A stretch of DNA of 47,710 nucleotides from Bacteroidota bacterium (GTDB lineage: Bacteria > Bacteroidota > Bacteroidia > Flavobacteriales_D > Crocinitomicaceae): positions 1-47,710 of the forward strand of contig VGFL01000006.1 in the NCBI GenBank assembly GCA_016868915.1, in the 5' to 3' direction. The translations under genes were made by a program, and so were the position numbers. Below the pieces are notes generated by a model. The model was not told where the DNA came from. It searched no databases and saw only the letters and a program-made list of their open reading frames with translations. Numbering within the stretch: position 1 is the first letter of the stretch; each line of letters starts with the position of its first letter. Shown here piece by piece: positions 1-47,710 of this stretch.

Positions 1-17
1 TTTCGCAATTCATAAAT

Positions 18-88
18 GGTCTCATGGCCGAGCGGTTAGGCACCGGTCTGCAAAACCGTCTACAGCAGTTCGAATCTGCTTGAGACCT
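18..88 (+). tRNA. tRNA-Cys (anticodon GCA)
   Basis: A cloverleaf can be folded: acceptor stem GGTCTCA (18-24) pairs with TGAGACC (81-87), with a T discriminator at 88. The anticodon loop CTGCAAA gives anticodon GCA (Cys), and the T-arm contains GTTCGAATC. The 3' CCA is not encoded, as is common in Bacteroidota. The D-arm resembles that of Leu/Ser tRNAs, but there is no long variable arm, so Cys is the better call. A terminator follows directly. Confidence 0.95.
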
Positions 89-102
89 CAAGAAAACCTC
101 GT

Positions 103-127
103 AAACCCCTGTAAATCAGGGGTTTTT
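103..127 (+). terminator. Intrinsic terminator of tRNA-Cys
   Basis: The perfect inverted repeat AAACCCCTG / CAGGGGTTT surrounds a 5-nt loop and runs into a T-rich tail (TTTTTGTTTTT). It lies 15 nt after the tRNA and ends that transcript. No gene is visible between here and 258. Confidence 0.85.
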
Positions 128-258
128 GTTTTTAATACTATGAGTTAACGGAATGTTTTATACGTTGTATCGGATACCGTAGGAGGAGATTCAGACAGTT
201 GAGCATTGTTTTAAGAGACAACAAAGCAGAGTTCTGAATGCACAATATATGCCCACAA

Positions 259-780
259 CTATGGAGTAGTAAAATAGTCTTTTGCCTCAGAAATTAAATG
301 AAACCTTTTCAAATGCCTGTATGATGATGCCCAAATAATAAAACCTGTGACACTTATCGCAGGTGGTAGCGTTAAATAAATATAGGGACTGACGTTAATT
401 AATGAAAGACCAATACTCAAAGCAGTTCCTAATACTTGAAGGCCAATTCCAGTTTGAGATTCAGAAGCGAATTTATCTAAGTAATATGAAACTTTATCAC
501 TTCTTAATTCTTCAGTTGCTATATGAATTTTATGAATTGAGTCTTTATGTATTTTAATTAATCCATTGATTTCCTTTGATTCATTTTCTGAATTCCACAC
601 TCTATAATTTTTAATAAATACAAAGTTTTGATAGGTATAAATTTTTGAATCTGAATAAATTATTTCATAATTTTTAAGTGTAAGGCCTTTGTTATATTTG
701 TTGGTATTTTCATAAGACGAAATCTGAGCGGCAATATTTAACGACAAAAACATTAGGGTCAAAACTATAAATTTTTGCAT
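259..780 (-). CDS. Small exported protein of unknown function with C-terminal membrane segments
   Basis: I do not recognise the family. The 173-aa protein opens with a typical Flavobacteriales signal peptide (MQKFIVLTLMFLSLNIAAQ, predicted cleavage after AAQ). Residues of about 105-160 hold two hydrophobic stretches separated by a Pro-containing turn (IYLTLPPAIS), so a membrane anchor or hairpin is likely. The start at 780 is preferred over an in-frame upstream start at 831, because it places the signal peptide at the N-terminus and a good promoter (795-825) lies between the two. It faces the tRNA and has no obvious operon partner. Confidence 0.6.
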   Translation of the reverse strand: MQKFIVLTLMFLSLNIAAQISSYENTNKYNKGLTLKNYEIIYSDSKIYTYQNFVFIKNYRVWNSENESKEINGLIKIHKDSIHKIHIATEELRSDKVSYYLDKFASESQTGIGLQVLGTALSIGLSLINVSPYIYLTLPPAISVTGFIIWASSYRHLKRFHLISEAKDYFTTP

Positions 781-794
781 AATGAACTTTTTTT

Positions 795-825
795 CAAATT
801 TATAGACCATTACTTTAATGTTCAA
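795..825 (-). promoter_or_regulatory. Bacteroidota-type promoter for the small exported protein
   Basis: On the minus strand, TTG (823-825, -33 element) is separated by 20 nt from TAAATTTG (795-802), an exact match to the Bacteroidota -7 consensus TAnnTTTG. The start codon is only 14 nt beyond the -7 box, giving a leader of roughly 10 nt. This supports the start codon at 780. Confidence 0.65.
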
Positions 826-870
826 TCCCACGTTAACAATTCAAATCATCTACCCATTTCTTTTCTCCCC

Positions 871-3213
<2,343 letters not shown>

Positions 3214-3271
3214 TGTATATTCAGCTAATATAAAATTAAATAATTTGAAAACAAATTGAAACAGTGTAAAA

Positions 3272-3835
3272 TCAATCCAAATCCTCTATATCAAAATCGG
3301 CTAATTCTTCGTTGAAATTCTTAACTAATAATGCTATTTCGCTTATCAATGTTGCTTTTTGATCATTTTTAGCGCCTAATTCTACGTATTCCTTCAAGTG
3401 AAGTTGAGACTCTAAAATATCTGATTCCTCAAATGGACCCTCTAAATTTTCAATAATAGTTAAGCATTCAAGCGCCTCAAGGTAATCTCCTTCGACTGCC
3501 ATTTCCACAAATTCGGCCAAGTAAACGCTGTAGTCCAATCTGCTGTTCCAAATGGAAGAAAGCAAAATCTGACGAATGGGCAGATTATCAGGATCCATCA
3601 AGATTTGAATCATAGTTTCTTGGGCCTCATATGCAGATAAGTTATTAAAAAAAACAAGCAATTCTTCCTTGCACTTATCAGAAATAGATGCGTGAAAAAC
3701 ACGGGCCAATTCGGGAAGAGCAGCAACTGTCAATAAGGTGTCTAATTCGGCTAAGTTCTTTTTGAATTCACTCTCATTGCCGGAACGTAATTTATTTATC
3801 AGTTCACCTTGTTTCAGTATTTTACCCTTGTTCAT
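3272..3835 (-). CDS. Cytoplasmic helical protein of unknown function (HEAT-like)
   Basis: The 187-aa acidic protein has no signal peptide. Regular hydrophobic helices, such as 'TLLTVAALPELARVF', 'NLPIRQILLSSIW' and 'DYLEALECLTIIENL', look like HEAT/ARM-type repeats, and the tail is acidic (ADFDIEDLD). I cannot name the family. It begins one base after the stop of the M28 peptidase gene on the same strand, so the two are almost certainly co-transcribed with the 260-aa gene before them. Confidence 0.6.
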   Translation of the reverse strand: MNKGKILKQGELINKLRSGNESEFKKNLAELDTLLTVAALPELARVFHASISDKCKEELLVFFNNLSAYEAQETMIQILMDPDNLPIRQILLSSIWNSRLDYSVYLAEFVEMAVEGDYLEALECLTIIENLEGPFEESDILESQLHLKEYVELGAKNDQKATLISEIALLVKNFNEELADFDIEDLD

Positions 3836-3836
3836 C

Positions 3837-5087
3837 TCACTTTACTTTTCTTACAAAATCTACCACCAAATTACCTATATTTTCGAAAACTGAAAAAGTA
3901 AGATTCTCATATTTATCGAATACATCATGGTAATTTTTATTAGGCCCCATCGTATAAATAAAAAAGGCAGGTACACCGGCTACGGTAAAAAAGTGATGAT
4001 CTGAATTTGCTGCAGGCCCCCTACTTTTAACATTTTTCAAATAATTCTTCTTTTTATTAATCTTATTCAAAAGCTCAAACTCCTTCGGAAAGGCGGTGGC
4101 ATTAACAACGGTAATTCCATCTTCACCGCTCCCCAATAAATCCAAATTTACCAAAAAACGAATATCTTGAAGAGGGAAAAAGGGATTTTGGACGTAATGG
4201 CGAGACCCGATCAACCCGGCTTCTTCACCCCCGAATGCAATAAAAACAAAATTATATTTTGATGGGTGATTTTTGAAATGGTTGGCTAGGTAAAGAAGCA
4301 TTGAACAACCACTTGCATTGTCGTTTGCGCCTGGAAAATAAGTATCTTTCCCCATTCTTCCTAAATGATCATAGTGTGCAGTAAAAACAATTGTTTTTGC
4401 ATTCTTTTTCTTTGAGGGTAGATACCCAATAACGTTTTGGGATCGATGAGATTTTTTAAATTCTGAATCGATATTGACTTTGATCTTATTGAAATTATCT
4501 TTGAAAATCGAGTCTTGAATTAGCAAATACAAATTTTTAGTACTCGTCGATGAAACAGACCATGTAAATTTTGCGTTGACGACTTCTACGATTGGGATTA
4601 CTGATGCTAATTTCACAAGATATTGACTTACTTTTCGTAATGTATCCCCCCCAAAACCGAAGTTTTTAACTACTATACCCGTATTTTTAGGCCAATTTGA
4701 TAGATTTAAATTCTGATCGTACAAATCGGATATGAGAGCGGAAATAAGGTTCATTTCACCTGTAAAACCACTACTCGACGGTTCCACGACAAAATGAACT
4801 CCCGGTATTAAAGTACGATCACCAAGAACCACCTCCATTTCATTTGGAAACGAATTAACTGGGAACTCAAACGATTGGAAGAAGTGAGAATTTGGATATT
4901 CGATGATACCAATTTCTTTGTATGCACTTGCAATATAGCTGGCAGCGATCGAGTCACCACCATTTACATATCCCCTGCCGTGAAATTCGGGCATACAAAG
5001 AATTGCGGTTGATTCTCTGTAATCGAATTGTTGAGCTAAAGAAACCGAGAAAAAAGCGATGGAAAAAATCCACGCGAATTTATGCAT
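3837..5087 (-). CDS. Exported M28 family zinc aminopeptidase
   Basis: The 416-aa protein has a signal peptide (residues 1-19, ending SLAQ). The M28 di-zinc motifs appear in order: TAHYDHLG (H238), GANDNASG (D256), FGGEEAG (catalytic and ligand E288/E289), NLDLLG (D316) and SDHHFF (H364/H365), with H387 as another candidate ligand. It should remove N-terminal residues from peptides in the periplasm or outside the cell. Its start overlaps the end of the upstream acidic gene by 8 nt and the next gene follows after 1 nt, so the three genes form a tight unit. Confidence 0.85.
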   Translation of the reverse strand: MHKFAWIFSIAFFSVSLAQQFDYRESTAILCMPEFHGRGYVNGGDSIAASYIASAYKEIGIIEYPNSHFFQSFEFPVNSFPNEMEVVLGDRTLIPGVHFVVEPSSSGFTGEMNLISALISDLYDQNLNLSNWPKNTGIVVKNFGFGGDTLRKVSQYLVKLASVIPIVEVVNAKFTWSVSSTSTKNLYLLIQDSIFKDNFNKIKVNIDSEFKKSHRSQNVIGYLPSKKKNAKTIVFTAHYDHLGRMGKDTYFPGANDNASGCSMLLYLANHFKNHPSKYNFVFIAFGGEEAGLIGSRHYVQNPFFPLQDIRFLVNLDLLGSGEDGITVVNATAFPKEFELLNKINKKKNYLKNVKSRGPAANSDHHFFTVAGVPAFFIYTMGPNKNYHDVFDKYENLTFSVFENIGNLVVDFVRKVK

Positions 5088-5862
5088 AGCGTCTTTTAAT
5101 TTTAGCTACAAAATCAGTGATTGTTTCATTGTCAGAGTCTTCCCAATTTTGAGAAGTTGCAAACTCAGCTATTTTTTCTCTGGCAGAATCCATTCCTGTT
5201 CGTGCATCCAACACTTTCACTGCATCTGAAAATGCTTCACTTGAACCACCAAAAAGTTCATTGATAAATTGCAGTCGCTCGTTCAAACCAAAAGAACCAA
5301 TTAGGGTATCTAACTTTGCTAATGTTACTTCAGGTGAAATATCGCTTTCAATTTTACTAATTCTATCAAGCCATGTTCCAGTGTCAACGTTATTTTTTGA
5401 TAAGTCTTCTAGAGGCACACCATCAGTCATTGAATTTTCAGGTTCATCCTGATCGTCTGTTAACTCACCTCCCTCCTCATTTGCAGTATCATTTTCGTTT
5501 GATTCAGCTGTTGTTTCTTCATCTGCGACCAATTCAATATCAGGCACATCCTTTCCTTCGTCTTCATTGTCAAAGTCAAAAATTGGAGGCTCTGATTCTG
5601 AAATTAATTCTTTATGAACCTCGGTCGAGGGCATTGAAATGCTTGTTTCTTCTATGACATCGTCATCATCAGCAGAGATTGGACTTAAATCAAAAGTTGG
5701 CTGCTCCAATATGCCTTGCTCATATACTTTATGGCGCACAACGATAAGTTTCTCGTATAATTCTCTCGCCAATTCAACAGAGTAATCCAATTCAGGAAGA
5801 GTTAACGAACCGTTTTCAATTTTGGAAACATGCTTTAATAATTCATTTACTTTTGATTTCAT
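5080..5862 (-). CDS. Acidic three-part cytoplasmic protein of unknown function
   Basis: The 260-aa protein has a helical N-terminal module (residues 1-50, 'LDYSVELARELYEKLIVVRHKV'), a long Asp/Glu-rich linker (about 60-150) and a helical C-terminal domain (about 165-260, 'NERLQFINELFGGSS ... ITDFVAKIKRRY'). It has no signal peptide or membrane segment. Two ordered domains joined by an acidic linker suggest an adaptor, but no function can be assigned. It leads the three-gene unit with the M28 peptidase. A TAATTTTG box at 5943-5950 on the minus strand could be its promoter, but no -33 partner is visible. Confidence 0.6.
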   Translation of the reverse strand: MKSKVNELLKHVSKIENGSLTLPELDYSVELARELYEKLIVVRHKVYEQGILEQPTFDLSPISADDDDVIEETSISMPSTEVHKELISESEPPIFDFDNEDEGKDVPDIELVADEETTAESNENDTANEEGGELTDDQDEPENSMTDGVPLEDLSKNNVDTGTWLDRISKIESDISPEVTLAKLDTLIGSFGLNERLQFINELFGGSSEAFSDAVKVLDARTGMDSAREKIAEFATSQNWEDSDNETITDFVAKIKRRYA

Positions 5863-6022
5863 CTTATATATTTTTTCAACATTTAAACAAAGTTTCTAAC
5901 GCAACGCTTGTTATACGAAACGAAATTTCGAAATTTAGTATTCAAAATTAAAAAGTTTATCGTTTAGAACGCTTGGGAAATTTATTTTTTCTCTAATAAT
6001 TTGTGTTAACAACTGTAATATT

Positions 6023-6598
6023 ATGTTTTTAGAACAATTTCCAACTGAAGGACGCCAGCATGGTTGGTTAGAGGTAATATGTGGTTCGATGTTCTCGGGA
6101 AAAACAGAGGAATTGATTCGTCGAATAAAACGTACTCAATTTGCAAACCAAAAATTACTTTTGTTTAAACCTGCCATTGACAATCGTTACAGTGAAAACA
6201 ATGTGGTGAGTCATCAAGGGAACGCATTACAGGCAAAAATAATAAGCCATTCCTCTGAAATTTGGGATCATTGGACAAATGAGCGGGTAGTGGCAATTGA
6301 TGAAGCGCAATTTTTTGATGATAATATTGTAATTGTAGCAACGGACCTAGCAAAAAAAGGAGTTCGCGTGATTCTGGCAGGTCTCGATATGGATTACCTT
6401 GGAAAACCCTTCGGCCCGATGCCTCAACTGCTAGCCGTTTCAGAATATGTAACAAAAGTTCATGCAATTTGCGTTTCTTGTGGTAACTTAGCTCAATTCT
6501 CTCATCGCACTGTTGAGGAAAAAGAGCAAGTATTGGTTGGTGCGGTCGAGAAATACGAACCTTTGTGTCGTTCATGCTTCAATAAAGTCGCCCATTGA
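6023..6598 (+). CDS. tdk: Thymidine kinase (type II)
   Basis: The 191-aa protein matches bacterial thymidine kinase: P-loop GSMFSGKTEE (residues 21-30), the Asp-containing Walker B-like 'VVAIDEAQFFDD', a lasso/substrate loop with 'LAGLDMDYLGKPF', and a C-terminal zinc site of Cys pairs ('CVSCG' and 'CRSCF'). It phosphorylates thymidine to dTMP with ATP in the pyrimidine salvage pathway. Its stop codon TGA overlaps the TTG start of murF-alr (TTGA), so the two are probably co-translated. Confidence 0.95.
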   Translation: MFLEQFPTEGRQHGWLEVICGSMFSGKTEELIRRIKRTQFANQKLLLFKPAIDNRYSENNVVSHQGNALQAKIISHSSEIWDHWTNERVVAIDEAQFFDDNIVIVATDLAKKGVRVILAGLDMDYLGKPFGPMPQLLAVSEYVTKVHAICVSCGNLAQFSHRTVEEKEQVLVGAVEKYEPLCRSCFNKVAH

Positions 6599-8904
6599 AA
6601 TTAGGTTTAACATACCAGCAGTTTTGTTCTCATTGTCAAGGAAATCCGATTGAAAATTCCGAAAAAAAAACGCCGTTAATCGATCGAGTTTGTTATGATA
6701 CTCGCAAGATTGTTGAAACAAAAAATACGGTATTTTTTGCATTGTCTGGTGCATTTAGAAATGGACACCATTTTATAGATTCAGCATATGACCAAGGAAT
6801 TCGAATTTTTGTTGTATCTCAAAAAATTGATGTCAAATTTTATCCTAATGCCCACTTTATTCAGGTTAAGGATTCCTTAAAAGCACTTCAAGATTTAGCA
6901 ACCGCACACCGGAAAAAATTTCATTACCCCATACTTGCAATCACAGGAAGTTCTGGAAAAACGACAATGAAAGAATGGATATTTCATCTTATTAAAACTG
7001 ATAAGAAAGTAGTTCGCAGTCCGAAAAGTTTTAACTCGCAACTTGGGGTAGCGCTCTCGCTCCTTGAACTAACAGCAGATTGTGACTTAGCGATAATAGA
7101 GGCCGGAATATCTGAGCCAAACGAAATGCGAATTCTGAAAGAAATGATTCAACCAACGCTTGGAGTTTTGACAACATTAGGAAGAGCACACGTTGAAAAT
7201 TTTTCAAATCTCTCTTCGCTGCATGAGGAGAAACTTCAGTTATTTTCGGATGTTAAGAAGACATTCTTGGGAGTTGGTATTTCACTCAATGAACAGCAAC
7301 TAAGTGCGATTAATGGGAGGGTATTAAAATCAAATACCAAAGCGGATATTTTAGAAGAGTTTCCTTTTCAGGATAAAATTTCTACGAATAATGTTAAACT
7401 CGCGATTGAAGTTGCACTCGAATTGGGTGTAAATTCAAAAAAAATCAAACAACAAATTTCCACCTTACCGATTCTTGCGCTTCGCCTTGAAACATTTGAT
7501 GGGCTAAACAATTCATTGATAATAAACGATACCTATAATTTGGATTTAGATGCTCTTGTTTATTCTTTGGAATATCAAAAAATGATTGCAAAGCGCAGAA
7601 GGCGAATTGTTCTTATTGGATTGGATAAGGAAAATGTGGGGAAGAAGAAGCAAATTGAAGAAATTCTTTCTCAATTCAAACCTGACGAAATTCACATTGT
7701 GAATTCAGCACTTGAGGTACCATTGAATTTAGAAAATGCAGTTATTTTAATTAAGGGAACGCGGGATGCGGGAATGGAAAAAGTTGCCCAACGATATAAG
7801 TTAAAACGTCATAAAACCTATATTGAAATTGATTTGGCTGCAGTTAGGCATAATTTATCCATTATTCGGAAGAAGCTTAAAGCAAAGACAAATATTTTAG
7901 CAATGGTCAAAGCACAATCCTACGGATCGGGGCTTGAAAAAATGGCTGCTTTTTTGGAGCAACAAGGTGTCAATTATCTTGGTGTTGCATACGTTGATGA
8001 GGGCGTTGAATTAAGAAAACACGGAATAAAAACCCCTATTCTTGTCATGAATCCTGAGGAAGAATCCTTTGACTTATGCATTCAATATCAACTAGAACCT
8101 GCCATCTATTCCTTCAAGCAATTGGATGAATTTATCAAAGAATTAATTTTGGCCAAACAAGGGAACTTCCCAATTCATCTGAAATTTGATACTGGTATGA
8201 GACGTTTGGGTTTTGAATATGATGATTGGACGGAATTAGTTACGATCATTCAATCTCAGCCTGAAGTGCGAATTGCAGGGGTTTATTCTCATTTAGCTGA
8301 TGCAGATAACATTCGAGATAAACGTTTTACTATTTTGCAGTACAAAAAATTTGAAGATATCTGCACAAAACTTCGAAATGGGCTTGGAAGTACTTTTATT
8401 CGACATATTTTAAATTCCGAGGGCGTCTTTAACTTTTCAGAATTTCAATTGGATATGGTTCGAGTCGGTATTGCGATGTATGGAGTTTCCTCGGACATCA
8501 ATTTTCACAAATTACTTCAACCAGTTATAAAATGGCAAAGTGCTATTTCACAAGTCAAAACGTTGAAAGTAGGAGAGTTTGTTGGATATTCACGAACGTT
8601 TAAGACCACTAAGTCAACAAAAATTGCTATTATTCCCGTTGGATATGCAGATGGTTTTAAAAGAAGCTTGAGCAATGGTAAAGGAGGCGTGTATGTCAAT
8701 GGCAACTATTGCCCAACTGTTGGGAGAGTTTGCATGGACATGATTATGGTTAATATTACAAATCTTAAGATAAAGGAAGGGGATTCAGTGGAAATAATTG
8801 GGTTAAATCAAACACTGGAAAAATTTGCCGAATCACTTCATACGATTCCATATGAGGTGTTAACAAGCATTTCAAAGCGCGTACACCGGGTCTATTTGGA
8901 GTAA
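6595..8904 (+). CDS. murF-alr: Bifunctional MurF ligase / alanine racemase fusion
   Basis: The 769-aa protein has two enzymes. Residues 1 to about 400 are MurF (UDP-MurNAc-tripeptide:D-Ala-D-Ala ligase), with P-loop TGSSGKTT (117-124) and NDTYN (311-315). Residues of about 403-769 are alanine racemase, with 'MVKAQSYGSG' (PLP lysine K439), the catalytic Tyr region 'VGIAMYGVS' and the C-terminal 'VGRVCMDMIMV'. It makes D-Ala and joins D-Ala-D-Ala to the precursor. This fusion is characteristic of Bacteroidota. The start is TTG at 6595, overlapping the tdk stop by 4 nt; no ATG is available before the conserved N-terminal domain. The MurF central domain looks about 40-50 residues shorter than usual. 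Confidence 0.92.
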   Translation: MKLGLTYQQFCSHCQGNPIENSEKKTPLIDRVCYDTRKIVETKNTVFFALSGAFRNGHHFIDSAYDQGIRIFVVSQKIDVKFYPNAHFIQVKDSLKALQDLATAHRKKFHYPILAITGSSGKTTMKEWIFHLIKTDKKVVRSPKSFNSQLGVALSLLELTADCDLAIIEAGISEPNEMRILKEMIQPTLGVLTTLGRAHVENFSNLSSLHEEKLQLFSDVKKTFLGVGISLNEQQLSAINGRVLKSNTKADILEEFPFQDKISTNNVKLAIEVALELGVNSKKIKQQISTLPILALRLETFDGLNNSLIINDTYNLDLDALVYSLEYQKMIAKRRRRIVLIGLDKENVGKKKQIEEILSQFKPDEIHIVNSALEVPLNLENAVILIKGTRDAGMEKVAQRYKLKRHKTYIEIDLAAVRHNLSIIRKKLKAKTNILAMVKAQSYGSGLEKMAAFLEQQGVNYLGVAYVDEGVELRKHGIKTPILVMNPEEESFDLCIQYQLEPAIYSFKQLDEFIKELILAKQGNFPIHLKFDTGMRRLGFEYDDWTELVTIIQSQPEVRIAGVYSHLADADNIRDKRFTILQYKKFEDICTKLRNGLGSTFIRHILNSEGVFNFSEFQLDMVRVGIAMYGVSSDINFHKLLQPVIKWQSAISQVKTLKVGEFVGYSRTFKTTKSTKIAIIPVGYADGFKRSLSNGKGGVYVNGNYCPTVGRVCMDMIMVNITNLKIKEGDSVEIIGLNQTLEKFAESLHTIPYEVLTSISKRVHRVYLE

Positions 8905-8943
8905 AAGATACTTTCTTCTGTTAATTCCGTCTTTCCAAAAATT

Positions 8944-9393
8944 TCATTTACTCAATTCCTGTCTCACAAGCGTGGATATAACCTTTCCATCGGCTTTTCC
9001 AGAAAGTTTAGAAGTTAGAATGCCCATAACCTTCCCCATTTCTTGCGGGGAAGATGCTCCCGTTGCTTGAATTGCACTTCTCACCTCAACCAATATTTCT
9101 TCTTCGCTAAGCATTTTTGGAAGATAATTTTCAATCACCTTTGATTGAAAAAGCTCATCCGCAGCAAGGTCTTCTCGACCTTGAGCAATGTACAAGTCGT
9201 ATGTTTCAATTCGCTGTTTATACAACTTCAAACAAATTTTCAACGCTACTTCCTCTGAAACATCAGCACCACCTCCGGAAGTGGCCTCCAAAAGCAATTT
9301 AGCCTTTATATCACGCAAAGCAGCTAAGCGATCTTTGTCCTTAGCAAGCATAGCCGCTTTTATATCGTTATTAATTTTTTCAGTAAACGTCAT
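8944..9393 (-). CDS. GatB/YqeY domain protein
   Basis: The 149-aa protein is a stand-alone YqeY-type protein, related to the tail domain of amidotransferase subunit GatB: 'MTFTEKINNDIKAAMLAKD', 'RLAALRDIKAKLLLE', 'ENYLPKMLSEEEI' and 'GKVMGILTSKLSGKADGK'. Such domains bind tRNA in GatB, but the free-standing role is not settled. The ATG at 9393 is chosen over an in-frame TTG at 9399. It starts two bases after the ftsZ stop, so it is the last gene of the dcw transcript. Confidence 0.85.
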   Translation of the reverse strand: MTFTEKINNDIKAAMLAKDKDRLAALRDIKAKLLLEATSGGGADVSEEVALKICLKLYKQRIETYDLYIAQGREDLAADELFQSKVIENYLPKMLSEEEILVEVRSAIQATGASSPQEMGKVMGILTSKLSGKADGKVISTLVRQELSK

Positions 9394-9395
9394 TA

Positions 9396-11108
9396 TCAAT
9401 CTACATTATCATGTAAAAAGCTATTTCCTGTAAGACGTGTTGTGCCATTCACATCATCTGATAGGCCAAATTTACTTACTTGTTTTTCAGTTTTATCACC
9501 ATCACCAGACAAGTGGATATTACGACGAACATAGGCTGGTTCTTTTTCAAAATCAATAATTCCGTCTGCCATTTTCAATTTCGCCGTATACTCTTTAATA
9601 CGGGTTATTCTTTCCTGTGATTTGAGAAGATATTCTTCTTGATTCGGTTTAGATCTGGGAATTGGTGTTGTAAAATCAGTTTCATCTTCAAGCTCGTATT
9701 GAATCTTAGGATTTGATTCTGAGTCAGATTCAGAATCAACCGAGTTGGTATTTTCTGACGAAATAGCATTTTCATCAGAAAAAAGATCAGACTGTTCATT
9801 TGTTTCAGATGTAACATCCCAATCAAACTCAACCTCACTCTGAATGGTATCTGTTTCCTTTTCGCCGAGATTAGATTCAGTTTCCAAATCCTCCATGTGA
9901 TTTGAATCTTCGTCTGCATTGTCTGTCAATTCGTAAACGACCGTTGATTCGTTGATTTCAACTTCTGGAGTTAAAATACTCGTTGGTTGAAATTCGTCAG
10001 CCATATTCGATAAAACTGGCTCAGAAGAAGACTCAAGATCTGAAGAAACAGGGTTAACTAAGGGAGAACTAATTTCTGTTTTAGAATCACTCTCAAGATC
10101 AATCATTTTGGCCTCAATTGGCTTTTCAAGCCCATGAACAGGTGTTGCTGCTGTCGAAAATCCGGTTGCAATTAGTGTGATATTTAAACTTTCGCCCAAT
10201 GAATTATCCAAACCATGGCCCCAAATTACTTCAGCATTGGTTCCTGCCTCATTTTGGATATAATCAGTAATAACATTTATTTCATCCATAGTTAACTCGG
10301 CACCTCCGTATGTAATATTCAACAATACGTATCTCGCGCCGTTAATATTATTATCATTTAACAGAGGAGAATTGAGAGCAGATTTTATTGCCACCAATGC
10401 TCTGTCCTCACCTTCAGCGTGGGCGCTTCCCATGATTGCATGACCACTGTTTCTCATTACTGTATTTACATCATTAAAATCAACATTAATGTAACCGGTA
10501 ACAGAGATTAGCTCAGCAATTCCTTTTGCAGCAACGGTTAAAATATCATCGGCCATACCAAACGCTTGTGAAATCGTGCAGTTCTTACTTATTTGATAAA
10601 GTCTTTCATTATTGATTACGAGTAAAGTATCGACATTTTGACGCATTTTTTCAAGACCATCTTCTGCTTGCTGACGTCGTTTTTTGCCCTCAAAATTAAA
10701 TGGAACCGTAACTATACCAACTGTCAGAATACCTAAATCCTTAGCAACCTGCGCAATTACAGGAGCAGCTCCTGTACCCGTTCCACCTCCTAACCCGGCA
10801 GTTACGAAGACCATTTTAGTTCCCTTACTTAAAAGCTCACGAATTTCTTCAATATTTTCATTTGCGGCGTTCATTCCTACTTCAGGCAATGCACCAGCGC
10901 CTCTACCTTCGGTGAGGGACGGACCTAGCTGAATTTTAAAAGGAACAGGCGAGATGTCAAGCGCTTGCCTATCCGTATTACAAACGATAAAGTCAACCCC
11001 TATAATTCCTTGATTATACATGTGATTAACCGCATTACTTCCTCCACCTCCGACACCAATTACTTTGATGATTGAGCTGTTTTCTTTTGGTAAGTCAAAT
11101 TCCACCAT
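9396..11108 (-). CDS. ftsZ: Cell division protein FtsZ
   Basis: The 570-aa tubulin-like GTPase forms the Z ring. Visible are the N-terminal 'KVIGVGGGGSNAVNHMY', the GTP-binding signature GLGGGTGTGAAP, 'NFEGKKRR' and the T7-loop region 'GYINVDFNDVNTVM'. The globular part ends near residue 330. A long, strongly acidic and Ser-rich linker follows (about 335-500), then a conserved tail 'EPAYVRR ... GNSFLHDNVD', the likely site for partner proteins such as FtsA. The extended linker is usual for Bacteroidota. ftsA is immediately upstream (36-nt gap). Confidence 0.97.
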   Translation of the reverse strand: MVEFDLPKENSSIIKVIGVGGGGSNAVNHMYNQGIIGVDFIVCNTDRQALDISPVPFKIQLGPSLTEGRGAGALPEVGMNAANENIEEIRELLSKGTKMVFVTAGLGGGTGTGAAPVIAQVAKDLGILTVGIVTVPFNFEGKKRRQQAEDGLEKMRQNVDTLLVINNERLYQISKNCTISQAFGMADDILTVAAKGIAELISVTGYINVDFNDVNTVMRNSGHAIMGSAHAEGEDRALVAIKSALNSPLLNDNNINGARYVLLNITYGGAELTMDEINVITDYIQNEAGTNAEVIWGHGLDNSLGESLNITLIATGFSTAATPVHGLEKPIEAKMIDLESDSKTEISSPLVNPVSSDLESSSEPVLSNMADEFQPTSILTPEVEINESTVVYELTDNADEDSNHMEDLETESNLGEKETDTIQSEVEFDWDVTSETNEQSDLFSDENAISSENTNSVDSESDSESNPKIQYELEDETDFTTPIPRSKPNQEEYLLKSQERITRIKEYTAKLKMADGIIDFEKEPAYVRRNIHLSGDGDKTEKQVSKFGLSDDVNGTTRLTGNSFLHDNVD

Positions 11109-11144
11109 AATTTCTTATTTAGTTATTATTAATTTTAGAATTTA

Positions 11145-12467
11145 TTAATCTTCGTCTTTAAAAATATCAGGTACTTTTTCGCTCAACTTGGATATCATTT
11201 TTGTGAAAAAATTTTCTCTTGGGCTACCTGGATTTACTTTATTTTTTTTTGTTTCATTCGTCGGTTCTTCCTCAACAGAATTTGTCTCGCCTACTATTCT
11301 GGCTTTGTTGTGAAAACCGTTTAATACGAGCCCTATGCCCGTAGCGTACATGGGACTTGCTAAATGTTCTAATTGTTGATTTGAATTGGCTAAATGCTCT
11401 GTAGGCAGTCCAATCCGCGCATCCAGGCCTGTTCGAAGCATAACAAGTTGTGATAGGTGTTTCAATTGGGAGCCTCCGCCAGTTAAAACAACCCCAGCAC
11501 CCATTCTACTTTCATACCCTGAGTTAATGATTTCATAATTGACAAATTCAATTATTTCAGACATACGAGCCTCAATGATTGATGTTAGTGATCCAACTGA
11601 AATATATTTTTTTTGTGAACTTCCTCGCACACCTGGAATTCCGACGGTATCATTTTGTTGGCTTTCCATTGGTAAAGCTGAACCGAATTTAACTTTTAAT
11701 TTCTCTGCATATTTTCGCATAATGTTACATCCTTGCTTGATGTCATCAGTAATAATATTACCACCAAATGGTATAACGGCGGTATGGCGAAGAATTCCCT
11801 CATAAAAAATAGCTACATCCGTGGTTCCCCCTCCGATATCAACAAGAACAACCCCCGCCTCTTTCTCTTCCTCGCTGAGAACAGCGTGAGAGGATGCAAT
11901 TGGTTCAAGAATAATCTCTTTAACCTCCAATTCAGCTATCTCGACACATTTTTTTATATTTCTCACGGCAGTAACATTCCCTGTAATAATATGACAATTC
12001 GATTCGAGTCTTGCTCCGGGCACACCAATTGGATCCTTAAAACCAGGATCATTATCGATAATGTATTCTTGAGGGAAAATGGAAATTATTTCTTCACCCG
12101 GTTTCATAACTAATTTGTACATATCATCTATGAGTGAGTCAATATCTATTTGACGTATCAAAGATTCAGCATCTTTTCGAGTAATAAGGCCACTGTGTTG
12201 AATACTTTTAATATGTTGGCCTGCTATGCCGACATAAACAGATCGAATATTTAATTGTCCAGGAACTCTTGATTGAGCTTGTGAAACAGCGGTCTTGATA
12301 GATTCTACTGTGCGGTCAATGTTGCGAACATCACCTCTTACAACACCTAGAGATTCGCATTTACCCATCGAAATAATCTCAATTTTTCCGTGATCGTTTT
12401 GCCTTCCCACAAAACATGCGATTTTTGTGGTTCCAATATCTAATCCTACAACAACTGAATTTTTCAT
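11145..12467 (-). CDS. ftsA: Cell division protein FtsA
   Basis: The 440-aa actin-like protein tethers FtsZ to the membrane. It has the actin-family phosphate motifs 'VGLDIGTTKIACFVG' and 'VVLVDIGGGTTDVAIF', an SHS2-type 1C domain between them ('RSVYVGIAGQHIKS') and 'GAGVVLTGGGSQL'. The C-terminus has a variable linker followed by an amphipathic helix ('FFTKMISKLSEKVPDIF'), the expected membrane-targeting sequence. It begins 2 nt after the ftsQ stop. Confidence 0.96.
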   Translation of the reverse strand: MKNSVVVGLDIGTTKIACFVGRQNDHGKIEIISMGKCESLGVVRGDVRNIDRTVESIKTAVSQAQSRVPGQLNIRSVYVGIAGQHIKSIQHSGLITRKDAESLIRQIDIDSLIDDMYKLVMKPGEEIISIFPQEYIIDNDPGFKDPIGVPGARLESNCHIITGNVTAVRNIKKCVEIAELEVKEIILEPIASSHAVLSEEEKEAGVVLVDIGGGTTDVAIFYEGILRHTAVIPFGGNIITDDIKQGCNIMRKYAEKLKVKFGSALPMESQQNDTVGIPGVRGSSQKKYISVGSLTSIIEARMSEIIEFVNYEIINSGYESRMGAGVVLTGGGSQLKHLSQLVMLRTGLDARIGLPTEHLANSNQQLEHLASPMYATGIGLVLNGFHNKARIVGETNSVEEEPTNETKKNKVNPGSPRENFFTKMISKLSEKVPDIFKDED

Positions 12468-12469
12468 AC

Positions 12470-13264
12470 CTACTTTTTCTTGCAGACAATTTGTCCGTTA
12501 TACTTAATCATTATCACACCATACTTATTCCAACCTTCATATGGCATTGCCTGTTCATAAAACACCTTTAATTTTTTGAACTTTACATCAACCTCTTCAT
12601 CTGAAATTGCGGTGCCAAATTCAATTATTTGATCCCCAACTAATGGAACAAAAATAAACTCATTTTGCTCATTTACAAACACTTGGCTAACGAGTGAATG
12701 GAAAAAAGGATCTTTACAAACATAATTGGAAATTCGATACATATCATCTAATTTTCGAATACTTTTCAAGTAGTTGTTGTTAATAATTTGGGTGACATTT
12801 TCGTTATTTAATCTGTCCTGTATATTGCCGTTGAAGACCAATACTCTGGCAGTATGAAAGTTGGAAGTTCCAATTTTATATCCCTCTGCATCTAGGTAAT
12901 ATGTTTCATTGAAGGAATTGAAAATCCGTGCTATGGGAACACGTAATACAACATCAATATTCCACTCTTTACCGATTTTCTTATAAACCCTTACAGATTT
13001 AACCTCTGACATTTTAAGTATGAATTTTTCCACTTTATTGGGATCAAGATTCTTGGCTTGTAAACCTTTAGGTAACAAACCAGCTAGGTCTAATCTTTTG
13101 TATAATTCATTTTTAGTTAGAAAAGCACTTTCACCTTTCACCTGAATAAAAATTTCTGGTTTGGATAAAATCTGACGATTTTCCTCTCTTTTAACAAAGA
13201 AAATTAGCACTCCTAACCCTAAAAGAAACAAAACAATCAATGATATTTTAAGCCACTTCTTCAT
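12470..13264 (-). CDS. ftsQ: Cell division protein FtsQ
   Basis: The 264-aa bitopic protein has one N-terminal membrane segment (residues of about 6-24, 'ISLIVLFLLGLGVLIFF') after a short basic cytoplasmic tail. A POTRA-like region follows ('KPEIFIQVKGES ... LTKNELYKRL') and then the FtsQ beta domain. Sequence similarity in this family is weak, so the call rests on topology, size and position between murC and ftsA. In the periplasm it links early and late divisome proteins. Its ATG overlaps the murC stop (ATGA). Confidence 0.88.
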   Translation of the reverse strand: MKKWLKISLIVLFLLGLGVLIFFVKREENRQILSKPEIFIQVKGESAFLTKNELYKRLDLAGLLPKGLQAKNLDPNKVEKFILKMSEVKSVRVYKKIGKEWNIDVVLRVPIARIFNSFNETYYLDAEGYKIGTSNFHTARVLVFNGNIQDRLNNENVTQIINNNYLKSIRKLDDMYRISNYVCKDPFFHSLVSQVFVNEQNEFIFVPLVGDQIIEFGTAISDEEVDVKFKKLKVFYEQAMPYEGWNKYGVIMIKYNGQIVCKKK

Positions 13265-14661
13265 ACAAATAATTGTTCCTCTATTTTTTCTTTAAGTTTA
13301 TCAACAATTCGATCAATATCTCCAGCGCCAATCGTTAATAATACATCGCATTCAGTTATTGAAAAACCACTAACTACTCTATCAAGATCCATGATTTTTT
13401 TATCCTTATTTTCAATTTTTTCCAGAAGCGATTCTGATGTTACCCCGGTGATTGGTAATTCGCGAGCAGGATAAATAGGAAGTAAAATAACCTGATCTAA
13501 TTTCGTTAACTCATGCGCAAATTCACCCATAAAATCTCTTGTTCTTGAAAAAAGATGGGGTTGAAAAATCCCAGTAATCCTTTTATTCGGATAAATCATA
13601 CGAATTGAAGCAATTAGTGCCTTGATTTCTTGTGGATGATGGGCATAATCGTCTATGTAAACAAATTTATCATCCTTAATTATATATTCAAATCTTCTTT
13701 TAACTCCCAAAAATGACTGTATTCCGGAACGAATCTGACTCTCCTCCATTCCCATACAAACAAGTAATGCCAGGCAGGCAAGTGCATTTTCGGCATTGTG
13801 AATTCCCGGAACACCCAATTCTATACTATTCCATTGATAGGTCGAAAATTTGACATCCATTAAAAATTGTCCATCTTGTATTCGAATATTTTCAGCAAAA
13901 AAATCAGCTTTATTATTTGAAACGGAATAAGAAATAGTTTTGGCTTGGGATTTAAATGTTAATCCTTTTTTGATAATCATAAATCCGTCTTGACTAATTT
14001 TTTCAGCATACAATTGAAATCCCTCTAAAAAATGATTGGCATCTCCGTAGATATCTAAATGATCTGGATCTGCTGATGTAATAATTGATGAAAAGGGGGA
14101 AAGCCGTAAAAAAGATCTGTCAAATTCATCGGCTTCAATTACTGCGAATTCACTTGACTGATTGATCAATAAATTGGAATTGAGATTAGTTGATACCCCA
14201 CCTAAAAATGCGGTACAACCCCATGGGCTTTTGTTTAAAATATGAGCCAGCATTGAACTAGTGGTGGTTTTGCCGTGAGTACCTGCTACACACAACCCTT
14301 TAAAGCGCTGCGTTAATAGGCCAAGAACCTCAGATCGTTTCAAAATGGTAAATCCAGAACTTTTAAAAAACCCCAATTCACGGTGATCCTCAGGAATTGC
14401 AGGAGTATAAATAACTAAGGTAATTTTATTATCACAAAAGTTATTCGGTATATTCGTTCCTAAATCATCAAAATGTATAATACATCCTTCCCGAACTAAT
14501 TCATCTGTCAACGGAGAAGTGGTTTTATCATATCCCCCTATTTCATAACCGATAGAATTAAAATAGCGGGCCAAGGCAGACATACCAATACCGCCGATTC
14601 CAAGAAAATATACTTTTCTAAAATCATTCAGTTGAACTGTATTTCCTTTGTTTATTTCCAT
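13261..14661 (-). CDS. murC: UDP-N-acetylmuramate--L-alanine ligase
   Basis: The 466-aa protein has the MurC N-terminal Rossmann motif 'VYFLGIGGIGMSALARYF', ATP loop 'VAGTHGKTTTSSM', 'IEADEFDRSF' and the C-terminal 'DDYAHHPQEI'. It adds L-Ala to UDP-MurNAc in the cytoplasm. The ATG at 14661 is preferred: an in-frame TTG at 14685 would add eight residues not expected in the family. It overlaps the end of murG by 10 nt and its stop overlaps the ftsQ start. Confidence 0.95.
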   Translation of the reverse strand: MEINKGNTVQLNDFRKVYFLGIGGIGMSALARYFNSIGYEIGGYDKTTSPLTDELVREGCIIHFDDLGTNIPNNFCDNKITLVIYTPAIPEDHRELGFFKSSGFTILKRSEVLGLLTQRFKGLCVAGTHGKTTTSSMLAHILNKSPWGCTAFLGGVSTNLNSNLLINQSSEFAVIEADEFDRSFLRLSPFSSIITSADPDHLDIYGDANHFLEGFQLYAEKISQDGFMIIKKGLTFKSQAKTISYSVSNNKADFFAENIRIQDGQFLMDVKFSTYQWNSIELGVPGIHNAENALACLALLVCMGMEESQIRSGIQSFLGVKRRFEYIIKDDKFVYIDDYAHHPQEIKALIASIRMIYPNKRITGIFQPHLFSRTRDFMGEFAHELTKLDQVILLPIYPARELPITGVTSESLLEKIENKDKKIMDLDRVVSGFSITECDVLLTIGAGDIDRIVDKLKEKIEEQLFV

Positions 14662-15764
14662 TTTCTTTTTTCGATAGAAATACAAACATCAACAATTTCC
14701 TTCGTTGCATTTATTTTGCCGAACTTTAAGATGTTATCACCCAACTCTTTTTTCAAAGACTCATTGGTAATTAAACGCAGGGCCTCGCTCACTAATTTTG
14801 ATCTCGCTGAATTATCTTCAATTAAAATTGCAGCAGACTCATTTACCAAGGACAGAGCATTTTTGGTTTGATGATCTTCTGCCACATTTGGAGAAGGAAC
14901 TAAAATCGTTGGCTTACCAACAAGAGATAGTTCAGATACGGAAATAGCCCCGGCTCTAGAAATAACGATATCAGCTGCGGCGTAAGCTAAATCCATTCTA
15001 TCAATAAATTGCAATAAATGAACCGATGTTAAATTTCTTCGATTTACAGATATGGCTAAATCAGAATGATACAGTCGGCCGCATTGCCAAATAACTTGAA
15101 CGTTGGATTCGTGAATTTTTTCCATTCCCTCTTTAATGGCTTTATTTAATGTTCTGGCACCAAGAGACCCTCCAATAACTAAAATTATGGCCTTTTTTGG
15201 ATCAAGATTAAAATGCTCAACTGCCTGTTGTCTCTTCCCGCTTATTTCTACAATATCTGATCTGATGGGATTACCGGTGTAACGAATTAAATCTTTTGGA
15301 AAAAAAAGTTCCATATTTGGATAAGCTGTACAAATTGCCTTTGCCTTCTTTGCCAGTAATTTATTTGTCTTACCCGGAAATGAATTTTGTTCTTGGATAA
15401 GTGTAGGAACACCCAATAGATTTGCCATTTTAAGAGTTGGTCCACTTGCATAGCCTCCAAAACCAATGACCAATTGTGGTTTAAACTGCTTAATTATTCT
15501 TCGTGCTTTAAGCAGGCTAAAAAGAATTTTAAACGGAAGTTTTAGGTTTGCTAAAGTCAATTTTCGTTGGAATCCTTGAATTGGCAATCCTCTAATTTTA
15601 TAACCAGCCCTGGGAACTCGTTCCATTTCCATTTTTCCCTCTGCCCCAACAAATAAAATATGACAGGTTGGAAATCTTTTTTTTATTTCGTCTGCTACAG
15701 CAATGGCCGGAAAAATGTGCCCACCGGTTCCGCCCCCAGAAATAATTACACGGTCTAGTTTCAT
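14652..15764 (-). CDS. murG: MurG: UDP-GlcNAc transferase forming lipid II
   Basis: The 370-aa GT28-family protein has the glycine-rich loop 'ISGGGTGGHIFPAIAVAD', 'GFGGYASGP', 'VIGGSLGARTLN' and the donor-binding 'VISRAGAISVSELSLVGKPTILVPSP'. It transfers GlcNAc to lipid I on the inner face of the membrane. Its ATG overlaps the ftsW stop (ATGA, 15761-15764). Confidence 0.96.
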   Translation of the reverse strand: MKLDRVIISGGGTGGHIFPAIAVADEIKKRFPTCHILFVGAEGKMEMERVPRAGYKIRGLPIQGFQRKLTLANLKLPFKILFSLLKARRIIKQFKPQLVIGFGGYASGPTLKMANLLGVPTLIQEQNSFPGKTNKLLAKKAKAICTAYPNMELFFPKDLIRYTGNPIRSDIVEISGKRQQAVEHFNLDPKKAIILVIGGSLGARTLNKAIKEGMEKIHESNVQVIWQCGRLYHSDLAISVNRRNLTSVHLLQFIDRMDLAYAAADIVISRAGAISVSELSLVGKPTILVPSPNVAEDHQTKNALSLVNESAAILIEDNSARSKLVSEALRLITNESLKKELGDNILKFGKINATKEIVDVCISIEKRKWK

Positions 15765-16933
15765 AATTCTTCAAATGAATTTACTGTTTTTGACTTTGAT
15801 TTTTTCTGTTGATTATGTGCGATTGATTGTACAATGCCTATTGAAACACAAGCCATTATTAAAGCCGAGCCACCCATTGCCAAGAGTGGCATATTTTGCC
15901 CCGTAACAGGGAAAACGCCTGTACAAACGAGCATATTTACAGAGGCTTGGGACAACAATAAAACTCCTATTCCTAAACAGAGGTATGTTTCAAAGATTTT
16001 TTCTGCATTCAATGCCACCCTAATAATTCGGTGAAGTAAAATTAAATAGGCGATTACAAGAAACAATGCCCAAAACAATCCAAATTCTTCAACAAAACTG
16101 GCATAATAAAAATCTGCATATGCCTCAGGTATGTATTCTTTCAACTTACCATCGCCAACGCCTTGTCCGAAAATTTTACCATTATTTATTGCCAGACGGG
16201 AATTTAACGCCTGGGCGTTGGAAAGAATGTCTTTATCATCCTCTAATTTATTAAAAATACGATTTTCCCATGTTTGGTATCGGGGAAGTAAATTTAGGTC
16301 GGGAGCTGCCTTATGCAGACCTACGGCAAGGAATCCAATTAAAACGATTCCTAAAAGAATTATAATCAATTTTTTAATCGGTACTTTTCCAATGAACATT
16401 ACGGTCATACATATGGCAAAAAGCAAAGCAGCTGTTGAGAAATTATCTTTTACAATCAATCCACAAATTAAAGCGACAGGCCAAAAAATATGTACAATAC
16501 CATCTCTCCAGCTATTTAAATCGTCCTCATATTTCACTAAAAGCCGACTTAAATAAACTATTATGGCAACTTTTGCGAAATCTGATGATTGAAATGTCAA
16601 ACCTATGAATGGAATTTTAATCCAACGCCCTGCATCGTTTATCTTAGAACCAAAAAACAGAGTATAAATGAGTAATGCGACTGCTAAGTAAAAACTAAAT
16701 TTTGCCAATTGAGAGATGTATTTTGAATCTCTTTTATGAATCCAATACATGAAGAAAAAACCAATAAGAACATAGAAAAAGTGCTTGTACAAATATTGAA
16801 TAGGCGACCCTCCCTCCATTTTTACGAGTATAGGCACAAAACTATACACGGTAACCAAAGAAAAGGAGAGTAATAATAAGGAAACCACCCAAATAACTGG
16901 ATCACCTTTAAGATATTTCAGATACTCTTTCAT
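15761..16933 (-). CDS. ftsW: FtsW, divisome SEDS peptidoglycan polymerase
   Basis: The 390-aa SEDS-family membrane protein has about ten hydrophobic segments and the signatures 'NDAGRWIKIPFIGLTFQSSDFAKVAIIVYLSR', read here as NDAGRWIKI then SSDFAK, and 'GQGVGDGKLKEYIPEAYADF'. It polymerises lipid II together with FtsI at the septum. The ATG at 16933 is chosen: it gives an ATGA overlap with the preceding 156-aa gene, whereas a TTG at 16957 would create a longer overlap. Confidence 0.93.
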   Translation of the reverse strand: MKEYLKYLKGDPVIWVVSLLLLSFSLVTVYSFVPILVKMEGGSPIQYLYKHFFYVLIGFFFMYWIHKRDSKYISQLAKFSFYLAVALLIYTLFFGSKINDAGRWIKIPFIGLTFQSSDFAKVAIIVYLSRLLVKYEDDLNSWRDGIVHIFWPVALICGLIVKDNFSTAALLFAICMTVMFIGKVPIKKLIIILLGIVLIGFLAVGLHKAAPDLNLLPRYQTWENRIFNKLEDDKDILSNAQALNSRLAINNGKIFGQGVGDGKLKEYIPEAYADFYYASFVEEFGLFWALFLVIAYLILLHRIIRVALNAEKIFETYLCLGIGVLLLSQASVNMLVCTGVFPVTGQNMPLLAMGGSALIMACVSIGIVQSIAHNQQKKSKSKTVNSFEEL

Positions 16934-17400
16934 TTGACTTGGGCCATCAGTAAACAATCATTAAAACATTTCATTTGATAATCCCAATCTGACTTTGAAT
17001 AAGTAAATAACAATATTGAAGGGATAATTTTAATGCCATTCATGTGAATAAAAGCCTCATGAAATGACGAAACAACCATACTATTAGTCGAATTTTGTAA
17101 ATCCGTAGCTATTGATTTATCTGAATCCAGCAGAATAGAAAATTGGATTTTCGTGGTCAATTCAACACTTAGGGATAAAACCCCATCTCTTTCAGGCAAG
17201 GACGATATCCAAAAAATCGGAAAAGGAAAAGAATTCATTGCTGCGGTCAATACAGATAAATTGGGGTTAACCCATGAAAAGACATCCATCCCCCACAATT
17301 TTCCATGTGATTTCATGGAAGAATCATTTGCTTTCAGAAGCCCTTCTTTTCTGGCTTGAAAAAGCGAATTTTCAATTTTAGCTATTTCTTTTTCACTCAT
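16930..17400 (-). CDS. Unknown 156-aa protein inserted in the dcw cluster
   Basis: I do not recognise this protein. It has no signal peptide and no clear membrane helix. The N-terminus is a charged helix ('SEKEIAKIENSLFQARKEG'), followed by mixed alpha/beta sequence with 'FPFPIFWISSLPERDG' and a final 'CFNDCLLMAQVK'. It sits between murD (15-nt gap) and ftsW (ATGA overlap), so it should be made together with FtsW. murD and ftsW are normally adjacent in Bacteroidota dcw clusters, which makes this an added gene. A role in wall synthesis or division is a guess from position only. Confidence 0.7.
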   Translation of the reverse strand: MSEKEIAKIENSLFQARKEGLLKANDSSMKSHGKLWGMDVFSWVNPNLSVLTAAMNSFPFPIFWISSLPERDGVLSLSVELTTKIQFSILLDSDKSIATDLQNSTNSMVVSSFHEAFIHMNGIKIIPSILLFTYSKSDWDYQMKCFNDCLLMAQVK

Positions 17401-17414
17401 AGCGGGATAATTAT

Positions 17415-18758
17415 TTATAAAGAGCGGACTGCTCGTTTAAATTGATTTCCTCGGTCTTCGTAATTTTCAAAAAGATCAAAACTAGAACATGCGGGAGACA
17501 ATAAAACGATCTCCTCTTTTTTCGCAATTCGATATCCCAAAGCAACTGCTTCAGCAGCGGATTTGGCTTCGACAATCGTATCAACCGATCCCTTAAAAGC
17601 GTCGATAATTTTTTGATTTTCCATGCCAAGACATATAATTGCTTTCACTTTATCTTTTACTAGTAAAGTTAACTCGCTGTAATCATTGCCTTTATCGATC
17701 CCGCCAACAACCCATACTACGGGTTTCTCCATACTTTCAAGCGCAAACCAAGTAGAATTTACATTTGTGGCTTTGGAGTCATTAATAAATTCAATACCGT
17801 TTACTTTTGCCACAAACTCCAAACGGTGTTCAACATTAGTAAAGTCTTGTAGACTTTCACGCACAATGTCCTTTCGGATTTCGAGTATTCTGGATGCTAA
17901 ACTAGCAGCCAAAGCGTTCTGGGTATTGTGCTTACCCTTGAGAGCTAATTCGTGAATTGACATATTAAATTGTTTATTTAGGTTTAAGATTATATTTTCT
18001 TTAGTTGCAAAGCCGCCGAAAGAAACTTCGTTTTTGATACTGAAAGGAACCAATTTCATATTTAACTTTCTTTTCTCTATTTCAGCTGATATAATGGGAT
18101 CATCTTGGTTGTAGATAAACCAATTTTCTTCTGTCTGATTTTGAAGAATTCTGAATTTAGAGTCGACATAATTTTGCATTTCGTAGTTATATCTATCCAA
18201 GTGATCAGGGGTGATATTCATTAGGATGGCGATATCAGCCTTAAAATCGAACATATCATCCAATTGAAAAGAGCTTATTTCTAATACGTAGTGATCAAAA
18301 TCGTTTTCAGCTACCTGTTTAGCGAAACTATGACCAATATTTCCCGCAAGGCCTACATTTAGCCCCGCTTTACGCAGAATATGATGGGTCCAAAGTGATG
18401 TGGTCGTTTTGCCATTACTTCCTGTTATACAAATTGTTTTTGCCTTGCAGTAATACCCTGCAAATTCAATCTCAGAAATGATTGGTACACCTTTATTTTT
18501 AAGGGCAGTAATCAATGGTGTATTATCGGGAATGCCAGGAGACTTAACAACTATATCTGCTGCTAAAATTCGCTTTCCATCGTGTTTACCTTGCTCCCAG
18601 TCAACGCCTAATTGATTTAGTTTTTCTTGAAATTCCGATTTAATAAGGCCCAAATCCGAAATAAAAACCTTCCAACCCATTTTTAGTGCTAAAATGGCAG
18701 TACCAATACCGCTTTCACCAGCTCCAATTATTGCGATATATCCGGGTTTTATTGACAT
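17415..18758 (-). CDS. murD: UDP-MurNAc-L-alanine--D-glutamate ligase
   Basis: The 447-aa protein has the MurD N-terminal motif 'IAIIGAGESGIGTAILALK', ATP loop 'CITGSNGKTTTSLW', 'NITPDHLDRY' and the C-terminal 'FINDSKATNVNSTW' and 'LLSPACSSFDLFENYEDRG'. It adds D-Glu in the cytoplasm. The ATG at 18758 shares its A with the mraY stop (TAATG), which favours it over a TTG at 18815 that would run deep into mraY. Confidence 0.95.
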   Translation of the reverse strand: MSIKPGYIAIIGAGESGIGTAILALKMGWKVFISDLGLIKSEFQEKLNQLGVDWEQGKHDGKRILAADIVVKSPGIPDNTPLITALKNKGVPIISEIEFAGYYCKAKTICITGSNGKTTTSLWTHHILRKAGLNVGLAGNIGHSFAKQVAENDFDHYVLEISSFQLDDMFDFKADIAILMNITPDHLDRYNYEMQNYVDSKFRILQNQTEENWFIYNQDDPIISAEIEKRKLNMKLVPFSIKNEVSFGGFATKENIILNLNKQFNMSIHELALKGKHNTQNALAASLASRILEIRKDIVRESLQDFTNVEHRLEFVAKVNGIEFINDSKATNVNSTWFALESMEKPVVWVVGGIDKGNDYSELTLLVKDKVKAIICLGMENQKIIDAFKGSVDTIVEAKSAAEAVALGYRIAKKEEIVLLSPACSSFDLFENYEDRGNQFKRAVRSL

Positions 18759-20002
18759 TATCTCAATTTCAATGTTACGATAGCAATTACGGCAAGCAAA
18801 ACACCTACAATCCAAAATCGAGATACGATTTTAGCTTCATGGAGCCCAAGTTTCTGATAGTGGTGATGTAAGGGAGCCATCCTGAAAAGACGAATACCAT
18901 CACCAAATTTTCGTTTTGTATATTTAAAATATGCAACTTGAATAATCACCGAAAGATTTTCGATCAAAAAAACGCCACATAAAACAGGGATAATAAGTTC
19001 TTTGCGAATTGATATGGCAAATACGGCGATTATTCCTCCAAGAGCAAGGCTTCCTGTATCTCCCATAAATATTTGTGCAGGAAACGAATTATACCATAAA
19101 AATCCAACACATGCCCCAACAAATGCAGAAATAAAAATCACTAATTCTTCTGCGTAGGGGATATACATCACATTTAAATAATCTGCAAACTTTGCATTTG
19201 AGCTAACGTAAGCCAAGACTGCCAGGGCAATTCCAATTATTGCCGAAGTACCCGTGGCCAAGCCATCCAATCCGTCAGTCATGTTCGCCCCATTGGATAC
19301 CGCTATGACTATGAAAATGATCACTGGAATGAATATTAACCATCCATAACTTTTTTTCCAGTCCCCAATTAGCCAATTATAATTAAACTCATTCCCTTTG
19401 ATAAATGGAATTGTGGTTGTCATGTCATCCGTTCGAATCCATTTATAATTCTCATTGATATTATTAGTATGCTGGTGGGTAACAAATTGTTCACCCACAT
19501 TTAACTTGTAATTACTCGGCACTCTCTTATGAACTACCACATCTTTTGAAAAATAGAGAATACACCCAACGATTAAACCAACACCGATTTGACCAATCAC
19601 CTTAAACTTTCCCTTCAATCCTTCCTTATTCTTTTTAAAAACCTTAATGTAATCGTCTAAAAAACCAATAAAACCCAGCCAAATAGTTGCTAGAATCATA
19701 GTTATTACATAGATATTATGCAGCTTTGCGAGAAGCAATGTCGGAATCAATATTGCTCCAAGAATAATTAATCCACCCATTGTCGGTGTGCCTGATTTCT
19801 CAATCTGGCCTTCTAGTCCGAGATCACGGACTGTTTCCCCTATTTGTTGGCGATGTAAAAGATTAATAATTTTCTTTCCAAAAAGGATAGAAATAATTAA
19901 TGAAATAATTAGTGCTAGTGCAGCCCTAAATGAGATGAAATCAAATAATCCAGCTCCTGGAAAATTGAATTTATCTAAGTAGTTAAAAAGATAGTATAAC
20001 AT
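18758..20002 (-). CDS. mraY: Phospho-MurNAc-pentapeptide transferase MraY
   Basis: The 414-aa polytopic protein catalyses lipid I formation on undecaprenyl phosphate. Diagnostic motifs: '[13 protein letters not shown]', '[13 protein letters not shown]', '[12 protein letters not shown]' and '[12 protein letters not shown]'. It is about 50 residues longer than the E. coli enzyme because of an insert near residues 140-215 ('[18 protein letters not shown] ... [11 protein letters not shown]'), which I believe is usual in Bacteroidota. Start and stop join murE and murD through TAATG junctions. Confidence 0.96.
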
Positions 20003-21468
20003 TATTTTCCTATTAAATCAAACATACTTTTAGTTATCTCTACGTCATCAAAATCATATTTTATACCCTGTATTTCTTGGTATTTCTCATGTCCTTTTCC
20101 TGCTATCAATATTATATCGTTTGGGTTTGACATTGCCACTGCAGTTTTGATTGCCTGAGCGCGATCAGAAATGCTAAGGGTACTTCCTAACTTGTCAACG
20201 AGGATCCCTTTCATCATTTGGTTTAATATTTCATGAGGATCCTCTGATCGTGGGTTATCGGAGGTCAATATCACTTGATCACTCATTTCACTTGCAATGC
20301 GCGCCATTTCTGGTCGCTTAGTTGAATCTCTATCTCCCCCACATCCGACAATTGTCAATACTTTTTGCTCCTTTTTTCGAATTGAAGCAATTGTTGAGAG
20401 TACATTTTCAAGAGCATCGGGTGTATGAGCATAATCCACAATTGCGGTGATACTCGTCTTACTCTTTAGATATTGGAAGCGTCCGGAAACGGATTCAAGC
20501 GAACTTATCACTTGAAGTAATTGAAATTCATCCTGATTGAGTAGTATTCCCGTTGCATAAATGGCTAAAACATTAGAAGCATTAAATTCTCCTATCAGTT
20601 TTGTCCAAACTTCTTTACCATTAATATTTAAAAGCATCCCTGAAAATTGGTTTTCAAGTACTTTTACTTTAAAATCAGCGGGCGACTTTAGTGCGTAAGT
20701 ATATTTTTTTGCTAGGGTATTTTGGAGCATTATCATTCCATTTTTATCGTCACAATTTGTGAGTGCAAAAGCTGAGGAATTTAACTCGTCAAAAAAGCGC
20801 TTTTTCACATTTCTGTATTCAGCAAATGTTTTATGATAATCTAAATGATCGTGAGTTATATTTGAAAATATTGCCCCAGTAAATGTCAAGCCACCAATTC
20901 TTTCTTGGTGAATGGCGTGTGAACTTACCTCCATAAAGACATATTCACATCTACTGTCAACCATTTGAGCCAGAAGGCTATTGAGCTGAACGGAGTCCGG
21001 GGTTGTATGAGTTGCGGGAACATCAATTTGACCAATTTTATTAACGACTGTTGAAAGTAGGCCACACGCATAACCTAAATTGGTAAAAGCACTGTGTAAA
21101 AGGGTTGCGATTGTTGTTTTTCCATTTGTCCCAGTAACACCAACAATCTTTAATTTTTTTGAGGGATTATCGAAGAAATTGGCCGATGCTAAAGCAAGTG
21201 CTCTAAGTGAATCTCTCACTAAAATCACTGTGCAATTATCAATGGTAAATTCTGGTAATTTTTGAACTACAATTACTTGGCAACCATTTTCTACAACTTG
21301 TTGCAAATATAAATGACCATCAGTGTTGGTGCCCTGGATTGCAAAAAAGATGGAACTTGAACAAGCTTTACGCGAATCAAACTCAATACTCTCGATTAAA
21401 TATTCCATCGAGCCACGGATAGATTCTACTGCTATTCCAGAAAAGATATGTGTTAAATACTTCGCCAT
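20002..21468 (-). CDS. murE: UDP-MurNAc-tripeptide synthetase (meso-DAP adding)
   Basis: The 488-aa MurE has P-loop '[16 protein letters not shown]', 'THTTPDS' in the substrate site and '[10 protein letters not shown]'. The motif [11 protein letters not shown] contains DNPR, the signature of enzymes that add meso-diaminopimelate rather than lysine, so the peptidoglycan should be of the DAP type. It joins ftsI and mraY by TAATG overlaps. Confidence 0.96.
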
Positions 21469-23573
21469 TATTGCAATCCGATTTCAATTACACCACCACT
21501 AAAAACAGGACTTCCGGCAGTTATTGACTGAGAGATAACTTTCCCGTGCCCATTTATTTTTGCCACCATTCCTTGAGATTCAATTAAGAAAACCGCATCT
21601 TTGGCATTCATACCCAATAAATTTGGTATCAAATCCTTATTTATAGGCATTTTCTTCAGAGTCAATTTATTTTCCTCAAGAATTCCAATTAACCAATCCG
21701 AACCATCAAAAGAATCTGCTTTGACTCTAAATGTCTTCAAGAGTGAAAGAATATCACTTCTATTTCCATTTTTTACAGCTGGAACATCCATACTTCGGGG
21801 TCTATTTTCGTTTATAGCCTTATGATATTCCAGTGTTTTTGCATACACTTTATTTGCGATGGCCCCGAAAACAGTTCCAGCTACCGTAGCTCCCGTATAT
21901 TCAACTTTTGGATTTGTAATGACCACAATACAGGAATAAATTGGGTTTTTAGCTGGAAAATAACCAACAAATGAGGCCTGATAAGCCTTTTCATCAGAAC
22001 CATATCCTTTTTTACTATCGAGTAATCTTGCCGTTCCTGTTTTTCCTGCAATCGTAAATTGTGCTGATTTAATTTCTTTACCCGTCCCTTTTTTCATTAC
22101 TCCCTCTAGGCAGGATTTAAGAAGGGAAACAGTTTCAGAGGAACAAATTTGGGAATTTGTTATAATCGGGTCAAATCGCTTGATAACTTGGCCGTCTCGT
22201 CTAATTTCTTTGACAAATTGGGGTTTCATCATTTTCCCATTATTTGCCACTGCGTTGTAAAAATTCAATAATTGTAATGGCGTCATTAGCACTTCATAAC
22301 CAATTCCCATGGAGGGAAGAGAAAGGCGAGACCAACCCTTTTTCTCGCCAGGCCGATTGAATTTAGGAGTTGCTTCACCAGGAAGATCAATTCCAAGAGG
22401 TTTTGTCAATCCAAACTTATCTAACCTACTCAAAAAAGCATCAGGATCAGAACGATACGCATTGAAAATAATTTGAGAAAATACATTTGATGACTTTTCA
22501 AAAGCATGCTTGATACTTATTTTGCCGTAACCACGCCCATCATTCGCATCTTCAAAAGTTTTACCCGGAAATTTATATTTTCCAACCGAATTAACTGAAT
22601 CCGTTATTTTTATTTTTTCATCTTCAAGTGCTGCCATCAAAGAGGCCAACTTAAAAGTTGAACCTGGAACCTCCGTTACACCCATGGCATAATTCAATTT
22701 TTCAGAATAATTCCCATTTTTATCACGAGTTAAGTTCGAAATTGCGCGAATAAAACCAGTTTTGACGTCCATCACAATGATGCATCCGCTGGTTGCCTCT
22801 TGTTCTTTTAATTGTCTCTCTAACTCAGAGTGAGCCACCTCCTGGATTTCTTTATCGAATGATGTAACTACGTCGGCACCCTCAATTGTCTCTTTAACAA
22901 TTTTTCCAGTTTTTTTCCAACCAGTTGATATTCGTTGTTCAATTTCTTGTCCAGAGCTTCCTTTTAAATAATCGTGAAAGGCTCCTTCAACTCCAACTTT
23001 CACGATACTTTTTCCCTTATCGTTATAATAACCGAGAGTTCTGCTCATCATATCTCCGTTTGGTCTCTTACGCTCGATAGTCTCAATAGAGTCAATCAAC
23101 CCTCCTTTGAGCTTTCCTAATCTAAAAATGGGCAAAGCAGCAATTTTTTTTCGTTCTTCGTTTGTCACACGTTTTCGAATAAGTAAGTAACGATTTCCAT
23201 TTTCCCGGGCTGTTCTTATTTCGTCAAAATATTGCCTCGCTGTTTTATCAGGATACATTTTTGCAAGCCCCTCGCACAAGTCAGATAATTCATTTTGAAA
23301 AACTTTCTCATCAACTACAGTTGGATCCATACGAATATCGAAGAAAGAAATTGAGGTCACCAAAGGAATTAGATTCATATCTAGTATTTCTCCGCTTCGC
23401 GGCACTTTACTAACCATCCTAACTGGTAATTTATCCTCATTGAAGGAAAGTATTTTTCCTGCTCCCTCATATTGAATAATGATGGTCTTATACAAAACCA
23501 CAATCATCAAGATTATAAACCCGACATAAATTGCGTAAGCTTTGAAAAAAATGTGTCTACCTTCAGTTCTCAT
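21468..23573 (-). CDS. ftsI: FtsI, division transpeptidase (class B PBP) with PASTA domain
   Basis: The 701-aa penicillin-binding protein has one N-terminal membrane anchor (residues 13-31), a class B dimerisation domain and a transpeptidase domain. Its active-site motifs are STFK (S305), SSN (361-363) and KTGTA (511-515). The last 65 residues form a PASTA domain ('IPNLLGMNAKDAVFLIESQG'). It cross-links septal peptidoglycan with FtsW. It overlaps the FtsL-like gene by 11 nt at its start and murE at its stop. Confidence 0.95.
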   Translation of the reverse strand: MRTEGRHIFFKAYAIYVGFIILMIVVLYKTIIIQYEGAGKILSFNEDKLPVRMVSKVPRSGEILDMNLIPLVTSISFFDIRMDPTVVDEKVFQNELSDLCEGLAKMYPDKTARQYFDEIRTARENGNRYLLIRKRVTNEERKKIAALPIFRLGKLKGGLIDSIETIERKRPNGDMMSRTLGYYNDKGKSIVKVGVEGAFHDYLKGSSGQEIEQRISTGWKKTGKIVKETIEGADVVTSFDKEIQEVAHSELERQLKEQEATSGCIIVMDVKTGFIRAISNLTRDKNGNYSEKLNYAMGVTEVPGSTFKLASLMAALEDEKIKITDSVNSVGKYKFPGKTFEDANDGRGYGKISIKHAFEKSSNVFSQIIFNAYRSDPDAFLSRLDKFGLTKPLGIDLPGEATPKFNRPGEKKGWSRLSLPSMGIGYEVLMTPLQLLNFYNAVANNGKMMKPQFVKEIRRDGQVIKRFDPIITNSQICSSETVSLLKSCLEGVMKKGTGKEIKSAQFTIAGKTGTARLLDSKKGYGSDEKAYQASFVGYFPAKNPIYSCIVVITNPKVEYTGATVAGTVFGAIANKVYAKTLEYHKAINENRPRSMDVPAVKNGNRSDILSLLKTFRVKADSFDGSDWLIGILEENKLTLKKMPINKDLIPNLLGMNAKDAVFLIESQGMVAKINGHGKVISQSITAGSPVFSGGVIEIGLQ

Positions 23574-23976
23574 CTTTTTTTTGCTGTGGTTTTTTGATTC
23601 GTATTACTTTAATCTCATTTTCATTTTCTTTTAGAGAGCTATCAAGTTTCTCATCCAGCTTATAGCGTAATCCTTCCTCCTCTACTTTTGCCTTTGCCTC
23701 GACATAATCTGCAGTAATTTGATCCACATCCCGCTGCGCTTGATTAATGTCTTTTGAGAGCTGCTTTCCATAATACCCTTTACTAACTAATATCAGAAGT
23801 AGAAGAATCAAAAAGAAGATATAGCCCAGATTATCAATTACAAAACCCTTCGTCAGAAATTCTCCATTTAAAATCATAGTAAGAGCGCTTTTTTTCTTTT
23901 TTGAAGATCGCTTCTGACCAACGGAATCAAAGTTTTCTTTGCTACTTTCTTTATCTATGTATTCGTTATCCTTCAT
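23563..23976 (-). CDS. FtsL-like bitopic division protein
   Basis: The 137-aa protein has a charged N-terminal tail, one membrane segment (residues of about 47-66, 'NLGYIFFLILLLLILVS') and a short periplasmic coiled-coil-like stretch ('QAQRDVDQITADYVEAKAKVEEEG'). It sits exactly where ftsL lies in dcw clusters, between rsmH and ftsI, overlapping both (11 nt each). FtsL proteins diverge strongly in sequence, so topology and position carry the call. It probably supports FtsW-FtsI activation. Confidence 0.82.
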   Translation of the reverse strand: MKDNEYIDKESSKENFDSVGQKRSSKKKKSALTMILNGEFLTKGFVIDNLGYIFFLILLLLILVSKGYYGKQLSKDINQAQRDVDQITADYVEAKAKVEEEGLRYKLDEKLDSSLKENENEIKVIRIKKPQQKKDEN

Positions 23977-24886
23977 TTCTTTCGGCTATTCGCAGGCGTG
24001 CGCTTCTAGCACGCGGATTTAAATTCATCTCATTTTCACTCGGAACTATCGGGCGTCTTGTAATTTCTCGGAATGGCTTAATCAGATTTCCAAAAAAGTC
24101 TTTTTCTTCTTTTCCGTCAAAAGACCCATGTTTTAAAAAATTCTTTACCAATCTATCTTCAAGAGAGTGATATGACATCACAACTAATCGGCCGTTGACT
24201 GCCAATAATTTTGAAGACTCTAGCAGTAACTTCTCTAATGCCTTCAGTTCCTCATTCACCTCTATGCGTAGAGCCTGAAAAACTTGCGCAAAGAATTTAT
24301 AATCTTTAAACTTCGGAGCTAAGTGCCGAAGAGCCTCACACAACTGAAAGGTTGTATCAATTGATTTAAACTGTCTTTCAAGAATAATTGCCTGGGCAAT
24401 TTTATACGCTTGATTTAATTCCCCGTATTCTTTAAAAATTCTTGACAATTCTCCAACTTCGTATGTATTTACTACGGTTTTAGCCGATTTTTCTGAACAT
24501 TGATTCATTCGCATATCAAGAGGGGCGTCAAAACGGAAAGAAAATCCTCTTTCTCCTTCATCGAATTGATGAGAAGAAACACCGAGGTCGGCTAAAATAC
24601 CATCAACATGTCTTACGCCACAAGCATTTAAGTGATTGGATAAAAAAGAGAAATTTGAGGGAATAAATTCAAAATTATCAGCTTCCCAAACATTATCCTT
24701 TGCATCTGGATCTTGATCAAATGCAATGAGTTTTCCGTTTGATGATAATTCTGAAAAGATTTGTTGGGAGTGTCCGCCACCACCAAAGGTTACATCGACA
24801 TAGATGCCATCAGGATTAATTTTCAATCCATCAATGCATTCATTGAGTAGAACCGGTTTGTGATACTTCGTTTTATTCTCCATCAT
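23966..24886 (-). CDS. rsmH: 16S rRNA (cytosine-N4)-methyltransferase RsmH
   Basis: The 306-aa SAM-dependent enzyme (formerly MraW) methylates C1402 of 16S rRNA. Motifs: 'YHKPVLLNECIDGL', the SAM site 'VDVTFGGGGHSQQI', 'GILADLGVSSHQFDEGERGFSF', 'VMSYHSLEDRLVKNFL' and 'NPRARSARLRIAER'. Two adjacent ATG codons are possible starts; the first is used. It overlaps mraZ by 14 nt and the FtsL-like gene by 11 nt. Confidence 0.96.
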   Translation of the reverse strand: MMENKTKYHKPVLLNECIDGLKINPDGIYVDVTFGGGGHSQQIFSELSSNGKLIAFDQDPDAKDNVWEADNFEFIPSNFSFLSNHLNACGVRHVDGILADLGVSSHQFDEGERGFSFRFDAPLDMRMNQCSEKSAKTVVNTYEVGELSRIFKEYGELNQAYKIAQAIILERQFKSIDTTFQLCEALRHLAPKFKDYKFFAQVFQALRIEVNEELKALEKLLLESSKLLAVNGRLVVMSYHSLEDRLVKNFLKHGSFDGKEEKDFFGNLIKPFREITRRPIVPSENEMNLNPRARSARLRIAERNEG

Positions 24887-25331
24887 CCAAATTACCCATT
24901 ACTTCATCCGCCAAATCAGCGAAATCTGCCATGTTTCCTTCGATTATTCCGAAGTATTTGGATTTATCCCAGATTTCAATGCGATCGTTATATGCAATCA
25001 ACATAACCTCCTGACCCAAACCTACACGCTCTATGTGAGAAGTAGGGACCAAGATACGACCGGCATTATCCAATGCTATCAATTTTGCTCCTTGATGAAA
25101 CAAACGATAAAACATTCGATTCTTCGGTTTGAATAGATTCATTTTTGAAAGTTTTTCGCTGATTTTTTCCCATTCAGTTAAAGGGTACAACGTCAAGCAA
25201 TCTTCAAATCCTTTATTCAACATGAAGTCTCGCTGAGATGCAGGAGAAAGCTGCTTCCGTAAACCGGAAGGAAATAGAAAACGGCCTTTGGAATCCATTT
25301 TCACTTCAAATTCTCCTACTAATCCTGCCAT
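24873..25331 (-). CDS. mraZ: Transcriptional regulator MraZ
   Basis: The 152-aa protein has two AbrB-like half-domains ('GEFEVKMDSKGRFLFPSGLRK' region and 'KLIALDNAGRILVPTSH'). MraZ binds tandem GTGG/TGGG-type repeats in front of its own operon and regulates the dcw cluster. It is the first gene here, and matching repeats lie 30-50 nt upstream. It overlaps rsmH by 14 nt. Confidence 0.95.
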   Translation of the reverse strand: MAGLVGEFEVKMDSKGRFLFPSGLRKQLSPASQRDFMLNKGFEDCLTLYPLTEWEKISEKLSKMNLFKPKNRMFYRLFHQGAKLIALDNAGRILVPTSHIERVGLGQEVMLIAYNDRIEIWDKSKYFGIIEGNMADFADLADEVMGNLDDGE

Positions 25332-25360
25332 AGCGTTATAATGGGTAAAAATAGATAGAT

Positions 25361-25380
25361 TTTACCACTTTTTACCACTT
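25361..25380 (-). promoter_or_regulatory. Probable MraZ operator, proximal tandem repeat
   Basis: On the minus strand, AAGTGGTAAA occurs twice in tandem with 10-bp periodicity. GTGG half-sites one helical turn apart fit known MraZ operators (TGGG repeats in E. coli, AAAGTG repeats in Mollicutes). The site is about 30 nt before the mraZ ATG. A -7-like TATATTTA (25380-25387) abuts it, so bound MraZ would cover the transcription start. Confidence 0.75.
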
Positions 25381-25473
25381 AAATATAAATTGTTGAAAAC
25401 TTCTAACGTATAAGGTGATAAAATTGTTACAATATTCGGTTTAAAGTATTATAAATACTCAAGATTTTAATAT

Positions 25474-25491
25474 GTGGTAAAAAGTGGTAAA
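25474..25491 (+). promoter_or_regulatory. Probable MraZ operator, distal inverted copy
   Basis: The 18-mer GTGGTAAAAAGTGGTAAA on the plus strand is an exact inverted copy of the proximal site (25361-25378). It also carries two GTGG half-sites 10 bp apart. It lies about 140 nt upstream of the lytic transglycosylase gene and 143 nt upstream of mraZ. A further plus-strand partial half-site, GGTAAAAA, is at 25344-25351. Confidence 0.7.
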
Positions 25492-25631
25492 TTTATTAAC
25501 TATTCAAAAAAAGGATGTTAATTTGTCTATTTTTCACACCATAAACAAAGAGGTGTTATTAACTTGCGAAACGATAATTTCAATACAAAGGATAAAATTG
25601 TAATTTGCAAAGCGGATTGATTCAAATATCT

Positions 25632-26579
25632 ATGCAACATCTACAATTACTTCTCATTTCATTTCTAATTATTCAAATTGGCTTTACTCAACCTATAAAT
25701 TCGTGGGATGATCATAAGATGATTGTTGAACGGGAAAAACAAGTGAGTGAAATTATGCACATGGATGACATTTTTAACGAAAGATGGGATATTTTACCAC
25801 AAATGCATTATTGGAAAATTGTGATGCAGATGAGTCCTGATTCATGTATTGTGAGTCAAGGATTGGATAAGAAAATCATCTGTATCATTCCATCTAACGA
25901 ATGGAAAACTTACACAACGGATGAACAAAAAGATAGGGCCAAAGAAAAGTTGAAAGCTGAATTGAATATACCTAAAAATGAAATTTTGAATGTTATTATT
26001 GGTAAAAATAATTTTTACCTCTTTGAAGCAGTTTATCCTTCGCTGAATAAAGGAATAAAGGAATTTGAGAAAAATAATGTTGACCCATGGTATGCTCAGG
26101 CAATTTTACTTATTGAAAGTCCTGGACAAATAAAAAAATCAAGTGCTGGTGCTTATGGGCCTTTTCAGCTAATGCCGGACGTAGCTCGCGCCCAAGGGTT
26201 GATTGTTACAGATTGGAAAGACGAACGAAAAGATTTTGAACGATCAGCTTATGGTGCGGCGAAATTAATTTCTAAAATTTGTATTCCGGAGGCACGTAAA
26301 ATTCTCAAATCTCATGGTATTTCTTATACGGAAACGGATTTGTGGTTTCGGCTTTTTGTGATGCATATTTATCATGCCGGAGCAGGAAATGTTCGGGCAG
26401 TTGTTGAAAAAATTTCCCCGAAAAAAGGAGGTAAGGATCTTATCCTATCGATGTGGAAGACCAAAGCAGCAAGTTTTGGAAACAGCTCACAAAACTATTC
26501 GCAAGTGGCGATCGCTGCTCAGTTAATTTTAAATGAAATTATTTACAATCGCTGTGAAAGTATTTATTATTGTAAATGA
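25632..26579 (+). CDS. Exported lytic transglycosylase (SLT domain)
   Basis: The 315-aa protein has a signal peptide (MQHLQLLLISFLIIQIGFTQ) and an SLT lysozyme-like domain: 'AQAILLIESPGQ' with catalytic Glu E162, followed by 'SSAGAYGPFQLMPDVARAQG' and the later 'YHAGAGNVRAVVE'. It should cleave peptidoglycan glycan strands in the periplasm with 1,6-anhydro-MurNAc formation. The ATG at 25632 is used; a TTG at 25605 would put nine residues before the signal peptide. It is divergent from mraZ and shares the region with MraZ-like sites. Its stop is 2 nt from that of the convergent msrB. Confidence 0.85.
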   Translation: MQHLQLLLISFLIIQIGFTQPINSWDDHKMIVEREKQVSEIMHMDDIFNERWDILPQMHYWKIVMQMSPDSCIVSQGLDKKIICIIPSNEWKTYTTDEQKDRAKEKLKAELNIPKNEILNVIIGKNNFYLFEAVYPSLNKGIKEFEKNNVDPWYAQAILLIESPGQIKKSSAGAYGPFQLMPDVARAQGLIVTDWKDERKDFERSAYGAAKLISKICIPEARKILKSHGISYTETDLWFRLFVMHIYHAGAGNVRAVVEKISPKKGGKDLILSMWKTKAASFGNSSQNYSQVAIAAQLILNEIIYNRCESIYYCK

Positions 26580-26581
26580 AA

Positions 26582-26941
26582 TTATGCCGGAATAAATTTG
26601 AGTGAAATTGAATTAACACAGTGCCGAGTATTTTTTAACGTAAACCCCTCACCTTGAAAAACATGACCAAGATGCGCGTTACAACGGGCACAAACTATTT
26701 CAGTGCGCTTGCCATCAGCATCCAGAATTCGCTTTACATTTCCTGAAATTTCATCATCAAAAGCAGGCCATCCACAACCGGAATCAAATTTAGAATCTGA
26801 CTTGTATAGTGGCGTGTCGCAATGTTTGCAGACATAAATACCGGGTTTATAAAATTTATTGTATTCCCCTGTAAATGGCAATTCAGTTCCTTTATGAATA
26901 ATTACTCTCTCTTCTGCTTGGGTCAGATTATTTCTTTTCAT
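26582..26941 (-). CDS. msrB: Peptide-methionine (R)-S-oxide reductase MsrB
   Basis: The 119-aa single-domain MsrB repairs methionine-R-sulfoxide in proteins. Two CxxC pairs (CKHC, CARC) bind zinc, 'SGCGWPAFD' is the substrate loop, and the catalytic Cys is in 'RHCVNSISL'. There is no signal peptide. The ATG at 26941 is chosen; an upstream in-frame start at 26998 lies deep in the rhomboid gene. It overlaps the rhomboid gene by 14 nt. Confidence 0.95.
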
Positions 26942-27746
26942 TATCACTTGTTTTATCGGTATTATGACTTTTTTTAGCTGGTACAATATGATAAACAACC
27001 TTCGTATTGCTTGTGTTTATTTCATTCTTTTCATCTTCCGATGAATGAAGACTTTCCAAATAAATCCCTTCCAAATCAGGTGGTTCAATTCCCATTTCTT
27101 TTTCTATTTCATATTGGTATTTCGGTCGTTTTGGCCCCTCACTTCTGAAATAAAATGCTGACCAAATTCCGACAATTAGCCCCATTAAATGCCCTTGCCA
27201 AGATACTCTCGGTTCCATTGGAAATATCCCCCATATCAAACTCCCGTACAAAAAAACAACAAACAAAGAAAGTGCTTGTAACGGGAAATAACGCCTGATT
27301 ACTCCTGAAGTAAATAAAAAACCAATTAAAGCATATATAACCCCACTCATTCCAATGTGATATGCTTTTGCATCAACTGCAAAAATCCAAACGAATAGTC
27401 CCGTTAGTATCCAACTTGAAAATAAAACACGCCATGCAACTTGCTTATAAGAATAAAAAAGAGCTGTAATTAAAATAAATACCGGTATGGAATTATTGAA
27501 TATATGCTTAAAATCTTCGGTTGAATGTATCAATGGCATAAACAGAATTCCTCTAAGGCCTTTGAATGTCTGAGCTACAATTCCCCACTTGTATAGATCT
27601 ACAGGTAAAATAAAATCAAAAAGAAAAACGAACCACATTATGAAAACAACAAGAACTGCAGGATAAATAGCGTGTCTCAACGTAGGATCGAAATTGTTAT
27701 TATGATTCATTATGTTCGAATTACTCAAAGAATATACCTGGTCCAT
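26928..27746 (-). CDS. Rhomboid family intramembrane serine protease
   Basis: The 272-aa protein has about six hydrophobic segments (residues 25-200). The catalytic pair is visible: GMSG (S134) and the His of '[11 protein letters not shown]' (H186). A soluble, charged C-terminal tail of about 70 residues follows. It should cleave membrane proteins within the bilayer. An alternative start at 27710 (MNHNNNFDP) would give 260 aa; the sequence does not decide between them. It lies between trpS (37-nt gap) and msrB on the same strand. Confidence 0.85.
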
Positions 27747-27783
27747 GCTTCTGACATAAAGTCAGACTTCTTTGCCAATCACT

Positions 27784-28761
27784 TTAGTTGATTGTTAATC
27801 CAAGCTTACTTCGCACACGATTTAAGACAGTTCTTGCGATATTTTCTGCTTTTGATGAGCCCACTCGTAAAACCTCATCAATCTCACCTCTGTTATTCAT
27901 TAGGTAGTTAAATTTAGCCCGCTCTTTTTCGAAACGAACTAGTATCAACTCAAAGAGCGCTTGTTTTGCATGACCATAACCATAACCGCCCTTTAAATAA
28001 TTTTCGCTCATTTGAGTAATCTCAGTCTCGTTCGCTAAAAGCTTAAATAATTTAAAGATAGTGCATGTTGAAGGATCCTTCGGATCGTCCAAAACTTTAC
28101 TATCAGTCTCTATTGACATTACTTGTTTTCTCAGTAAATTTTCAGGAAGAAAAATGTTAATCATATTATTTCTCGACTTACTCATTTTTTCTCCGTCTGT
28201 TCCGGGTATTAACATGTAATCCTCTTGAATTTTTTCTTCAGGAATAATGAAGGTGTCGCCCATTTTAGAGTTAAATCTCGAGGCAACATCTCGCGTCATT
28301 TCGAGATGTTGTAATTGATCCTTACCCACAGGAACTATCTCTGCATCATAGAGTAATATATCGGCGGCCATCAACATTGGGTATGAAAACAACCCGCCAT
28401 TTACATCTTCTAGGCGATCCTGTTTATCCTTAAAACTGTGCGCCAAACTCAAACGAGAATATGGATAAAAGCATAATAAGTACCATGCCAATTCGTTTAC
28501 CATTGGAATATCACTTTGACGATAAAAAACAGTTTTTTGGGGATTTAATCCACAGGATAACCAAACGGCAGCTGTTGCATAAGTATTTTCAGAAAGTTCT
28601 TTAGCATCTTTAATTTGCGTCAATGAATGAAGATCCGCGATAAACAAAAAAGATTCATTTTTGGGATTCAAGGACATTTCAATGGCGGGGAAAATCGCCC
28701 CTAATAAATTACCAAGATGTGGTACTCCAGTACTTTGTACGCCGGTTAAAATTCTTGCCAT
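27784..28761 (-). CDS. trpS: Tryptophanyl-tRNA synthetase
   Basis: The 325-aa class I synthetase charges tRNA-Trp. It has the HIGH-type motif 'GVPHLGNLLGAI', the KMSKS loop 'GEKMSKSRNN', 'GKDQLQHLEMTRDVA' and the active-site 'MAADILLYDAEIVPVG'. Length and order are normal for the family. It diverges from plsC, with back-to-back -7 boxes between the two genes. Confidence 0.96.
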   Translation of the reverse strand: MARILTGVQSTGVPHLGNLLGAIFPAIEMSLNPKNESFLFIADLHSLTQIKDAKELSENTYATAAVWLSCGLNPQKTVFYRQSDIPMVNELAWYLLCFYPYSRLSLAHSFKDKQDRLEDVNGGLFSYPMLMAADILLYDAEIVPVGKDQLQHLEMTRDVASRFNSKMGDTFIIPEEKIQEDYMLIPGTDGEKMSKSRNNMINIFLPENLLRKQVMSIETDSKVLDDPKDPSTCTIFKLFKLLANETEITQMSENYLKGGYGYGHAKQALFELILVRFEKERAKFNYLMNNRGEIDEVLRVGSSKAENIARTVLNRVRSKLGLTIN

Positions 28762-28825
28762 TACTATTTTTAACGAAATTAATCAAATTCAGGGATTACG
28801 AAATCGAAAATGCGCAACTTTTATC

Positions 28826-28833
28826 CAAAGTTA
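28826..28833 (-). promoter_or_regulatory. -7 box for trpS
   Basis: TAACTTTG on the minus strand is an exact TAnnTTTG match, 64 nt before the trpS start. It is the same octamer as that of rnpB and of the 33808 gene. No TTG at -33 is obvious. Confidence 0.5.
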
Positions 28834-28834
28834 C

Positions 28835-28842
28835 TACATTTG
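28835..28842 (+). promoter_or_regulatory. -7 box for the plsC-like gene
   Basis: TACATTTG is an exact TAnnTTTG match on the plus strand, one base from the divergent trpS box. Only 4 nt separate it from the ATG at 28847, so transcription would begin at or next to the start codon. No clear -33 TTG is seen. Confidence 0.45.
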
Positions 28843-28846
28843 ATTC

Positions 28847-29620
28847 ATGCGTTTACCTATCATTCTTGGTTCAAACCTTTGGAAGGCATACATTGGGTTG
28901 GTTTTCATCATTTTTGCAGTTGTTTTATACCCAATTTTTCTTACTCTTCTTTGCCGCAAATCGTGGAGCCAACTGAGTTTTAAACTATTTGTTTTCTGGA
29001 GCTGGGCGATGCGAATATGTTGCTTTTATAGGGTTCGCTATCTCAAGAAAGCGGAACTACCTCAACCACCATATATAATTGTTGCAAACCATACTTCCTA
29101 TTTAGATATTTTTTTAATGTACTCTATTTTTCCGAAATATCCGTTTGTTTTTTTGGGTAAAAGTGAAATTTTAAGTTACCCTATTCTTCGAACTTATTTT
29201 AAAGATTTAAACATTCCTGTTTTTCGCAACGATAAAAGAAAAGCTGCCCGTTCCTATATTGAGGCAATAAAAAAAGTTGACGAAGGATATTCTTTGGTCA
29301 TTTTTCCTGAAGGTGGAATTCCTGATAAACATACCCCCCAAATGATTCAATTCAAAGAAGGAGCCTTTAAGTTGGCTAAAAGTTGTAAAACACCTATTGT
29401 TCCTGTTACATTTACAAGCAATTTTAAACTTTTTTCAGATCCCACTCATTTTTTCGGTACTGCTCGTCCAGGAACATCTCGAGTATATATTCATGATTTC
29501 ATCACTCAGGAAACAATAATGAAACTGAATTTAGATACCCTCACAAGCTTTTGTTTTCAAGAGATAAACCGCCCACTAATGGAAGAATATCCTGAACTTC
29601 GAAATGAAAACATACCATAA
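28847..29620 (+). CDS. 1-acyl-sn-glycerol-3-phosphate acyltransferase-like (PlsC)
   Basis: The 257-aa PlsC-family protein has an N-terminal hydrophobic segment (residues 11-32), the catalytic NHTSYLD (NHx4D), 'FRNDKRKAARSY', 'VIFPEGG' and 'PIVPVTF'. It should acylate lysophosphatidic acid to phosphatidic acid at the membrane. Members of this family can use other acceptors, so substrate is inferred. An unusual protein-like stretch continues in the same frame after the stop codon (see next feature). Confidence 0.88.
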   Translation: MRLPIILGSNLWKAYIGLVFIIFAVVLYPIFLTLLCRKSWSQLSFKLFVFWSWAMRICCFYRVRYLKKAELPQPPYIIVANHTSYLDIFLMYSIFPKYPFVFLGKSEILSYPILRTYFKDLNIPVFRNDKRKAARSYIEAIKKVDEGYSLVIFPEGGIPDKHTPQMIQFKEGAFKLAKSCKTPIVPVTFTSNFKLFSDPTHFFGTARPGTSRVYIHDFITQETIMKLNLDTLTSFCFQEINRPLMEEYPELRNENIP

Positions 29621-29940
29621 AATGACGGAATCTGGGCTCACTTTTTAAGAAATGCAATAAAATATGATTATCAAATTGTTGACGGCCACAGAGATATTCA
29701 ACTATGGTTAGGTAAAAAGATCAAAGGGTTATGCGATCTAAGCAGGATTCATTTAATAAACTATGGCATAGTGATGGCCGGGTAGAGCAAAATGTAATAA
29801 AGAAAGATAAATTCAATTTCGAAGATTGTATTTCTTTACTTCAAAAGTTTGGAGGAACCTATCCAAAAGTTATGATGGAGAGGATAAATAAAAAACCCGG
29901 TTCTTTGATTTTGATATATCAAGATTTAAAACTTGACTAA
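29621..29940 (+). pseudogene. Possible frameshifted gene remnant
   Basis: Directly after the plsC stop the same frame stays open with protein-like sequence ('GIWAHFLRNAIKYDYQIVDG ... LGKKIKG') until 29780. A second frame, starting with ATG at 29731, carries 69 aa ('SFNKLWHSDGRVEQN ... KPGSLILIYQDLKLD') to 29940. Reading across one shift near 29725 would give a single protein of about 105 aa, but neither frame has a good start. I cannot name a family. The alternative is that only the 69-aa ORF is real. Confidence 0.35.
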
Positions 29941-30018
29941 AAAACCATTTTAAAAATTTCTTGCGCGATTTTTTATACGTTGGTGTAAGTTATAGAAATT
30001 ATAAACTAAAGAAAAAAC

Positions 30019-30354
30019 TCAAGGTATAACCTTAATATCAGAAAGAACAACAACGTTATTCACCATGCAATTTGAGGGCGAGGGGGCTCTGCTAATAAGG
30101 GCATCAAAGATAATTTTTAGGCCATTTTGCTTAAATTTTTCATTTAATTGTACAGGGTAAATTTTATTTCCGACATCGATTCCGGCAATACTCGATTCTG
30201 TAATTTCAATAAAATATGGGCAACCATTTTGGGTAAGATAAACTATACCTTCGCACTTGCTATTTTTTTTATTTGAAAGTTCTTTCTGCGAACAACACGA
30301 ACCAACAAATAGAAGTAAAATGAATAGTGGTATTGATTTTAAAAAAGTTGACAT
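30019..30354 (-). CDS. Small lipoprotein of unknown function
   Basis: The 111-aa protein has a lipoprotein signal peptide with lipobox LFVGSC (cleavage before Cys19 or Cys20), then a short Lys/Ser-rich spacer and a small beta-rich domain ('CEGIVYLTQNGCPYFIEI ... LNEKFKQNGLKIIFDALIS'). It should be anchored in the outer or inner membrane. It has no close operon partner and is preceded by a terminator and a remnant. Confidence 0.65.
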   Translation of the reverse strand: MSTFLKSIPLFILLLFVGSCCSQKELSNKKNSKCEGIVYLTQNGCPYFIEITESSIAGIDVGNKIYPVQLNEKFKQNGLKIIFDALISRAPSPSNCMVNNVVVLSDIKVIP

Positions 30355-30361
30355 AATTTCT

Positions 30362-30369
30362 CAAATATA
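30362..30369 (-). promoter_or_regulatory. Possible -7 box for the small lipoprotein
   Basis: TATATTTG on the minus strand matches TAnnTTTG exactly and lies 7 nt before the ATG at 30354. It overlaps the end of the upstream T-tract and lacks a TTG at -33, so chance is possible. Confidence 0.35.
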
Positions 30370-30395
30370 AAAAAAAGAGTCCATTTCGGACCCCC
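30369..30395 (-). terminator. Intrinsic terminator, minus strand
   Basis: On the minus strand, GGGTCC-GAAAT-GGACTC forms a 6-bp stem (one G-U pair) followed by eight T. The G-U pairing makes it usable only in this direction. It follows the remnant at 30417-30497 and would have ended that gene. Confidence 0.6.
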
Positions 30396-30416
30396 TTTTC
30401 CTAAATTAACCTGAAG

Positions 30417-30497
30417 CTAATGATTTAAATTAAAACGAACGCCTATATCTGCATTTAGTTGCACTTTATCTGCCATGAGGCTGTAATTAACATATTT
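30417..30497 (-). pseudogene. Truncated 3' end of an outer-membrane beta-barrel gene
   Basis: The minus strand reads KYVNYSLMADKVQLNADI then GVRFNLNH and a stop. The alternating polar/hydrophobic pattern with an aromatic residue near the end resembles the last strand of an outer-membrane barrel. An in-frame stop lies just upstream (30498-30500), so only about 26 codons survive. A terminator follows 22 nt later. Without the rest of the gene it is best read as a remnant; a tiny peptide starting at the ATG at 30476 is less likely. Confidence 0.4.
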
Positions 30498-30523
30498 TTA
30501 TGGAAAAACATTTAATCGAACGG

Positions 30524-30554
30524 TTGTATCATTTTTTAACTGAATGTAATTTTG
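30524..30554 (+). promoter_or_regulatory. Bacteroidota-type promoter for the SirB1-like gene
   Basis: TTG (30524-30526), a 20-nt spacer and TAATTTTG (30547-30554) match the -33/-7 consensus with the same spacing as the promoter at 795-825. The ATG at 30564 is 9 nt downstream. The in-frame TTG at 30552 lies inside the -7 box, which rules it out as the start. Confidence 0.7.
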
Positions 30555-30563
30555 AAATGCTTT

Positions 30564-31439
30564 ATGTTACAACTTTCGTCAATACAAGCACTCGTTAATC
30601 TAGTTGATGATCCAGACGACAATATCTATCAGCATGTTCGTTGTGAGTTGATCAAATGTGGGGCATCGGCTCTTCCCATACTAGAAAGTACCTGGGAAAC
30701 CGATTTATTTGGTTCAAAACACCATGAACGAATTGATAAAATTATTCATGAGATTCATTTCGAAGAACTAAAAAAAGAATTAAGCCAGTGGCTTGAATCC
30801 AGTGAAAAGGACTTATTAAAAGGAGCGTGTATTGTGGCAAAATATGATGACCATACAATTGATGAGTCAGAAATTATCAATACAATTCAGAACATTAGGA
30901 GAGATATCTGGCTCGAATTAAACGACAATCAAACTTCATTTGAAAAGGTGAAAATTTTCAATAAAATATTTTTTAATCACCATAAATTTGAAGGCGACAA
31001 AGAAGATTACTTTTCTCCGTCTAATTCTCTTATCGACAAAGTTCTGCATACTAGAAAAGGGAATCCTTTGAGCCTAGGACTCATATACAGTGTCATTGCA
31101 CAATCACTCGACTTACCCATTTATGGGGTAAATCTCCCAAATCATTTTGTATTGGCTTTCATGGATGTAAATGGCATTCATGCGCAAAATAACATAGAAG
31201 ATGAATACGGTGTGTTATTCTATATTAATACATTTTCGCAAGGCTCTATCTTTAATACGAAAGAAATAAAATCTTTTCTAAGTGGTTTAAAATTAGACCA
31301 CAAGCGAGATTTTTTTGAGCCCTGTTCAAATACAGCAATTATACGAAGAATGCTAACCAACCTAATCTCTTGCTACGACCAAACAGTAAAATCTGAAATC
31401 GTTGATAATCTGATTGAATTACGTTCGATATTGGATTAA
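30564..31439 (+). CDS. SirB1/transglutaminase-like family protein
   Basis: The 291-aa cytoplasmic protein has a helical N-terminal part ('LVNLVDDPDDNIYQHVRCELI') and a SirB1-type transglutaminase-like core: 'LDKVLHTRKGNPLSLGLIYSVIAQ', read as HTRKGNPLSLG, then 'LPIYGVNLPNHFVLAF'. The usual catalytic Cys of transglutaminases is not obvious in the core (SLGLIYSV), so an enzymatic role is doubtful. The cellular role of this family is unclear. Confidence 0.75.
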   Translation: MLQLSSIQALVNLVDDPDDNIYQHVRCELIKCGASALPILESTWETDLFGSKHHERIDKIIHEIHFEELKKELSQWLESSEKDLLKGACIVAKYDDHTIDESEIINTIQNIRRDIWLELNDNQTSFEKVKIFNKIFFNHHKFEGDKEDYFSPSNSLIDKVLHTRKGNPLSLGLIYSVIAQSLDLPIYGVNLPNHFVLAFMDVNGIHAQNNIEDEYGVLFYINTFSQGSIFNTKEIKSFLSGLKLDHKRDFFEPCSNTAIIRRMLTNLISCYDQTVKSEIVDNLIELRSILD

Positions 31440-31564
31440 TTCCCAATTCAAGCCAACCAACTACTAGTTTTAAACTTATTTGTTGACATTTCGGAGAAAT
31501 GTTGCCTCTATCAATTTTTGACTGATTTACAATTAAATGTAAGCTGAATGTATTTTCAAAAAAT

Positions 31565-32452
31565 TTAGAAAATTAATTCTGCACTTTGAGTGTATATCTC
31601 ACGATCCGCTTTCTTAAATAACCCTTGAAGAACTTTACCAGGTCCGACCTCAATGACTTCGGTTGCTCCATCGGAGAGCATTTGTTGCATCGTTTGTGTC
31701 CATCGCACTGGCGCTGTAAGTTGAGAAACTAAATTTTTCTTAATCTCATCAGGATTTGAAATAGCGCTTGCAGTGACATTTTGATAAACGGGACAAATCG
31801 GATTGTTAAAAACTGTTTTTTCTATCGCAGCCGCTAATTCCTCCCGAGCCGGCTCCATTAGCGGTGAATGAAAAGCACCACCAACTTGCAATACTAAAGC
31901 TCTTTTTGCTCCAGCCTCTGCTAATTTTGCACATGCAGTCTCTACAGCCTGAATACTACCAGAAATGACTAACTGACCTGGGCAGTTGTAATTTGCAGGA
32001 ACAACAACTCCATCTATTTCCGCACAAATTCGTTCAACTACCTCATCCTCCAACCCGAGAATTGCAGCCATTGTTGAAGGCTCAATTTCACATGCTTTTT
32101 GCATAGCCATAGCTCGTTGAGCGACAAGTTTCAGTCCATCTTCAAATGAAATGCATTTATTGGCCACTAAGGATGAAAATTCACCAAGAGAATGGCCCGC
32201 GACCATATTTGGTTTAAACGCCTCCCCCAAACAGCTTGCTAAAATTGTTGAGTGAAGAAAAATTGCCGGCTGAGTAACTTTCGTTTGTTTTAACTCCTCG
32301 TCCGTTCCTTCAAACATTATTTTCGTTATATCGAAGCCCATAATATCATTCGCCTGATGAAATAAGTCCTTTGCTTGAGAGGAATTTTCATATAAATCCT
32401 GACCCATTCCTGAAAATTGTGCTCCTTGCCCGGGAAAAACGTATGCTTTCAT
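31565..32452 (-). CDS. fabD: Malonyl-CoA:ACP transacylase FabD
   Basis: The 295-aa enzyme moves malonyl from CoA to acyl carrier protein for fatty acid synthesis. It has 'FPGQGAQFSGMG', the nucleophile in GHSLGEFSS (S88), 'AMQKACE' and the catalytic His in 'GGAFHSPLM'. Its start lies 12 nt after the saccharopine dehydrogenase-like gene on the same strand, suggesting co-transcription. Confidence 0.95.
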   Translation of the reverse strand: MKAYVFPGQGAQFSGMGQDLYENSSQAKDLFHQANDIMGFDITKIMFEGTDEELKQTKVTQPAIFLHSTILASCLGEAFKPNMVAGHSLGEFSSLVANKCISFEDGLKLVAQRAMAMQKACEIEPSTMAAILGLEDEVVERICAEIDGVVVPANYNCPGQLVISGSIQAVETACAKLAEAGAKRALVLQVGGAFHSPLMEPAREELAAAIEKTVFNNPICPVYQNVTASAISNPDEIKKNLVSQLTAPVRWTQTMQQMLSDGATEVIEVGPGKVLQGLFKKADREIYTQSAELIF

Positions 32453-32464
32453 TTTATTAAAATT

Positions 32465-33808
32465 TTAATTATTCAATACTTCCTCTGATTCTTCAAATCG
32501 TATGTTAAACATTTCTAATTCAGCCAAAATTGGCTCATAAACCTTTTTATTAATAGGCAAGGTAACTCCTTTTTCTGTTACCGTGCCATTCAAAATCATT
32601 TTCGCCGCAATTGCAACCGGCAATCCCACTGTATTTGACATTGCAGTATACCTCTGATCTTCTCCAATACTAATCATCGATGATATTAATTTATACCGAG
32701 TAGAATTTAACATATATTCAAATTCGTGGTACATTACCAACATATCTTTATCATCTTCCTTCAGAAATAATTTGCTAGTCAATAATTTCTCAAGCAATTG
32801 AGCTGGCGAAGCATCTGGTATACCGAAAGATTCATCTTTATCAAAAATACCTAAAAACTCAAATTGACTGTACAAATGCAAACGATCCTTACGTAAGAAC
32901 ATTTTGAACTTATCCTCTACTGATTTTTCATTGTGGTAGGGCAAAAATGAATTTAAAAATCCCCTGGGAGAGAGTATCTCTGAATTTTTCATTTTGTACG
33001 TGTCATCTGTCATTCCGAGCTCACAGAATACATTAAACCCTTCACAAAAATTTGGTCGACGCAAGGTTCCACGGTACAAAGTTGGTATAGAATCTAATCC
33101 ATACAAAGAACGGTAAGATAGAGAATTACGGTTTGGGTAACCTTCAAATTCCCCAAAATTTGGGATACTTACTTGATCCAGGCGATCAAACAATCGATTA
33201 TATGGAATGTACTTATACTCACCATTATGAATAAAAGATGCAGCCCCGCCCTGCCCTGCGAGAATTACGTTTCTCGGATTCCATGTAAACTTGTAATGCC
33301 AAGGGTTATTGTCACTTTCGGGTGCAATCAATCCACCACAAAAAGATTTAAAACTTTCAACCGACCCCCCTTTTTCTTGGATTTCATGAATAATTTTCAT
33401 GGCACTCATATGATCTATTCCCGGATCTACACCTATTTCATTCATAATTACAATTCCAGCATTAAGCGCTTCAATGTGCAAATCACGCATCTCATTCGAG
33501 ATATAAGATGGCGTGATTAAATTCACTTTAAAATCTATACAATCTTTGGCAACATCTACATGAAAACGTGCTGGTAGCATTGAAATCACCAAATCGGAAT
33601 TACCCAGAACTGGTCTACGTTCGTTGGGATCCAACACATTAAAAGATAAAGCCTCTGCTCTCGGGTGACCAGAAATTTTTCGTTTAACCAAGTCAATGTC
33701 CTTATCAACAACCTTGAGAAACCAATTATATTCTTCAGCTCTGGCTAATAAATATCGAATGAGTGAAGAGGCCGATAGTCCCGCTCCCAAAATTAATATC
33801 GTTTTCAT
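32465..33808 (-). CDS. Saccharopine dehydrogenase family oxidoreductase
   Basis: The 447-aa protein has an N-terminal Rossmann fold ('MKTILILGAGLSASSLIRYLL') and the saccharopine reductase C-terminal domain ('NEIGVDPGIDHMSAMKIIHEI', 'SFCGGLIAPESDNNPW', 'YRGTLRRPNFCEG'). Related enzymes act in lysine breakdown through saccharopine, using NAD(P). Whether this one acts on saccharopine cannot be seen. The start is fixed by the Rossmann motif and by a -7 box 4 nt upstream. Confidence 0.88.
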   Translation of the reverse strand: MKTILILGAGLSASSLIRYLLARAEEYNWFLKVVDKDIDLVKRKISGHPRAEALSFNVLDPNERRPVLGNSDLVISMLPARFHVDVAKDCIDFKVNLITPSYISNEMRDLHIEALNAGIVIMNEIGVDPGIDHMSAMKIIHEIQEKGGSVESFKSFCGGLIAPESDNNPWHYKFTWNPRNVILAGQGGAASFIHNGEYKYIPYNRLFDRLDQVSIPNFGEFEGYPNRNSLSYRSLYGLDSIPTLYRGTLRRPNFCEGFNVFCELGMTDDTYKMKNSEILSPRGFLNSFLPYHNEKSVEDKFKMFLRKDRLHLYSQFEFLGIFDKDESFGIPDASPAQLLEKLLTSKLFLKEDDKDMLVMYHEFEYMLNSTRYKLISSMISIGEDQRYTAMSNTVGLPVAIAAKMILNGTVTEKGVTLPINKKVYEPILAELEMFNIRFEESEEVLNN

Positions 33809-33812
33809 AGGA

Positions 33813-33820
33813 CAAAGTTA
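33813..33820 (-). promoter_or_regulatory. -7 box immediately before the saccharopine dehydrogenase-like gene
   Basis: TAACTTTG (minus strand) is an exact match, with CAA/TTG at 33844-33846 giving a 23-nt spacer. Only 4 nt separate the box from the ATG at 33808. In rnpB the same octamer lies 5 nt before the predicted RNA 5' end, so this mRNA would start at or beside its ATG. Confidence 0.6.
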
Positions 33821-33926
33821 AAAATGCTCTTGAATCAAAGTATCAAAAATTCCATATAAAGTACCTTAAATCTCATCAACACGATAGCATCTATTGAAAT
33901 TGACTAAATTTAAAGCACTAAAAGTT

Positions 33927-34703
33927 ATGATAACAAGGAACATTCGCTATTATTTTCTTCTTTTTGGATTAAGTTTATCATTAAATTTTACATCCCAAAC
34001 CACAGTTTATGTAGCAACGGCTCGCTTAAATAAAAGTACAATAAATTATGCAAAGCAAATAAGTTCAGATATTGAGTTCGTAGATTTTATGCAGGTAAAA
34101 TTCGAAGAAAGAGACAGTTTGCTTAGAAAATGCTCCGGGCTTATGTTACTTGGCGGTTTGGATATTCACCCCTCTCGTTTTAATAAAGGTGAACTCAAAA
34201 AATATTGCGATATTGATGAAACTCGTGATTCTATAGAATTTGCACTTTTACAGTGGGCTGATAACTCATCATTACCCATTTTTGGGATTTGTAGAGGAAT
34301 GCAGTTTATAAATGTTTATTTTGGTGGAACATTGTGCGTGGACATTCCCACTTTTTGCAAACCTTCTTTGAAAAATGAAAAGCACCGCGATCCCAAACGC
34401 AAAAAAGATGTTTATCACAAAGTGACTTTTTCTGAAAATAGCAAATTATTTACCTGTTTTGGAACAGTAAAATCGGCTACAGTAAACTCATTTCATCACC
34501 AATGCGTGGATGAATTAGGCAAAACACTAAAAATTACAGCAAAGAGTTCGGGAGGAATTACTGAGGCGATAGAGAATGATGAGAACCTGCGTAAATCCTT
34601 TATTTTGGGTGTTCAATGGCACCCGGAGCGATATTATGAAAAAGACCCAAATAACTTAAAAATTTTTCAAAGATTTTTTAATGAAATAAAATTGAAAAAT
34701 TAA
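33927..34703 (+). CDS. Exported gamma-glutamyl hydrolase-like (peptidase C26) protein
   Basis: The 258-aa class I glutamine amidotransferase-fold protein has the nucleophile elbow 'FGICRGMQFINVYFGG' (catalytic Cys), catalytic His-Glu in 'LGVQWHPERYY' and 'LLGGLDIHP'. The closest group is gamma-glutamyl-GABA/gamma-glutamyl hydrolases. The N-terminus ('YYFLLFGLSLSLNFTSQ') is a signal peptide, so it acts outside the cytoplasm, perhaps on gamma-glutamyl peptides from the wall. The ATG at 33927 is preferred over a TTG at 33894. Confidence 0.82.
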   Translation: MITRNIRYYFLLFGLSLSLNFTSQTTVYVATARLNKSTINYAKQISSDIEFVDFMQVKFEERDSLLRKCSGLMLLGGLDIHPSRFNKGELKKYCDIDETRDSIEFALLQWADNSSLPIFGICRGMQFINVYFGGTLCVDIPTFCKPSLKNEKHRDPKRKKDVYHKVTFSENSKLFTCFGTVKSATVNSFHHQCVDELGKTLKITAKSSGGITEAIENDENLRKSFILGVQWHPERYYEKDPNNLKIFQRFFNEIKLKN

Positions 34704-34791
34704 ATTTTAACACCTTTATCAAAAATTCATTCCTCGAATTTCATGCTTTCCAACCAAAACTTTGTGTAATTTTATCCATTAAAATCCGGGT

Positions 34792-36084
34792 ATGAAATAT
34801 CATCGAATAGACCATTCACTTTATGTGAAAAACAGACAGAAATTCATTCAAAGAATGGAAAAAAATGCACTTGCTGTGTTTAATTCAAACGATATTTATC
34901 CAATTAGTGCAGACAGTACAATGCCTTTTCAACAACATCGCGATATCTTGTACTTATCCGGTGTGGATCAAGAGGAATCAATTTTAGTACTTTTCCCAGA
35001 TTGCTCGAATCCTGCTCATCGCGAAGTATTATTCTTAAAAGAAACAAGCGAACACATCGCCATTTGGGAAGGAGAAAAACTTACGAAACAAGCAGCATTT
35101 GATACTGCAGGGATTAAAACCGTTTATTGGCTTCAACAATTCCCTGCGATTTTCAAGCAACTCATGGCAGAGGCTCATGGGATTTATTTGAATACTAATG
35201 AACATCTTAGGGCAAATACTGAGGTGGAAACGAGAGAGGATCGCTTCATTAAAAAAGTGAAACAAGATTTTCCGTCCCATCAAGTTTTAAAATCAGCTCC
35301 CATACTGCATAAAATTCGTTCAATCAAAGAAGCCATTGAGCTTGAATTGATGCAAAAAGCTTGTAAAATTACCGAAGCCGGGGTTCGAAGATTATTAAAT
35401 TTTATCAAACCGGGAGTTTGGGAATACGAAATAGAAGCTGAATTGGCACATGAATTTTTACGTAATCGTTCCAAAGGTTTTGCTTATACGCCAATCGTTG
35501 CATCTGGAAAAAATGCTTGTGTTTTACACTATATCGAAAACAATCAGCAATGCAAAGATGGCGATGTGATTCTATTGGATGTAGGAGCAGAATATGCCAA
35601 CTACGCCTCAGATTTAACACGATGTATTCCTGTAAATGGTCGATTCACAACCCGCCAAAAAGAGGTATATAACGCAGTTCTACGCGTAAAATCGGAAGCG
35701 CAGAAATTATTGAAACCAGGTACAATAATGGCAGAATATCACAAGCAAGTTGGATTATTAATGGAAGAACAACTGGTAAAATTAAAATTGATAACACTGG
35801 ACGATATTAAGAAGCAAAATCCTGATTGGCCAGCCTACAAAAAGTATTTTATGCATGGGACATCTCATTTTCTTGGACTTGACACACACGATGTCGGACT
35901 TTGGAATGAGCCGATTCAGGCAGGAATGGTTTTCACGTGTGAACCAGGAATCTACATACCTGAAGAGGGATTAGGAATTAGACTGGAAGACGATTTAGTT
36001 GTTCAAGAAAAAGGAGAACCGTTCAATTTAATGAAAGATATCCCTTTACAAGCCGAGGAGATTGAGGACATAATGAATACATAA
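34792..36084 (+). CDS. Xaa-Pro aminopeptidase (aminopeptidase P family, M24B)
   Basis: The 430-aa protein has a creatinase-like N-terminal domain and a pita-bread catalytic domain. Metal ligands are in 'LLDVGAEYANYASDLTR' (two Asp), 'HGTSHFLGLDTHDVG' (His), 'FTCEPGIYIPEEG' (Glu) and 'GIRLEDDLVV' (Glu). It removes N-terminal residues preceding proline. No signal peptide is seen. The alpha/beta hydrolase gene begins 2 nt after its stop. Confidence 0.94.
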   Translation: MKYHRIDHSLYVKNRQKFIQRMEKNALAVFNSNDIYPISADSTMPFQQHRDILYLSGVDQEESILVLFPDCSNPAHREVLFLKETSEHIAIWEGEKLTKQAAFDTAGIKTVYWLQQFPAIFKQLMAEAHGIYLNTNEHLRANTEVETREDRFIKKVKQDFPSHQVLKSAPILHKIRSIKEAIELELMQKACKITEAGVRRLLNFIKPGVWEYEIEAELAHEFLRNRSKGFAYTPIVASGKNACVLHYIENNQQCKDGDVILLDVGAEYANYASDLTRCIPVNGRFTTRQKEVYNAVLRVKSEAQKLLKPGTIMAEYHKQVGLLMEEQLVKLKLITLDDIKKQNPDWPAYKKYFMHGTSHFLGLDTHDVGLWNEPIQAGMVFTCEPGIYIPEEGLGIRLEDDLVVQEKGEPFNLMKDIPLQAEEIEDIMNT

Positions 36085-36086
36085 TC

Positions 36087-36830
36087 GTGCTGCATTTTAC
36101 GGTTGAAGGAAAAGGTAAAACCTTAGTTTTTTTGCATGGATTTTTGGAATCTAGTTCTATGTGGACTTTTCTAAATATCAATCGATTATATGCTCAAAAT
36201 ATCTTCATTGATTTACCCGGTCATGGTAATTCAGCTTTAACAGATAATTCAGAAAGACCAAGCATTGAATTTATGGCTCATGAAGTGCTGAAGGTTTTGA
36301 ATTTTCTTAAGATAGAATCTTATTCAATTGTTGGACATTCCATGGGAGGATATGTCGGGCTTTTAGTAAAAGAAATGGATTCACGATGTGAAAAGGTTGT
36401 TTTGATCAACTCGAACTTCTGGTCAGACAATGAACAAAAGAAAAAAGACCGACTTCGGGTAGCTGAAATCGTATTTAAAGCTAAGAAAGTGTTTATTCGG
36501 GAAGCAATTCCGAATTTGTTTGGGAATCCTGAAAATCATTCAGAAGAAATTGATGTGTTGATAGATAAGGCCTCAATAATACCGCCTGAATACATTGCCT
36601 ACTCTGCACTTGCGATGCGGGAACGCAAAGATTTCACAAATGAGGTAACTGAAAACCCAACTGATTACTTCATTATTCACGGTAAATTGGACAAACTGGT
36701 AGAGACAGATTTTTTAACGGCCCAACTCAAATCAAGTAATCAACTTTTTGTACTTGAAAATGCGGGACACATGGCACATATTGAACAATCGGAGGAGGTT
36801 ATGGCGATTTTGAAAGGGGTTTTCTCTTAA
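36087..36830 (+). CDS. Alpha/beta hydrolase
   Basis: The 247-aa protein has oxyanion motif 'FLHGFLESSSMW', nucleophile GHSMGGY, the acid in 'IIHGKLDKLV' and the catalytic His in 'ENAGHMAHIE'. Substrate is unknown; esterase or lipase-like activity is likely. The start is GTG at 36087, supported by the typical first strand 'MLHFTVEGKGKTLVFLHG'. It forms a unit with the aminopeptidase gene. Its 3' end overlaps that of the convergent AlkD-like gene by 4 nt. Confidence 0.88.
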   Translation: MLHFTVEGKGKTLVFLHGFLESSSMWTFLNINRLYAQNIFIDLPGHGNSALTDNSERPSIEFMAHEVLKVLNFLKIESYSIVGHSMGGYVGLLVKEMDSRCEKVVLINSNFWSDNEQKKKDRLRVAEIVFKAKKVFIREAIPNLFGNPENHSEEIDVLIDKASIIPPEYIAYSALAMRERKDFTNEVTENPTDYFIIHGKLDKLVETDFLTAQLKSSNQLFVLENAGHMAHIEQSEEVMAILKGVFS

Positions 36831-37504
36831 CGAAAATGCTTTAATGCTTCTCGCTTGGCCAAGCCCTGAAGACCTGACTTTTCCACAAAAGCTCTAACTG
36901 ATTCCGGATTTGTTTTCGCATATTCGCGCAGTGACCAGCCAATTGCTTTTTGAATAAAGAATTCCTTTTCGTTTTTTAACTCTAGTATCAGGCCTTTAAG
37001 CATTGTGAAATTTGTTGCTGATTTATAACGCAACTGAAAAATCAGGCAGGAACGTCTGAGCCACATATTATCGCTTTTACGCCAAGAATTAATAACTGTA
37101 TCGCGCTGATTTGGAAACAAGCGCAAATAGCGACCGAGGAAATTACTCGCCAAGTTATCAACAGAGTCCCACCAAGAATGATTGGTTAGCAAAAATTCAA
37201 GAAAAGATAAATCTTCGATCGTGAGTTCTGTATCTTTCCATTTTACAATGTAATCCATGGCAACATAATGAAATTCACGTTGTTCCCTTTGCCACAATTC
37301 AAAGACCAGCTCACGTTTATTTTCAGGTGAAAAATTTTTGGGAATGGTTGAAAACCAACTTTTTTGTAGAGGTGCTCGAGTAGGTTTTTTAATCCCATAA
37401 AACACGAATCTATTTTTCATATAGCGAGACATGCTTCCCGCCTCAGCATCGTTTTGATATTTTTCAAATTCAGATTCCAGTTTTTGTACAAGAGGAAAAA
37501 TCAT
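36827..37504 (-). CDS. AlkD-like DNA alkylation repair protein
   Basis: The 225-aa all-helical HEAT-like protein resembles DNA glycosylases of the AlkC/AlkD type: 'MSRYMKNRFVFYGIKKPTRA', 'EFHYVAMDYIVK', 'NHSWWDSVDNLASNFLG', 'WLRRSCLIFQLRYK' and 'FFIQKAIGWSLREYAKTNP'. It should excise alkylated bases. The ATG at 37504 is used because an upstream start at 37561 would lie inside the RNase P RNA. Confidence 0.88.
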   Translation of the reverse strand: MIFPLVQKLESEFEKYQNDAEAGSMSRYMKNRFVFYGIKKPTRAPLQKSWFSTIPKNFSPENKRELVFELWQREQREFHYVAMDYIVKWKDTELTIEDLSFLEFLLTNHSWWDSVDNLASNFLGRYLRLFPNQRDTVINSWRKSDNMWLRRSCLIFQLRYKSATNFTMLKGLILELKNEKEFFIQKAIGWSLREYAKTNPESVRAFVEKSGLQGLAKREALKHFR

Positions 37505-37523
37505 GGAGAAAAAATTAAAAAAA

Positions 37524-37907
37524 GGCAAATCATAAGCCGGGTTCTGTATCCTTTGCTGCAAGCAGCTCAGTAGTCTATCATTTATCTAGGACTGATGTCA
37601 CCAACAGCCTCAAGCAACCTACCCTCCGAGATTGGGCGAGCAACCCTCAAGCCCCGGTATATTTGGTCTTTCAGTTCGTAAGGTTTACCTTGCCGTTCTT
37701 GTCACCAACAACGCGGTGGGCTCTTACCCCACCTTTTCACCTTTTCCTAAACAAGATAAACTTGTCAAGGTAGTTTTCCTTTCTGTGGCACTTTCTGTTC
37801 CCACAAGCTTCAACTTGAGAGACCTTCCTGTTAGGAAGTACGACGCTCTGCACTGCCCGGACTTTCCTCTCTTTTGATTTCTCAAAACAGCGATAGACCG
37901 ATTTGCC
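37524..37907 (-). ncRNA. rnpB: RNase P RNA (class A)
   Basis: The RNA of about 384 nt contains the conserved 5' segment AGAGGAAAGTCCGGGC and the 3' ACAGAACCCGGCTTA. Its ends pair as helix P1: GGCAAATC (37900-37907) with GATTTGCC (37524-37531). Seven T follow P1 on the minus strand, so P1 also acts as the terminator stem. It is the catalytic subunit that matures tRNA 5' ends. It lies between a T9SS protein gene and the AlkD-like gene. Confidence 0.95.
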
Positions 37908-37912
37908 TGAAA

Positions 37913-37920
37913 CAAAGTTA
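37913..37920 (-). promoter_or_regulatory. -7 box of rnpB
   Basis: TAACTTTG (minus strand) is an exact TAnnTTTG match, 5 nt before the first base of helix P1. It sits between the stop codon of the upstream T9SS gene (37925) and the RNA, so any -33 element overlaps that coding sequence. It gives an internal calibration of the box-to-start distance in this genome. Confidence 0.75.
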
Positions 37921-37924
37921 CGGA

Positions 37925-39022
37925 TTAGTTTTTAGTTACCCGAATGATTTTAGAACCTGATGCACTTTCTACATTCAAAAAGTAAATACCTGCTGAATAC
38001 GCATGTAAATCCAATGAGAATTTTTGTGAATCAACAGAAACCTGTTCTTCTAATATCAATCCTGTAGCATCCAACAGACTTACATTTTTGATAATTACAT
38101 CTGAACTGACTTGTATCAAATCAGTTGTAGGATTGGGAAAAGCAGATACTTGAAAATCAATGCTATTCAAACCAGCATCTAATCCCAAGTAATTATCTTG
38201 GTATTCAATAACTCGAATTTGCTCAGATCCATTTATATTACTAACAATGATTCTCAACAATACCTCTTTTTTATTTTGTCCTATCCACTCATATTCCGTA
38301 CTTTGAAAAGGAGGCGCCCCGAACCAGGATGGCGGCCCAAAGAATGATTGGTATATGGAATCAATTTCATTGATTTCTCGTTTCAAACGCAATACGTCAA
38401 AAGTACCAAATGGCAAAATCAACTGACCATAACCATCGACCGTACTCGTGATATTTCTCAATTGCTTTATCTTAAAGTCCGCAGCAGGGCTGAAATCAAT
38501 AAAGGTGTAGCCTTTTGTTGTGAAAACTTGGTTATACGTCATCGGGAATTTATACTTGGTTTCGATTGTATCCGAGGGAAAGGCAACGTCAATACCACTC
38601 ACTTTTATCGAAAATCCAACTTTTGTAATGGAGTCTTCCGTTGACTTTTGATAAGATCTAGGGTCAGAGAGAGAGATGGGTAAAAAATCACCTATTTGCT
38701 CTAAGGGGAAGTTTGTTTCAGGAATAAAATAAGAGGATTGGTAATCGTCATCGGCAAAAATGCCAAAGGTCAACTGAACAGGGCTAAATCCGATTGCGGT
38801 AAATTCCCTAACAAATTGGCTGGTTGGTACAAGACCTGAAAAATCCCACGTAAATGCTTCGCCGGCCGAAATATAATCAGTGCTTGTTTCATCGGTTAAA
38901 CTCATCCGAACAGTATCGCCCTGAGAGGCAAAATCGGTTTCACTGAGGGTAATTTGAGCCTTCGTATAACTATTGATGGTCAAGAAACCAACGCAAAAAA
39001 ATAATTGAGATACTCTACCCAT
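37925..39022 (-). CDS. Secreted protein with T9SS type A sorting domain
   Basis: The 365-aa protein has a signal peptide (residues 1-23, ending TKAQ), a beta-rich body of unknown function ('GEAFTWDFSGLVPTSQFV', 'GQLILPFGTFDVLRLKREI') and a C-terminal sorting domain of about 75 residues ('AFPNPTTDLIQVSS ... AGIYFLNVESASG ... IIRVTKN'). It should cross the outer membrane through T9SS. The body resembles other uncharacterised Bacteroidota surface proteins. It starts 3 nt after the DUF3127 gene stop. Confidence 0.85.
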   Translation of the reverse strand: MGRVSQLFFCVGFLTINSYTKAQITLSETDFASQGDTVRMSLTDETSTDYISAGEAFTWDFSGLVPTSQFVREFTAIGFSPVQLTFGIFADDDYQSSYFIPETNFPLEQIGDFLPISLSDPRSYQKSTEDSITKVGFSIKVSGIDVAFPSDTIETKYKFPMTYNQVFTTKGYTFIDFSPAADFKIKQLRNITSTVDGYGQLILPFGTFDVLRLKREINEIDSIYQSFFGPPSWFGAPPFQSTEYEWIGQNKKEVLLRIIVSNINGSEQIRVIEYQDNYLGLDAGLNSIDFQVSAFPNPTTDLIQVSSDVIIKNVSLLDATGLILEEQVSVDSQKFSLDLHAYSAGIYFLNVESASGSKIIRVTKN

Positions 39023-39025
39023 GCT

Positions 39026-39418
39026 CTAAAATGGTAAATCATCAGTTTCCTCGTTTGTTGAGAGTAACGCATCAACTTGGTTTGATGAAGGGGCATCGCT
39101 TAAATCCATATTTGACGGTCCACCCGTTGGAATTCCTTGACCAACTTTTTCAATTCGCCATGCATCCAACGAATTGAAGAACTTTACTTCACCCTGAGGA
39201 CTAGTCCATTCTCTCCCACGTAAATTAAATGAAACTTCCACTTGCTCCCCCACGTTTATTCCGTCTAAAAGAGCACAACGATCTTGTACTGCTTGAAATA
39301 AAATATCTTGTGGATATTGACTTAAATTTTCTGTTAAGACAAATTCTCTTTTTGAAAATTTTTCTGAAACTTGAACCGTTGGGTTCATTACCTTAATTGT
39401 ACCTGTAATTTTATACAT
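39026..39418 (-). CDS. DUF3127 domain protein
   Basis: The 130-aa protein matches DUF3127, a small OB-fold-like domain of Bacteroidota: 'YKITGTIKVMNPTVQVSEKFSKREFVL', read as ITGTIKVM then FSKREFVL, 'VGEQVEVSFNLRGREW' and 'FFNSLDAWRIEKV'. The tail is low-complexity and ends in acidic 'EETDDLPF', recalling the C-terminal tip of single-stranded DNA-binding proteins. A nucleic-acid role is plausible but unproven. It lies 11 nt after the flavin reductase gene. Confidence 0.8.
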   Translation of the reverse strand: MYKITGTIKVMNPTVQVSEKFSKREFVLTENLSQYPQDILFQAVQDRCALLDGINVGEQVEVSFNLRGREWTSPQGEVKFFNSLDAWRIEKVGQGIPTGGPSNMDLSDAPSSNQVDALLSTNEETDDLPF

Positions 39419-39429
39419 AAATTTTTAAT

Positions 39430-40326
39430 TTAACCATTATTAAACGCCAAGAGTGATAACCATGCCTCTTGAATTTTATTCTCTTTTAACAAACGAGAAG
39501 CTCGATTGTGTAATTCGAATTCAAGTTTTTGCGCATCATCTTCTAAAGATAGAAATAAATCACTTAATTCAAGTAATTTATATTCATTCACATCTGTTTC
39601 ATTGGGCAACTCCTCAATACCAGCAAGCTGGCCTAATTCATTTTTAGTAAATACTTTTGATGATAGAATATCTGAGGGCAACTGATCAAATCCAATGCCA
39701 CACGAAGTTATCGGTTTTTTAACCTCAAACATAGAATGTTTTTGTGCCCTACAATACCAATCACCTCCCATGCGTGAGACCAAATCAATTTTATGCTGAT
39801 CGATCATTCCATTTTCGTCTAAAATATTTTCATCAATATGAATTCTTGTGACCTCACAGATGATTAAATTGCCTGCTCCTCCCTCTGTTCCAAGCTCTAC
39901 AACTTGGTTTACCTTACATTCAAATTGTACAGGGGACTCAGCAACACGAGCAGGTTTGATTGTTTCAGATTTGATTGGTGTGAATCCAGATTTGACAAAT
40001 TCATCAATATCTGAAGTATAAGGAGAACTCGCCAAACTCATTTGTTGAACAATCTCATAATTCACCACGTTAATCACGACTTCGGGAACCACTTTTACGT
40101 TATTATACGTGTCTTTTGTTGTATTTAACCTACCCGAGCGAGCAGGAGAAAAAATCAAGATAGGTGGATTCGCGCTAAACACATTAAAAAAACTGAACGG
40201 AGCAAGATTTGGCCTTCCTCCCGCGTCAACAGTTGAAGCAAACGCAATGGGCCTTGGACCAATTGCACCAAGTAAATACTGATGAACCTTTTGAACCGTA
40301 AGTTCTTTGGGATTCAATGAAATCAT
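39430..40326 (-). CDS. Flavin reductase family protein
   Basis: The 298-aa protein has an FMN-binding split-barrel fold: 'LLGAIGPRPIAFASTVDAGG', 'NLAPFSFFNVFSANPPILIFSP', 'NVVNYEIVQQMSLAS' and 'GNLIICEVTRIHID'. Members bind FMN and reduce flavins or act as oxidoreductases; the partner is unknown. The last 80 residues form an extra helical tail not needed for the barrel. It heads a unit with the DUF3127 and T9SS genes. Confidence 0.88.
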   Translation of the reverse strand: MISLNPKELTVQKVHQYLLGAIGPRPIAFASTVDAGGRPNLAPFSFFNVFSANPPILIFSPARSGRLNTTKDTYNNVKVVPEVVINVVNYEIVQQMSLASSPYTSDIDEFVKSGFTPIKSETIKPARVAESPVQFECKVNQVVELGTEGGAGNLIICEVTRIHIDENILDENGMIDQHKIDLVSRMGGDWYCRAQKHSMFEVKKPITSCGIGFDQLPSDILSSKVFTKNELGQLAGIEELPNETDVNEYKLLELSDLFLSLEDDAQKLEFELHNRASRLLKENKIQEAWLSLLAFNNG

Positions 40327-40410
40327 TCAATCATTTTTTCTTACAAAAATAGTGAGAATATCCGTTTCGACACTTGTTGAAAGGAATAGTTATTCACAGA
40401 AGAAAAGCAA

Positions 40411-40857
40411 TCAACTTCGCTTTTTTGCAAAAAAATTTTTCAATAATGATGCGGATTCATGGGATAGGAGCCCATTTGTGACTAATGTTTTTGGATGGTA
40501 AATTGGTTCAGATATTCTACCAGCCCCCCTTTTCTCATCACGTGTAGCAAAAACAACTTTATCAATTTGAGCCCAATAGAGGGCCCCAGCGCACATCACG
40601 CATGGTTCCAATGTGACATAGAGGGTACATCCTGAAAGATATTTTGCTCCTAAAAATTCTGCGGCTGCAGTTATTGCTTGAATTTCAGCATGTGCTGTTA
40701 CATCATTCAATTTTTGTGTAAGGTTGTGTGCTCGGGCAATTATTTTATTGTTTGCAACGACAACAGCACCAACAGGAACCTCATCTAAATCGTATGCCTT
40801 GCGAGCCTCTAAAAGGGCTTGTCGCATGAAGTATTCGTCGTTGTATGGAGAAAGCAT
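40411..40857 (-). CDS. tadA: tRNA adenosine(34) deaminase TadA
   Basis: The 148-aa deaminase converts A34 to inosine in tRNA-Arg(ACG). Zinc and catalytic residues are in 'AHAEIQAI' (His, Glu) and 'PCVMCAGAL' (two Cys). N-terminal 'FMRQALLEARKAYDLDEVPVGAVVV' shows the usual start. It is divergent from the 68-aa lipoprotein gene. Confidence 0.93.
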   Translation of the reverse strand: MLSPYNDEYFMRQALLEARKAYDLDEVPVGAVVVANNKIIARAHNLTQKLNDVTAHAEIQAITAAAEFLGAKYLSGCTLYVTLEPCVMCAGALYWAQIDKVVFATRDEKRGAGRISEPIYHPKTLVTNGLLSHESASLLKNFFAKKRS

Positions 40858-40909
40858 AAATGAAATATAAAAGTATTTATTTTGAATAATTTAATTGCTA
40901 AAATTAATG

Positions 40910-40917
40910 TATCTTTG
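40910..40917 (+). promoter_or_regulatory. -7 box for the 68-aa lipoprotein gene
   Basis: TATCTTTG matches TAnnTTTG exactly, 21 nt before the ATG at 40939. A TTG at 40882-40884 would give a 25-nt spacer, slightly longer than usual. Confidence 0.5.
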
Positions 40918-40938
40918 AATATCTTAATTAAAAACCTT

Positions 40939-41145
40939 ATGAAAAAAATTATGCTATTTGGTGTATTGGGTCTTTTGACTCTTGCATCATGTAAAAAAGA
41001 TTGGACATGCAAATGTACTGAATCAGTAGGAGGAAATTCCTCTTCCGTTATAATCGAAGACATGACACGAGCTGATGCGAAAGCAGAATGCGATGAAGGA
41101 GATGCTAGTGCGTTAGGAATAACTGTTGATTGTGAACTACAATAA
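40939..41145 (+). CDS. Tiny Cys-rich lipoprotein
   Basis: The 68-aa protein has a lipoprotein signal (MKKIMLFGVLGLLTLASC) and a mature part of 51 residues with 'DWTCKCTE', 'AKAECDEGD' and 'TVDCELQ'. The four Cys beyond the lipid-bearing one could form two disulfides. The ATG at 40939 is preferred over an in-frame TTG at 40882, which lies upstream of the -7 box. A strong terminator follows, then a membrane thioredoxin-like gene. Function is unknown. Confidence 0.75.
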   Translation: MKKIMLFGVLGLLTLASCKKDWTCKCTESVGGNSSSVIIEDMTRADAKAECDEGDASALGITVDCELQ

Positions 41146-41153
41146 AAAACTCA

Positions 41154-41174
41154 GGGGCTTCGGCCCCTTTTTTT
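41154..41174 (+). terminator. Strong intrinsic terminator touching the next start codon
   Basis: GGGGC-TTCG-GCCCC (41154-41167, a stable UUCG tetraloop) is followed by seven T (41168-41174). The T-run ends exactly at the ATG of the next gene (41175). Confidence 0.9.
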
Positions 41175-41780
41175 ATGAATCAAATTGATTACTTTTTTCT
41201 AGATCTTGGATTTAGTTGGTTATTAGCTAAAGTTACTCCATATCTATTTTGCATTTTTTTAGGAATAGGTGCGCTTTACTTTCTCAGAAAATTAGATATA
41301 AAAAAAAAATGGCTTAAAATCGTTTTCCTCTTTACTGTATGTATAGCTCCGTTCCTCCTTTATTTCTCATTCTTCCCGATCTACGAAGGTGATTTCATAG
41401 ACAGTGGTATAAAATCCAATAGTTCTCTTGATTTTCCTTCAAAAAAATCACTAACGGTCGTTGTCCTACCAAACTGCCCGTATTGCTACCAATCAATCGT
41501 TTTAATGAAAAAGATAAAAGAACGCAACCCATCAATTTCAATTAACTATTGGGTTTCATCACGCGACTCACTGTCGGTAAAATCTGGAATTCTAAAAGTT
41601 ATTCCTTCTCAATTTACTGTTGTTCGGAGATCTGACCATGAAAATATAAGTGAGCTGGTAAAGGCAAGCTACCCTTGTTTTATTATTTCAAATAAAGGTA
41701 AGGCCCTAAAACAGTGGGACAATAATCAAATTGGTGTTTCTGCACTTGATGAAATTGAAAAATTTTTCAAAAGAAATTAA
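41175..41780 (+). CDS. Membrane-anchored thioredoxin-like protein (CPYC)
   Basis: The 201-aa protein has two hydrophobic segments (residues of about 18-37 and 47-66) and a C-terminal thioredoxin-like domain with redox motif CPYC (C101, C104) and the cis-Pro region 'KASYPCFII'. The order strand-CxxC-helix-cis-Pro is visible but the family is divergent. It may handle disulfides outside the cytoplasm. The Cys-rich lipoprotein just upstream is a possible partner (inference). No promoter is visible in the 29 nt before it. Confidence 0.72.
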   Translation: MNQIDYFFLDLGFSWLLAKVTPYLFCIFLGIGALYFLRKLDIKKKWLKIVFLFTVCIAPFLLYFSFFPIYEGDFIDSGIKSNSSLDFPSKKSLTVVVLPNCPYCYQSIVLMKKIKERNPSISINYWVSSRDSLSVKSGILKVIPSQFTVVRRSDHENISELVKASYPCFIISNKGKALKQWDNNQIGVSALDEIEKFFKRN

Positions 41781-41796
41781 TGCAATTTAATGGCAA

Positions 41797-42162
41797 TTAT
41801 CTTTTCATCGCTTGTAATACTCTTCGTTGTTTTTTGGTCGGTTTTCCATTTCCAAAATGCCGATATTCTCTCTGTGCGTTAAGATATTCTTGAAATTTAA
41901 TTTTTTCATTTTCTGAGGTTAGATCTTCAATGAATTCACTAACCAATTTTGGGCCCAATCTCCGATCAGGAATTTTAATGACTTTATACGTGAAAACAGC
42001 ATTATTTCTTTTCACGAGGACCGAATCATTTTCTCTGACTTCCTTTGAAGGTTTTACCTCTACTCCATTTAATCGAATTCGACCATTCGCAATGGCATCA
42101 ACCGCATCTTTTCGGGTCTTGGAAAGGCGGGTGAGCCAAATAAATTTATCAAAACGAGTCAT
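41797..42162 (-). CDS. S4-domain RNA-binding protein (Hsp15-like)
   Basis: The 121-aa basic protein opens with an S4 domain ('RFDKFIWLTRLSKTRKDAVDAI', read as RFDKFIWLTRLSKTR, then 'GRIRLNGVEVKPSKEV') and ends in a basic tail ('GKPTKKQRRVLQAMKR'). Hsp15-type proteins bind stalled 50S subunits carrying peptidyl-tRNA, and this is the likely role. A possible -7 box (TAGTTTTG, 42194-42201, minus strand) lies 31 nt upstream. Confidence 0.88.
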   Translation of the reverse strand: MTRFDKFIWLTRLSKTRKDAVDAIANGRIRLNGVEVKPSKEVRENDSVLVKRNNAVFTYKVIKIPDRRLGPKLVSEFIEDLTSENEKIKFQEYLNAQREYRHFGNGKPTKKQRRVLQAMKR

Positions 42163-42202
42163 GCGGAAAGGATTATTTATGCGCTCTTGTTCACAAAACT
42201 AC

Positions 42203-43492
42203 TTATTTGATTACTAGTTCTTTAATTCCAGCGACTAATTCATCAAGATCTTCTAAGGAAGTATAAACATTTGGGGTGACACGGATACCATTGACATTTT
42301 CATACTCAATTGCCACCGTATGAACTTTTCGATTTTTAAAGAGGGCTGCCTCAATTTCGGAGCCTTTCATTCCTTCAATTCCAATATTTGCAATAGCGCA
42401 AGAATATTTTTTTTCTAGCGGAGAATAAAATTCAATTCCAGGTAAATTTTTAACCTTGTCTGTCCAATATTTTTTTAGAAAAAACAATCGATTTTCTTTG
42501 CGCTCTGAACCAATTGCATTGTGAAAGTCAATTGCGCTACCGATAGCCATTTCAGAAGCGAACGAGCGGGTACCAAGTGTTTCGAATTTACGAATATTAT
42601 CTCCATCGGGTTGGTCATTGGAAAGGAGAGCCCAAACTTTTTTAATTTTATCTTTTTTGATGTACATTAGTCCGCTTCCAAACGGTGCACACATCCATTT
42701 ATGTAAACTCGTCCCGTAATAATCACACCCTAATTCTGGGATAAGATATTCAGTATGTGCAAAACTATGTGCACCGTCTACAATTACTTCTGCACCTATT
42801 TTATGGGCCAAATCAGCTATCCTTTTCATTACTTCCGTAGGAATTATTTGCCCAGTCCAATTAATTAGATGAGTGAGATATACAATTTTGGTTTTCGCTG
42901 TTATCGCTGAAGCGTATGATTGATAAATAGAATCATCATTGGTAATTGGCATGTTTAACTCTACCCATTTCAATTGAATTTTATCACGTTTTTCACGTTG
43001 CTTCCATGCATTGCGCATATTTGGATAATCGTATTTACCCATTACAATCTCATCTCCCTCATTGAGGTCCAGTCCAAAAATAATTGTATTTAGTGCCTCG
43101 GTAGCATTTCTGTTAATACTTATTTCTTCGGGGTCTGTTCCACAAAATTTTGCTAATTTTCTTCTTAAAGGTTCTCGTCCTTCATCCAAACTTCTCCACA
43201 TATAATAGGTTGGGGCCTCATTACACCATTCATAATATTTAATGTGTGTATCCTGAACTTGCTTCGGTTGTGGACTAACTCCTCCGTTATTTAAATTAAT
43301 AATATTCGAGGAGGTGGTGAAGCAGGTTCTTACCCAAGCCCAAAATTCATCATCGTTCATATTATCTATGGATGAATAATCAATTGGAAAAACTTCATCT
43401 ATAGAGGTTGACCAAGAACTTGCCGTTGCGGTGATTAGGGCTCCACTAGCAAAAAGTGCGGACTGTTGGATAAACTTTCTTCTACTTGACAT
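42203..43492 (-). CDS. Tat-exported class V aminotransferase-fold PLP enzyme
   Basis: The 429-aa protein has a twin-arginine signal (SRRKFIQQSALFASGALITA) and an aminotransferase class V fold similar to isopenicillin N epimerase/cysteine desulfurase relatives. PLP contacts are visible: 'NRNATEALN', 'VDGAHSFAH' (D239) and the Schiff-base lysine in 'GTSLHKWMCAPFGSG' (K265). Export through Tat fits a protein that folds with its cofactor in the cytoplasm. Reaction unknown. The ATG at 43492 is used; an in-frame start at 43642 would add 50 residues that hide the Tat signal. Confidence 0.85.
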   Translation of the reverse strand: MSSRRKFIQQSALFASGALITATASSWSTSIDEVFPIDYSSIDNMNDDEFWAWVRTCFTTSSNIINLNNGGVSPQPKQVQDTHIKYYEWCNEAPTYYMWRSLDEGREPLRRKLAKFCGTDPEEISINRNATEALNTIIFGLDLNEGDEIVMGKYDYPNMRNAWKQREKRDKIQLKWVELNMPITNDDSIYQSYASAITAKTKIVYLTHLINWTGQIIPTEVMKRIADLAHKIGAEVIVDGAHSFAHTEYLIPELGCDYYGTSLHKWMCAPFGSGLMYIKKDKIKKVWALLSNDQPDGDNIRKFETLGTRSFASEMAIGSAIDFHNAIGSERKENRLFFLKKYWTDKVKNLPGIEFYSPLEKKYSCAIANIGIEGMKGSEIEAALFKNRKVHTVAIEYENVNGIRVTPNVYTSLEDLDELVAGIKELVIK

Positions 43493-43842
43493 ACATTTCT
43501 TTTTTGTGAAGATAGTTAATATTTGACATACACCATATTGCAGTAGTTTATTCCAAATTAATGTTGACCTCGCGGATAGCCAAGGTGGCGGGATAATCAA
43601 TAACCACCAAAAAGGAGACTTACCATTGGAATTGCAATGCAACGAGTATATTAAATTTGTATTCGACTTATCCCGGACAATATGAATTAAACAACTTTTT
43701 CTCTGATACTTTATTGATCAACGGAATTACTGTATTATCTTTAGCGAAAATGTCCACTAACTTGCAAGCCAAAAAACTCTCAATTCGTATTTGGCGAAAA
43801 TACTAAAGATGTGATTGGGAATTATATTTCCCACCCTATTCT
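43493..43842 (+). other. 350-bp intergenic region with a possible decayed open frame
   Basis: No convincing gene lies here. The plus-strand frame 43597-43806 is open for about 69 codons without an early ATG and is protein-like ('NLYSTYPGQYELNNFFSDTL', then 'LINGITVLSL'). It may be the 3' remnant of a lost gene. TATATTTC (43823-43830) is a one-mismatch -7 box 12 nt before the acyltransferase ATG. Confidence 0.3.
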
Positions 43843-44991
43843 ATGGTACCATTGAGGTTATTGACCATTTTGAGGAGTATACTAAATCATACCACTGTGA
43901 AAGTAAATTATCTTAAAGGACTTGATACGTTAAGGGCGATTGCTTCATTGATTGTTGTATGGTGCCATATAGAAGTCATTAAAAGAAGCCTATCAATTCC
44001 GAATCTGTACGATAAAAAAGCTATTTTTTTTCCGAGTGGGCATTATTCTGTTGTGCTTTTTTTTGTGTTAAGTGGTTTTTTGATAACGTATTTACTTGTC
44101 AGGGAAAAAGAGAAAACAGGAGTAATTTCTTTACGCAAATTTTACATGCGACGAATTCTTAGGATTTGGCCCCTTTACTATACAGTTATTCTGTTATCTT
44201 ATTTTTTAATAGATGCGAATTACACATCGCGGGCCATTGTATTATGCCTTAGTATTTTTCCAAATATCGCCACAGCCCTTGGCGAAGGGTGGCCCACAAG
44301 TCCTCAGATATGGTCAATTGGAGTTGAGGAACAGTTCTATCTTTTTTGGCCTTTAGTTTTGCTTTTACTACCAGAAAAAAAAGTGATAATTGGATTAATC
44401 CTATTTTTTATTGGTTATTCTATTTTTCCATATCTCTTTGGACTTATAAATTCTATAGTATTTCAAAATGAACACGTAGGAAAAATAATTTATAAATTCT
44501 TTTTTGATACAAAGTTTAATTGTATGGCTATTGGTTCATTAATGGGATACTCCTTTGCAAGAGGTAAAATTTGGACTAAAAAACTTGGTAATGATGTTTT
44601 AGTAATAATTTTAATTCTTCTTTCGTTTGGTTTGTGGTTTTTTCGATTTAAATTAAGCTATTTTACGGATGAAATTTTCGCCGTGCTCTTTAGTATGATG
44701 ATTGTTGGGATTGTAAGTTGTGAGAGGATTAATATTGAAAATAAATTACTGCGTTTTTTGGGTAAAGTTTCATACGGAATATATATGTATCATTGGATTG
44801 TTATTTTAATTGTATCAAAATATATAAAATACGACGACAATGATTTAGTGTATAATCTTAAATTATATTTGACCGTAATAGCTTCGACAATTTTAATCTC
44901 ATGGATTTCTTATAATACCTTGGAACGTTTTTTCTTGAATATAAAGAAACGATATGAAATAGAAAACAATAACACGCAACATACTACTTAA
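43843..44991 (+). CDS. Membrane O-acyltransferase (OafA/YrhL type)
   Basis: The 382-aa acyltransferase-3 family protein has about ten hydrophobic segments. Motifs: 'GLDTLRAIASLIVVWCH' (catalytic His region), 'FFVLSGFLITYLL', 'RKFYMRRILRIWPLYY' and 'WSIGVEEQFYLFWPL'. It should transfer acyl groups to extracellular polysaccharide or lipid-linked sugars. The acceptor is unknown and no polysaccharide genes flank it. Confidence 0.9.
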   Translation: MVPLRLLTILRSILNHTTVKVNYLKGLDTLRAIASLIVVWCHIEVIKRSLSIPNLYDKKAIFFPSGHYSVVLFFVLSGFLITYLLVREKEKTGVISLRKFYMRRILRIWPLYYTVILLSYFLIDANYTSRAIVLCLSIFPNIATALGEGWPTSPQIWSIGVEEQFYLFWPLVLLLLPEKKVIIGLILFFIGYSIFPYLFGLINSIVFQNEHVGKIIYKFFFDTKFNCMAIGSLMGYSFARGKIWTKKLGNDVLVIILILLSFGLWFFRFKLSYFTDEIFAVLFSMMIVGIVSCERINIENKLLRFLGKVSYGIYMYHWIVILIVSKYIKYDDNDLVYNLKLYLTVIASTILISWISYNTLERFFLNIKKRYEIENNNTQHTT

Positions 44992-45133
44992 ATAGTTGTG
45001 ATGACTTAAATATAATCTCGAATTTTTTTTCGATTAAACGTTTGAAAACCTTTAATAAAACCGACAAAATAAGTAACTTTTCATAGCATCACTTTGAACT
45101 TTCAATTGAAATGCAAGGGAACAAAAAAATTAA

Positions 45134-45141
45134 TACATTTG
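45134..45141 (+). promoter_or_regulatory. Possible -7 box upstream of the cyclase-dioxygenase gene
   Basis: TACATTTG is an exact TAnnTTTG match with a TTG at 45106-45108 (25-nt spacer). It lies about 109 nt before the ATG at 45251, giving a long leader compared with other genes here. The rest of the 259-nt gap shows no clear structure. Confidence 0.4.
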
Positions 45142-45250
45142 ATGAATGCAATCCAATTTGTCATTTGAGCAAAAGAAGTAGAAATCTAAATTATGATAAT
45201 ACATGGTGGTGTCAATTACCTGCTATTTTATTCTAGAATTATAAACTCGA

Positions 45251-47278
45251 ATGCCAAAAAAATTATCTAAATTAAGCACTGAATTTCCTCTACAGGAATA
45301 TGATTACATTTTTTGTGGTGTTGGCGCTTCAGCATCTTTGGTTCTCCTCCAACTTCATAATCATAATTTACTTGTAAATAAACATATTTTACTTATCGAT
45401 CCTGATAACAAAAGAAAAAAAGATAAAACATTTTGTTTTTGGGCCGAAGAAGAAGAGGCAATCTCAATTGATTTAAGAAATATTATTTCTCATAAGTGGC
45501 AAAACGTATGGTTGGCAGAGGGTAAAATTGAATCCCTTAAGCCACTGGAATACAATCATATTGCAAGTATTGATTTATACAATGAAGTTCATAATTTAAT
45601 AGAGCAATACGGTTGGGAAAAAATAACTGATTCTATCGATCAGATAAAAACTGACAAAATTTGCCCTTTTATAGAGATAAACGGAATCATATTTCGTGCA
45701 AAATATATTTTTGACTCTCGCCCACCTGACTATAGACCTTCTTTCATAAAAGACATTCATATTTTTCAAAGTTTCGTGGGGTGGTTAATCAAAACAGAAA
45801 CTCCCATAAGCAACCCCGATGCTTTTCGATTTATGGATTTTCAAATTGACCAACAGAATTCAACACAATTCATCTATGTTCTCCCATTTTCGGAAAATAC
45901 GGCCCTAGTTGAGGTGACGCGTTTTGGAGAACACATTATTGAGGAGGATACTTGTAAGAAAATACTTGAAGAATATATTGAAACTATATTTGGGAAATAT
46001 GCTATTCTAGATGTCGAAACTGGTTGTATTCCAATGAGTAATGCAGCAATAGATAAATCTAATTTGCCTGGAGTAATCTCTTTGGGTGCACGAAATTATC
46101 AAATCAAACCCAGCACGGGATATGCTTTTAAGAACATGTATTACCAGTCTCGTAAAATCGTTGAGGCGATTAAAAACAATCAAGCTCTTGATTTTGTGAA
46201 TAAATCAGATTTAGAGATAAAAAAGGGTCGTTTTGCATTCTATGACAATTTACTCCTTGATATTTTAAAAAATAATCCGAAAAAAGGTAAGCCAATTTTT
46301 GAGGCCCTACTTGCCAAAACTAAAATAAAATTAGTTTTAACTTTTTTAGATGAAAAAACAAATCTAAAACATGATATTTTTATTTTCAGTCAGTTGCCAT
46401 GGGCAATCTTTATCAAAACAATTTTAAAACGGTGGTTTCAAAAGAACTGGTTTCGCCCCTTAATGCTACTGCTCATTGCAATTATACTTTTGTTATTGGG
46501 AAATCATACAATGCCACAAAAATATGTTTCAAATGGACTTATTTTAGGGGGTATGATTTCTGTTGGAATTCCACATGGCGCCGTTGATCACTTGCTAGAA
46601 TCTGGAAGGTGGGACCGCAGAGTTACTCCACTTTTTATTGTAAAGTATCTATTTCTTGCGGCGTGTGTACTTCTCTTGTGGTTTGCGAATTCCTCTATTG
46701 CTCTTTCGTTTTTTCTAATTTATTCCTCTTGGCATTTCGGGCAGGCGGACGGAAAACGTTGGGGATTCTCTCGAGGTCTTTCTATGTTTTGGGGTTCATT
46801 TATATTATTTTTTATCCTTGGCACCCACATTCAGGAAACAAATCAAATACTTCAAATAATAGATACCTATAAATTGTCAATTGAATGCCCCCTTTGGTTA
46901 CTAGTCCCTTGGTTTGGTGTAGCTCTTTTTAAGAAGAACGTATCTTTTATCCTAACAATTATTTGGCTTCTGCTATCAGCATATCTCCCACTTATTATTT
47001 CTTTCAGTTTGTATTTTATCGGTCAACACAGCATTACAGGTTGGTATGACATAAAAAAATACCTGAATATGAGTAACAGGCTAATTTGGCTTCATTCTTT
47101 ACCATTTCATTCTGCCGCTTGGATATTTTTATCGCTATTTCTACTAAATTATACATCAACTAGCGCCATTCAAGAGTATGACTTATGGGCAGTATTTTTT
47201 ATATTCATTTCAAGTATTAGTTTCCCGCACGTGATATATATGAATTATGTGTATCCGACCAAAAAGAAAATGAAGTAA
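45251..47278 (+). CDS. Lycopene beta-cyclase fused to Brp/Blh-type beta-carotene dioxygenase
   Basis: The 675-aa protein joins two enzymes. Residues of about 15-385 are CrtY-type lycopene cyclase: FAD-loop-like 'CGVGASAS' (22-29), DSR (155-157), 'FVGWLIKT', MDF (195-197), 'VLPFSENTALVEVTRF' (E221) and 'KPSTGYAF' (286-293). Residues of about 400-670 have seven or eight membrane segments and the Brp/Blh motifs 'GIPHGAVDH' (H442), 'WHFGQAD' (H495), 'GQHSITG' (H593) and 'FPHVIYM' (H660). Together they would turn lycopene into beta-carotene and split it to retinal in the membrane. The second His of the usual HSxxH motif reads Gly (G597), so activity of the second half is not certain. No crtI, crtB or rhodopsin gene is in the window. 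Confidence 0.88.
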   Translation: MPKKLSKLSTEFPLQEYDYIFCGVGASASLVLLQLHNHNLLVNKHILLIDPDNKRKKDKTFCFWAEEEEAISIDLRNIISHKWQNVWLAEGKIESLKPLEYNHIASIDLYNEVHNLIEQYGWEKITDSIDQIKTDKICPFIEINGIIFRAKYIFDSRPPDYRPSFIKDIHIFQSFVGWLIKTETPISNPDAFRFMDFQIDQQNSTQFIYVLPFSENTALVEVTRFGEHIIEEDTCKKILEEYIETIFGKYAILDVETGCIPMSNAAIDKSNLPGVISLGARNYQIKPSTGYAFKNMYYQSRKIVEAIKNNQALDFVNKSDLEIKKGRFAFYDNLLLDILKNNPKKGKPIFEALLAKTKIKLVLTFLDEKTNLKHDIFIFSQLPWAIFIKTILKRWFQKNWFRPLMLLLIAIILLLLGNHTMPQKYVSNGLILGGMISVGIPHGAVDHLLESGRWDRRVTPLFIVKYLFLAACVLLLWFANSSIALSFFLIYSSWHFGQADGKRWGFSRGLSMFWGSFILFFILGTHIQETNQILQIIDTYKLSIECPLWLLVPWFGVALFKKNVSFILTIIWLLLSAYLPLIISFSLYFIGQHSITGWYDIKKYLNMSNRLIWLHSLPFHSAAWIFLSLFLLNYTSTSAIQEYDLWAVFFIFISSISFPHVIYMNYVYPTKKKMK

Positions 47279-47504
47279 TCAATAAATCCTCTTACGCGCA
47301 TTCGTAAAGATGTTTATCCCGAAAAAAATCCGCTGAAACCAAATTGTAAGATTCAATTTTATGGTATTCAGCAAGACAGAATTAAAGAGACTTCTTCAAA
47401 TAGATCGAACGACGTGCATATTAAAAGATATGTAAGGACGATTTGAATCTGTTAAATAATATGAATCAATCAGATTAAGGCACTTTAGGTCTGAGAACTT
47501 AAAC

Positions 47505-47542
47505 GGCAGTCGTAAAGTATTGAAAATTAATTAACGACTGCC
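47505..47542. terminator. Inverted repeat between convergent genes, possible terminator
   Basis: GGCAGTCGT (47505-47513) and ACGACTGCC (47534-47542) form a perfect 9-bp stem with a 20-nt AT-rich loop. It lies about 20 nt after the stop of the minus-strand T9SS gene and 226 nt after the plus-strand fusion gene. No strong T-run follows in either direction, so termination is only likely. Confidence 0.4.
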
Positions 47543-47561
47543 TAGTTAGAAAAATTGTTTC

Positions 47562-47710
47562 TTAATGAATACTGATTTTTCGTTGTACCGTTCCTGTGGC
47601 AAATTTGGCCTGGAGAATGTAATTACCACTAGCAAAACGACCTAAATCAATTTGAGCGTTGTTGGTAATTGAATCAAATTGAACCATTGACTTACCGAAA
47701 AAGTCGAAAA
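47562..47710 (-). CDS. 3' end of a T9SS cargo gene (partial)
   Basis: The open frame runs off the window edge. The last 48 residues read DFFGKSMVQFDS, then 'LGRFASGNYILQAKF' and end 'VQRKISIH' before TAA (47562-47564). The pattern (Gly-Lys turn, LGRFASGNY strand, final basic beta-strand) is a T9SS type A sorting domain. The rest of the protein is outside the window. Confidence 0.75.
   Translation of the reverse strand, partial: FDFFGKSMVQFDSITNNAQIDLGRFASGNYILQAKFATGTVQRKISIH

Follow-up and report, generated by a model that had tools for sequence, protein, structure and literature searches.

A lycopene cyclase-Brp/Blh fusion gene in Crocinitomicaceae and its association with rhodopsin genes in Bacteroidota

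Retinal is made from lycopene in two steps, and a single gene in a Crocinitomicaceae genome appears to hold the enzymes for both, which raises the question of whether one protein carries out the two steps and how the enzymes came to be joined. The gene lies in the window, by which we mean the whole 47,710-nucleotide stretch of DNA that was analyzed (contig VGFL01000006.1, assembly GCA_016868915.1). It consists of a CrtY-type lycopene cyclase followed by a Brp/Blh beta-carotene dioxygenase on one chain, and it probably encodes a bifunctional enzyme that carries out both of the final steps to retinal, tethered 1:1, which would most simply have arisen once and spread, often with rhodopsin. The features of the gene were as follows.

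45251..47278, + strand: fusion gene, a single open reading frame (ORF) of 675 codons plus stop
45305..46402, + strand: lycopene cyclase half, PF05834 (residues 19-384, Pfam; motif residues kept in alignments A1 and A2)
46439..46459, + strand: approximate junction (residues 397-403, from the ends of unfused CrtY and Blh proteins and hydropathy)
46550..47245, + strand: Brp/Blh beta-carotene dioxygenase half, PF15461/TIGR03753 (residues 434-665, Pfam and NCBIfam)

The ORF runs from ATG to stop over 675 amino acids with zero internal stops. All of the motifs from which the original prediction had read CrtY and Brp/Blh in one uninterrupted frame were found, both in the cyclase half (residue positions: FDSR, 154; MDF, 195; VLPFS, 210; KPSTGY, 286) and in the Blh half (GIPHGAVDH, 439; WHFGQAD, 494; GQHS, 591; FPHV, 658). 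Both halves passed their Pfam cut-offs, PF05834 at residues 19 to 384 (E value, 1.2e-35; 123.8 bits against 23.4) and PF15461 at residues 434 to 665 (E value, 3.5e-24; 86.3 bits against 28), which refutes the suggestion that the C-terminal half might fail to match Blh models; the NCBIfam Brp/Blh model TIGR03753 was passed as well (110.7 bits; cut-off, 95.25). The NCBIfam CrtY models matched below their cut-offs (TIGR01789, equivalog, 42.7/215.2 bits; TIGR01790, subfamily, 72.8/209.5 bits), and the cyclase half is therefore placed in Pfam family PF05834 and not as an NCBI-defined CrtY equivalog. Cyclase and Blh halves were both conserved across alignments of 30 (A1) and 79 (A2) fusions; within the 79, D155, R157, M195, K286, T289, G290, and Y291 were invariant, and S156, D196, F197, P287, and S288 were kept in at least 90%. 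Solved structures gave no sequence match to the Blh half (E values up to 1) or to the alignment (E values up to 0.1), and promoter and terminator patterns showed no excess over shuffled sequences.

Fusion of the two genes, whose rarity the original prediction had implied, is common in the clade and widespread in aquatic Bacteroidota. In a sample of 200 genomes from the window's family (Crocinitomicaceae), 63 had some match to the fusion protein and 48 had a match spanning the junction, near full length in 42 and partial in 6 (G021, G057, G072, G180, G186, and G195). Each of the 30 fusion-bearing family genomes that were fetched had one long ORF, and in the remainder the frame was judged from the open-frame status of the matched stretch. 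That stretch carried one stop in four genomes (G193, G017, G148, and G072), two of which (G193 and G017) nonetheless had whole ORFs on fetched sequence. Among named genome records, 340 stretches encoded relatives; only the 80 best were retained, which biases the set toward full-length matches, and 79 of these held both halves in one ORF, the exception (L091) having a broken frame. The fused set came to 118 ORFs (102 distinct). Titles of the fused records named Flavobacteriales, Crocinitomicaceae, Chitinophagaceae, Saprospiraceae, and others, plus Chlorobiota and Kapaibacterium; titles of metagenome bins are unreliable as taxonomy, and one fused record was titled Streptomyces. Across the phylum, PF15461 occurred in 59 of 395 sampled genomes and was fused in 5 of the 59, so that Blh is more often unfused than fused in this sample.

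Two further candidates were rejected. A 958-codon open frame with Blh in G429, considered as a sixth phylum fusion, proved to be a long frame within GC-rich DNA, where a CrtYc/d-like ORF (labeled by eye) occupies another frame; CrtYc/d is a family different from CrtY. The match of G140 to the Blh model was false and lay within an ORF resembling, by eye, a sugar transporter. Viral contigs held no relative of the fusion and phages no match, and the 17 plasmid records that matched did so entirely within the CrtY half, with none covering 80% of the query. A short Blh-half remnant with stops lies near a contig end (L218, G142:C15) in G142, a genome of the window's genus that has no rhodopsin match. 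G057 has a fusion beside rhodopsin (L214, G057:C126) plus an unfused CrtY of a separate clade (G057:C84); perhaps one cyclase supplies retinal synthesis and the second makes precursors of additional carotenoids.

The rhodopsin gene that the original prediction expected elsewhere in the genome was present as a single copy, on a contig other than that of the fusion (G000:C4:28097-28771, L001). It encodes D, T, and E at the proton-pump positions, M at the tuning position, and the retinal-binding Lys. Rhodopsin matches were found in 43 of the 48 fusion-bearing family genomes, against 15 of the other 152 (Fisher P, 3e-25, relatedness ignored); 2 of the 15 fell below the family cut-off, and leaving them out gives 13/152. 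Five of the 48 fusion genomes had no rhodopsin match. At the level of the locus, a rhodopsin ORF lay 21 to 538 nucleotides from the fusion in 56 of the 79 fused named loci, on the same strand in 55; of the 23 loci without one, several were short-flanked, and at least 11 had over 2.5 kb of sequence to each side. All fusion loci together yielded 79 rhodopsin ORFs (62 distinct), every one with DTE and M105 and 78 with the retinal Lys (one gap). At G046:C1:238375-238912, a partial rhodopsin match (profile positions 146-220) adjoins a short match to the CrtY half (residues 7-95), which looks like a decayed rhodopsin-fusion operon.

Carotenoid genes, likewise predicted to lie outside the window, were found as a crtI-crtB-idi run on contig C44 (idi named by eye). 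The CrtI protein passes the NCBIfam CrtID model (709.5 bits; cut-off, 640), and the CrtB-like protein is above the PF00494 cut-off and below every NCBIfam cut-off. This model, passed by CrtI (L032:41-1423, + strand), describes a bifunctional phytoene desaturase/3,4-desaturase, so that some lycopene may go elsewhere than to retinal in this organism. The search for a beta-carotene hydroxylase returned one PF04116 protein, whose only NCBIfam match was OlsE (37.8/475 bits) and which is probably not CrtZ. The assembly (128 contigs, rated 98.5% complete) contained no RPE65-family protein and no second PF15461 protein, the fusion being the sole match; the fusion is therefore the only retinal route of known type found in the genome.

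In the pathway that we propose, CrtI would make lycopene, and the N-terminal CrtY half, predicted to be soluble and to sit at the cytoplasmic membrane surface, would close both of its ends to give beta-carotene. The C-terminal Brp/Blh half, predicted to lie in the membrane, would then use O2 to split beta-carotene at the 15,15' position into two retinals, which would load the proton-pumping rhodopsin. Fixing the two activities at 1:1 and in one place would pull carotenoid flux into retinal. In the simplest history, a single event, in which the stop separating adjacent crtY and blh genes was lost, would have created the fusion, and the fused gene would have spread among Bacteroidota, often together with a rhodopsin gene. 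Against the bifunctional reading stand a missing histidine (equivalent to His192, below), the unmet NCBIfam CrtY cut-offs, the 5/48 genomes without a rhodopsin match, and the separate contigs of the window's fusion and rhodopsin.

Trees of either half placed the fusions together. Fused CrtY halves formed one clade (SH-aLRT, 100; 51 fused, 16 unfused), as did fused Blh halves (SH-aLRT, 99; 48 fused, 32 unfused), again in a wider tree (SH-aLRT, 99; 51 fused, 50 unfused) and with a careful tree method (bootstrap/SH-aLRT, 100/99; 24 fused, 40 unfused). Near-identical fusions were thinned, and several unfused rows were long branches; unfused Blh rows were dropped from the 51/50 tree (3 rows) and the 24/40 tree (13 rows), and 3 unfused rows of the 48/32 tree were later replaced by refetched copies. 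With each half in one clade, a single fusion event is the simplest history. A CrtY ORF lay in the 1.5-kb flank of 9 of 30 unfused phylum loci (L144-L173), with crtY preceding blh on the same strand at -22 to +10 nucleotides in 8 of the 9 pairs (exception, L156). Such an arrangement is the layout expected of the parent operon, but the Blh of all 9 pairs came from the His597 side of the tree, opposite the fusions; the fused Blh thus has closer relatives than these, and the pairs are weak evidence for the parent layout.

The strongest rival explanation is a neutral merger, in which the halves would act independently, with no gain from channeling or dosage, and the fused gene would have spread by way of a useful rhodopsin operon. 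The adjacent unfused pairs speak for it, as joint transcription would already couple doses there, and so does the preponderance of unfused Blh in the phylum sample (fusion in 5/59 PF15461 genomes). Yet on neither tree does an unfused row sit among the fused ones, though splitting the gene again would be easy if the joint were idle. We take this explanation seriously while leaning somewhat against it.

Transfer between lineages was also suggested by the trees. On a tree of 30 family fusions, the window's genus was not one clade (4 to 5 changes), and its monophyly was rejected (AU P, 5e-78, tested after the pattern was seen), which suggests either that the fusion spread horizontally or that the genus is not a natural group. 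The window's rhodopsin grouped with that of G176 (88% identity), whose fusion is on another branch, and the window's fusion grouped with those of G193, G194, G125, G146, and G098. These differing groupings imply that the window's rhodopsin and fusion seem to have different histories, as if one of the pair had been exchanged by horizontal transfer.

The second half of the proposed reaction was assessed against the Blh of the uncultured marine bacterium 66A03, a protein reportedly described by Kim et al. in 2009. A presumed 66A03 sequence was used for alignment; its histidines fall at residues 21, 78, 188, and 192. The corresponding positions of the window gene were as follows.

46574..46576, + strand: His442, at the position of His21 in 66A03 Blh (presumed sequence)
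46733..46735, + strand: His495, at the position of His78 in 66A03 Blh (presumed sequence)
46826..46828, + strand: His526, present in 120/120 fused and 10/53 unfused rows
47027..47029, + strand: His593, at the position of His188 in 66A03 Blh (presumed sequence)
47039..47041, + strand: Gly597, at the position of His192 in 66A03 Blh (presumed sequence)

His442, His495, and His593 were present in all 120 fused rows (106 distinct), and the equivalent of His192 was present in none of them; unfused rows were divided, with the residue present in 28 of 53 and missing in 25. According to a review, alanine at His21, 78, 188, or 192 leaves less than 5% of the activity of 66A03 Blh (PMC9227343). A first sample had suggested a loss specific to the fusions (histidine in 0/112 fused versus 27/32 unfused rows), and the view that only fused Blh had lost an essential histidine was rejected on the wider sample. 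One change on the tree accounts for the presence of His597, as it separates the fusions plus 23 unfused rows from the remaining 27 unfused rows (three rows dropped); Bacteroidota Blh, loci L175-L208 included, thus has two tree sides, with and without the His192 equivalent. At least 15 of the 25 unfused Blh proteins without this residue adjoin a rhodopsin ORF (6 and 9 in two samples), so that cleavage is probably retained, through a different ligand set or geometry. Among unfused rows, His526 occurred in 8 of the 25 that lack His597 and in 2 of the 28 that have it, and is on this pattern a candidate, and only a candidate, replacement ligand. Two of the 25, L148 and L149 (family f36), are second Blh paralogues that also lack the histidines at 495 and 593, and they are probably not dioxygenases of the known kind.

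A bolder version of the bifunctional reading would make the protein a channeling retinal synthase that binds iron through His526 (perhaps with Glu529) in place of His192, hardly releases beta-carotene, and travels as a compact phototrophy cassette with rhodopsin across Bacteroidota; we consider this rather unlikely. It is also unlikely that the Blh half is something other than a beta-carotene 15,15'-dioxygenase, having lost its activity or cutting another carotenoid or position. Glycine does replace a histidine reported as essential in 66A03 Blh, but the half passes the Blh subfamily cut-off (TIGR03753), the same histidine is missing in 25/53 unfused Blh proteins (at least 15 beside a rhodopsin ORF), the fusion is strongly linked to rhodopsin, and no other retinal-forming enzyme of known type was found in the genome.

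The position of the joint was estimated from hydropathy and by fitting the ends of unfused relatives to the fusion protein. By hydropathy, strongly hydrophobic segments begin at residue 403, with none within the cyclase half. Fitted CrtY ends fell at residues 397 to 400 in 6 of 14 cases and at 425 to 516 in the other 8, and fitted Blh starts fell at 396 to 403 in 6 of 23, with the other 17 scattered from 176 to 392; we attribute the scatter to inaccurate fitting of divergent termini. Taken together, the fitted ends and hydropathy weakly suggest that the halves were joined end to end near residue 400. An assembly or sequencing error merging two adjacent genes, which the original prediction had named as a hazard at the junction and which has the general risk of a 128-contig draft and no specific support behind it, is extremely improbable, since the identical single-frame join recurs in independent genomes (79/80 best named loci; 48/200 family genomes).

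If the predicted activities are true, the fusion is a compact natural two-step enzyme for retinal, of use for retinoid production or for equipping cells with rhodopsin. It bears on whether carotenoid enzymes pass oily intermediates directly, and genome surveys that expect blh and crtY to be separate may give it the wrong name. The deep division of Bacteroidota Blh between proteins with and without His192 makes the reported essential role of this residue testable family-wide.

The original prediction had allowed that the fusion might prove to be already described and common in the clade. Common it is; among the literature matches listed, where subscription papers are mostly outside coverage and an earlier notice is possible, no description of a bacterial CrtY-Blh fusion was found. 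Both enzymes and the operon are known, and the literature searched seems to contain no account of the fused form or of how widely it occurs. The system of PMC10675870 has the same two enzymes, pathway, and operon partner as the window fusion, but as two separate genes with blh first, whereas the window has one gene with the cyclase first. In marine Flavobacteriia, also Bacteroidota, blh adjoins the rhodopsin gene and is a gene of its own, and the words "fused," "fusion," and "crtY" are absent from that text (PMC5932025). The 66A03 Blh, as described in PMC9227343, is of the Brp/Blh family like the window protein, which has aligned histidines for His21, 78, and 188; the window protein differs in lacking His192, in being fused to a cyclase, and in its extra conserved His526. 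The nearest case among the literature matches listed is the CrtI-CrtB-CrtYc/d-Blh protein of Thecamonas trahens, in which a single chain likewise carries a lycopene cyclase domain and, at its C terminus, Blh (PMC10016063). That protein is eukaryotic and has four domains, including CrtI, CrtB, and a CrtYc/d cyclase (PMC10016063), whereas the window fusion is bacterial and joins a CrtY-type cyclase to Blh alone.
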